Shown here: positions 1 through 34,062 of the stretch, one piece after another
Numbering within the stretch: position 1 is the first letter of the stretch
Layout: each line of letters starts with the position of its first letter
DNA from: an uncultured Lachnospiraceae bacterium
Lineage (GTDB): Bacteria > Bacillota_A > Clostridia > Lachnospirales > Lachnospiraceae
Assembly (NCBI GenBank): GCA_905207905.1
Contig: CAJLNC010000022.1
Span: 1 to 34,062, forward strand
Direction: 5' to 3'
DNA: 34,062 nucleotides
Translations under genes and position numbers: made by a program
The notes under the pieces: generated by a model
What the model saw: the letters and a program-made list of their open reading frames with translations, nothing else
What the model was told of the DNA's origin: nothing
Database searches by the model: none

Positions 1-60
1 GATGTGCTCTGCGATGAAGTGTATGAGATGGAAAATGGCCGGCTGGAGCGGATCCGTTAG
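1..60 (+). CDS. 3' end of a host gene, probably ABC-transporter ATPase
   Basis: Frame 1 is open from the window edge and ends with TAG at 58-60, giving 19 residues (DVLCDEVYEMENGRLERIR). A C-terminus of the form 'CD-V-Y-x-M/L-ENG-R/K' is typical of ABC-transporter nucleotide-binding subunits, where it follows the H-loop region. Only the tail is visible, so the family call is inference. Its base composition is less AT-rich than the 800 bases that follow. It is probably chromosomal DNA flanking the prophage. Confidence 0.5.
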   Translation, partial: DVLCDEVYEMENGRLERIR

Positions 61-283
61 AGGAAATAGAGCTTCAGTGTGCATTAGATGTATGAGCAAC
101 TTTATTTTTGGACAATGATAACAAATTTGGTAGAAATTAATAAAAATCATTTCGGTGGTAGAAAAGTATAACATTCAATTAACTATCAGTGTTAATGGTC
201 CTCGGAGACTTCATGATTTACAGCGAGTTTTTCCGAATGGTAGAGGATAGGATCTGTAAAGAACGAAAAAAACTGTGGACTAC

Positions 284-417
284 CAAAATAGATGTCAAAA
301 ACATGGTCTTCACCGGGAAAGTGTGTAACAATATGGGAAAAGGCGGGAAATGCCGAAAAATCAAGGGATTTCCCGAATTAATAGTTTGAAAATCCTCGTA
401 TTTTGACATCTATTTTG
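284..417. repeat. 17-bp perfect inverted repeat with 100-bp loop
   Basis: CAAAATAGATGTCAAAA at 284-300 is repeated as its exact reverse complement at 401-417. The loop contains several GGGAAA/GGGATTT runs. No target-site duplication is evident outside the arms, so a small inverted-repeat transposon is possible but not shown. A paired binding site for the transposase or another phage protein is equally possible. Confidence 0.6.
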
Positions 418-577
418 ATAAACAAGAAAATTGTATAGACAATAATTGAAAATTTGAAATGAAATGGCAAGATAAGCGGAGATAATCCCTAGTTTATAGG
501 AAAAATAATTTTCAGAAATATTTTTTAGAGAATTTTAGGGATTCTTCAGATCTTAAAAAAGCATGGAATTGTAAAAA

Positions 578-724
578 GCGTTATAACAAAATGTTATAGC
601 GTTATTTTTTTGCGTTACAAGCGTTACAAAAAATGCAAAAAGCTAGGAAATATGGGCGTTACAGCGTTTTTCCAAGAAAGAAAAGTACGGAAAATTATAA
701 AAGAAATCCTACAATTTGTAACGC
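578..724. repeat. Cluster of GCGTTA(C/T)A motifs
   Basis: GCGTTATA (578), GCGTTATT (599), GCGTTACAA (612 and 621), GCGTTACA (656), a partial GCGTTTTT (664) and the inverse TTGTAACGC (716-724) lie within 150 bp of AT-rich non-coding DNA. Four match GCGTTACA or its complement exactly, far more than chance in so short a stretch. The motif recurs in the gap at 16917-16956. Binding sites for a phage protein (transposase or regulator) are the simplest reading; the protein is unknown. Confidence 0.5.
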
Positions 725-725
725 A

Positions 726-824
726 GAGCAAGGGGACATTTTAGACCATGCAAAAAAATATGTCCCCTTGCCCATTTTATAGGCTTTTTCAAGAAAAAAC
801 GTGCATTGAGCAAGGGGACATTTT
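726..824. repeat. Three-copy GCAAGGGGACAT repeat able to form hairpins
   Basis: A 17-bp direct repeat, GAGCAAGGGGACATTTT, is at 726-742 and 808-824, followed in both by (T)TAGAC. Between them ATGTCCCCTTGC (760-771) is the perfect inverse of the 12-bp core. On the minus strand, downstream of the repressor gene, pairing of the 810 and 760 copies leaves a 12-bp stem followed by ATATTTTTTT, which resembles an intrinsic terminator with a long loop. The 728 copy competes for the same partner. Confidence 0.55.
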
Positions 825-869
825 TAGACTTAAAATGGGTAAAAAATAACCCAAAAAAAAGAAAAAAAA

Positions 870-1259
870 TTAAGCGGTCTCGATAAACTTATTTTGCTCT
901 GAAAAGGATGATTTTGCCCCTCTTGATTTTCGTTTTAGTTTTAAATTAATCAGTTCGAGTATTTCTTCTTGATCGTCAAGGGCTAATTCATGATAGCTAT
1001 CAAGAAGTATTCTATCATTTTCAGAAAGTAGAGTTTCACTTTTGAGCGAAAACGGAGTTTCACCAAAGAGAATCCAATCAACAGAGCAATCCAATATATT
1101 AGCAAGTTTCATTAGTGATGGAGCAGAAGGAAGTTTTTCACCACGCTCCCAAGCACTTAAAATTCCTGTAGAAATCCCTGTTTTATCATGAATTTGAGCT
1201 ATAGTAATGCCTAAATTCTTTCGTCTTTCTTTTAATCTAATACCGATCATTTCTTCCAT
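870..1259 (-). CDS. XRE-family phage repressor (c-like)
   Basis: A 129-aa protein. Residues about 6-65 form a lambda-repressor-type helix-turn-helix: 'IGIRLKERRKNLGITIAQ', then 'KTGISTGILSAWERGEKLPS', then 'LMKLANILDCSVDWILFG'. The C-terminal half is charged and helical and probably dimerises. The start has an AGGAGG site five bases upstream. It is transcribed leftwards, away from the early promoter and operator at 1285-1336. In transposable phages the gene in this position is the lysogeny repressor, which shuts off transposase expression; that role is inferred from position and fold. It lacks the S24 peptidase domain of RecA-cleavable repressors, so induction probably does not depend on self-cleavage. 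Confidence 0.85.
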   Translation of the reverse strand: MEEMIGIRLKERRKNLGITIAQIHDKTGISTGILSAWERGEKLPSAPSLMKLANILDCSVDWILFGETPFSLKSETLLSENDRILLDSYHELALDDQEEILELINLKLKRKSRGAKSSFSEQNKFIETA

Positions 1260-1284
1260 AGATCCTCCTATCTCCTAAATTAAA

Positions 1285-1330
1285 TAGCTCTATTGTGAAA
1301 AAATGTATTGACATTTTCACTAAAGAGCTA
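1285..1330. promoter_or_regulatory. Dyad operator between repressor and early genes
   Basis: A 46-bp interrupted inverted repeat centred at 1307/1308. Arms TAGCTCTATTGTGAAAA and TTTTCACTAAAGAGCTA match at 15 of 17 positions. It sits just upstream of the repressor start and covers the -35 element and spacer of the rightward promoter. It is a natural binding site for the XRE repressor, allowing autoregulation and early-gene shut-off. The binding protein is inferred. Confidence 0.75.
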
Positions 1331-1336
1331 TATCAT
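1308..1336 (+). promoter_or_regulatory. Early rightward sigma-70 promoter
   Basis: TTGACA at 1308-1313 (perfect -35), exactly 17 bases, then TATCAT at 1331-1336 (5 of 6 -10 bases). It faces the early genes and lies inside the dyad operator, so repressor binding would block polymerase. A start of transcription near 1343 would leave a leader of about 155 bases before the first gene. Confidence 0.75.
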
Positions 1337-1380
1337 AAATTTAGGGTAAAAAATAACTCAGAATAAATTTATCATATCCA

Positions 1381-1414
1381 TCCGGAAATCACAACCGGAA
1401 ACGGCGTTCGCCGT
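1381..1414. repeat. Two small dyads in the early leader
   Basis: TCCGG/CCGGA (1381-1399) and the tight palindrome ACGGCG-TT-CGCCGT (1401-1414) lie between the early promoter and the first gene. They could be a second operator or leader RNA hairpins. No T-run follows, so they are not obvious terminators. Confidence 0.35.
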
Positions 1415-1499
1415 ACAAATATGCCGATCTAAAGGCGATTAGAAAATATTTTTGCTGCTATTTTAAAAATTTTATATATCAAATTGGGGAGGTGAAAAG

Positions 1500-1733
1500 A
1501 TGCCTACTAAGGCCGAGCGTGAAAAAATCAATGGAGAAGAATTTAAAAGAATAGTATATGAAGATATTCTCAATCACATATCCAAGGCATTTTCCAGTCT
1601 GCTATATGACTTTCTTTATTTAGATAATTTTGAGGAATTAGTAGAGGAATACGCCAAGGATATGGAAAGAGCGATACAAACAGCGGTTAAAGAAGATAAA
1701 AGTAAAATCATCGAAATCAGAAAAAACCGGTAA
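1500..1733 (+). CDS. Hypothetical early protein, 77 aa
   Basis: The first gene downstream of the early promoter, with a strong site (GGGGAGGTG) eight bases before ATG. The product is charged and wholly helical in appearance: 'FKRIVYEDILNHISKAFSSLLYDFLYLDNFEELVEEYAKDMERAIQ' is described here only by its pattern of alternating acidic and hydrophobic residues from about 14 to 60. There is no signal peptide or membrane segment. I do not recognise the family. Its last 17 bases overlap the 3' end of the oppositely oriented DUF2513-like gene. Early lytic or establishment functions are possible. Confidence 0.65.
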   Translation: MPTKAEREKINGEEFKRIVYEDILNHISKAFSSLLYDFLYLDNFEELVEEYAKDMERAIQTAVKEDKSKIIEIRKNR

Positions 1734-2097
1734 TTTTTACTTTTATAATTTCTGCTGCGATGTCATACAGAGTCTTTAAGGAAAAGGAACCAATAGATTT
1801 TGCTACATCAAGAGTTTTGCACCAAACAGATTGATCACGAATATTTTCAAGAAATTGATGTCCGTCAAAAGTGAGGTCATCAATGGTGCTGATACGGATA
1901 AGATTTTGTTTGGTGAATCCGGCATCAGATATTTTGATGTAGTTGCCTTCTGAAAGTTTGAGACAGGTATAGTATAGTTCTTCCTCAGAATAGGTGGGAA
2001 GTTGTTCATGTAAAGAAGGAAAAGAATAGCGGATGCCAAAAGGCTTATCTTCAAGGGCAAGCAGTACATCACGCACACAATTAGAATTTAGTTTCAT
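1717..2097 (-). CDS. DUF2513-like protein
   Basis: A 126-aa protein starting MKLNSNCVRDVLLALE and including 'LTFDGHQFLENIRDQSVW' around residues 75-92, which resembles the DUF2513 family ('LT-x-EGHEFL-x-IR-x-x-W'). Those proteins are small winged-helix-like accessory proteins in Firmicute phages and mobile elements; their function is unknown. I chose the ATG at 2097 rather than the longer upstream frame because GGAGGA lies just before it and the family begins with this motif. It is on the minus strand amid rightward genes, so it needs its own promoter and may be expressed in the lysogen. Confidence 0.75.
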   Translation of the reverse strand: MKLNSNCVRDVLLALEDKPFGIRYSFPSLHEQLPTYSEEELYYTCLKLSEGNYIKISDAGFTKQNLIRISTIDDLTFDGHQFLENIRDQSVWCKTLDVAKSIGSFSLKTLYDIAAEIIKVKITGFF

Positions 2098-2173
2098 AAA
2101 ACAGTCCTCCAAGAAATTAGTAATACGGTAATAATACCATACTGGAGGAAGGCGGACAAGAAAGGAAGGTACA

Positions 2174-2353
2174 ATGAAAAACGGAAAAAGACCCACATTA
2201 AGGCAAAAGAAGATCATGAGAGCAAGTGGTCTGATACCGGAGAACTGGTTGGTCGTAAAAGATCTTGGTAGTGAGCTGCACGTAGTCAGCCGGATGTCTT
2301 TGAAAAAAATAGGGGGCAAGCCGAAACTGCGGAAACTGGAGGTAGTTGTTTAA
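2174..2353 (+). CDS. DUF6906-like small protein, 59 aa
   Basis: The ATG at 2174 follows AAGGAAGG by three bases. The sequence MKNGKRPTLRQKKIMRASG followed by 'LIPENWLVVKDLGSELHVVSR' (with a lysine-rich tail KKIGGKPKL) matches the pattern of the DUF6906 family of Clostridia phage and mobile-element proteins. It is basic and soluble with no membrane segment. It lies head to head with the DUF2513-like gene, 76 bases apart, so a divergent promoter is likely between them. Function unknown. Confidence 0.7.
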   Translation: MKNGKRPTLRQKKIMRASGLIPENWLVVKDLGSELHVVSRMSLKKIGGKPKLRKLEVVV

Positions 2354-2381
2354 AAAAGGAGAGCTGCGGTAACAGCTCCCC
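2352..2381 (-). terminator. Intrinsic terminator for the leftward 61-aa gene
   Basis: On the minus strand GGGGAGCTG pairs with CAGCTCTCC-type bases (9-bp stem with one mismatch, loop TTACCG) and is followed by TTTTTT (2352-2357 on the plus strand). It lies directly after the stop of the minus-strand gene at 2389 and next to the stop of the DUF6906-like gene, so it may serve both. Confidence 0.7.
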
Positions 2382-2388
2382 TTCGATG

Positions 2389-2574
2389 TCAGAACATATG
2401 ATGATAATGCCAACCACTATCGCCGATTCTGACAATTGCGTGATACGTTTTATCAAAGAGTTTTGAGTGGGCCTCATACTCTGAGATTGTATCACCGTCT
2501 TCCGGATGTTGGGAAATAAGTATCCAGTCAAGCTTTTCGTCGGCTGGTCCAACATCCATCGGATAATCACGCAT
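2389..2574 (-). CDS. Hypothetical protein, 61 aa
   Basis: The ATG at 2574 is preceded by GGAGGTG at good spacing. The frame continues upstream but without a start as good. The product is acidic, 'MRDYPMDVGPADEKLDWILIS' at the N-terminus and 'AIVRIGDSGWHYHHMF' at the C-terminus, the latter ending in a His/Trp-rich tail. I do not recognise it. It has its own terminator and runs opposite to the early genes, as expected of a cargo gene expressed in the lysogen. Confidence 0.6.
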   Translation of the reverse strand: MRDYPMDVGPADEKLDWILISQHPEDGDTISEYEAHSKLFDKTYHAIVRIGDSGWHYHHMF

Positions 2575-2669
2575 GGTAGTCACCTCCCTTCTGAGGGAGT
2601 ACCCTGCAAAAGAATTGTAACATATCAAAAACGATAAAGAAAGAAAGTGTTTATAAAGGAAGTGATCAC

Positions 2670-2870
2670 ATGGCAGGGCAGAATACACTGACCCCGCTGG
2701 GGAAAAAGATAAAGAAAAGATTAATTGACCTGAACATGACACAGCGTGATCTGGCAGCAATGCTGGGGGTGAATGCAGTGTACCTTACAAAGATCATGAA
2801 TGGGACACGGACAGGGGCAAAGTATAGAAAACAGATTGCTGAAATATTAGGATTTGATGACGCTGCATAG
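2670..2870 (+). CDS. Ner/Cro-like HTH regulator, 66 aa
   Basis: A compact XRE helix-turn-helix filling the whole protein: 'LGKKIKKRLIDLNMTQRDLA' (residues about 9-28) and 'LGVNAVYLTKIMNGTRTG' (31-48). AAGGA precedes the ATG. It sits 11 bases before the transposase gene, the position of ner in Mu, whose product turns down early transcription. The Ner-like role is inferred from position; the fold here is XRE rather than classic Mu Ner. Confidence 0.75.
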   Translation: MAGQNTLTPLGKKIKKRLIDLNMTQRDLAAMLGVNAVYLTKIMNGTRTGAKYRKQIAEILGFDDAA

Positions 2871-2881
2871 GAGGTGATCGG

Positions 2882-5011
2882 ATGCAGGCAGCACATGTAA
2901 CGTTAGAAGAGGCGGCGGAGCTTGAGGGGATAAGCTACCAGACAATGAAAAAACGTATTCAGAGAAATGCAGGTCAATATGATGTTCAGATGAAAAAATC
3001 AGATAAAGGTGGTTGGGATATCGTATTAGTGTCAACTATGTCCCTGTCAAAAATGGCGCAGGCAGCTTTTGAACGGAGAGAAGCGGTGAAACGAATTGCA
3101 GATACAGCCGATCAGGGTGTGGAAGTGGTAGAAGAAAAACCAGCACCAAAACGTCCCTGGTACGTGGATGCAGATTATGAATGGTATCAGCACCAGTATA
3201 GTAAGAACTACTACAAAGGCATGGAGCTGGGGAATGTGGTACGGGAGTATATCAGCAATGTACCGAAGCATCATAAGGATCTAACCGTATGGACAGAAGA
3301 GTATGCAAAGGAGCGAACCGGCAAGAGCGGCAGGACGTTCCGCCGGATGGTGGATGACTATATCACTGCATCGGCGTGGGCAGATCAGCTTCAGAAAGAA
3401 GATGGATGCAGCTATGATTACATCAAGGTGTTGGCGCTGTGCCGGAAGCCGAAGGAGGTCGGGTTGTTTCCCAGCATCCAGCCGGTGATGAAGCAGTGTA
3501 TCAAGAATATCTGGTTTAATAAGGAATTTGCGCAGAACCGCCGGACAAGGGAAGACCTGTATGAGACTCTGCAGGAAGTTGCAGAAGCAAAGAGTTGGGA
3601 TAAAATTCCGTCTTACCAGACGGTGGCTAGGTATATCACCTACCTGATGGAGCGTGAAGGAATGGCCAGCGCGCACCAGTATCAGAAAAATGGGGCTGTG
3701 GCATGGAAAAACCGCCAGATGGTGAAGCGGGCCAGAGATACCAAGAGCCTGCAAGTGCTGGAGATGGTGCAGGGCGATGAGCATACCTTTGATGTGTGGG
3801 TGATGTATAAGACGCCAAGCGGGAAAGAGATCCCGATCCGCCCGAAGCTGGTCTGCTGGATCGACACCCGCAGCCGCATGATATTCGGGGATGTCATCTG
3901 CAGAGATGCGAATGCACAGATCCTGAAGGAGAGCCTGATCAAGATGTTTTACGAAGATCTGAACGGATATGTGCCAAAGTATTTATACATTGATAATGGA
4001 AAGGATTATACATCGAAAAACCTGATCGGAGTAGACCGGAAGGATCGGCATGATCCGAATGCAAAAGAAAAGTATTTTGATCTGGAGTGTGATCGGAAGA
4101 CAAGGGGGTTCTACCGGGATATGGGGATCTCTGACGTACATATTTCCATGCCGTATGAACCATGGACGAAGGGTCAGATCGAGCGTTCCTTCGGCACAGT
4201 GATCGAAAATTTTTCCAAGCAGTTTGCAAGCTACACTGGTACGCTTACCGGTTCCAGGACGGACGCCAAGGTGAACAAGGACATCAGGGCAATGGCAGAG
4301 CGGGGGGAGCTGCTGACCATGGAAGAATTTTATGAGGAGTGGAAGAAGTACAAGGAAAAGTATATCAACCGGCAGCATAGCAGTCTGAGGCGGATGCAGG
4401 AAACGTACAAGACGCCAAAGGAGCTGTTTGAGAATGGAGAACGGTATATAAAGCCTGCTCCGCCCCGTAGCGTGGCAGTCATGGCGCTGATGAAGTCCGA
4501 GGAGGCGTATGTATACAATACGGGGATCCGCAGGAATGGGTATGACTACATGGCCTATGATCTTTGTCCATACATCGGTCGGAAGGTACAGATCAAGGTA
4601 GATCCCTGGGATGTGACGGGGATTTATGTGATGGACGATACCGGAGCGCTGATCTGCCGGGCGGAAGCACAGGAGCTGTTAAAATTCGGTCGAGTGTCGG
4701 ATCCGGTGCTGCAGGAACACAGGAGGATGCAGAACCGGCAGCTGCGGGATGTGCGTGAGCAGGTGGCAGAAGCTACAAGGCCCTTTGATCTGGAGGAAGC
4801 GACCGAAAACTACGGAAAAGGTATAGTAGGAGGCGTGAAGCTGACGATCGGCAATGAGCCGGTGCGGACGCAGAAGGTGGTACAGATGCCTGTTGATAAG
4901 CAGACAGTGCGCAACGCAAAGAAGCTCCGGCAGACGAAGGAAGCATCCGAATACATGAAATCACAGGCCCAGAAAGCGGTAGAACGGCTCAGGGCAATGG
5001 GGGAGAAATGA
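2882..5011 (+). CDS. MuA-like DDE transposase
   Basis: A 709-aa protein, close to the 663 aa of Mu A. The N-terminus (about 1-65) looks like a DNA-binding helix-turn-helix ('VTLEEAAELEGISYQTMKKR'). Residues 290-450 form the retroviral-integrase-like core: catalytic Asp about 299 ('MVQGDEHTFD'), Asp about 371 ('LYIDNGKDYTS') and Glu about 434 ('TKGQIERSFG'). The C-terminal 250 residues are Mu-transposase C-terminal type and basic. It cuts and joins the phage ends to target DNA for both integration and replicative transposition, with the MuB-like ATPase encoded 177 bases downstream. The start has a full AGGAGGTGATC site. Confidence 0.95.
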   Translation: MQAAHVTLEEAAELEGISYQTMKKRIQRNAGQYDVQMKKSDKGGWDIVLVSTMSLSKMAQAAFERREAVKRIADTADQGVEVVEEKPAPKRPWYVDADYEWYQHQYSKNYYKGMELGNVVREYISNVPKHHKDLTVWTEEYAKERTGKSGRTFRRMVDDYITASAWADQLQKEDGCSYDYIKVLALCRKPKEVGLFPSIQPVMKQCIKNIWFNKEFAQNRRTREDLYETLQEVAEAKSWDKIPSYQTVARYITYLMEREGMASAHQYQKNGAVAWKNRQMVKRARDTKSLQVLEMVQGDEHTFDVWVMYKTPSGKEIPIRPKLVCWIDTRSRMIFGDVICRDANAQILKESLIKMFYEDLNGYVPKYLYIDNGKDYTSKNLIGVDRKDRHDPNAKEKYFDLECDRKTRGFYRDMGISDVHISMPYEPWTKGQIERSFGTVIENFSKQFASYTGTLTGSRTDAKVNKDIRAMAERGELLTMEEFYEEWKKYKEKYINRQHSSLRRMQETYKTPKELFENGERYIKPAPPRSVAVMALMKSEEAYVYNTGIRRNGYDYMAYDLCPYIGRKVQIKVDPWDVTGIYVMDDTGALICRAEAQELLKFGRVSDPVLQEHRRMQNRQLRDVREQVAEATRPFDLEEATENYGKGIVGGVKLTIGNEPVRTQKVVQMPVDKQTVRNAKKLRQTKEASEYMKSQAQKAVERLRAMGEK

Positions 5012-5145
5012 GACGAATAGTGGAAAGAATGGTGGATATTGGGATCCGGCTCATTTGGATAGCCGTGGCTGCAGTGATGCTGCTGGTCTGCGCTCCGCTT
5101 TGGAGCATCGCAGAGCTGCTGCGGATATTGCAGGATGAGGATTAA
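5008..5145 (+). CDS. Small single-span membrane protein, 45 aa
   Basis: Its ATG overlaps the transposase stop (ATGA at 5008-5011), and GGGGGAG lies just upstream, so it is probably translationally coupled. Basic N-terminus (MRRIVERM) followed by a hydrophobic span of about 20 residues ('IWIAVAAVMLLVCAPLW') and an acidic tail. The 45-aa length puts it below usual gene-calling cut-offs. Family unknown; it is not a known partner of Mu transposase. Confidence 0.55.
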   Translation: MRRIVERMVDIGIRLIWIAVAAVMLLVCAPLWSIAELLRILQDED

Positions 5146-5187
5146 CAACAAAAATGTCAAAAAAACAGAGGAAAGGATGGTACTAAA

Positions 5188-6168
5188 ATGGAAACTACAG
5201 AAGTAAGAGAGGGAACGCCCAGCAGAATCGCACTGGCGGTTATTAAAAAGTTAGCAGAAATGAAGATGAATAAGGCGGAACTGGCCATCCAGCTTGGGGT
5301 GAGCAGATCCATGGTCAGCCAGTATCTGGCCGGAAAGTACAAAAGTGATCCGGCTGCACTGGAAGAAATGCTGCAAGATTTTCTGGAAGCGAATGGTGTT
5401 CGAGAAACTTTTTCCGCTGATGATGACATAGAGCTGCAAGAGGAGCGGATGGAGCTGCCGCAAAAGATCGCCTATTATGAGAGCCGGGATTACATGGGTG
5501 TCATGTCCGTGTGCCAGTCTTGCCAGGAGGATATGGGGCTTGGCATCATCATCGGGAAATCCGGGTATGGAAAATCCTACGCATTGCAGCACTACGCCAA
5601 GATGCCGAAGGTGGTTTATCTGGAGTGTGACGATACGATGAGCTGCCGGGATCTGGTGGAAGCGATTGAGGGAAAGCTTGGGATACCAAAAGCATCCTCA
5701 GGAACGATCTGGAAGCGGGTGTGTCGGATCCGGGAATTTCTAAACGTGAACACAGGGTATTTGCTCATTATTGATGAAGCGGACAAGCTGATCAATAAGT
5801 ACACGGCAGCGAAAATGGAGATCCTGAGGGGGATTTACGATCAGGCGGATGTGGGGGTGGTGATTGCAGGGGAGCCGAAGCTGGAGATGGATCTTCGCAA
5901 CATGCTTGATCGCTTCGCTAACCGCATTGATTTCTTCTATAAGCTTGGAGGATTGGATCAGAAAGAGCTGGACGGTTATTTAAAGGGCTGGAAGGTATCA
6001 GAGGATGCAAGGCAGGAGTTAGCTAACCGGGCTTATCATTCGCGCAATGGCTGCTTCCGACTGCTGGATCGGACGCTGAATAACGTGCTGCGTGTGATGA
6101 AAAGCAGAGGGGTAACCGAAGTGACCACAGATATTGTCAATGAAGCATCTGGCATGATGCTGCTGTAA
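5188..6168 (+). CDS. MuB-like AAA+ target-selection ATPase
   Basis: 326 aa, matching Mu B (312 aa). The N-terminal 65 residues form a helix-turn-helix ('KAELAIQLGVSRSMVSQYLA'), as in MuB. The AAA+ core has Walker A GKSGYGKS at 123-130 and Walker B 'YLLIIDEADK' around 191-200, followed by an arginine-rich region ('LDRFANRIDFF'). MuB binds target DNA with ATP, delivers it to the transposase and gives target immunity. Expected partner: the transposase at 2882. Confidence 0.93.
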   Translation: METTEVREGTPSRIALAVIKKLAEMKMNKAELAIQLGVSRSMVSQYLAGKYKSDPAALEEMLQDFLEANGVRETFSADDDIELQEERMELPQKIAYYESRDYMGVMSVCQSCQEDMGLGIIIGKSGYGKSYALQHYAKMPKVVYLECDDTMSCRDLVEAIEGKLGIPKASSGTIWKRVCRIREFLNVNTGYLLIIDEADKLINKYTAAKMEILRGIYDQADVGVVIAGEPKLEMDLRNMLDRFANRIDFFYKLGGLDQKELDGYLKGWKVSEDARQELANRAYHSRNGCFRLLDRTLNNVLRVMKSRGVTEVTTDIVNEASGMMLL

Positions 6169-6193
6169 AAGGAACACAGAGAGGAGAAGAAGG

Positions 6194-6424
6194 ATGGAAC
6201 AGATCAAAATCAGTATTACGGGACCGGACGCAGAAGAACAAACGGCGCGCCTGATGAAAGCAATCTATAAGACAATGGCACGGATGGACGGCAGAAACTG
6301 CCACATCACCATCAGCAGCCAGAGAGAGATACCGTCAAATGGTGAGGGAGAAATTGAGATCCCGAAGTTTCTGCAGGATAAAAGTAGACGTCAGCGCATT
6401 CCGGCATTGGGAAGGATGGGATGA
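6194..6424 (+). CDS. Hypothetical protein, 76 aa
   Basis: GGAGAAGAAGG precedes the ATG. The N-terminal half looks like an alpha/beta fold ('IKISITGPDAEEQTARLMKA'); the rest is polar and charged. Its stop overlaps the start region of the next gene, so the two are co-translated. No family recognised. Position between the MuB-like and GemA-like genes matches the block of small 'semi-essential early' genes of Mu. Confidence 0.65.
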   Translation: MEQIKISITGPDAEEQTARLMKAIYKTMARMDGRNCHITISSQREIPSNGEGEIEIPKFLQDKSRRQRIPALGRMG

Positions 6425-6425
6425 T

Positions 6426-6839
6426 ATGGGACAACAGGAAGCAACCATCCGAACGATATGGGGTATTGCAAAGAGTCCGGAACTCATGCTGTCCAATGAG
6501 GAGCTGCACCTTGTAGTGATGGCGCAGACCGGGAAGGAATCCTTGCGCAAGCTGACAAAGAAGGAGATTTCCAGAGTAGTCTATGTGCTTGCCAAGATGA
6601 AGGAGTCCTCTAAGAGCGGGAAGTCGCAAAAAGTGGAAGTTTATGGAACTGCTACGGCCAATCAGCGCAGGAAAGTCTACAAGCTGATGCAGGAGCTTGG
6701 CTGGAATGAAAAGCGGATCAATGGGATGTGCCGCCGGATGTATAAGATTGATCGTTTGGAGTGGCTGGATTACCTGCAGATCAGCAATCTGATCGAAGCA
6801 TTGAAAGCGATGATTGACCGGCAGGGTACGCAGTCATGA
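6426..6839 (+). CDS. gemA: GemA-like protein (DUF1018, Mu gp16 type)
   Basis: 137 aa from the ATG at 6426, chosen because the frame upstream lies inside the previous gene. The C-terminal half carries the family pattern: 'ATANQRRKVYKLMQELGW' (about 78-95) followed by 'INGMCRRMYKIDRLEWLDYLQ' (about 99-119). DUF1018 proteins are conserved in Mu-like phages; Mu GemA affects host gene expression and DNA topology. Its position after MuB agrees. Confidence 0.85.
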   Translation: MGQQEATIRTIWGIAKSPELMLSNEELHLVVMAQTGKESLRKLTKKEISRVVYVLAKMKESSKSGKSQKVEVYGTATANQRRKVYKLMQELGWNEKRINGMCRRMYKIDRLEWLDYLQISNLIEALKAMIDRQGTQS

Positions 6840-6905
6840 AAATATGGTACATTGACAAGTGAATACAGTCAGCAGAAAAGTTTTTGAAAAAAAGGTGGAA
6901 AGCTA

Positions 6906-6934
6906 TTGACATACGGTGCACCGTATAGTATAAT
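6906..6934 (+). promoter_or_regulatory. Perfect consensus promoter with palindrome in the spacer
   Basis: TTGACA (6906-6911), exactly 17 bases, TATAAT (6929-6934): all 12 consensus bases are present. The spacer contains the perfect 16-bp palindrome ATACGGTGCACCGTAT (6911-6926). A dimeric regulator bound there would sit between -35 and -10. It drives the small membrane peptide at 6960. Confidence 0.88.
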
Positions 6935-6959
6935 ACAATCATAAGGAGGTGAGATACAG

Positions 6960-7091
6960 ATGAGCAACAGAAACAGGCGAAAGCCAAATATGAAAAAGTC
7001 CGACATCGACTTAAAGAGCTGGCTACTCGGAGCGATAACGGACTTGATCATCGGAATTATCTTATTAATTCTCGATAAGCTATTAAATTAG
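6960..7091 (+). CDS. 43-aa membrane peptide, candidate type I toxin
   Basis: Starts 8 bases after AGGAGGTG. Basic, hydrophilic N-terminus ('MSNRNRRKPNMKKSD') and a single C-terminal hydrophobic helix ('AITDLIIGIILLILDKLLN'), the usual architecture of type I toxins that insert in the membrane. It has its own perfect promoter, an antisense promoter just past its stop, and a GC-rich hairpin overlapping its 3' end. The toxin role is inference from this arrangement; a small membrane protein without toxicity is the alternative. Confidence 0.65.
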   Translation: MSNRNRRKPNMKKSDIDLKSWLLGAITDLIIGIILLILDKLLN

Positions 7092-7116
7092 CAGAGAGGG
7101 GCGCAAGCCCTTCTCT
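6990..7116 (-). ncRNA. Candidate antisense RNA (type I antitoxin)
   Basis: The promoter at 7123-7151 on the minus strand would start an RNA near 7116 that runs back through the 3' hairpin and most of the peptide's coding region. A plausible terminator lies within the gene: on the minus strand AAAGTC and GACTTT flank a short loop and are followed by a T-run near 6990. This gives an RNA of about 125 bases fully complementary to the toxin mRNA. End points are approximate. Confidence 0.5.
7092..7113. other. GNRA-loop hairpin at the toxin 3' end
   Basis: AGAGAGGGGC-GCAA-GCCCTTCTCT forms a 10-bp stem (one G-U) with a GCAA tetraloop straight after the stop codon. On the plus strand it is followed by A, not T, so it is not a standard terminator. 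It would be the first structure in the antisense RNA and the last in the mRNA, suited to start pairing between the two or to stabilise the mRNA. Confidence 0.6.
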
Positions 7117-7122
7117 AAAAAA

Positions 7123-7151
7123 ACTATAACACAAATGCTCATCTGTGTAAA
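7123..7151 (-). promoter_or_regulatory. Antisense promoter downstream of the small peptide gene
   Basis: Read on the minus strand: TTTACA (7151-7146), exactly 17 bases, TATAGT (7128-7123). Five of six bases match at each element. It points back at the peptide gene. Confidence 0.65.
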
Positions 7152-7241
7152 GTATGCTGTGGAAACTTGGAATCTTCTTTGTTACAATCGGAGTCATAAA
7201 ATTGCTCATCTATTTTGTCAAAAAAGGGAGGAAGAATAAGA

Positions 7242-7445
7242 ATGCCAGTAGGTAATCCGAAGCCGCAGACCATTGCCACAAAGAAATATGAAGAGAAAGC
7301 CGGGTTTATATCGAAGTCTTATAAGCTGCGCAGGGAACTGACAGAAAAATTTGCCCAGGCCTGCAAAAAGCGGGGGGTGAGTGCTGCTGGACAGATCACG
7401 GTGATGATGCAGGCATTCATTGAGGAAGTAAATAGGGAAGAGTAA
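7242..7445 (+). CDS. Small ribbon-helix-helix-like protein, 67 aa
   Basis: The ATG at 7242 follows GGGAGGA; the longer frame begins with a TTG inside that site. 'KSYKLRRELTEKFAQACKK' and 'GVSAAGQITVMMQAFIEEVN' resemble the beta strand and two helices of Arc/CopG-type DNA-binding proteins, with a Lys/Thr-rich N-terminal arm. It may bind the palindrome at 6911-6926, since it is the next gene; that is speculation. A strong terminator follows directly, so the 6906 promoter to 7489 could be one transcription unit. Confidence 0.65.
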   Translation: MPVGNPKPQTIATKKYEEKAGFISKSYKLRRELTEKFAQACKKRGVSAAGQITVMMQAFIEEVNREE

Positions 7446-7453
7446 ACCAAACA

Positions 7454-7489
7454 AAAACTGCTGACTGTATAACGGTCGGCAGTTTTTTT
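7454..7489 (+). terminator. Strong intrinsic terminator
   Basis: ACTGCTGAC and GTCGGCAGT pair over 9 bp (one wobble) around an 8-base loop and are followed by TTTTTTT. It closes the unit that contains the small peptide and the ribbon-helix-helix-like gene. Confidence 0.88.
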
Positions 7490-7509
7490 GTGGGCAAAGG
7501 GAGGGATAG

Positions 7510-7737
7510 ATGGAAGATTGTAAATTGGAATTAACCGTCAGGAACGGGAAGGTAGATATGCGGGCGGAGCATGTGTCGCTGGAAGATATGACCGCGATCT
7601 GTGGCGTGCTGCAGGTCATGGTGGGGCGCAATGCAATGGCACGCGGCGCGGACATTGAGACGATAAAAGACAAACTGCTGGATGTCTATCTGGCAGCAAT
7701 GAACGATCTGGAGAGACAGGGAGGAGATGGAACATGA
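7510..7737 (+). CDS. Hypothetical protein, 75 aa
   Basis: Starts eight bases after a GGGAGGG site. Contains 'MVGRNAMARGADIETIKDKL' in the middle; mostly alpha-helical and acidic, with no membrane span. The stop overlaps the next start (ATGA), so the genes are coupled. It heads a second small-gene operon just after a terminator. Similar small acidic proteins occur in the middle region of Firmicute Mu-like phages, but I do not know a function. Confidence 0.65.
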   Translation: MEDCKLELTVRNGKVDMRAEHVSLEDMTAICGVLQVMVGRNAMARGADIETIKDKLLDVYLAAMNDLERQGGDGT

Positions 7738-8099
7738 CGAAAAAGGAGAGAGTAGAACGGGCAAGGATGAAAAAGCAGATGCAGGCCGAGGGGATCCTTC
7801 CGCCGGATAAAAAGAAGCTGAACCGGAAGAAATTTGTGGAAGAGGCAAGAAGCGAATGGAATAATCGGGATAAGGACTGTTACACATGGGTGATCTATTT
7901 GATGGAGGCAATCAGTATCATGATCGGAGATGTAGAGCAGAGGACTCTGCGGGTATCTTCTGAAGCAGTAGGTGCAGCGAAGTGTCTGAAGCTGGCTGTA
8001 CGGTTAAAAGAGTTCCATGAAATGATCAGGGGACGGGGAGACACTACCTATAAGATCAAGGAGAAATATGACTACATCCGGGACATTATAGAAGCATAA
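7734..8099 (+). CDS. Hypothetical protein, 121 aa
   Basis: Basic N-terminus rich in Lys/Arg (residues 1-40: 'KKERVERARMKKQ', 'PPDKKKLNRKKF') followed by a helical domain ('CYTWVIYLMEAISIMIGDVE') that is moderately hydrophobic but too short and polar to be a clear membrane segment. Overlaps the preceding gene by four bases. Family not recognised; the basic N-terminus suggests nucleic-acid contact. Confidence 0.6.
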   Translation: MTKKERVERARMKKQMQAEGILPPDKKKLNRKKFVEEARSEWNNRDKDCYTWVIYLMEAISIMIGDVEQRTLRVSSEAVGAAKCLKLAVRLKEFHEMIRGRGDTTYKIKEKYDYIRDIIEA

Positions 8100-8114
8100 A
8101 GGGGGAATGAAGGA

Positions 8115-8378
8115 ATGGATCAGTATAAGAAATTGTCATCACACGGGAGCATCAATATTCCGGCAGCAATGCGCCGGGAGCTGGGGCTGGAGCCAAAGGA
8201 TCCCATGATCGTTAGTACCAACGGAGAAGGGGACATCATCCTGAAGCCGTATGTACCGCGCTGCATGTACTGCAAAAGTCAGGAGGATGTACATAAAGTA
8301 TTTGGGCGGAATGTATGCACTGGTTGTGCAAGGAAGGTGTATGAGCTGTTAGAAAAAGGAGGAAAAGACAATGGATGA
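8115..8378 (+). CDS. AbrB/MazE-like domain fused to a zinc ribbon
   Basis: 87 aa. Residues 1-45 have the swapped-hairpin AbrB signature ('GSINIPAAMRRELGLEPKD', 'IVSTNGEGDIILKPY'). Residues about 50-75 hold two CxxC knuckles: 'RCMYCKSQEDVHKVFGRNVC' then 'TGCARKVYELL', i.e. C-x2-C...C-x2-C, a zinc ribbon. AbrB-type proteins bind DNA as dimers. It is likely a phage transcription regulator. It overlaps the next gene by eight bases. Confidence 0.8.
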   Translation: MDQYKKLSSHGSINIPAAMRRELGLEPKDPMIVSTNGEGDIILKPYVPRCMYCKSQEDVHKVFGRNVCTGCARKVYELLEKGGKDNG

Positions 8379-9033
8379 ACTGAAGCAGAAGACTAGCGCA
8401 GAGCTGGTGGATGAGTTGGTGCAGCTGGATCGGCTGCGTTTGCAGACCGCCAGGAACATATCCAAATATCAGGCGGAGCTGCAGGCCCGGGGAATCAGCA
8501 TTATGGAAGACCGCAACAAGCAGTACACAAGATTTTATGGAAGTATGGGAGCTGCGGCATCCGTTACAGACCGGCAGAGCCTGGATATCTTGAATCCGGA
8601 TCGGTTGAAGCTGTGCGTATCCGAAGGGGTCTGGAAGAAGAACGTTACAGTGACGATGGAAACAAAGTATAAATGCAGCGCTAATTTTGAGCGTATGCTG
8701 AAAGCTCTTTTTACGGATGACTACACATTTGAAATGGATCTGGAGGAGTTTTTAGACAGCCAGATGCACATCCTGCCGGATACGAAGCAGAAGAAGCTGC
8801 TGCTGAAGAAGTTAAGCGGAGACTATGAAAAGGATCGGAAGAACCTGGCGGCTATATTTGATACGGAATGCGACTGGGATGTGGAACTGTATTACATCCA
8901 TAAGATCAAGAACGCAGAGCTGATCCGTGCGTTTTTGCCGGATGATATGCTGGATGCAACGATCCGAGAGCTGAAGAAGTGCGTGATTGTAGATAGTAAA
9001 ACAGCAATTACGCTGGATTATAAGGAGGATTGA
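8371..9033 (+). CDS. Hypothetical protein, 220 aa
   Basis: AAAGGAGG stands before the ATG, which lies inside the previous gene's end. The N-terminal 45 residues look like a coiled coil ('ELVDELVQLDRLRLQTARNI'). The rest mixes acidic and aromatic residues ('FTDDYTFEMDLEEFLDSQMH') with no catalytic motif I recognise. It sits between a DNA-binding protein and the endolysin. Function unknown. Confidence 0.65.
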   Translation: MDELKQKTSAELVDELVQLDRLRLQTARNISKYQAELQARGISIMEDRNKQYTRFYGSMGAAASVTDRQSLDILNPDRLKLCVSEGVWKKNVTVTMETKYKCSANFERMLKALFTDDYTFEMDLEEFLDSQMHILPDTKQKKLLLKKLSGDYEKDRKNLAAIFDTECDWDVELYYIHKIKNAELIRAFLPDDMLDATIRELKKCVIVDSKTAITLDYKED

Positions 9034-9038
9034 TAGAC

Positions 9039-10766
9039 ATGGCAAAGAAAAAGTTGTTGATTATTGCAGGTCACGGAGAAGGCGATCCGGGAGCCTGCAG
9101 CGTGTGGGGACAGGAAGCAGATTATACAAGAGAACTGGCAACGATGGTGAAGAAATCCATTGGCAGCAAGATGTCCGTGACCATGTATGACCAGAAAAAG
9201 AACTGTTATGCGCAGAGCAAGCGCGGCAATGTGCCGGAATATGCAAAGTATGACATGACCTTAGAGATCCATTTTAATGCGAAAGCAAAGAAGGATCCGT
9301 ATGGGGACAGACGGTTTACCGGAGTCGGCGGTTACATCCATCCGGACAACGCCGGACGGAAGGTGGCACAGGCGATCATTGCCCGGGTGGTGGCGATCGG
9401 ATTTAAAGAGTGGCTGCTGGATACCAGCACGGGGCTTCTGAACCTGAACAATGCGCAGCGCCAAGGAGCAAAGTATTTCCTTCTGGAGACGGCGTTTATT
9501 GATGATGGGGATGACATGAATTTCTATAAAGAAAATCAGGAAGCGTTTGCCAAAGCGATTGCGCAGGGCATCATGGACGGACTGGGAATGGCTTCTGCTG
9601 CCGGAGATGTGCCACAGAAAGAATATTGGAGGGTACGGAAAGCCTGGGAGGATACAGCAAGCCAAAAATATGCCATGGATAGCAAAGAGGCTGCCATTAA
9701 GGTCTGCCCGACTGGTTACAGTGTGTTTGATCCATCCGGCAAGTGTGTTTACACCAAGGAAGCATACGGCACACAGGCCCGATCCTTTGAGGGGTGTGAG
9801 GAATCAGAGTATATTGAAGCAGTTGGTGCGATGTATACAGAAGATGAGCGTAAAAACGGTATCCTTGCCTGCGTATCCATTGCCCAGTCCATACTGGAGA
9901 GCGGCTATGGGCAGACGGATCTGGCGCAGATCGGCAACAACATGCATGGCATGAAATGCACATTGTCCGGGAATACCTGGGCAGGCACAACATGGAATGG
10001 CAGCAGTTTCTATGAAAAACTATCACCAGAGGTGGAGAATGGCCAGGAAGTGATGCGCAGATCTAAGTTCCGCTGCTATGAATGTATCGAGGAGTCCATT
10101 GCCGATCATGCTGCCTATCTTTTAAATGCAGCAAACGGGAACAAGCGCAGGTTTGAAGGGATACAGGGAGAGCAGGATTATCGGAAGGCGATCCAGATCA
10201 TTAAAGCAGGTGGGTACGCAACGGATCCGGAATATGTCAATAAGATCTGCAGCATCATTGAACGCTGGGATCTGACACGGTTTAATGCAGGGAACAGCGA
10301 TCCAGAGGAACAGCCGGAAGTACCAGAGCAAAAGCCGGATACCCCGGAGTTTGGAGATCAGGAGGAGGCTGGACAGGTGCTGTATGGTATCTTTACGGAT
10401 GCGGATATCCTGTCGATCCTGGCTGAGCCGCAGAAGGCTGGAAAGGTGGTCGGGTACATTCAGGAACCAGTGGGAAAAAAGAAAGAGTACCACATCGTAG
10501 AAGAAAAGAACGGGTACGGAAAGCTGTTAAGCGGAGCTGGCTGGGTGGATCTGGCGCATGTGAAGAAATGGCTGTATGCAGCCAAGACAACCTGTGACGT
10601 ATTGAACATCCGCAAAAAGGCATCCATTGACTCGCCGATTGTTGGAACAATCAGCGAGCCGGAGGGCAGGAAGGTGCCGTACCATATTGACAGGGAAAAG
10701 GACGGGTTTGGTCATCTGGTGAGCGGAGCTGGCTGGGTGAGCATTAATTATATTAAAAAGGTGTGA
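9039..10766 (+). CDS. Three-module endolysin: amidase, glucosaminidase, SH3-like repeats
   Basis: 575 aa from the ATG with AGGAGG ten bases upstream. Residues 1-185 are a zinc-dependent N-acetylmuramoyl-L-alanine amidase (Amidase_3 type): likely ligands His12, Glu26 and His78, and catalytic Glu150. Residues about 195-240 form a SPOR-like wall-binding segment ('GYSVFDPSGKCVY'). Residues about 250-400 look like a glucosaminidase ('QSILESGYGQTDLA', Glu catalytic). The last 130 residues are two SH3-like repeats ('CDVLNIRKKASIDSPIVGTI'). It lyses the peptidoglycan at the end of the lytic cycle by cutting two bond types. No signal peptide, so it needs a holin for export. Confidence 0.9.
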   Translation: MAKKKLLIIAGHGEGDPGACSVWGQEADYTRELATMVKKSIGSKMSVTMYDQKKNCYAQSKRGNVPEYAKYDMTLEIHFNAKAKKDPYGDRRFTGVGGYIHPDNAGRKVAQAIIARVVAIGFKEWLLDTSTGLLNLNNAQRQGAKYFLLETAFIDDGDDMNFYKENQEAFAKAIAQGIMDGLGMASAAGDVPQKEYWRVRKAWEDTASQKYAMDSKEAAIKVCPTGYSVFDPSGKCVYTKEAYGTQARSFEGCEESEYIEAVGAMYTEDERKNGILACVSIAQSILESGYGQTDLAQIGNNMHGMKCTLSGNTWAGTTWNGSSFYEKLSPEVENGQEVMRRSKFRCYECIEESIADHAAYLLNAANGNKRRFEGIQGEQDYRKAIQIIKAGGYATDPEYVNKICSIIERWDLTRFNAGNSDPEEQPEVPEQKPDTPEFGDQEEAGQVLYGIFTDADILSILAEPQKAGKVVGYIQEPVGKKKEYHIVEEKNGYGKLLSGAGWVDLAHVKKWLYAAKTTCDVLNIRKKASIDSPIVGTISEPEGRKVPYHIDREKDGFGHLVSGAGWVSINYIKKV

Positions 10767-10771
10767 TAAGA

Positions 10772-11104
10772 ATGGATCAGAATATGCGGGATCTGCTGGA
10801 TGATACAACCTGGGAGGATATCCCGGAGAGCTGCCAGCCCATTGTGGCGATTATCGGGATGGAAAAATTTTTTGCATTGTCTGAGTATGCGCAGGGGGAT
10901 GCACTGTATATCCCAAAGCCGGACAGCATCGTCACCCCGGCGCGCAACCGGAAGATCAAAAAGGAGTGGAATGGTTACAACATACGGGAATTAGCGGACA
11001 AATACGGACTGACGCCCAACCGGATCCGCAGCATCCTGAAGGATGAGCAGGTTTTCGGGCAGGTTTCGATGTTCGATCCGGATTTTAAACTGTATGAGGA
11101 GTAA
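10772..11104 (+). CDS. mor: Mor-family middle/late transcription activator
   Basis: 110 aa from the ATG at 10772 (the frame also opens at a GTG three codons before). N-terminal part 'CQPIVAIIGMEKFFALSEYA' and a C-terminal helix-turn-helix 'NIRELADKYGLTPNRIRSIL' match the Mor/C family of Mu, which activates middle and late promoters as a dimer. Only one such gene is seen here, where Mu has two (Mor and C), so it probably activates the late operon that begins 105 bases on. Confidence 0.87.
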   Translation: MDQNMRDLLDDTTWEDIPESCQPIVAIIGMEKFFALSEYAQGDALYIPKPDSIVTPARNRKIKKEWNGYNIRELADKYGLTPNRIRSILKDEQVFGQVSMFDPDFKLYEE

Positions 11105-11154
11105 ATTTTTTTCTGAAATGTATTAATAAAAGGTTATCAGACAAATCGGTACAC

Positions 11155-11189
11155 TAGGAGCATAGCTTAGCTATGCTCCTAAATTTTTT
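11155..11189 (+). terminator. Strong hairpin with T-run at the start of the late operon
   Basis: TAGGAGCATAGC pairs with its near-perfect inverse in a 27-bp palindrome (11155-11181) that leaves almost no loop, followed by TTTTTT at 11184-11189. It ends the early/middle transcripts after the Mor-like gene. The first late gene starts only 20 bases later, so late transcripts starting upstream must read through it. Confidence 0.85.
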
Positions 11190-11208
11190 GTCGGGAAAGG
11201 GGAACAAC

Positions 11209-11547
11209 ATGGAAGTTTTAAATGCATTGGAAGTGGAAACGGTGATGGATGTCACCAAGCTGGTAGCCTTGATCGGGGTGCTGGCATTTATCGTATCCTG
11301 TATCGCAGAGGTACTAAAGCACATCAAGTGGCTGGATACGGTGCTGCCTACTGGGATGGTGGTGATTATATTGTCATTGGTGATCTGTCCGGTGGCGATT
11401 TTGGGCATGCTTGCGTATGCTGGGCAGCCGATCACCTGGTTTATGGTGTTTGCTTCCTTCATCGCCGCGTTTATCGTGGCCCTGGTGTCTATGGACGGCT
11501 GGGAACGCGTGACAGAGCTTGCCGGGAAGCTGATCAAGAGGGAATGA
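11209..11547 (+). CDS. Membrane protein, holin candidate, 112 aa
   Basis: GGGAAAGGGG lies before the ATG; upstream sense codons in frame belong to the terminator. Three hydrophobic spans, about residues 17-35 ('LVALIGVLAFIVSCIAEV'), 47-70 ('GMVVIILSLVICPVAILGML') and 75-94 ('TWFMVFASFIAAFIVAL'), and a basic tail (GKLIKRE). Size and topology fit class I holins. It would open the membrane for the endolysin. Assignment rests on topology and first place in the late operon. Confidence 0.7.
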   Translation: MEVLNALEVETVMDVTKLVALIGVLAFIVSCIAEVLKHIKWLDTVLPTGMVVIILSLVICPVAILGMLAYAGQPITWFMVFASFIAAFIVALVSMDGWERVTELAGKLIKRE

Positions 11548-11548
11548 T

Positions 11549-11908
11549 ATGGAATACGCCATTACATTTGCGGACGTGATGACCGGACTGATCGGCATCG
11601 GGCTGGGAGTGTTCGGGTGGCTGGTAAAAAACTGGATCAGCGGCGTCTTGAGAAGTAACGAGGAAACGAAGGTACAGGTCAAGGGAATCGACAAAAAAAT
11701 AGATGAGCGTATCAAGGCTTTAGATGAAAAAACAGACCGGGAGATCCGACAGATGGAACGGGAGATCAATGACTTTAAGTCTGACTTTGCCACAACCTTT
11801 GTTCTGAGAGAAGACTACTTCCGGGCCATGAACAAGATGGAGGATTCCATCCGGAATATTGATCAAAAAATAGACCGGCTGCTGTTAAAGGGCGGCGGGA
11901 AGGAATGA
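11549..11908 (+). CDS. Single-span coiled-coil protein (Mu gp25/DUF2730-like)
   Basis: 119 aa. One N-terminal membrane segment ('ADVMTGLIGIGLGVFGWLV', about residues 8-27) followed by a long charged helix with heptad-like pattern ('IDKKIDERIKALDEKTDREI'). This architecture and the place just before the terminase genes match DUF2730 proteins of Mu-like phages (Mu gp25). Function unknown; some could be spanin-like or antiholin-like, but no host outer membrane is expected here. Confidence 0.65.
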   Translation: MEYAITFADVMTGLIGIGLGVFGWLVKNWISGVLRSNEETKVQVKGIDKKIDERIKALDEKTDREIRQMEREINDFKSDFATTFVLREDYFRAMNKMEDSIRNIDQKIDRLLLKGGGKE

Positions 11909-11918
11909 GGTGAGAAGA

Positions 11919-12233
11919 ATGAACGAGGCAGAGCGGGCGGAGGTGAAGCGCAACAAGGCAGTACGGGGCTACATTATCCGCTGCCTGGTAAAGGGATTTA
12001 ATAACTCTGCACTGACACGCCAGGTGTCCAATGCCATGATCGCTTCCGGGCTGATCATATCGCCGGACATCTCTAAGTATATCGACTACCTGCATGATGC
12101 CGGGTACATCGAATTTACGGATGATCGGGTGACCGCTTATAACGCTTACGCTGAGGACGCAGTGATCCGTTTGACTAAAGAAGGCGTTGATCTGGCGGAG
12201 GGGACGATCAGCGATCCGGGGGTGGACATCTGA
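11919..12233 (+). CDS. Mu gp26-like winged-helix protein, 104 aa
   Basis: The ATG at 11919 follows GAGGTGAG; the frame also opens at GTG 11910. Pattern 'YIIRCLVKGFNNSALTRQVS' then 'SKYIDYLHDAGYIEFTDDRV' and 'AVIRLTKEGVDLAEGTI' looks like a winged helix, as in the VpaChn25_0724-type proteins that lie before the terminase small subunit in Mu-like phages. Overlaps the next gene by one base. Function unknown. Confidence 0.7.
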   Translation: MNEAERAEVKRNKAVRGYIIRCLVKGFNNSALTRQVSNAMIASGLIISPDISKYIDYLHDAGYIEFTDDRVTAYNAYAEDAVIRLTKEGVDLAEGTISDPGVDI

Positions 12234-12796
12234 TGGCGAAGCAGCGCAGGAAGACCCGGATATCGTCAAAGGTAGATGAGCTGCCGGAGGAGATCCGGAC
12301 AAATGTAGATGTGATGCTGGCAGATACAGCGAACACCTACCAGGGGATCAGTGACTGGCTAAAATCGATGGGGTATGACGTATCCAAATCCGCTGTGGGA
12401 CGGTATGCCATGCGATCTAATACGGCGATGCAGAGGCTGCTGGAGGCGCAGCGGCAAACAGAGAAGCTGGTGCAGGTGGTGAAACAGAATCCAGAGGCAG
12501 ATTATACAGAGGCCGGGATGCGGATGCTGATGGACGGCCTGATCAACAAGATGGCAACGGCGGAGGAAGAGTTTGACGCTATGCCGCTGGATAAAGCAGG
12601 GCGGTTGCTGGCGTCCTTAAGCCGTACAAAGGTCTATAAAGACAAGGTACGGCAGGAAATGCAGAAAAAGACGGATCTAGCATTCCGGGAAATGGAAGGA
12701 CGGATCCTGAAGATCATACGGCAGGACGCAGAGGCTGCTGAGCAGCTTCGGACGATCCTGAAGGATGCAAGGGACAGGATGATGCAGGATGATTGA
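12233..12796 (+). CDS. Terminase small subunit (DUF3486, Mu gp27-like)
   Basis: 187 aa. The N-terminal 60 residues hold a helix-turn-helix-like region ('TANTYQGISDWLKSMGYDVS', 'KSAVGRYAMRSN'), followed by long coiled helices. This matches DUF3486 phage proteins, the likely small packaging subunit that recognises phage DNA. ATG shares one base with the previous stop (TGATG), and its 3' end overlaps the large subunit by eight bases, indicating coupled translation. Confidence 0.85.
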   Translation: MAKQRRKTRISSKVDELPEEIRTNVDVMLADTANTYQGISDWLKSMGYDVSKSAVGRYAMRSNTAMQRLLEAQRQTEKLVQVVKQNPEADYTEAGMRMLMDGLINKMATAEEEFDAMPLDKAGRLLASLSRTKVYKDKVRQEMQKKTDLAFREMEGRILKIIRQDAEAAEQLRTILKDARDRMMQDD

Positions 12797-14549
12797 TCTG
12801 GAGCGGTGGATCTTAGAGCTGGATGACGGGGAAGAGCGGGAAGCGCAGAGACAGCAGGAAAGCAGCGGAGCGCTGTTTGAGCAGTATGTGTTAAGGAAAG
12901 ACACGCCATATCGCCGGGAACTGCTGGAACAATACCGAAGCGGTGCGGCGCTGACCGGAAAAGACGGGCTGCGTAAGAAACTGGCGGCAGTCGATCTGGC
13001 ATACTTTGGCCGAGCCTATCTGCCCCACTATTTTGTCCGGGAATCTCCGGATTTTCATGGGGAGCTGGATGAGATCTGGGTAGAAGGCGTTCTGAAACAT
13101 AAAAATCCGTATACGGATGCAGCGCAGATCAGCCGGATGGATGGCAGTAACTGGGCGATCGCAGCGCCCAGAGGACACGCAAAATCTACTACATTTACCT
13201 TTAAAGACTCCTTACACGCTGCATTATATGCTTATAAGCATTACATCCTGATCCTCTCAGACAGTACGGAGCAGGCAGAGGCGTTTCTGGAGGATATCAA
13301 AACCGAATTGGAGGATAATGCCTATATCATCGAGGATTTTGGGCATCTGAAAGGGGACTCTACATGGAAAACCGGGACGATCAAAGCTACCAACGGCGTG
13401 AAGATCGATGCGATCGGATCCGGCAAGAAGATCCGAGGCAGGAAGAACCGGTCATGGCGTCCCGATCTGATCGTGCTGGATGACATTGAGAATGATGAGA
13501 ATGTGGCCACGCCGGAGCAGCGCAGGAAGCTTAAGAGCTGGTTTGACAAGGCGGTGTTAAAGGCGGGCGATACCTATACCGATGTGATGTATGTCGGGAC
13601 AATCCTGCACTATGATTCCCTGCTTGCCGGAAAGCTGCAAAATCCCGGATTTAAAAGCCGAAAGTATCGGGCAGTGATAGCAGACTCTCTGCATCCGGAG
13701 TTGTGGGAGGCATGGGAGAAGATCTACACGAACTTGTTTAACGATTCGCATGAAGCGGATGCGGAAGCGTTTTTTGAAGCGAATAAGGAAGAAATGCTGG
13801 AAGGCACGCAGGTACTGTGGGAGGCGAAGCTGCCGTACTACAAGCTGATGAAAATGAAGGTGGATGAAGGCACGGCATCATTTAACAGTGAGCTTCAGAA
13901 TGATCCGATTGATCCGGACAACGCAGACTTTAACGAGGAATGGTTTGTCTACTACGAGGACGGCGAGGTAGATTTTAAGGATCCTAAGTTTCTGTTTATT
14001 GGTGGGAATGATCCATCCCTTGGGAAGAATGCAAAAGCAGATACCAGTTCGATCATCACATTAGCGCTGGATACCAAGAGCGGCTATAAGTACGTGGTGT
14101 ATGCGGACATTGCAAAGCGCAATCCGGACAAGATCATTGAGGACATTTTTGATACTGATAAGCGCCTGCACCGGGAATATGGAAAAGGCTACTATTCCTT
14201 CGGCGTAGAGGATGTGCAGTTTCAGTATTATTTCAAACAGGTGATGGCGCAAAAATCCGCAGAACAGGGTATTTACCTTCCAATCGAGGGAATCACCAGT
14301 ACCTCCAATAAGGTGCTGCGTATCCGGTCGCTACAGCCGGAGGTCAAGAACGGATACATCCGGTTCCAGCAGCGGCAGAAGACATTGCTCCAGCAGATGC
14401 AGGAGTTTCCCATGGGGAAAAATGATGATGCGCCGGATGGGCTGCACATGGCAGTTCTGATGGCAAACAAAGTGAAAGCAGCGGGGCATCAGATTGGGTA
14501 CAAGAGTGTTGGTAAGAGGCTGCTGCGGTGGAAGAGAGGAGCCTACTGA
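12789..14549 (+). CDS. Terminase large subunit (Mu gp28-like)
   Basis: 586 aa. The ATPase part has a Walker A of the form APRGHAKST (about 126-134), and Walker B LIVLDD (about 227-232) followed by 'IENDENV'. The C-terminal RNase-H-like nuclease has acidic clusters in 'GGNDPSLGKNAKADTSS' (about residue 400) and 'YSFGVEDVQFQYY'. It drives DNA packaging into proheads and makes the cut; in Mu-type phages the cut is made in flanking host DNA, headful-wise. Overlaps the portal start by one base. Confidence 0.93.
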   Translation: MIDLERWILELDDGEEREAQRQQESSGALFEQYVLRKDTPYRRELLEQYRSGAALTGKDGLRKKLAAVDLAYFGRAYLPHYFVRESPDFHGELDEIWVEGVLKHKNPYTDAAQISRMDGSNWAIAAPRGHAKSTTFTFKDSLHAALYAYKHYILILSDSTEQAEAFLEDIKTELEDNAYIIEDFGHLKGDSTWKTGTIKATNGVKIDAIGSGKKIRGRKNRSWRPDLIVLDDIENDENVATPEQRRKLKSWFDKAVLKAGDTYTDVMYVGTILHYDSLLAGKLQNPGFKSRKYRAVIADSLHPELWEAWEKIYTNLFNDSHEADAEAFFEANKEEMLEGTQVLWEAKLPYYKLMKMKVDEGTASFNSELQNDPIDPDNADFNEEWFVYYEDGEVDFKDPKFLFIGGNDPSLGKNAKADTSSIITLALDTKSGYKYVVYADIAKRNPDKIIEDIFDTDKRLHREYGKGYYSFGVEDVQFQYYFKQVMAQKSAEQGIYLPIEGITSTSNKVLRIRSLQPEVKNGYIRFQQRQKTLLQQMQEFPMGKNDDAPDGLHMAVLMANKVKAAGHQIGYKSVGKRLLRWKRGAY

Positions 14550-16141
14550 TGGCGAAGAAGAAAAAGAAACAGGGAAAGATCCGTAATGAGCCATACGATC
14601 CGGAGAAAGCGGATGGCAGTGTCCGTCCGGTGTATGCACGGATCGCAGCGAAAGAGGCGTCTGATAAATACAGCGAGTATCCGTCCAATGGATTGACGCC
14701 GGTACGGCTGGCGCAGATATTCCGGGAATCGGATGACGGGGATGTGAGACGTCAGATGGAACTGTTTGAAGAGATGGAGGAGAAGGATCCCCATTTATTC
14801 TCTCAGCTTCAGACCCGAAAACAGGCAGTCACGGGGCTGGACTGGGAGGTGCAGCCGGTATCTCCGGATCCCAAGGATAAGCAGATTGCACAGTGGGTGC
14901 AGGATCAGATGAAGGGCATGGAGAACCTTAACGGGATCCTGCTGGATCTGCTGGATGCCATCGGCAAAGGCATCTCTGTCATGGAAATCCTGTGGGACGT
15001 GGATGGACAGAATCAGATGGTCATATCGGATATCCTGCAGGTGCATCCAAAAAAGCTGATGTGGGATGCCATCACAGATGAGATGCGGATCTGTACGGAG
15101 GCCCATCCAGAAGGGATCAGCCTGCCTCACAACAAATTTGTAGTGCATCGATACAAGGCTAAATCCGGGCATGACAGCCGTGCTGGGATCCTTCGGGTGG
15201 TGAGTTGGATGTATTTGTTCAAAAACTATTCGCTTAAGGACTGGGTAGCATTTTGTGAAGTTTACGGGATGCCGCTGCGGTTGGGAAAGTATGATGCATC
15301 GGCGAGTGAAGCGGATAAACGGGCGTTGATGGAGGCGATCGTGTCATTGGGATCGGATGCCGCCGGGATTGTACCATCGTCAACGTCCATTGAATTTATT
15401 GAAGCGGAGAACAAAAATGGAGCAACGGATACCTACGAGAAGCTGGCACGCTACTGTGATGAGCAGATCAGTAAGGCGATTTTAGGACAGACATTGACCT
15501 CCGACAGCGGTGGCGGATCCTACGCCCAGTCAAAAACGCACGATGAGGTGCGGCATGATCTGACGGTGGCAGATGCCAAGGCGCTGTCCATGACGATCCG
15601 GCGGGATATCATCGGCCCGCTGGTGGAGTATAACTTTGGCCCGGAAGCAGATTTGCCGCTCTTTGAGATTGCCTGTGAGGATCCGGAGGATCTGATGCAG
15701 ACCGCTGAGATTTATGTGAAGGTCAGAAATGAGCTTGGCGTGCCGATCGCAATGGATCATATCTATAAAAAATTCGGAATTCCGAAGCCGGAATCGGGGG
15801 AAGCGGTGATCCCGGGGCAGTCATCCGATATGCCGCAGCCGGGCGAGTCTGGTCTAGTGGGTATGAAAACGCCGGATCCGGAACAGGAGACGGAGGTACA
15901 GGATCAGATTGACCAGATTGTAGAGCTGTCTGTCCAGAATGCCGGGGAGGTGTTTCGGCAGATGACCGCGCCGATCCGGAAGTTAGTGGACGAATGTGAC
16001 GATATGCAAGCGCTAAAAGCGAAGCTGGAGGATGCGGATACGGTGCGCAGAATCTACGAGGAAATGGATCTGGAAGCGTTTACCGATTATCTGCATCAGG
16101 GGATCTATTTTGCGGAACTGATCGGAAGGAGCGAGGGATGA
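14549..16141 (+). CDS. Portal protein (DUF935, Mu gp29-like)
   Basis: 530 aa from the ATG in TGATG that overlaps the terminase stop, with AGAGGAG upstream. A basic, disordered N-terminus (MAKKKKKQGK) precedes a portal body with 'LFSQLQTRKQAVTGLDWEVQ' (about 87-106) and 'GQTLTSDSGGGSYAQSKTHD' (about 325-345), both hallmarks of DUF935. Acidic C-terminal tail. It forms the 12-mer ring for DNA entry and the head-tail connector. Confidence 0.93.
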   Translation: MAKKKKKQGKIRNEPYDPEKADGSVRPVYARIAAKEASDKYSEYPSNGLTPVRLAQIFRESDDGDVRRQMELFEEMEEKDPHLFSQLQTRKQAVTGLDWEVQPVSPDPKDKQIAQWVQDQMKGMENLNGILLDLLDAIGKGISVMEILWDVDGQNQMVISDILQVHPKKLMWDAITDEMRICTEAHPEGISLPHNKFVVHRYKAKSGHDSRAGILRVVSWMYLFKNYSLKDWVAFCEVYGMPLRLGKYDASASEADKRALMEAIVSLGSDAAGIVPSSTSIEFIEAENKNGATDTYEKLARYCDEQISKAILGQTLTSDSGGGSYAQSKTHDEVRHDLTVADAKALSMTIRRDIIGPLVEYNFGPEADLPLFEIACEDPEDLMQTAEIYVKVRNELGVPIAMDHIYKKFGIPKPESGEAVIPGQSSDMPQPGESGLVGMKTPDPEQETEVQDQIDQIVELSVQNAGEVFRQMTAPIRKLVDECDDMQALKAKLEDADTVRRIYEEMDLEAFTDYLHQGIYFAELIGRSEG

Positions 16142-16863
16142 GCGGTGCAGAATACCTGCAGGGATTTTCTAAACTGATCTTCAAAAACGCAGTTGCCTTT
16201 TTGAAAAAGAAACGCGTCCTGACAAAAGAAGAATATGCAGCCCTGAGCGATCGTGCAAAGGCGAAGGCGTTTACAGTTGCCGGCTATACCGCGGCAGAAG
16301 TGCTGCAGGAGTTTCTGGACAAGCTGACTACAGCGGTGGAAGAGGGCAGGACGCTGGCAGACTGGAAGGCGCAGATGGACGAATGGCTTGGTGCGCATGG
16401 TTATGATGGGATGGATCCGGGAAAGGCAGAGCTGATCTTCCGGACAAATGTGCAGACTGCCTATAATGGTGGTCACTATAAAAGCATGATGCAGGCTGCA
16501 AAGCTGCGGCCCTACTGGATGTATGTCACAGCCGGGGATGACAGAGTGCGTGATACCCATGCTGCGCTGCAGGGAGCCGTGTATCGGGCAGACGATCCGT
16601 TCTGGAAGGTGTGGTATCCGCCCAATGGATACAAGTGCCGCTGCCATGTGCGATCCTATTCAGAACGTCAGGTGCGGGAACGCAACTTGCAGGTGCGGAC
16701 GAAGCCGCCCATCACTGTGGATTTTTCGACAGGCGAGATCAAACCATTGCGGCCGGACAAGGGATTTGCAAACAACCCGGCACTGGATGCGTGGCGTCCG
16801 GATCTTAGTAAATTTTCTCCTGTTGTACGGAACGCATACTTAAAACGGAAGAAAAGCAAATAA
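16138..16863 (+). CDS. F-like head morphogenesis protein (Mu gp30-like)
   Basis: 241 aa, a minor head protein. Core motif 'FRTNVQTAYNGGHYKSM' (about 101-117), 'DDRVRDTHAALQGAVYRADD' (about 137-156) and 'PPNGYKCRCHVRSYSERQV' (about 160-178), with the CxC signature of the phage Mu F-like family. It acts early in head assembly with the portal. ATG overlaps the portal stop (ATGA). Confidence 0.92.
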   Translation: MSGAEYLQGFSKLIFKNAVAFLKKKRVLTKEEYAALSDRAKAKAFTVAGYTAAEVLQEFLDKLTTAVEEGRTLADWKAQMDEWLGAHGYDGMDPGKAELIFRTNVQTAYNGGHYKSMMQAAKLRPYWMYVTAGDDRVRDTHAALQGAVYRADDPFWKVWYPPNGYKCRCHVRSYSERQVRERNLQVRTKPPITVDFSTGEIKPLRPDKGFANNPALDAWRPDLSKFSPVVRNAYLKRKKSK

Positions 16864-16992
16864 ATGGGCAAAAAAGCGGTTAAGAGTGTCAGGCTAGGAG
16901 TTGAAAGGGCTAGGATTTGTAACGCGAAATGACGCGGAATAACGCTATTGTAACGCTATAGAAGCGGCATGGAGGATGATGGAAGGAAAGAA
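16864..16992. other. Gap with TTGTAACGC repeats
   Basis: The only sizeable non-coding gap in the head operon. TTGTAACGC occurs at 16917-16925 and again at 16948-16956; between them come GACGCGG and ATAACGCT. The same motif, mostly in the other orientation, clusters at 578-724. A local break in operon spacing with a motif shared with the left end suggests a protein-binding site. Confidence 0.5.
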
Positions 16993-18027
16993 ATGGAAAA
17001 AAAGAAGCAAAAGGATGTGGTGATGATTGCACTGACCCCTAAAGTAGTGGAGGGGGTCCCGGATCTGATCGCTGTGATCCCAAAAGGGCACGTAGAATCC
17101 CGAAAGGGTGATTTTATTGTGGATGACGAATCGTTCCGGATGATCAACAATCAGTTCCTTGGCCGCCGTTTGGATCTGGTCATTGATTATGAACACCAGA
17201 CGCTGCATGACGTGCAGGCACCGGCGGCGGGGTGGATCACAGAGTTGATAAACGGGGATGATGCGATCATGGCGAAAGTAAATTGGACGCCAAAGGGAGC
17301 GGAGTACCTGAAAAATAAGGAATACCGTTACCTGTCCCCGGTGATCATTACCAGAAAAAATGACAAAAAAGTGATTGCGCTGCACTCAGCAGCGTTGACA
17401 AACACTCCCGCAATTGATGGTATGTTCCCGCTGGTGGGATGTAGCCTGGATGTGGATGATTATGAGGAGGAAAAAACGATGGAATTAGAAAAACTGATCA
17501 GATTGCTGGGACTGCCGGAGACAGCAACAGAAGATGAAGTGGAGGCAGCGCTCCGGGCGGCAGGCAGGAAGCCGGAAGGGACGGAAACGGTAACAAATAA
17601 GGAGGTAGTTGCCAACAGTACAATCCTGACGCTGCTGGGTCTAAAAGCAGATGCAAAGACAGAAGAAGTGGCAGCCGCCATCGTAAAGCTTCAGAATGGG
17701 GATAGCTCCCTCGCAGCGGAAGTGCAGGCACTCAAGGAGCAGCTGGAAGGACGGGCTGCAGATGAGGCGGTCACCGCAGCACTGAAAGCCGGGAAGATCA
17801 CCGCAGCACAGAAGGACTGGGCGCGCAGCTATGCACTGAAAGATCCGGAAGGGTTTGCCGCATTTGTGGACAAAGCGCCTGCGGCGGTGGTAATGGACAA
17901 TCTGACAGGCACTGATCCGAAGGAAAAAGGCGGAAAAGGAGAACTGTCAGGAGTAGATTATGCAATACTGAAGAACTTAGGACTATCAGAAGAGGAAGTA
18001 AAAGAGTATTACAAGGAGGAATTGTGA
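16993..18027 (+). CDS. Prohead protease with scaffold C-terminus (Mu I-like)
   Basis: 344 aa from the ATG at 16993, picked for its AAGGA site; the frame also opens at 16969. Residues about 1-165 are Mu I-type protease ('DLVIDYEHQTLHD', 'APAAGWITEL', 'YRYLSPVIITRKN' and 'ALHSAALTNTPAIDGM', the last two with the expected Ser/His-type motifs). The C-terminal half is helical and charged ('EDEVEAALRAAG', 'VQALKEQLEG'), as for a scaffold. A second in-frame start, with its own strong site, gives the scaffold alone (see next entry). Confidence 0.9.
   Translation: MEKKKQKDVVMIALTPKVVEGVPDLIAVIPKGHVESRKGDFIVDDESFRMINNQFLGRRLDLVIDYEHQTLHDVQAPAAGWITELINGDDAIMAKVNWTPKGAEYLKNKEYRYLSPVIITRKNDKKVIALHSAALTNTPAIDGMFPLVGCSLDVDDYEEEKTMELEKLIRLLGLPETATEDEVEAALRAAGRKPEGTETVTNKEVVANSTILTLLGLKADAKTEEVAAAIVKLQNGDSSLAAEVQALKEQLEGRAADEAVTAALKAGKITAAQKDWARSYALKDPEGFAAFVDKAPAAVVMDNLTGTDPKEKGGKGELSGVDYAILKNLGLSEEEVKEYYKEEL
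17479..18027 (+). CDS. Nested scaffold protein (Mu Z-like)
   Basis: An in-frame ATG at 17479 within the protease gene has GAGGAGG at 17464-17470, spaced eight bases, a better site than the gene's own start. It gives 182 aa beginning MELEKLIRLLGL, which is exactly the helical scaffold part. Mu makes its scaffold Z from an internal start in gene I, so the arrangement is expected. Inference from the ribosome binding site and analogy. Confidence 0.7.
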   Translation: MELEKLIRLLGLPETATEDEVEAALRAAGRKPEGTETVTNKEVVANSTILTLLGLKADAKTEEVAAAIVKLQNGDSSLAAEVQALKEQLEGRAADEAVTAALKAGKITAAQKDWARSYALKDPEGFAAFVDKAPAAVVMDNLTGTDPKEKGGKGELSGVDYAILKNLGLSEEEVKEYYKEEL

Positions 18028-18413
18028 TGAGACGATTGATCGGGGAAGAGCTGACCGGGCGCAGCATTCTGCGTTTGCCGGTTGCCCAAGGAGCGAAGTT
18101 GCTGGATGGGGACATCGTGGTGTTGAATGCAGAAGGCTATGCGGTGAAAGCGTCTAAGACAGCCGGTCTGGTGGCGGCAGGAAAAGCACAGGAATATGTT
18201 GACAATACTGCTGGTGACAACGGAGCCTGTCATGTACGTGTGCAGCGCGGTGTATTTGTTCTTGGAAATGATGGTGACATCAAGGAGACGGATCTATTAA
18301 AAACGTGTTATTTTGCCGGGCCGTTAAGTGTAACACTGGTATCAGCAGGATCTAGCGTGGCCGGAAAGATTATTGCAGTGGAAGGCAAAGCAGTTGTCGT
18401 GGATATGGTTTAA
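18027..18413 (+). CDS. Head decoration/stabilising protein candidate, 128 aa
   Basis: ATG overlaps the protease stop (TGATG) with AAGGAGG upstream. Beta-rich: 'GAKLLDGDIVVLNAEGYAVK' (about 25-45), 'GACHVRVQRGVFVLGNDG' (about 70-87), 'AGKIIAVEGKAVVVDMV' at the end. Small beta-rich proteins between scaffold and major head subunit are commonly capsid decoration or DUF2190-type. Assignment from position and fold only. Confidence 0.7.
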   Translation: MRRLIGEELTGRSILRLPVAQGAKLLDGDIVVLNAEGYAVKASKTAGLVAAGKAQEYVDNTAGDNGACHVRVQRGVFVLGNDGDIKETDLLKTCYFAGPLSVTLVSAGSSVAGKIIAVEGKAVVVDMV

Positions 18414-18427
18414 GGAGGATAAGGACA

Positions 18428-19318
18428 ATGATTATTAATGCACAGGCAATCCGGGCGTTGGATGTTAGCTTTTCAACCTTGTACAATCGAGGATTTTCTT
18501 CCAAGCAGCCGAAGCACCCGTTGATTGCAACGGAAGTACCATCCAGTACATCGGAAGAAAATTATGGATGGATCGGGCAGCTGCCCAAAATGAAGGAATG
18601 GCTGGATGAGCGCACGATAGCGAACCTGAGTGCGTATACCTACACCATTAAAAATAAATCCTATGAGTCTACGATTGGGATTGACCGGGAAGTTCTGGAG
18701 GATGACCGATATGGGGTATATGCTCCGAGCTTTGAGATGATGGGAGCAGAGGCCGCTACCGCACCGGATGAAACCGTCTTTGAACTGCTTCAGAAAGGAT
18801 TTGAAGAGAATTGCTATGACGGTCAGCCATTCTTCTCTGACCAGCACAAGTCGGGCGAAAAGACTTTTTCAAATAAAACGGATGCAAAACTGTCACAGGA
18901 AAGCTTTATCGCAGCGCGCACGGCAATCATGTCCTATACGGGCGATCAGGAGAAGCCGCTGAAACTGGTACCTAACCTTCTTGTAGTACCGCCTGCCCTT
19001 GAAATGGAGGCGCGCCGGATCCTGGAGGCAGAGATGGTGAATGGCTCTTCTAATATTACCAAGGGGCTTGCCAAGGTAGAAGTGGTAAGCGAGCTAGCTA
19101 ATGATCCGGATGCCTGGTATTTGATGGTGACTAATGAGCCGTTAAAGCCCATGATTCTTCAGATGAGAAAAAAACCGAAGTTTACAGCACTGAATAAGGA
19201 CAATGATCTGAATGTATTCCTGAAAAAGAAATACCTTTACGGTGTGGATGGACGCTGGAATGCTGGTTTTGGTTTTTGGCAGATGGCATACGGATCCACA
19301 GGAAAAGCGATGGGCTGA
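18428..19318 (+). CDS. Major head subunit (Mu T-like)
   Basis: 296 aa, matching Mu gpT (305 aa). N-terminus 'LDVSFSTLYNRGFSSKQP', then 'YGWIGQLPKMKEWLDERTIA' and 'YESTIGIDREVLEDDRYG' (about 80-97) are the typical Mu-like gpT signature. HK97-type fold expected. Makes the icosahedral shell. AAGGAGG lies before the ATG. Confidence 0.94.
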   Translation: MIINAQAIRALDVSFSTLYNRGFSSKQPKHPLIATEVPSSTSEENYGWIGQLPKMKEWLDERTIANLSAYTYTIKNKSYESTIGIDREVLEDDRYGVYAPSFEMMGAEAATAPDETVFELLQKGFEENCYDGQPFFSDQHKSGEKTFSNKTDAKLSQESFIAARTAIMSYTGDQEKPLKLVPNLLVVPPALEMEARRILEAEMVNGSSNITKGLAKVEVVSELANDPDAWYLMVTNEPLKPMILQMRKKPKFTALNKDNDLNVFLKKKYLYGVDGRWNAGFGFWQMAYGSTGKAMG

Positions 19319-19338
19319 TAAGAGGCAGGTGAGCAGGG

Positions 19339-19812
19339 ATGGCATACAGCAAATCAGAAGATGTACTGGATATGATCAAGCCGGATATGTTGCGATCCTT
19401 GATCGGGGAGAATTGTCGCCTGGAAGGCGAGGAGCTGAGGTATGCAGCGATTCCTTATGCCCAAACTGCCGTTGAGGATGCGGACGCTGAGATTGACGGA
19501 TACCTTGCCAAGCGGTACAAGGTGCCATTGGAAAAAGTACCGAAGATGATCGGGAAGCTGTCCAAGGATATCGCAGTGTACAACATGGCATCCCGCCGTG
19601 GGATTGATGAAACAGAGCGGGAAAAGAACATCTTAAACCGCTATAAGGCAGCAATTTTATATTTGACCAATGTAGCGAAGGGGATTGTAGAGCTGGACGG
19701 ACAGACATCCGGCGGATCCGGAGACGCGCTGCCGGATGCACAGGGAAATGCAGGATTTTCTATTCAATCCAGTGATCGCCTTTTCACAAGAGATGACATG
19801 AAAGGCTGGTAA
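19339..19812 (+). CDS. DUF1320 head-tail connector (Mu gp36-like)
   Basis: 157 aa. N-terminus 'SKSEDVLDMIKPDMLRSLIG' followed by 'DADAEIDGYLAKRYKVPLEK' (about 52-72) and 'DIAVYNMASRRG' match DUF1320 proteins, which act as head-completion or adaptor proteins next to gpT in Mu-like phages. The C-terminal 35 residues are Gly/Ser-rich. Confidence 0.88.
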   Translation: MAYSKSEDVLDMIKPDMLRSLIGENCRLEGEELRYAAIPYAQTAVEDADAEIDGYLAKRYKVPLEKVPKMIGKLSKDIAVYNMASRRGIDETEREKNILNRYKAAILYLTNVAKGIVELDGQTSGGSGDALPDAQGNAGFSIQSSDRLFTRDDMKGW

Positions 19813-19817
19813 AGGAT

Positions 19818-20303
19818 ATGAGCGGCATCCGTGTGAGCATGGAAGGCGAGTTTGAAGCCTATAAGGATCGGCTGCAGCGTTTGGGTAGTGTTGACCGTGA
19901 GGAGCTGATGGCAGCAATCGCGGAAGCGCTGCGTACCAGCACGGATGAGCGGTTTGATGCGGAAACTGCACCGGATGGATCTGCATGGAAACGGTCTATC
20001 CGGGCATCCGGCGGCGGAAAGACGCTGACAGACAGCAGCCGCCTGCGTACATCCATCCATGCCCGGTCATCAGCAAAAGGGGCGGAGATCGGGACAAATA
20101 CCATTTATGCAGCAACACATCAGTTTGGGGAGCCGGGCAGGACAATCCGGGCAAAGAATAAACGGATGCTGTCGTTCCAGATCGGCGGAAAGTGGTATCA
20201 CAAGAAACAGGTTACGATCAAAATTCCGGCGCGTCCCTTCCTTGGGTTGTCCGATTCAGACCGTGAAGAAGTCCTAGAACTGATGGAGGAATCATTGAAA
20301 TAG
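19818..20303 (+). CDS. Virion morphogenesis / tail completion protein (Mu G, gp37-like)
   Basis: 161 aa. 'IAEALRTSTDERFDAETAPD' (about 34-53), 'GSAWKRSIRASGGGKTLTDS' and 'YAATHQFGEPGRTIRAKNKR' (about 95-115), then 'IPARPFLGLSDSDREEVLEL' near the end, are the classic features of the phage virion morphogenesis family (PF05069), used for head completion and tail attachment. AAAGG precedes the start. Confidence 0.9.
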   Translation: MSGIRVSMEGEFEAYKDRLQRLGSVDREELMAAIAEALRTSTDERFDAETAPDGSAWKRSIRASGGGKTLTDSSRLRTSIHARSSAKGAEIGTNTIYAATHQFGEPGRTIRAKNKRMLSFQIGGKWYHKKQVTIKIPARPFLGLSDSDREEVLELMEESLK

Positions 20304-20316
20304 AGGAAGCATCAAA

Positions 20317-20802
20317 ATGACAAAGAAAAAGTATCTGGAAGATCTTCTGCGTGCATCAGGAATTACTGGGACGATCTATGAGTCGCTAAAAAATATGTCA
20401 AACGATGAGGGCAGCTACTATGCAGGGATCCTGCGGGGCAGCGATAAGCCGGTTCGTGCGAAGTCAAAAAGAACATACGATAACGGGGCGGTTACGATGA
20501 ACCGGGTGAAGCTGTACGATATGGAAACCGTGTACACGGTAGTGATTGCCGAATATGATGAGGAGCATTTGGAAAAGCATATCGAGGCATTTTTTAAGGC
20601 GATCAGCAAAGGGTACGATGACGGCGCTGGCAACTGGGTAGGTGTGGAGGCCGGGGAGGTGGACTGGGTTGACGAAAAGGACAGTATTTTAAAGGCAAAG
20701 ATCGCAGTTGAAATCCCGGTGACATTTAGCTATGGAATTTATAAAGACGTACCGGTAAGTCATATAGATGGCACGCCGGAGATCGGCATGGAAAAGGAGT
20801 GA
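20317..20802 (+). CDS. Tail terminator-like protein, 161 aa
   Basis: Lies between the gp37-like and sheath genes, where tail terminators lie. 'SGITGTIYESLKNMSNDEGS', 'GAVTMNRVKLYDMETVYTVV' and 'DWVDEKDSILKAKIAVEIPV' show an alternating beta pattern expected of the gpU/terminator fold. No close family recognised; the role is inferred from order and fold. Stop shares bases with the next start region. Confidence 0.6.
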   Translation: MTKKKYLEDLLRASGITGTIYESLKNMSNDEGSYYAGILRGSDKPVRAKSKRTYDNGAVTMNRVKLYDMETVYTVVIAEYDEEHLEKHIEAFFKAISKGYDDGAGNWVGVEAGEVDWVDEKDSILKAKIAVEIPVTFSYGIYKDVPVSHIDGTPEIGMEKE

Positions 20803-20807
20803 TGAGG

Positions 20808-21020
20808 ATGGCAGCGAAGGCTGTAAAGGAAGCTGCACCGGAGGAGGTTATCCGGAAGACGGCAGAGGATTGGGCGATCGCAAAGCAGGTGCCTGGATCC
20901 TATCTGGCAGGCGTAAAGCAGCGTAAAAAATGGGCTAAACATAAGATGCTGGAAGAAAATGAGTTTGATGCAGCACTGCGTGAGTTTTTAACAGCGGCAG
21001 CAGACGGGAGGACAAAATGA
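20808..21020 (+). CDS. Small protein before the sheath gene (gp38/DUF2635 position), 70 aa
   Basis: Start chosen at ATG 20808 because AAGGAG lies eight bases upstream; ATG 20802 is too close. Lys/Ala/Glu-rich helical protein ('AAKAVKEAAPEEVIRKTAED'). In Mu a small gene (gp38, DUF2635) sits before the sheath gene L. Sequence resemblance to DUF2635 is weak, so the match is positional. Its end overlaps the sheath start by four bases. Confidence 0.6.
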   Translation: MAAKAVKEAAPEEVIRKTAEDWAIAKQVPGSYLAGVKQRKKWAKHKMLEENEFDAALREFLTAAADGRTK

Positions 21021-22414
21021 TATCAAGGGTAGAAGTAGAAGTAAAGGACGGCGGAGCCGGGATTGGGGAACAACGGATCAGCGGCATCCATGCCAAGGTA
21101 GGCATATCGTCCAAAGTGACCGAGCCGGTTGAGATCCACAATACGATGGATACAGACCAGATCCGGGCTATCTTAGGGCAGTGTCCGATTGCAGATGCGT
21201 GCATGGATTCCATTGATGGAGGTGCGCAGCAGATGTACTGCTATCCTGTAGCCGCAACAACAGGCGGCAAGCCGTCAGAGGTAACCCATAATGGGACGGG
21301 CAAAGGTACGGTAACGGTGTCTGGTACAGGAATCAATGCATTCGATGTGGTGGTTCAGATCGTGGATGGCGGTGCAACCAATGAAGCGACCTTCACTGTC
21401 AGCACAGATGGCGGAAACAACATTTCAGAAGAGATGACTGTGCCGCTGGCGGGAACGTATGAGATCCCGGATACGGGCCTGACACTGACATTTGCGGCAG
21501 CATCCGAGAATAAATTTGTGGCAGGCGATACCTACACATTTGTAGTTGCAGCACCGACTACGACAAACGAAGCAATTCTTGCTGCAGTGGAACGTGTTTA
21601 TAAGAGTAATGCAAATATTGAAGCAGTGCATATCGTAGGCACAACCAATAAGGATCTGTGGGCATCGCTGGAAGCACTGGCTCAGGCGCAGGAGACGGAT
21701 GCAGGCCGTCCGCTGCTGATTGTATGCGAGCAGCGTGCTGCAGGAAAGGATGAGGCTGCTGCAGATTATGTGGAAGCCATTGAAGCAGACTGTAAAACAG
21801 CGGGACGCCATGTGGCAGTTGTCCAGACCTGGGCCAGACTGAAGGGCATGGATGGACGTATGCGTGTGACGAACATGGCAGCCTATATCATGGGGATGAT
21901 CGCCCAGGCGAAAGAGTCCACCAGTATTGCATACGTCAGGGATTTTCCAATCAGCGAGAGCAAGGTGCTGGAAATTCTGCCAGCTGGTATTGAGGATATG
22001 TACGAGGAGCTGGATGCAGCGCGGTATATCGCTCTGCGCCGGTATCCGGGCAGGGATGCCTGGTATGTTGCCGGTTCCAATACCTGTGCACCGGAGACTA
22101 GTGATTTTGCCACCATCGAGCACGCCCGGGTGATGTATCGGCTAGTACGCGAAGTGTATAAGCGTGCGACAGAATGGCTGAAAGCAGATTTTGATGCATC
22201 AGAAATTGAGACGGAGGCAGCACCGGTACAGGCGGATCTGAATATCCCGATTGAGGATGCAATCAAAGACCAGATCATCAGCAGTGGGCAGGCGGTATTG
22301 CTGGATCCGGAAAGCCTGCTGACAGCGCAGAAAATTCCGGTAAGAGTAAGCTATAAGCCCCGTGCGTATGCCAATGTAGTATCCCTGACCTTCATGGCAG
22401 GGGCAGTATCATAG
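21017..22414 (+). CDS. Contractile tail sheath protein (Mu L-like, DUF2586 type)
   Basis: 465 aa. 'ISGIHAKVGISSKVTEPVEI' and a conserved C-terminal sheath part ('YIALRRYPGRDAWYVAGSNT', about 340-360; 'VSYKPRAYANVVSLTFM' near the end). Residues about 85-180 look like an inserted beta-sandwich, low in charged residues and rich in Thr/Gly ('GTGKGTVTVSGTGINAFDVV'). The sheath contracts to drive the tube into the cell. A sheath fits the contractile, myovirus-type tail implied by the J-like baseplate. Confidence 0.85.
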   Translation: MISRVEVEVKDGGAGIGEQRISGIHAKVGISSKVTEPVEIHNTMDTDQIRAILGQCPIADACMDSIDGGAQQMYCYPVAATTGGKPSEVTHNGTGKGTVTVSGTGINAFDVVVQIVDGGATNEATFTVSTDGGNNISEEMTVPLAGTYEIPDTGLTLTFAAASENKFVAGDTYTFVVAAPTTTNEAILAAVERVYKSNANIEAVHIVGTTNKDLWASLEALAQAQETDAGRPLLIVCEQRAAGKDEAAADYVEAIEADCKTAGRHVAVVQTWARLKGMDGRMRVTNMAAYIMGMIAQAKESTSIAYVRDFPISESKVLEILPAGIEDMYEELDAARYIALRRYPGRDAWYVAGSNTCAPETSDFATIEHARVMYRLVREVYKRATEWLKADFDASEIETEAAPVQADLNIPIEDAIKDQIISSGQAVLLDPESLLTAQKIPVRVSYKPRAYANVVSLTFMAGAVS

Positions 22415-22423
22415 GAGGGTAAC

Positions 22424-22867
22424 ATGGCAAGGAAACAGTTTGTAAATGGAAAGGTATATGACTGGTCATCCATCACGATCGCGCTGTCTGGCTGCCAAAA
22501 TATCGAGCCGACATCCATCGACTACGAGGATAGTCAGGACAAGGAGCTGGTGTATGGGCGTGGCGGTAACCCGCGCGGATTTGGCACAGGGAATAAGAGC
22601 AACTCCGTAAAGCTGGAGATGTTAAGAGAGGATTACAACACGCTGGTTGATGCGTACCGGAGTCAGGGAGGATTTTACAAGATCGTGATTCCGAAAATTA
22701 CGGTATCGTATGCGGACGTCGGTGCAACGACCTGCACGGATGTACTGACTAACGTAACATTCACCAAGCGTGGCGGTTTTGGCGGCAAGCAGGGCGATAA
22801 GTCTACAACGATCAGTCTTGAAGGTATCGCAATGGGCGGTATCTGCATTGATGGTGTAAACGCATAA
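22424..22867 (+). CDS. Tail tube protein (Mu M-like)
   Basis: 147 aa, directly after the sheath gene with GGAGGGTAAC before the ATG. Beta-rich: 'VNGKVYDWSSITIALSGCQN', 'SVKLEMLREDYNTLVDAYRS', 'TTISLEGIAMGGICIDGVNA'. Resembles Gp19/DUF2597-like tube proteins of Clostridia Mu-like phages. It polymerises as the inner tube under the sheath. Confidence 0.85.
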   Translation: MARKQFVNGKVYDWSSITIALSGCQNIEPTSIDYEDSQDKELVYGRGGNPRGFGTGNKSNSVKLEMLREDYNTLVDAYRSQGGFYKIVIPKITVSYADVGATTCTDVLTNVTFTKRGGFGGKQGDKSTTISLEGIAMGGICIDGVNA

Positions 22868-22880
22868 GGAGGATATGGCA

Positions 22881-23330
22881 ATGGGCTATTTTGAAGATCA
22901 GGAAATTTTATCAGAAAAAATGTCAAAACCAGAACAACAGGGCACAGGATATGTACAGCAGAGTCCGGTTGCTCCGGTAACGGAACATGTGGAAACATTT
23001 GAAGATCTGTGCAGAAAGTACGCAGATCAGGGTATGCGCGGCAAGATGTACATTGTCACGACTAACCTGTCTCAGGATGATGACATGGACCGAACGATGG
23101 AATTTCTGTTTTCAGAACCGAAAGCGGCATCCTATGACCGCTATGTGAAAACAGCATCGGTATCCAGTTCAAAGGCAATGCGAACATTTGTGTTAGATAA
23201 CATTTGTCAGGAGCAGCGCAAAGATCTGGAGATGCTGCTGAATGAGTTTCCGGCAATGGGGATCAGTTTGGGCGAGAAGCTGCTGTATATGCTGGGTTTA
23301 TCGAAAACGACCACAGTGCGCCGCCTGTAA
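22881..23330 (+). CDS. Tail assembly chaperone, short form (gpG-like)
   Basis: 149 aa from the ATG at 22881; ATG 22875 is only one base from AAGGAGG and unlikely. Sits between tube and tape measure, the standard place for the chaperone pair. C-terminal half is helical ('EQRKDLEMLLNEFPAMGIS'). Near its 3' end a G-GGT-TTA slippery heptamer (23294-23300) lies in the right frame to make a longer -1 product, with the stop of this frame at 23328. Confidence 0.85.
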   Translation: MGYFEDQEILSEKMSKPEQQGTGYVQQSPVAPVTEHVETFEDLCRKYADQGMRGKMYIVTTNLSQDDDMDRTMEFLFSEPKAASYDRYVKTASVSSSKAMRTFVLDNICQEQRKDLEMLLNEFPAMGISLGEKLLYMLGLSKTTTVRRL

Positions 23331-23572
23331 AATCTGCTGAAGAGCGAATCGATGAGGCAGAAGAGGAGATTGAAAGCAGCCTGTATGATGCAGGGCGGAT
23401 CCTGATCTGTAAGTATCTGCCAAACAAAATGATCCCGGATCTGGATCATGTAACGCTGGGGGAATTTTACAGGCTGCTGGCAATGGCCAGACAAGCCCGG
23501 AAAATGTATCAGGATGATATAAAAATCGGGGTTGTCAATGCCATAAATATTCTGTTCACAGAGGAGGGATAA
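22881..23572 (+). CDS. Tail assembly chaperone, -1 frameshift form (gpGT-like)
   Basis: A -1 slip on GGGTTTA at 23294-23300 lets ribosomes avoid the stop at 23328-23330 and read 90 more codons to TAA at 23570. The extension begins 'IENDHSAPPVKSAEERIDEA' and continues with acidic helices ('KYLPNKMIPDLDHVTLGEFY'). The second frame has no start codon with a ribosome binding site of its own, supporting frameshift expression. Long and short forms normally bind the tape measure to guide tube growth. Ends three bases before the tape measure start. Confidence 0.85.
23294..23300 (+). promoter_or_regulatory. -1 ribosomal slippery site GGGTTTA
   Basis: Heptamer of form X-XXY-YYZ, correctly phased (codons ..G GGT TTA). 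It is the only good slippery heptamer in the overlap of the two frames. Downstream structure was not resolved by eye. Confidence 0.82.
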
Positions 23573-23575
23573 GGG

Positions 23576-26500
23576 ATGGGAATGGATAGTGTATTAAAAG
23601 TGTCCCTTGTCCTGGATATGATCGATCACCTGACGGATAAGGTAGGTAAAGTAAACGGATCTGTGGGCAGTATGACACAGTCATTTGCTACGATGCAAAA
23701 GGCAGGGGCTGCCATGACAGGTGTCGGTACTGGAATTGTGTCTGCCTGCGGTGCAGCAGTTACGGCAACCTTTGATACACAGAATGCGCTTGGAGAGATC
23801 GCATCCTTAGGTGTACAGGACTTGCAGGCTATTGAGAATGCTGCAAAAAATTTCTCTGATACCTGGGCAGGAACTACAAAGGCGGATTTCATAACGGCAT
23901 CCTATGACATTAAGTCCGGTATCGCATCCTTGACAGATGAGGGTGTAGCACAGTTTACAGAGCTGGCAGCGTTGACCGGAAAAGCAACGAAGTCTACCAC
24001 AGAGACGATGGGATCTCTGTTTGCAACGGGCTATGGTATTTACAAGGGATATTATGACGATCTGTCCGATTTGGAATTTGGTGAGATGTTTTCCGCAGGG
24101 ATTGCTACTGCGGTAAAGCTGTATAAGACCAGCGGAAACGGGATGGCAGATGCAATCAGTATGCTGGGAGCAACGGCAACAAATGCACAAGTGCCACTGG
24201 AAGAACAGCTTGCAATCCTTGGTCAGCTTCAGACAACGATGAGTGGATCAGAAGCAGCCACAAAATATAAGTCGTTTTTAAACACCGCTGCCAACGCCGG
24301 AGAGAAGCTGGGCCTTACATTTTTGGATACGAATAATCAGCTGATGTCCATGCCGGATATATTGGAAACGCTGCGCGGAAAGTATGGTGATACGCTGGAT
24401 GCGGTGGAGAAGCAGCAGCTAAAGGAAGCATTTGGGACGGATGAGGCGATTGCGCTGATCGATCTGCTATATCAGAATACAGATCAGCTAAAGACAGGAA
24501 TTGATGATCTGCAGGAATCTATGTCCGGAGGAGTAGCGGTCACAGAGGAGATGGCGAATGCCATCAACAACACACCGGAGCAAAAGTTCCAAGTGCTGAA
24601 GCAAAAGATTCATAACACAACGGAAGAACTGGGAAAAGGATTGCTGCCAACGGTAAATAGCGCAATGGATGTAGTTGCCGGTGTGATCCAGAAAGGAAGT
24701 GACTGGGTAGCGGCAAATCAGGATACGGTTGCATCTATAATGCACATCGTGATGTATTTGGGTATTTTCCTGATTGCTGCTGGTGCGTTGACTGCTGTGG
24801 TGGGAACGGTTGGCCGAACTTTTATCGGCCTTGGCGGAATCGTGACCGGGGTGAAAAAAGTGTTCAGCGCTGGAGGATTTTTGGCAGCTTTGGGGCCGTT
24901 TGCACTAATTGCGGCGGCTGTCGGGGGATTGATCGCTTTATTCCAGGCCTGTGGCGGTGATGTATCTAAGCTGCAAGGGATCTTTAGCAATGTGTTCGGT
25001 GCCATCAGTGGGTTTATCGGGAATGCATTGACATCAATCGGAACGTATCTGCCGGGCTTCCTGCAATTTGGCCTCGAGCTTCTGACCAATATAATCAGTG
25101 GTATCCTATCCGGATTGCCGGGGATTTTGTTATCTGGTGCACAAATTATTGTGTCGCTTCTGGCCGGTATTGTACAGCAGCTTCCTGGGATAACGGCAGC
25201 TGCAGCAGCAACCATCAATGGATTTTTGACGATGATTGTTTCCGGATTGCCGGGGATCCTGAGTGCAGGCGTACAGATGATTACAATGGTGCTGAATGGA
25301 ATTATTCAGGCACTTCCGGCGGTGATCCAATCCGGTATCCAGCTTGTTTTAAGCCTAATGTCGGGGATTGTTCAGAACCTTCCTGCGATTCTGGCAATGG
25401 GGGTATCCCTGATCGGGAATCTGCTGGCTGGTATTGGCCAAGTACTTCCGAACCTGATATCCGGTGGCCTGGCCATTATCGGAAATATTATAAGCGGTAT
25501 TTTGCAGGCGATTCCTATGCTGCTTGGAATGATACCAGACTTGTTTAAGACAGTCGGGGATACGATTTTAAGCATTGATTGGCTGCAGATTGGCAGTGAT
25601 CTGATAAATGGAATTAAAGACGGTTTCATGGAAGGATTCCATAAACTGGTCGATACGGTAAAGGGCGCTTGGGGAAAATTTACAGACTGGTTATCCGGTG
25701 GCGGCAAGGATGAGGAGATTGCCGAAACAGTCACAGCAACTGCGCCAAAAACGGAAACCGTTACACCTAAGACAGCAACTGACTACAACCTGCCGGAAGT
25801 ATCATTGCCCACCACTGTATCTACAGTCGAGGCTCCGGAGATCACGTTTGATGCGAGTAAGTATCAGATCAGTGGATTGGAAGGGATGGAGGCATTTGCA
25901 GATGGAGTGCAGTTAGGCGGCACAGAGGTGCAGGCTGCGCTGGATAGTACAGCTGGGACGTCTATGGATAGTATCTTAGCATCGTTACAAACGGTAGATA
26001 CATCGAGTGCAACAGCAGCTGGAAACAGCATTATGGAAAGTTTAGGTACCGGTATGGAGGCATCGGCATCCAGCGCTACTGCATCGGCACAGGATGCAAT
26101 CAATCAGGCCATGGCTGCAGCCTCTCCTCAGGGGACAACTGCTGCGGATCTTTTTACCTTTGACACGGTTGGGATTGAGCAGGCTGCCGGGATCGTAGGC
26201 AGTTCTGTGACATCTGCGCAGGAAACGACACAGGGTGGCGTGAGCGCCATGGAAACCGCATGGGCTTCAGGAATGGATCATATCCAGTCATCTGTAAGCA
26301 AAAGTATGTCAAGCGTGAAGTCTACGGTAACATCTGCAGCGAATCAGGCAGCTTCTGCGGTTCAGAGCGCATTTGCTGGAATATCCGTGACGGTTCCGGC
26401 ACCGAAGCTGCCCCATGTGGCAGTGTCGTACTCTACGGTAGGATCTGGAGATGCCACAGCAAAGGTTCCAAACTTTAGCGTGAGCTATTACGCACGCGGC

Positions 26501-26830
26501 GGTATTATGACCAGGCCGACACTGTTCGGGCTCAATGGCAAAAATGCCATGGTTGGAGGAGAAGCTGGAGATGAGGCAATCCTGCCTTTGGACACACTGT
26601 GGGGACGCATGAAAGCTGTTGTGTCTGCGGTGGTGGAAAGCAAGGTGGTGAAGCGGGAACCGCGTAAATCACTAAGTAAGGAATCAGTATCGAAACGCTC
26701 CAGCGGAACTACATACAACAAGTATGAAGTGCATCTAAATGTGGATATTGATTCCATAGATAGTCTGAAAAAGCTGAAGCATCTTCTGGATGAATTAGAA
26801 ATGCCAGAAGGGGATCCGCAGGCAGCGTAG
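23576..26830 (+). CDS. Tail tape measure protein
   Basis: 1084 aa, the longest gene. N-terminal region with 'MIDHLTDKVGKVNGSVGSM'; central hydrophobic zone (residues about 385-650) with membrane-like helices ('LGIFLIAAGALTAVVGTVG') and degenerate repeats of the form 'SGLPGIL-x-GAQII-x-LL-x-GI-x-Q' (about 485-650). C-terminal third is Ser/Ala/Thr-rich, then 'YYARGGIMTRPTLFGLNGKN' and 'GEAGDEAILPLD', typical of tape measures. Sets tail length, scaffolds the tube and may help in DNA entry. Confidence 0.95.
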   Translation: MGMDSVLKVSLVLDMIDHLTDKVGKVNGSVGSMTQSFATMQKAGAAMTGVGTGIVSACGAAVTATFDTQNALGEIASLGVQDLQAIENAAKNFSDTWAGTTKADFITASYDIKSGIASLTDEGVAQFTELAALTGKATKSTTETMGSLFATGYGIYKGYYDDLSDLEFGEMFSAGIATAVKLYKTSGNGMADAISMLGATATNAQVPLEEQLAILGQLQTTMSGSEAATKYKSFLNTAANAGEKLGLTFLDTNNQLMSMPDILETLRGKYGDTLDAVEKQQLKEAFGTDEAIALIDLLYQNTDQLKTGIDDLQESMSGGVAVTEEMANAINNTPEQKFQVLKQKIHNTTEELGKGLLPTVNSAMDVVAGVIQKGSDWVAANQDTVASIMHIVMYLGIFLIAAGALTAVVGTVGRTFIGLGGIVTGVKKVFSAGGFLAALGPFALIAAAVGGLIALFQACGGDVSKLQGIFSNVFGAISGFIGNALTSIGTYLPGFLQFGLELLTNIISGILSGLPGILLSGAQIIVSLLAGIVQQLPGITAAAAATINGFLTMIVSGLPGILSAGVQMITMVLNGIIQALPAVIQSGIQLVLSLMSGIVQNLPAILAMGVSLIGNLLAGIGQVLPNLISGGLAIIGNIISGILQAIPMLLGMIPDLFKTVGDTILSIDWLQIGSDLINGIKDGFMEGFHKLVDTVKGAWGKFTDWLSGGGKDEEIAETVTATAPKTETVTPKTATDYNLPEVSLPTTVSTVEAPEITFDASKYQISGLEGMEAFADGVQLGGTEVQAALDSTAGTSMDSILASLQTVDTSSATAAGNSIMESLGTGMEASASSATASAQDAINQAMAAASPQGTTAADLFTFDTVGIEQAAGIVGSSVTSAQETTQGGVSAMETAWASGMDHIQSSVSKSMSSVKSTVTSAANQAASAVQSAFAGISVTVPAPKLPHVAVSYSTVGSGDATAKVPNFSVSYYARGGIMTRPTLFGLNGKNAMVGGEAGDEAILPLDTLWGRMKAVVSAVVESKVVKREPRKSLSKESVSKRSSGTTYNKYEVHLNVDIDSIDSLKKLKHLLDELEMPEGDPQAA

Positions 26831-26839
26831 GAGATCAGT

Positions 26840-27388
26840 ATGATATTTGTTCAGGACAAGCATATAAAAGTCGGGAAGGATTACCTTCCCGGCATTGTAA
26901 AAAGTATCCGGATCTCTGAGGAAGGGAAGCTGGAGGACAAGAAAAAAGGTAAGAAAAAAGTATCGAACCAGCCCACCGGATATGAGGCTGCGCAGGTTGA
27001 AATTGATCTGTTTTTAGAGGAAAATGCTACCTACAATCTGGAAAATATGATCCGTTTTATCCAGCGGTTGTTTAAGCGATCAGGACAAACAAAGCAAAAG
27101 AAATATAAGCTTACGGCGGCGGAGATCAATGCCCATGGGATTACGGAGGCTTATTTTAATGGAATCAGCACAACAAAGGATGCAGCGCAGAGCTGGGCGG
27201 TGTGTACCATATCATTTGTTGCTCCTGCGATCTCCGGGCTGAAAGTGGTACGAACGAAGAAACAGCTGGCGGCGGCAAAGAAAAGTAAAACTTCCAAATC
27301 AAAAAAGAGTACAGACAAAAGTCCGGCAAAGAAGCAGAAAAATCAAGCAGTGGCCAAAAAGAAAGCGAAAAAACTGGTAAAGAAGTGA
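26840..27388 (+). CDS. Baseplate/hub protein with lysine-rich tail, 182 aa
   Basis: Follows the tape measure by nine bases. 'FVQDKHIKVGKDYLPGIVKS' and 'AAQVEIDLFLEENATYNLEN' (about 50-70) resemble small phage baseplate or LysM-type hub adaptors (DUF-type, XkdP-like position), but I do not recognise the family. The last 45 residues are almost all Lys, Ala, Ser and Gln ('KSKKSTDKSPAKKQKN') and very basic. The tail could bind DNA or the acidic tape measure. Likely part of the baseplate. Confidence 0.65.
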   Translation: MIFVQDKHIKVGKDYLPGIVKSIRISEEGKLEDKKKGKKKVSNQPTGYEAAQVEIDLFLEENATYNLENMIRFIQRLFKRSGQTKQKKYKLTAAEINAHGITEAYFNGISTTKDAAQSWAVCTISFVAPAISGLKVVRTKKQLAAAKKSKTSKSKKSTDKSPAKKQKNQAVAKKKAKKLVKK

Positions 27389-27394
27389 GGGTAA

Positions 27395-28138
27395 ATGGAG
27401 ATAAATCTGGAAGGATTAGAGTTCCGGCTGACCTGTGGAGAGTATCAGGTTACTGGCGGATTTGATGCAAAGTACCAGTCAGATGATACCGATGCACCAG
27501 CGTGGGCAAGGATTTCATTGTCGGAAGAACTAAAACAGTTTCTGAAAGATAATTCAACGGATAGTTATGCACTGGAAATCGGAAATGAAGAGGGGTATGA
27601 ACTGCTGGTGTCAGGGATGGGTATCTATCAGACAGAGGATACATTGATTGTGAAGACACAAGAAAATAAGGCGGACAGTATATCAGCGTTCTTTTTGAAT
27701 GCTATGCTGCAGGAAGCAGCACGCTATCTATTTGCAGTGTTCAGGATCAGCAGGTACAAGATGACAGCAACAGACTATGGGCGAAGAAAGAACTTTCAGA
27801 TTAATGCAGCATCCTATCAGGATGCCCTGCGGCAGTTAAATGCCGTCTACCAGGTGGATCTTTCTTTCTATATGGAGGATGGACTACTTTATTACGGTGT
27901 CCAGCCGGATCAGGATCATTACTATCTGCTATCCGATGACAATATTTTAGACATCGAAAAAAATGGGGCTATCTGGACAGCAGAGATCATCCCGATTCCG
28001 GGAATCCGTCCAAGGCAGATTGTGCAGCTATCTTGTGAAGAATACACGGGGATGGTACAGATTACATCTTGCACCATAGAGGGCGATGAAAGTGGCATTG
28101 ATATGCGGATCAAATTCAGGGAGGTAAATGATGGGTGA
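27395..28138 (+). CDS. Baseplate hub protein (gpP/gpD-like)
   Basis: 247 aa. 'MEINLEGLEFRLTCGEYQVT', 'ALEIGNEEGYELLVSGMGIY' and 'NFQINAASYQDALRQLNAVY' (about 131-150) with strand-rich pattern resemble the late control protein D / Mu gp44-like hub fold. Position between tape measure and V/gp45-like protein agrees. The hub connects the tube to the baseplate. Overlaps the next gene's start. Confidence 0.68.
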   Translation: MEINLEGLEFRLTCGEYQVTGGFDAKYQSDDTDAPAWARISLSEELKQFLKDNSTDSYALEIGNEEGYELLVSGMGIYQTEDTLIVKTQENKADSISAFFLNAMLQEAARYLFAVFRISRYKMTATDYGRRKNFQINAASYQDALRQLNAVYQVDLSFYMEDGLLYYGVQPDQDHYYLLSDDNILDIEKNGAIWTAEIIPIPGIRPRQIVQLSCEEYTGMVQITSCTIEGDESGIDMRIKFREVNDG

Positions 28139-28406
28139 TCTCAAAACGTTTGTCAAAAATATAGTGCGGGATGTGATAAAAACGGATTATCCGTCAATGG
28201 ATTGCATGCATCCTGTTCCTGCAAGAATAACGTCTGTACAGCAACAGGATGTGACTCATTGCTATACAGTAAAATTACTGGATAAACATGACGGCGAAGA
28301 GCTGCCGCATCTGGTATCCGATCAGGTATACCAGGAAGGGGATGAGGTTGTAATCCAATTTGTAGCAGGAATCCATCCTTATATAGTAGGACGGTGGTAT
28401 GGATGA
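28128..28406 (+). CDS. Small OB-fold baseplate protein (gp45/V-like position), 92 aa
   Basis: The gene starts ATGATG with GGAGGT upstream. 'YTVKLLDKHDGEELPHLVSD' and 'EGDEVVIQFVAGIHPYIVGR' look like the OB-fold of phage spike or V-type proteins, but with no visible spike domain, so it is short for the family (Mu gp45 is about 200 aa). It may be the OB part alone. Overlaps the neighbours on both sides, so translation is coupled. Confidence 0.6.
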   Translation: MMGDLKTFVKNIVRDVIKTDYPSMDCMHPVPARITSVQQQDVTHCYTVKLLDKHDGEELPHLVSDQVYQEGDEVVIQFVAGIHPYIVGRWYG

Positions 28407-28828
28407 GACTTGCAGGAATTGATGATGTAGATATCCGGTTGGATAAATACGGGCAGCTCATGCCTGACAGCAATGGAGAATGTATGCTGTGTGGCGGTAT
28501 GCGCTGCTGGATGCAGGATATCTGGCTGGAAATGCTGACAGATGAAGGTGAATTGATCTGGGAAGACCAGGAAGGGATGCAGGCGTATGGATATAGCCTG
28601 ACAGATTATCTGAACGCGGAGCAAGATGAGGATTTCAAAGATGAAATCAGTGCGCAGATTATCGGAAAAATGACCAAACGGGAATATATTGACGATGGAT
28701 CAATAAGCCTGACGATGGAAGCCTCAACAGACAGCATGTGGGTTGCACATGTCCAGTTTCGGGAGTCCGATGGTCAGAATGTCAATATTGATATTCATTC
28801 GGATGGGAAGGAGATAGACGTGACATGA
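28403..28828 (+). CDS. Baseplate wedge protein (gp46/W, gp25-like)
   Basis: 141 aa; its ATG overlaps the previous stop (ATGA). 'DIRLDKYGQLMPDSNGECML' then 'QDIWLEMLTDEGELIWEDQE' (about 35-54) match Mu gp46-type wedge proteins, where the mid region is 'Q-x-I-x-LR-L-x-T-x-G'. Joins the sheath to the baseplate. Overlaps the J-like gene by four bases. Confidence 0.75.
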   Translation: MRLAGIDDVDIRLDKYGQLMPDSNGECMLCGGMRCWMQDIWLEMLTDEGELIWEDQEGMQAYGYSLTDYLNAEQDEDFKDEISAQIIGKMTKREYIDDGSISLTMEASTDSMWVAHVQFRESDGQNVNIDIHSDGKEIDVT

Positions 28829-29958
28829 TACCGGATAACATTATGGAAAAAATCATTCATGTGCCGGATGAAGCAGAGTACATGGAAGAATTAGAAGAAA
28901 AACTTGTAGCAGAAGGATTTGTGATCACGAATTTTTCCAAGGGCGGCGTGTTCTATACCATATTGCGGATTGTGGTTCACGGGCTGATCCAGCTAAAGCA
29001 GCTAGGGGTTCAGATCGTTAATTCAGCGTTTATGACACATTGCCCGGAAGATTGGGTGGAGATCCGTGCTGCGGACTACGCCAAGTATCGCAAAGAGGGC
29101 ATACACACAAAGGGTTATGTAACGGTGTACAGGCGCGATTACAGTTATCCAGTAAAAATCAAAAAGGGGCATCCATTTATAACGTCCCGCAATGCAGATG
29201 GGGCATATTACACATATTACGCAGTCGAAGATATCGTGCTGCAGGAAGGTGTCAGTGAATGCAAAGTAATTGTTGAAGCGGAGCAGCCAGGGGCTGCCTA
29301 CAATGTGGAGCCGGGGGTAATCTGTGAAACGCTTGTATATATTGACGGCTATGACCATGTAAGAAATGAGGAAGGCTGGATCATAGAAAGTGGAGCGGAA
29401 ATCGAAGAAATTGAGTCCCTGCGTCAACGTTGCTTAAACAGCCGGGCAGAAAATGCACGCTTGAATCCAGACAGAAAGCTGAAGAGTATTGTGGAATCCA
29501 TAAGCGGTGTGGTAACAGCAGACATTGACAGTCAGGCACCGCGGGGTGAAGGCACGGTGGATATTATCATCACCGGTTCTGAAGGTACTGCAGATGAGAC
29601 GCTGATTCAAAAGGTGGAAGAAGCAATCAAAGAGATGGAAGGCAGTTATGGCAATTACTTGGTTAAGCCTGCTAAATCCATTAAACAAAACTTCACATTG
29701 ACAGTATACGTGGAACATGGGGTCAGCTTGGTGGGCTATGAGGATCAGGTACGCACTGCGGTGAGCGATCTTATGAAGGTGAGTAAACGGAAAGAGTTAA
29801 ACACGCTCTATCGGGATGAGATCATTGGCAAATTGATTTCTAACATTCAGGGATATAAAAAAACAGACATAACAGTACCAGCGGCAGATGTTATTGCGGA
29901 AAAGGGAAACGTTATTGTAGCAGGAGATATACAGGTCACTGTGAAAAATATCAGTTAA
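28825..29958 (+). CDS. Baseplate J-like protein (Mu gp47-like)
   Basis: 377 aa. 'ILRIVVHGLIQLKQLGVQIV', 'EIRAADYAKYRKEGIHTKGY', 'EQPGAAYNVEPGVICETLVY' (about 155-174) and 'SISGVVTADIDSQAPRGEGT' are standard Baseplate_J motifs. Forms the wedge that reaches from hub to fibre. ATG overlaps the previous stop. Confidence 0.93.
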   Translation: MIPDNIMEKIIHVPDEAEYMEELEEKLVAEGFVITNFSKGGVFYTILRIVVHGLIQLKQLGVQIVNSAFMTHCPEDWVEIRAADYAKYRKEGIHTKGYVTVYRRDYSYPVKIKKGHPFITSRNADGAYYTYYAVEDIVLQEGVSECKVIVEAEQPGAAYNVEPGVICETLVYIDGYDHVRNEEGWIIESGAEIEEIESLRQRCLNSRAENARLNPDRKLKSIVESISGVVTADIDSQAPRGEGTVDIIITGSEGTADETLIQKVEEAIKEMEGSYGNYLVKPAKSIKQNFTLTVYVEHGVSLVGYEDQVRTAVSDLMKVSKRKELNTLYRDEIIGKLISNIQGYKKTDITVPAADVIAEKGNVIVAGDIQVTVKNIS

Positions 29959-29969
29959 GGAGGACAGAC

Positions 29970-30551
29970 ATGTATGAAAAATTTAGAGATTACTTATATT
30001 ATCTTCTTCCTACACCATTTAAGCGGCTGAAAAAAATAAAAAATCAGTGGTATATATTTTTCAAGGTGATTGGAGATGAATATGACAAAGTGCAGGCAGA
30101 GCTAGAGCGTGCGTTGGAAGAGACGTCAGTGGCAACCTGTAGTGTGGATATGCTGCCATATTATGCACAGGATCGGGGAATGTATCGATATACGGAGGAG
30201 GACGATGAGACGTTTCGCAGTCGGATCGCAATGCAGGATGAGGTAGAGGCTCTTGGTGGTACGAAAGCCGGAATCATTCTTGCAGCAAAGACATTGGGAT
30301 ATGACGATGTGGAACATCTGTGGTATTCGGATATTGGTTACCCGGATAAGTGGTCACAGTTTCTGTTGCGGGTAAGTGTGTCTGATGATCAGGAACATCC
30401 AGTCACTATTGAGATTCTTGTCCGTGAAGTGCGCAAGGCAAAAGACAGCACATCGCTGGATAACTATTGTTTGTGCAATGTTCTGCACAGTGGAGCAAAA
30501 ATAGGGGCAACGATATCGGTTGTAAATTATATTGGCTTAGGAGATATATAA
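29970..30551 (+). CDS. Tail protein YmfQ/DUF2313-like (Mu gp48-like)
   Basis: 193 aa, following the J-like gene by 11 bases with AAGGAGG in front. 'YYLLPTPFKRLKKIKNQWYI' and 'EVEALGGTKAGIILAAKTLG' (about 91-110). Equivalent to gp48/gpI, which links the wedge to the tail fibre. The family match is by order and the mid-region 'R-x-R-I-x-x-Q/M'-like pattern. Confidence 0.78.
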   Translation: MYEKFRDYLYYLLPTPFKRLKKIKNQWYIFFKVIGDEYDKVQAELERALEETSVATCSVDMLPYYAQDRGMYRYTEEDDETFRSRIAMQDEVEALGGTKAGIILAAKTLGYDDVEHLWYSDIGYPDKWSQFLLRVSVSDDQEHPVTIEILVREVRKAKDSTSLDNYCLCNVLHSGAKIGATISVVNYIGLGDI

Positions 30552-30553
30552 AT

Positions 30554-31444
30554 ATGATGACCTATACGGAAACGGGTCTTTCCCTGATTGCAGATGCGGT
30601 AGCATCTGGGAAACAGGTGAAAATCACCAGAATAGAATTAATAGCTGATCCGGAACGATCTGAAGGAGAACTAACCCATAATGCGGAAATTGCATCGGTG
30701 GAAAAGTATAATAATACAACGATAGACATTAAGGTGGTAACAGATAATTACAATTTTAAAAAAGACTATTTTTTTAATCGGGTGAATGTATATGCGACAG
30801 GAGCAGATGGACAGGAAGTATTGTTTTGTTTCCAGCATACTAAGACTTGTCCGATCTACATACCGGCATACGATGGTAGGACAATTCAAAATGAAATTAA
30901 AATAAGATTGAACGTTACTTCGGCCGATGTGGTGGATATAGTAAATGACGGCGTATATGTACTGCGGACGGACTTTGAAAAAGAGCTGGCTAAGAAGATC
31001 AATATAGCAGACATTGTGCAGGATGCCGATAAAGGTGAAGCAGACAAGGTAATATCTGCGGCCGTGGCTAAGACCTTACAGGATCAGATTGACCAGAAGA
31101 TTGACATAAAAAATATAGTGCAGAATACAGTGACAGCGGCTACAGATAAAGTGGTGTCTGCGGCTGTAGCGAAAGCTCTTCAAGATCAAATTACTGAGCT
31201 AAACACGAATACAATCCGGAAGAAATCTGGAAGTCCAGTCTGCCAAATTGGGACTGATCAATATTTTAATGCTGTATCGATGTACGATCAAAACGGCGCG
31301 TGGAAAAATTATTTATTGTCGCAGAAAAATGATGCAAAAATGTTTGTGGCACAATACCAGATCACACCCCGTGGTGACGGCAAGCATGAACTACATTTTT
31401 ATGATGCGGACGGTGGCTGGATATGTAAATTCACATCGGATTAA
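30554..31444 (+). CDS. Tail fibre, currently expressed form with C-terminus A
   Basis: 296 aa from ATGATG at 30554. Residues 1-130 are a tail-collar-like baseplate-binding domain ('TYTETGLSLIADAVASGKQV', 'YIPAYDGRTIQNEIKIRLNV'). Residues about 148-215 hold two tandem 34-residue repeats (DNA 30995-31096 and 31097-31198; 'VVSAAVAKALQDQI'-type), probably a trimeric shaft. Asn-Thr-Asn at 31202-31210 is encoded by the recombination repeat. The last 78 residues ('TIRKKSGSPV...FTSD', C-terminus A) should be the receptor-binding tip. The variable end is switched by inversion of 31201-31728. Role as adhesin inferred from position and architecture. Confidence 0.85.
   Translation: MMTYTETGLSLIADAVASGKQVKITRIELIADPERSEGELTHNAEIASVEKYNNTTIDIKVVTDNYNFKKDYFFNRVNVYATGADGQEVLFCFQHTKTCPIYIPAYDGRTIQNEIKIRLNVTSADVVDIVNDGVYVLRTDFEKELAKKINIADIVQDADKGEADKVISAAVAKTLQDQIDQKIDIKNIVQNTVTAATDKVVSAAVAKALQDQITELNTNTIRKKSGSPVCQIGTDQYFNAVSMYDQNGAWKNYLLSQKNDAKMFVAQYQITPRGDGKHELHFYDADGGWICKFTSD
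30995..31198 (+). repeat. Two tandem 102-bp repeats in the fibre shaft
   Basis: The first unit begins KINIADIVQDADKGEADKVI and the second KIDIKNIVQNTVTAATDKVV; both continue with nearly the same SAAVAKxLQDQI. Period is exactly 102 bases (34 codons). The recombination site starts one codon after the second unit. Confidence 0.85.
31201..31211 (+). repeat. Fibre recombination site S1 (direct)
   Basis: AAACACGAATA inside the expressed fibre gene, followed by C as at S3 (13 bases AAACACGAATACA shared with S3). Codons read AAC-ACG-AAT, Asn-Thr-Asn. It is the left boundary of the first invertible segment. Confidence 0.85.
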
Positions 31445-31727
31445 CCGGATAACAAAAACAGGCGTCTATTCGTCCTGTTCCGGTATATCCCGGGTAATAG
31501 GCAATTACTGTTCCAGCCATTTTCATGTACGCAGTATAGTTCCCGACTGTAAGATAAAATTCTTCCAGCGGGGCCGGGACGCCGGATATGATTATATCCC
31601 CCTGTGCCAGTGCGCTGGATGGTGTAGCTTCCAGTGTTACGAAACACATTTTCCCGACTATTCGGTAGGATGCGGCTCCAGATTTCATCTTCGGGCCCAG
31701 CGCAGCACCGCCTCCAATATTCGTGTT
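31431..31727 (-). CDS. Silent tail fibre C-terminus B
   Basis: Open frame on the minus strand from the S2 repeat (codons AAC-ACG-AAT at 31727-31719) to TGA at 31433-31431: Asn-Thr-Asn then 'IGGGAALGPKMKSGAASYRI' and on to 'CFCYPVNPM', 98 residues. No ribosome binding site or sensible start lies upstream, so it can be translated only after inversion. The frame at Asn-Thr-Asn is the same as in the expressed gene. Unlike C-terminus A in sequence apart from a shared 'KSG' after the joint. Convergent overlap with A is 14 bases. Confidence 0.87.
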   Translation of the reverse strand, partial: NTNIGGGAALGPKMKSGAASYRIVGKMCFVTLEATPSSALAQGDIIISGVPAPLEEFYLTVGNYTAYMKMAGTVIAYYPGYTGTGRIDACFCYPVNPM

Positions 31728-31728
31728 T
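31718..31728 (-). repeat. Fibre recombination site S2 (inverted)
   Basis: AAACACGAATA on the minus strand; extended identity with S3 is 14 bases, ACAAAACACGAATA (31731-31718). It is the right boundary of the first invertible segment. Confidence 0.85.
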
Positions 31729-31754
31729 TGTATGTAACTCGTTAATTATTTTTA

Positions 31755-31773
31755 GGCCGGTACGGTACTGGCC
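31755..31773. other. Hairpin just outside S2
   Basis: GGCCGGTA and TACTGGCC pair over 8 bp (one G-U) around CGG. No T-run follows on either strand. It lies between the invertible segment and the start of the next gene's ribosome binding site and could protect mRNA or insulate the downstream gene. Confidence 0.45.
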
Positions 31774-31787
31774 AGAAAGGAAAAGAA

Positions 31788-32192
31788 ATGGAAAGAATTA
31801 AATTGGGATCCGGTAAAGAACTGAATCTAATTGTCTGCGGCATCATGGCTGATGCACAGACTGTAACTATGAAATTTGTTCCGGGCAATGATAGTCTGGA
31901 CACATTAAATACACTGTTGATGGACACTGCACAGACAGAAAAAATGACGCTACTGTCTACCGGAAGCGAAGAGCTGGCTATATACAACGGATATACGCAG
32001 CTACAGTCGATTGGGCAGGAACTGGATGCTGTGATCGGCTACACGCAGGATGAAATGCAGACACCGATCACGGGTAAGTTGGTTACAGCAATACTGCGGA
32101 AGCCGGATTGTACTGAACAGAGATTAGATGCTGCGGAGGCACAGCTGACAGATATGCAGCTGGCACTGTGCGAAGTCTATGAAATGCTTTGA
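31788..32192 (+). CDS. Unrecognised tail-region protein, 134 aa
   Basis: AAGGAAAAG lies before the ATG. N-terminal half is beta-like ('ERIKLGSGKELNLIVCGIMA', 'GSEELAIYNGYTQLQSIGQE'), followed by 'DAAEAQLTDMQLALCEVYEM', a helical end. It lies outside the invertible segment, before the CD1375-like genes, a position taken in Clostridia phages by tail-associated proteins (XkdX region). A fibre chaperone or baseplate accessory role is possible; no evidence decides it. Confidence 0.65.
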   Translation: MERIKLGSGKELNLIVCGIMADAQTVTMKFVPGNDSLDTLNTLLMDTAQTEKMTLLSTGSEELAIYNGYTQLQSIGQELDAVIGYTQDEMQTPITGKLVTAILRKPDCTEQRLDAAEAQLTDMQLALCEVYEML

Positions 32193-32205
32193 GGAGGTGC
32201 AGAAT

Positions 32206-32313
32206 ATGGAAAAAATTTATGCAGCGTTGATCAAAAAAGAGCTGAAAACAATCGAAGAGGTACCAGAAAGAATTAGGAGAGAAGTAAGAACTATACTAGG
32301 CGGTGATAACTGA
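32206..32313 (+). CDS. CD1375-like small protein, 35 aa (first copy)
   Basis: GAGGAGGTGC precedes the ATG. The sequence 'YAALIKKELKTIEEVPERIR' closely resembles the second copy and the CD1375-type small phage proteins ('VVYATLIIKGKK-x-F/I-x-x-VP-x-x-R-x-V-x-x-x-L'). Their function is unknown. The TGA stop overlaps ATG of a possible extension of the next frame. Too short for most gene callers. Confidence 0.7.
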   Translation: MEKIYAALIKKELKTIEEVPERIRREVRTILGGDN

Positions 32314-32363
32314 TGTTGCGTCAGTTAATCATAAGATTCTTACTCAGGAAGGGGGTGGAAGAT

Positions 32364-32489
32364 ATGGCAGTAGTATATGCGACACTTATCATTAAAGGCA
32401 AAAAGAACATTGAAGATGTTCCACCGCGCATTCGTGACGAGGTGAAGCAGGTTCTGATTGACCTCGATCTCGAAACACTTGCGATTTAA
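32364..32489 (+). CDS. CD1375-like small protein, 41 aa (second copy)
   Basis: ATG 32364 follows AGGAAGGGGGTG; a longer frame from ATG 32313 is possible but lacks such a site. 'VVYATLIIKGKKNIEDVPPR' is the family core. Paralogous to the gene 50 bases upstream: both share Y-A-x-LI-x-K and VP-x-RIR-x-EV. Marks the end of the tail operon. Confidence 0.75.
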   Translation: MAVVYATLIIKGKKNIEDVPPRIRDEVKQVLIDLDLETLAI

Positions 32490-32501
32490 ACATGCCAAAA
32501 G

Positions 32502-32521
32502 CTCCGGAGTGTGCCCCGGAG
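32502..32521. terminator. Hairpin between tail operon and recombinase gene
   Basis: CTCCGG / CCGGAG (6 bp) with an 8-base loop. It is flanked by AAAA on the left, giving TTTT after the stem on the minus strand. It therefore best fits a weak terminator of the leftward recombinase gene and may also stop the tail transcript. Confidence 0.55.
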
Positions 32522-32544
32522 TAAAACAGTGGGTACATAATAGC

Positions 32545-33543
32545 TTAGGCGGCGTATCGGCGGTATGCCGCCTGTACATTTTGCTGTGATATATAACAGT
32601 AAACCTGTGTAGTCTTGAGGTCAGCGTGACCGAGTATTGCTGCAACATCCTGTATATTTGCGCCGCGGTCAAGTAAATTTGTTGCAAGCGTCCTGCGGTA
32701 TCGGTGCGGGTGGACATTCTCAACACCGGCGCGTTTACCAATTGCTTTTAATACCGTTTCGATTCCAGCTTTTGAGAGCCGCCGGTGCGGAGACTTTATA
32801 CTTGCAAAAAGGCATGGATCGACATCAGTCCGGCTGTTCAGATAGTCTGTCAAGTGCATAAGAGCCACGGGGGTAAGGTAGATGGTACGTTCTTTGTTTC
32901 CTTTTCCTAACACTACGGCATCTTTGGTCAAAAAGTTGATGTCAGCCCTGTTTAGACGTACTACCTCACTTACACGGCAGCCTGATGCATATAAAAATTC
33001 TATTAAAGCAAGATCACGAAGCGATGTACAAGCTTGCTTAAGACGCTCCATTTCAGGGGCGGAATATGGTTTTTTAATAACCTTAGTATATTTGATTTGT
33101 GCAAGAGCTGTGCATGGATTACGACCAATCCAGCCCTCTGCAACCAACCAATTAAAAAAGCTGGAAAAGCAGCGCCGTATACCATCGAGGGTTCGATTGC
33201 TTACATGACGTTGACGTTTGTATTCAGCTAGATAATAACGGAGGTCATAGGTCGTAATCTCGTGAAGTGGGCGGCAAAGCGTATGAATCATCATATAGCA
33301 GACATCTCGGTATCGTCTGAGCGTTTCTTCGGATTTGCCCTCTACGCGTTTGGTGGCGATAAATTTTAATAGAATGGAATCCGGTGTAGTATCTATGGCA
33401 GTTATTTCTGTAGTGCGTACTTGTATTTCATAAGAATTAAGTTGCAGGGTAAGAGCGTTTTGAACTGCTTGGAGTTGCTCATCATCCAGTAAAGCACGAA
33501 CGGAATCAGACACAGCATTGATGATGGTAATTCGTAAATCCAT
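32545..33543 (-). CDS. Tyrosine recombinase, candidate tail fibre invertase
   Basis: 332 aa. SAM-like N-terminal domain around residues 52-145 ('ILLKFIATKRVEGKSEETLR', 'YYLAEYKRQRHVSNRTLDGI'). Catalytic domain: Arg in 'YASGCRVSEVVRL', Lys in 'GKGNKERTIYLT', His-x-x-Arg in 'HPHRYRRTLATNLL', His in 'LGHADLKTTQVYCYI' with Tyr of QVY as nucleophile. All six expected residues are present. It resembles Xer/phage-type enzymes. Mu-like phages integrate by transposase, so a second integrase is not needed for integration; its place between two fibre cassette pairs points to site-specific inversion at AAACACGAATA. AAGGAGG precedes the start. An integrase from a nested element is the alternative, but no such element is visible. 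Confidence 0.93.
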   Translation of the reverse strand: MDLRITIINAVSDSVRALLDDEQLQAVQNALTLQLNSYEIQVRTTEITAIDTTPDSILLKFIATKRVEGKSEETLRRYRDVCYMMIHTLCRPLHEITTYDLRYYLAEYKRQRHVSNRTLDGIRRCFSSFFNWLVAEGWIGRNPCTALAQIKYTKVIKKPYSAPEMERLKQACTSLRDLALIEFLYASGCRVSEVVRLNRADINFLTKDAVVLGKGNKERTIYLTPVALMHLTDYLNSRTDVDPCLFASIKSPHRRLSKAGIETVLKAIGKRAGVENVHPHRYRRTLATNLLDRGANIQDVAAILGHADLKTTQVYCYISQQNVQAAYRRYAA

Positions 33544-33638
33544 AGAAAATCCTCCTTGTTTTTTTGATTATTTTAAGGGATTTCCAGGTAAAAGTAACGG
33601 ATTGTAAAAGAAAAAGCAACAAAACGTGTCATGCGACA

Positions 33639-33649
33639 AAACACGAATA
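33639..33649 (+). repeat. Fibre recombination site S3 (direct)
   Basis: AAACACGAATA with upstream match to S2 (ACAAAACACGAATA, 33636-33649) and downstream match to S1 (TACA). Opens cassette C in the Asn-Thr-Asn frame. It lies 96 bases beyond the recombinase start. Confidence 0.85.
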
Positions 33650-33927
33650 CATTGGTCACAGGCGTATTTTCAGAATGTTGGTTCCCGGGATTTGCAATTG
33701 ACGGAATGGGATTTTCTATAATAATCCCCAAGCATTATAAATCGCACACATTAACCGTATCGTCTGCGAAAATATTCGTTCCGGCATCCAAAACATGGGT
33801 GTCTACAACAGTATCATCCATTACAGATCTGGTGAATTGCTGGCGGGTCATTCTGACAACAGATGTGTCCATGAAATTGACCTCCGGCAGTGCCTATATT
33901 GCGAATTTAGGTGGGCAGATAAAATGA
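33640..33927 (+). CDS. Silent tail fibre C-terminus C
   Basis: From Asn-Thr-Asn at 33640 the frame reads 'TLVTGVFSECWFPGFAIDGM' and on to 'SAYIANLGGQIK', ending with TGA at 33925-33927; 95 residues in all. An ATG at 33631 exists but has no ribosome binding site, and the frame there is not otherwise special. It looks like a beta-rich fibre tip. Translated only if recombination joins it to the fibre N-terminus. Confidence 0.8.
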   Translation, partial: NTNTLVTGVFSECWFPGFAIDGMGFSIIIPKHYKSHTLTVSSAKIFVPASKTWVSTTVSSITDLVNCWRVILTTDVSMKLTSGSAYIANLGGQIK

Positions 33928-34062
33928 TTATTTCCATTTAGACCACCCGTTATCAACATCGTAGAAACGGTTGGACATCCCCAACGCACCAACAGCAATT
34001 TGGGCAAATCTGCCTGAGGAACCCATTGTAAAAACGATAACCCAGTACCCGCACTTACTACT
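33928..34062 (-). CDS. Silent tail fibre C-terminus D (partial)
   Basis: Minus-strand frame open from the window edge to TAA at 33930-33928: 'SSKCGYWVIVFTMGSSGRFA' to 'FYDVDNGWSKWK', 44 residues visible. Its stop directly abuts the stop of cassette C, so C and D form a second back-to-back pair. The 'Y/F-YD-x-D-x-GW' ending is also seen in C-terminus A ('HFYDADGGW'), supporting a shared fibre-tip family. The matching site (S4) should lie past the window in inverted orientation. Confidence 0.78.
   Translation of the reverse strand, partial: SSKCGYWVIVFTMGSSGRFAQIAVGALGMSNRFYDVDNGWSKWK

What the first reader, a model, noticed from the sequence alone, without database searches (positions are those of the whole stretch)
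31201..34062. Tyrosine-recombinase tail fibre shufflon in a Mu-like phage
Three copies of AAACACGAATA (31201, 31718 inverted, 33639) each lead, in the same Asn-Thr-Asn reading frame, into a different C-terminus (A, B, C). A fourth (D) runs off the window. Only A is joined to a promoter, ribosome binding site and N-terminus. A tyrosine recombinase gene sits between the two pairs. Mu and P1 switch fibres with serine recombinases (Gin, Cin) and two alternatives; here the enzyme class differs and the repertoire is at least four. Tyrosine-recombinase shufflons are known from R64 pili (Rci). I know of none described for a Mu-like Firmicute phage, but could not search.
Basis: partly seen in the sequence, partly recalled or inferred. 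Interest (0 to 1): 0.94.

Follow-up and report, generated by a model that had tools for sequence, protein, structure and literature searches.

The report
Phage fibre-tip shufflon traded between prophages
In this Mu-like phage, likely one of gut Lachnospiraceae bacteria, a single tail-fibre stem gene sits beside four alternative tip-coding segments; public sequences show the same stem joined to three of these tips, and the tyrosine-recombinase gene lying between the segment pairs likely flips them, which would let the phage change what it binds.

Summary
AAACACGAATA is at 31201(+), 31718(-) and 33639(+), each in the Asn-Thr-Asn frame into a different open tail; a partial fourth tail (D) enters at the right edge. 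Shuffling is visible in databases: the window's fibre stem (216 aa, 99-100% identical) occurs joined to A (P0125), C (P0126, tip identical) and D (P0128, 44/44 residues visible here); B was not seen. The crossover maps to AAACACGAA. Two relatives 99.3% identical over 2568 bp diverge after that 9-mer's last base; two fibre-like loci of one genome carry one segment inverted (98.8%). The layout is two-sided: convergent pairs A/B and C/D around the recombinase; 12 of 49 related loci show all four sites, 0 of 56 control placements do. New, as far as ten searches of open papers show: a recombinase close to HsdS invertases and far from Rin and Rci; the paired, centred layout in a Mu-like phage; and, in one Parablautia genome, cassette pairs shared between prophage loci of different tail type, the shared blocks ending at the sites. 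That this recombinase acts, and that binding changes, is inferred.

The parts
30554..31200 (+). constant N-terminal stem of the tail fibre (216 residues before the Asn-Thr junction)
   Evidence: P0125 starts MMTY; PHROG tail-fibre families phrog_7037 8.8e-10 and phrog_19961 5e-9
31201..31211 (+). site S1; crossover core AAACACGAA 31201-31209
   Evidence: crossover limits from P0126 and P0128 and from L003/L004
31202..31444 (+). tip cassette A (joined to the stem in the window)
   Evidence: P0125
31431..31727 (-). tip cassette B, convergent with A; the two frames overlap at their stops, so they can only move as one pair
31718..31728 (-). site S2 (core 31720-31728)
31788..32192 (+). 134-aa gene of the core segment, conserved in the close relatives
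   Evidence: 69-82% in L004-L007; phrog_12931, unknown function
32206..32313 (+). small ORF of 35 aa (XkdX-like by eye, recalled; no Pfam match)
32364..32489 (+). small ORF of 41 aa (XkdX-like by eye, recalled; no Pfam match)
32545..33543 (-). tyrosine recombinase, likely the shufflon invertase; 332 aa; R190, K217, H280, R283, H306 and Y315 invariant in an alignment of 20 sequences (catalytic roles assigned from recall)
33639..33649 (+). site S3 (core 33639-33647)
33640..33927 (+). tip cassette C
   Evidence: identical tip on the same stem in P0126
33928..34062 (-). tip cassette D, 3' part only (44 codons and stop); its site lies beyond the window
   Evidence: P0128
2882..5011 (+). Mu-type transposase (marks the phage as Mu-like)
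   Evidence: an 84% identical copy lies in G001 contig C2, about 30 kb from the shufflon there
28825..29958 (+). baseplate J-like gene
29970..30551 (+). Tail_P2_I / Mu gp48-like gene directly before the fibre
   Evidence: Tail_P2_I above its cut-off, gp48 below

Best explanation
The locus is a two-sided tail-fibre shufflon: a fixed fibre stem is joined at a 9-bp site to one of four alternative tip cassettes carried as two convergent pairs (A/B, C/D), and the tyrosine recombinase encoded between the pairs likely makes the swaps by inverting DNA between oppositely oriented sites, which would change what the phage binds. Shown: the three sites in the window, the frames, the pairs without an internal site, the same stem with tips A, C and D in public proteins, junctions that fall at AAACACGAA, and an inverted segment between two related loci of one genome. 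If only inversion between opposed sites is allowed, a layout with four alternating sites gives 16 arrangements and brings each tip to the stem in at most two steps. Inferred: a fourth site beyond the edge, that this recombinase is the enzyme, that one tip is made at a time, that the tips bind receptors. Also inferred: pairs move between phage copies or co-resident prophages when the two recombining sites lie on different molecules, which would explain the pair blocks shared in the Parablautia genome.
For: Same stem, different tips: P0125 (A), P0126/P0127 (C and a 95% allele of it), P0128 (D), stems 99-100% identical, tips A, C and D unrelated. P0126 keeps the stem's Leu codon before the core and P0128 has Lys where A has Asn after it, which puts the crossover inside AAACACGAA. 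L003 and L004 are 99.26% identical for 2568 bp up to the last base of the 9-mer, then carry different cassettes. L004 shows the start of one cassette after both its S1 and its S3 left flank (the second copy is at the contig end). L081/L082, two loci of one genome: S3-S4 segment inverted at 98.8% with the outer flanks in place. L006: relatives of all four of its cassettes (100, 94, 64 and 52% identical) occur on stems 98.7-100% identical to its own. Layout + - [recombinase] + - in 12 of 49 loci, 0 of 56 control placements. Fold model of P0126: stem domain 1-122, low-confidence linker and helix to 218, beta domain from 224 on with 10-residue blocks at pLDDT 78-93; the crossover (about residue 217-219) lies at the domain border; viral library matches are mostly tail-collar fibres, best E 6.7e-11, TM about 0.35. 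Precedent that a shuffled tip decides infection: phage FR-phi, one of three isoforms competent (PMC13418256, passages).
Against: No reads were available; isoforms come from separate records, so switching within one clone of this strain is not shown. Cassette B was not seen on a stem. No experiment links this recombinase to the sites; a host enzyme could act. The recombinase points against the stem in 4 of 4 loci of the window's own clade with a visible stem (window, L004, L005, L006), whereas free S1xS4 or S2xS3 inversion should randomise it; over all 16 loci it is 7 against and 9 with the stem (2 of the 16 with a weak stem call). No PDB fold match at E <= 0.001. Of 10 shuffled genes from relatives, 3 have a Pfam domain above its cut-off (two of these tail or baseplate domains), 2 a fibre repeat below it, 5 none, so for half of them 'fibre' rests on anatomy. 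The contigs of P0126-P0128 could not be read, only the proteins.
Confidence: 0.9

Rival explanations
1. The stem and tips are swapped slowly between phages by homologous or illegitimate recombination (ordinary tail-fibre mosaicism), and the recombinase is an unrelated integrase remnant.
For: Tail-fibre mosaicism is common (recalled); isoforms come from different records; a diverged allele of cassette C sits on a diverged stem (P0132, 64%); some S2/S4 outer flanks are 85-92% alike over about 65 bp between loci.
Against: Breakpoints fall at one 9-bp core again and again; the 682-bp block shared by L005 and L051 has no alignable flank at either end; sites lie in opposed pairs on both sides of the recombinase in 12 of 49 loci and 0 of 56 controls; stems 99-100% identical carry unrelated tips; the unjoined frames B and C are open; an inverted segment is seen.
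Confidence: 0.04
2. The shufflon is real but another recombinase (a host Xer-type enzyme or one of another prophage) does the work, and the local gene is a bystander.
For: A recombinase supplied in trans was proposed for a second bifidophage inversion locus (PMC6109161, section 8 read). G001 has three related recombinases in one genome.
Against: The arrays are centred on this gene (12 of 49 against 0 of 56 placements elsewhere; the scan sought pairs on both sides of it, so the centring is a search condition and only the control is independent). Candidate catalytic residues are invariant among 20 sequences. Its relatives also sit beside HsdS genes, another shuffled gene.
Confidence: 0.06
3. Only the A/B and C/D pairs flip locally; the C/D pair reaches the stem by exchange between phage genome copies rather than by inversion of the whole array.
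For: Recombinase orientation relative to the stem is constant in 4 of 4 loci of the window's clade; whole pairs are shared between prophage loci in G001; Mu-like phages replicate to many copies (recalled).
Against: By the layout of relatives S1 and S4 are in inverted orientation, so inversion between them needs nothing new; the sample is four loci, and across wider relatives both orientations occur.
Confidence: 0.3

Closest known systems
Rin shufflon of Bifidobacterium prophages (PMC6109161; section 8 and passages read) and of Eggerthella lenta clade 1 prophages (PMC8778435; passages read)
   Same: Phage receptor-binding protein with constant N-terminus and variable C-termini, short asymmetric sites (11 bp and 8 bp), tyrosine recombinase, alternative arrangements seen (Bifidobacterium).
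   Different: Rin gene at one end of tandem Rv genes; here the recombinase is between two convergent pairs. Rin site TTCCCTAACCC is absent from the window even with 1 mismatch. Recombinases align over only 50 residues (44%, with the 291-aa ORF of L093 taken as Rin). Rin prophages carry separate tyrosine integrases (paper); this phage has a Mu transposase.
HsdS (type I restriction specificity) inversion loci of Bacillota, e.g. the L. salivarius plasmid locus L097; PsrA of S. pneumoniae (PMC7096588, search listing only)
   Same: Recombinase 41% identical over 98% of length; neighbouring clade in the tree; recombinase between partial copies of the shuffled gene.
   Different: The shuffled gene is a phage fibre, not HsdS; no restriction family among the window genes scanned.
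FR-phi of Enterobacter, tail-fibre shufflon with three tips (PMC13418256, passages read)
   Same: Stem with alternative C-terminal tips, mixture seen in reads, tip decides infection.
   Different: The paper names gin as the recombinase (serine type); three tips.
R64 plasmid PilV shufflon (Rci)
   Same: Tyrosine recombinase, several inverted sites, constant N-terminus with alternative C-termini of a surface tip protein (recalled).
   Different: Rci aligns over 63 residues at 22%; no pilus family among the window genes scanned.
Mu Gin, P1 Cin, p15B Min inversion
   Same: Tail-fibre phase variation in a Mu-like or P1-like phage.
   Different: Those enzymes are serine recombinases (PMC6109161, section 8); here a tyrosine recombinase, and four tips rather than the two of Gin and Cin (number recalled).

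Membership tests
Phage RBP shufflon with tyrosine recombinase (Rin type, in working) | constant fibre N-terminus and several alternative C-termini, each led by the same short site in frame | tested here: met
   the site of D was not in the window
Phage RBP shufflon with tyrosine recombinase (Rin type, in working) | alternative arrangements actually occur | tested here: met
   (same stem with A, C, D); inverted segment L081/L082; not in one clone
Phage RBP shufflon with tyrosine recombinase (Rin type, in working) | tyrosine recombinase encoded at the locus | tested here: met
Phage RBP shufflon with tyrosine recombinase (Rin type, in working) | the recombinase catalyses the inversions | not testable with these tools
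   needs removal of the gene or an in vitro assay
Rin family proper | recombinase homologous to Rin over its length, and the rix site | tested here: not met
   50 aligned residues with L093's ORF, identified as Rin by the published site and position, its host not shown; no rix in the window
R64 Rci/PilV shufflon | Rci-like recombinase and PilV pilus tip | tested here: not met
   63 residues at 22%; no pilus family in the genes scanned
HsdS-invertase recombinase lineage (enzyme only) | full-length homology to recombinases beside hsdS | tested here: met
   (41% over 98%); neighbouring clade, not nested (root unsure)
HsdS shufflon (system) | shuffled gene is HsdS (PF01420) | tested here: not met
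   no PF01420 in the fibre or cassettes; tail fibre
Mu-like transposable phage | Mu transposase, Mu portal, Mu I protease and gpT, B-type ATPase | tested here: met
   (ATPase matches AAA_22 and TniB)
Gin/Cin/Min inversion | serine recombinase at the fibre locus | tested here: not met
   the recombinase gene at the locus is of the tyrosine type; the whole window was not scanned for serine recombinases

The most novel reading that the evidence does not exclude
Some gut Lachnospiraceae carry a shared economy of phage fibre tips: prophages with different tail machinery use one 9-bp site and HsdS-invertase-type recombinases to flip, and to trade with each other inside one lysogen, two-sided cassette pairs, so the tip repertoire of a phage is set by its cohabitants and not only by its own genome. 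In Parablautia sp. Marseille-Q6255 the siphovirus-like prophage locus L051 holds one pair in common with the Mu-like prophage L005 and the other with the loci L007 and L108.
Probability: 0.5. Interest if true: 0.87.

Novelty: new variant of a known kind. Interest (0 to 1): 0.74.

Why it matters
It extends tyrosine-recombinase fibre switching, described so far for phages of Actinobacteria in the papers found here, to Lachnospiraceae and to a Mu-like phage. Recombinase relatives reach E <= 1e-90 in 44 of 397 Lachnospiraceae genomes drawn (mostly the five best candidates per genome scored; HsdS and fibre loci both included). The enzyme lineage is the neighbour of the one beside HsdS restriction genes, so one tool appears to serve attack (fibres) and defence (restriction). 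If cassette pairs are traded between co-resident prophages, binding repertoires would spread faster than phage genomes, and what a prophage binds could not be read from one arrangement. Contigs end inside cassettes (L003, L007, L108), so short-read genomes will under-report such systems.

Tried and rejected
Window genome: none held, so the missing site and the host could not be read. Named phages: no match for the fibre in 50,697 phage records, none for the 4-kb locus at DNA level; recombinase relatives there are all under 60% identical (628 records), the 20 listed 28-42%. Chance repeat: rejected. Decayed remains of another phage: rejected, C and D occur on this stem. Solved folds: no hit at E <= 0.001; in the viral library one hit covers the tip alone, an uncharacterised 91-residue ORF (A0A8S5M204, 45%, 1.0 A), perhaps an orphan cassette. 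Literature: ten searches of open-licence PMC papers, judged by titles and abstract starts; none listed a Lachnospiraceae or Mu-like phage with a tyrosine-recombinase fibre shufflon; two of them gave 0 papers. Passages read in PMC3055811, PMC8042965, PMC8987985, PMC11868660, PMC5903667 and PMC13418256: none reports it (PMC5903667 notes prophage tail-fibre inversions in 4 species of Proteobacteria; PMC13418256 a gin shufflon). PMC6906374, PMC12282274, PMC7096588, PMC4948785: listing only. Subscription journals and preprints are not covered. Rooting the recombinase tree on Rci and Rin: branches of length 10, so no direction between HsdS and fibre use was concluded. The 'fib' label in the tree was set by me from array anatomy (12 four-site loci plus window, L004, L007, L051, L008), not from domains.
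Full report
CHECK OF THE OBSERVATION. With one mismatch allowed, shuffles give 0.56 matches on average and 1 of 100 reached three; for the exact 9-mer core AAACACGAA the window has 3, shuffles 0.25 on average, 0 of 100 reached three. Each copy opens in the Asn-Thr-Asn frame into a different tail. A is fused to a long upstream frame, the fibre stem; B and C are not. The A and B frames converge and overlap at their stops (31431-31444), and C and D meet at 33927/33928, so no site can lie inside a pair: A/B and C/D are two-sided units. D is cut by the window edge; its visible 44 codons equal the end of P0128.

CONTEXT. The phage is Mu-like: Mu transposase and portal, an AAA/TniB-like ATPase, Mu F, Mu I protease, gpT. 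The stem follows baseplate J and a gp48-like gene and matches PHROG tail-fibre families. Between the pairs lie a 134-aa gene, two small ORFs and the tyrosine recombinase.

SHUFFLING OF THIS PHAGE'S FIBRE. A search of about 5.8 billion proteins with the fibre gave 24 hits. P0125 is the window's form. P0126 and P0127 have a 99% identical stem with tip C or an allele of it; in P0126 the tip is 95/95 identical to the window's C. P0128 has a 100% identical stem with tip D. So three of the four tips have been seen on this stem, one of them the window's own; B has not. P0126 keeps the stem's own Leu codon before the core, and P0128 reads Lys straight after the core where A reads Asn, so the exchange lies within AAACACGAA (31201-31209). 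The tool shows no source for P0125 and P0128, so P0128 may come from the strain or sample of the window; that would not weaken the point.

SHUFFLING IN RELATIVES. Of 40 fibre proteins from two searches, 32 could be cut at a junction; they fall into 16 groups at 95% stem identity to the first member; 7 groups have two or more members (23 proteins), and in 7 of 7 the members carry two or more unrelated tips (the P0131 and P0132 tips are 35% alike, P0126 and P0127 are alleles, P0133 is cut short). For L006, a complete four-site array, relatives of all four of its cassettes (100, 94, 64 and 52% identical) are found on stems 98.7-100% identical to its own. L003 and L004 share 99.26% over 2568 bp, ending at the last base of the 9-mer. 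In L004 the first 54 nt of one cassette follow both the S1 and the S3 left flank, the second time at the contig end. L081 and L082, two loci of genome G048 with another site (ATAGTGATTTAG), hold the S3-S4 segment in opposite orientation at 98.8% over 563 columns while the outer flanks stay in place. This is DNA evidence of inversion in this class; that these two loci are phage fibres rests on weak domain evidence (a fibre repeat below cut-off in L082, none in L081).

THE CLASS. With an alignment of 20 recombinases, 44 of 397 Lachnospiraceae genomes have a relative at E <= 1e-90, at 53 places. I examined 42 of these places, the window and six viral or MAG loci, 49 in all. Of 49, 12 show the complete + - [recombinase] + - array with in-frame tails, 10 a three-site version (4 of these 10 are HsdS loci), 27 neither; 0 of 56 placements away from the recombinase show either. 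The site sequence differs between lineages. Of 49, 17 hold HsdS homologues (Pfam Methylase_S in 9 of 10 proteins tested), and none of these 17 is among the 12. In the tree the HsdS recombinases form one clade (21 rows, 3 unlabelled, support 96/100), the fibre-type ones fall in the other (28 rows, 11 unlabelled, 93/91, not starred); one row (L053) lies outside both, and the root is unsure because Rci and Rin sit on very long branches. A recombinase from an L. salivarius hsdS locus is 41% identical over 98%, against 50 aligned residues for Rin and 63 for Rci.

CASSETTE PAIRS SHARED BETWEEN PROPHAGE LOCI. Parablautia sp. Marseille-Q6255 (G001) has three such recombinases. The L005 prophage is a relative of the window's phage (late genes 67-87%; Mu transposase 84% identical about 30 kb away on the same contig). 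L051 has a recombinase 60% identical to the window's, a different stem, and an endopeptidase tail protein (Prophage_tail), that is, a siphovirus-like tail. Yet L051 5498-6179 equals L005 7253-7934 with 1 mismatch in 682, the block ending at or within 6 bp of the site cores; elsewhere the two loci align only at 66% in the recombinase and at 85% over a 67-bp site flank. L051's second pair matches the ends of two contigs that break inside it: L007 9633-9759 (127/127) and the stem-bearing L108 1-213 (99.5%, 1 mismatch). Both cassette pairs of L051 therefore recur, cut at the sites, in other loci of the same genome. The single mismatches argue for real copies rather than one copy placed twice by the assembler. 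In this genome the exact 12-mer ACAAAACACGAA occurs 10 times (8 in these three arrays, one at L108, one at L109), its backward control 3 times. That L007 and L108 belong to one prophage is inferred; the tail type of that prophage is not known. Whether trade happened in this strain by recombinase action in trans, or earlier in other hosts, is open.

HOW IT LIKELY WORKS. With opposed sites S1> <S2 S3> <S4, inversion between opposed sites alone reaches 16 arrangements and puts A (0 steps), B or D (1 step) or C (2 steps) on the stem (a label permutation). Deletion between direct repeats (S1/S3, S2/S4) would remove the core; intact arrays suggest that it is avoided or selected against. The recombinase points against the stem in 4 of 4 loci of the window's clade with a visible stem, while over all 16 loci it is 7 against and 9 with. 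Free inversion of the whole array does not predict the constancy in the clade; rare outer inversion or exchange between genome copies would explain it. The model of P0126 places a well-predicted beta domain (strands from 224 to 310) right after the crossover and a low-confidence helix (203-218) right before it, so each swap would exchange one whole domain. Binding to receptors is inferred from position, from tail-fibre relatives, from the Gp10_C and Gp53-like tip domains of the corresponding genes in L059 and L062 (5 of the 10 genes tested had no domain) and from the FR-phi precedent, where only one of three shuffled tips allowed infection (PMC13418256, passages).

KNOWN OR NEW. Phage tyrosine-recombinase RBP shufflons are known: Rin (PMC6109161; [quoted passage not shown] section 8 read) and the Eggerthella case (PMC8778435, passages). 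The published rix site recovered four IMG/VR stretches, of which L093 carries a recombinase ORF beside four rix copies. This system works like Rin but fails the tests of enzyme homology and site, and its layout differs. Filed as a new variant of a known kind. The part that may exceed that label is the sharing of cassette pairs between unlike prophages.

Noticed in passing
L061, L063, L065, L066, L069-L074, L076-L079, L085, L087, L088: Loci with HsdS homologues beside recombinases of the same family, several with alternating short repeats: candidate HsdS shufflons in Lachnospiraceae.
   Followed up: partly
L051:5498-6179 and L005:7253-7934; L051:3032-3635, L007:9633-9759, L108:1-213: Near-identical cassette pairs in different prophage loci of one Parablautia genome, cut at the recombination sites.
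   Followed up: yes
L109:3908-5135: A further site-bearing place in the same genome (contig C20) with one cassette and 80% similarity to the distal flank of L005; the recombinase search of that genome gave no match on this contig.
   Followed up: no
L051:4791-5822: Next to the shuffled fibre, between the pairs, lies a protein with carbohydrate-binding modules (CBM_5_12).
   Followed up: no
window 32206-32313 and 32364-32489: Two small related ORFs in tandem in the core segment that look like XkdX (recalled motif); no Pfam match.
   Followed up: partly
window 9030-10766: A lysin with both an amidase and a glucosaminidase domain encoded between the transposition and the head genes.
   Followed up: no
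L003:6645-6711, L007:9633-9759, L108:1-210: Contigs of two assemblies end about 60 to 200 bases inside a cassette, a sign of unresolved alternatives or repeats.
   Followed up: partly
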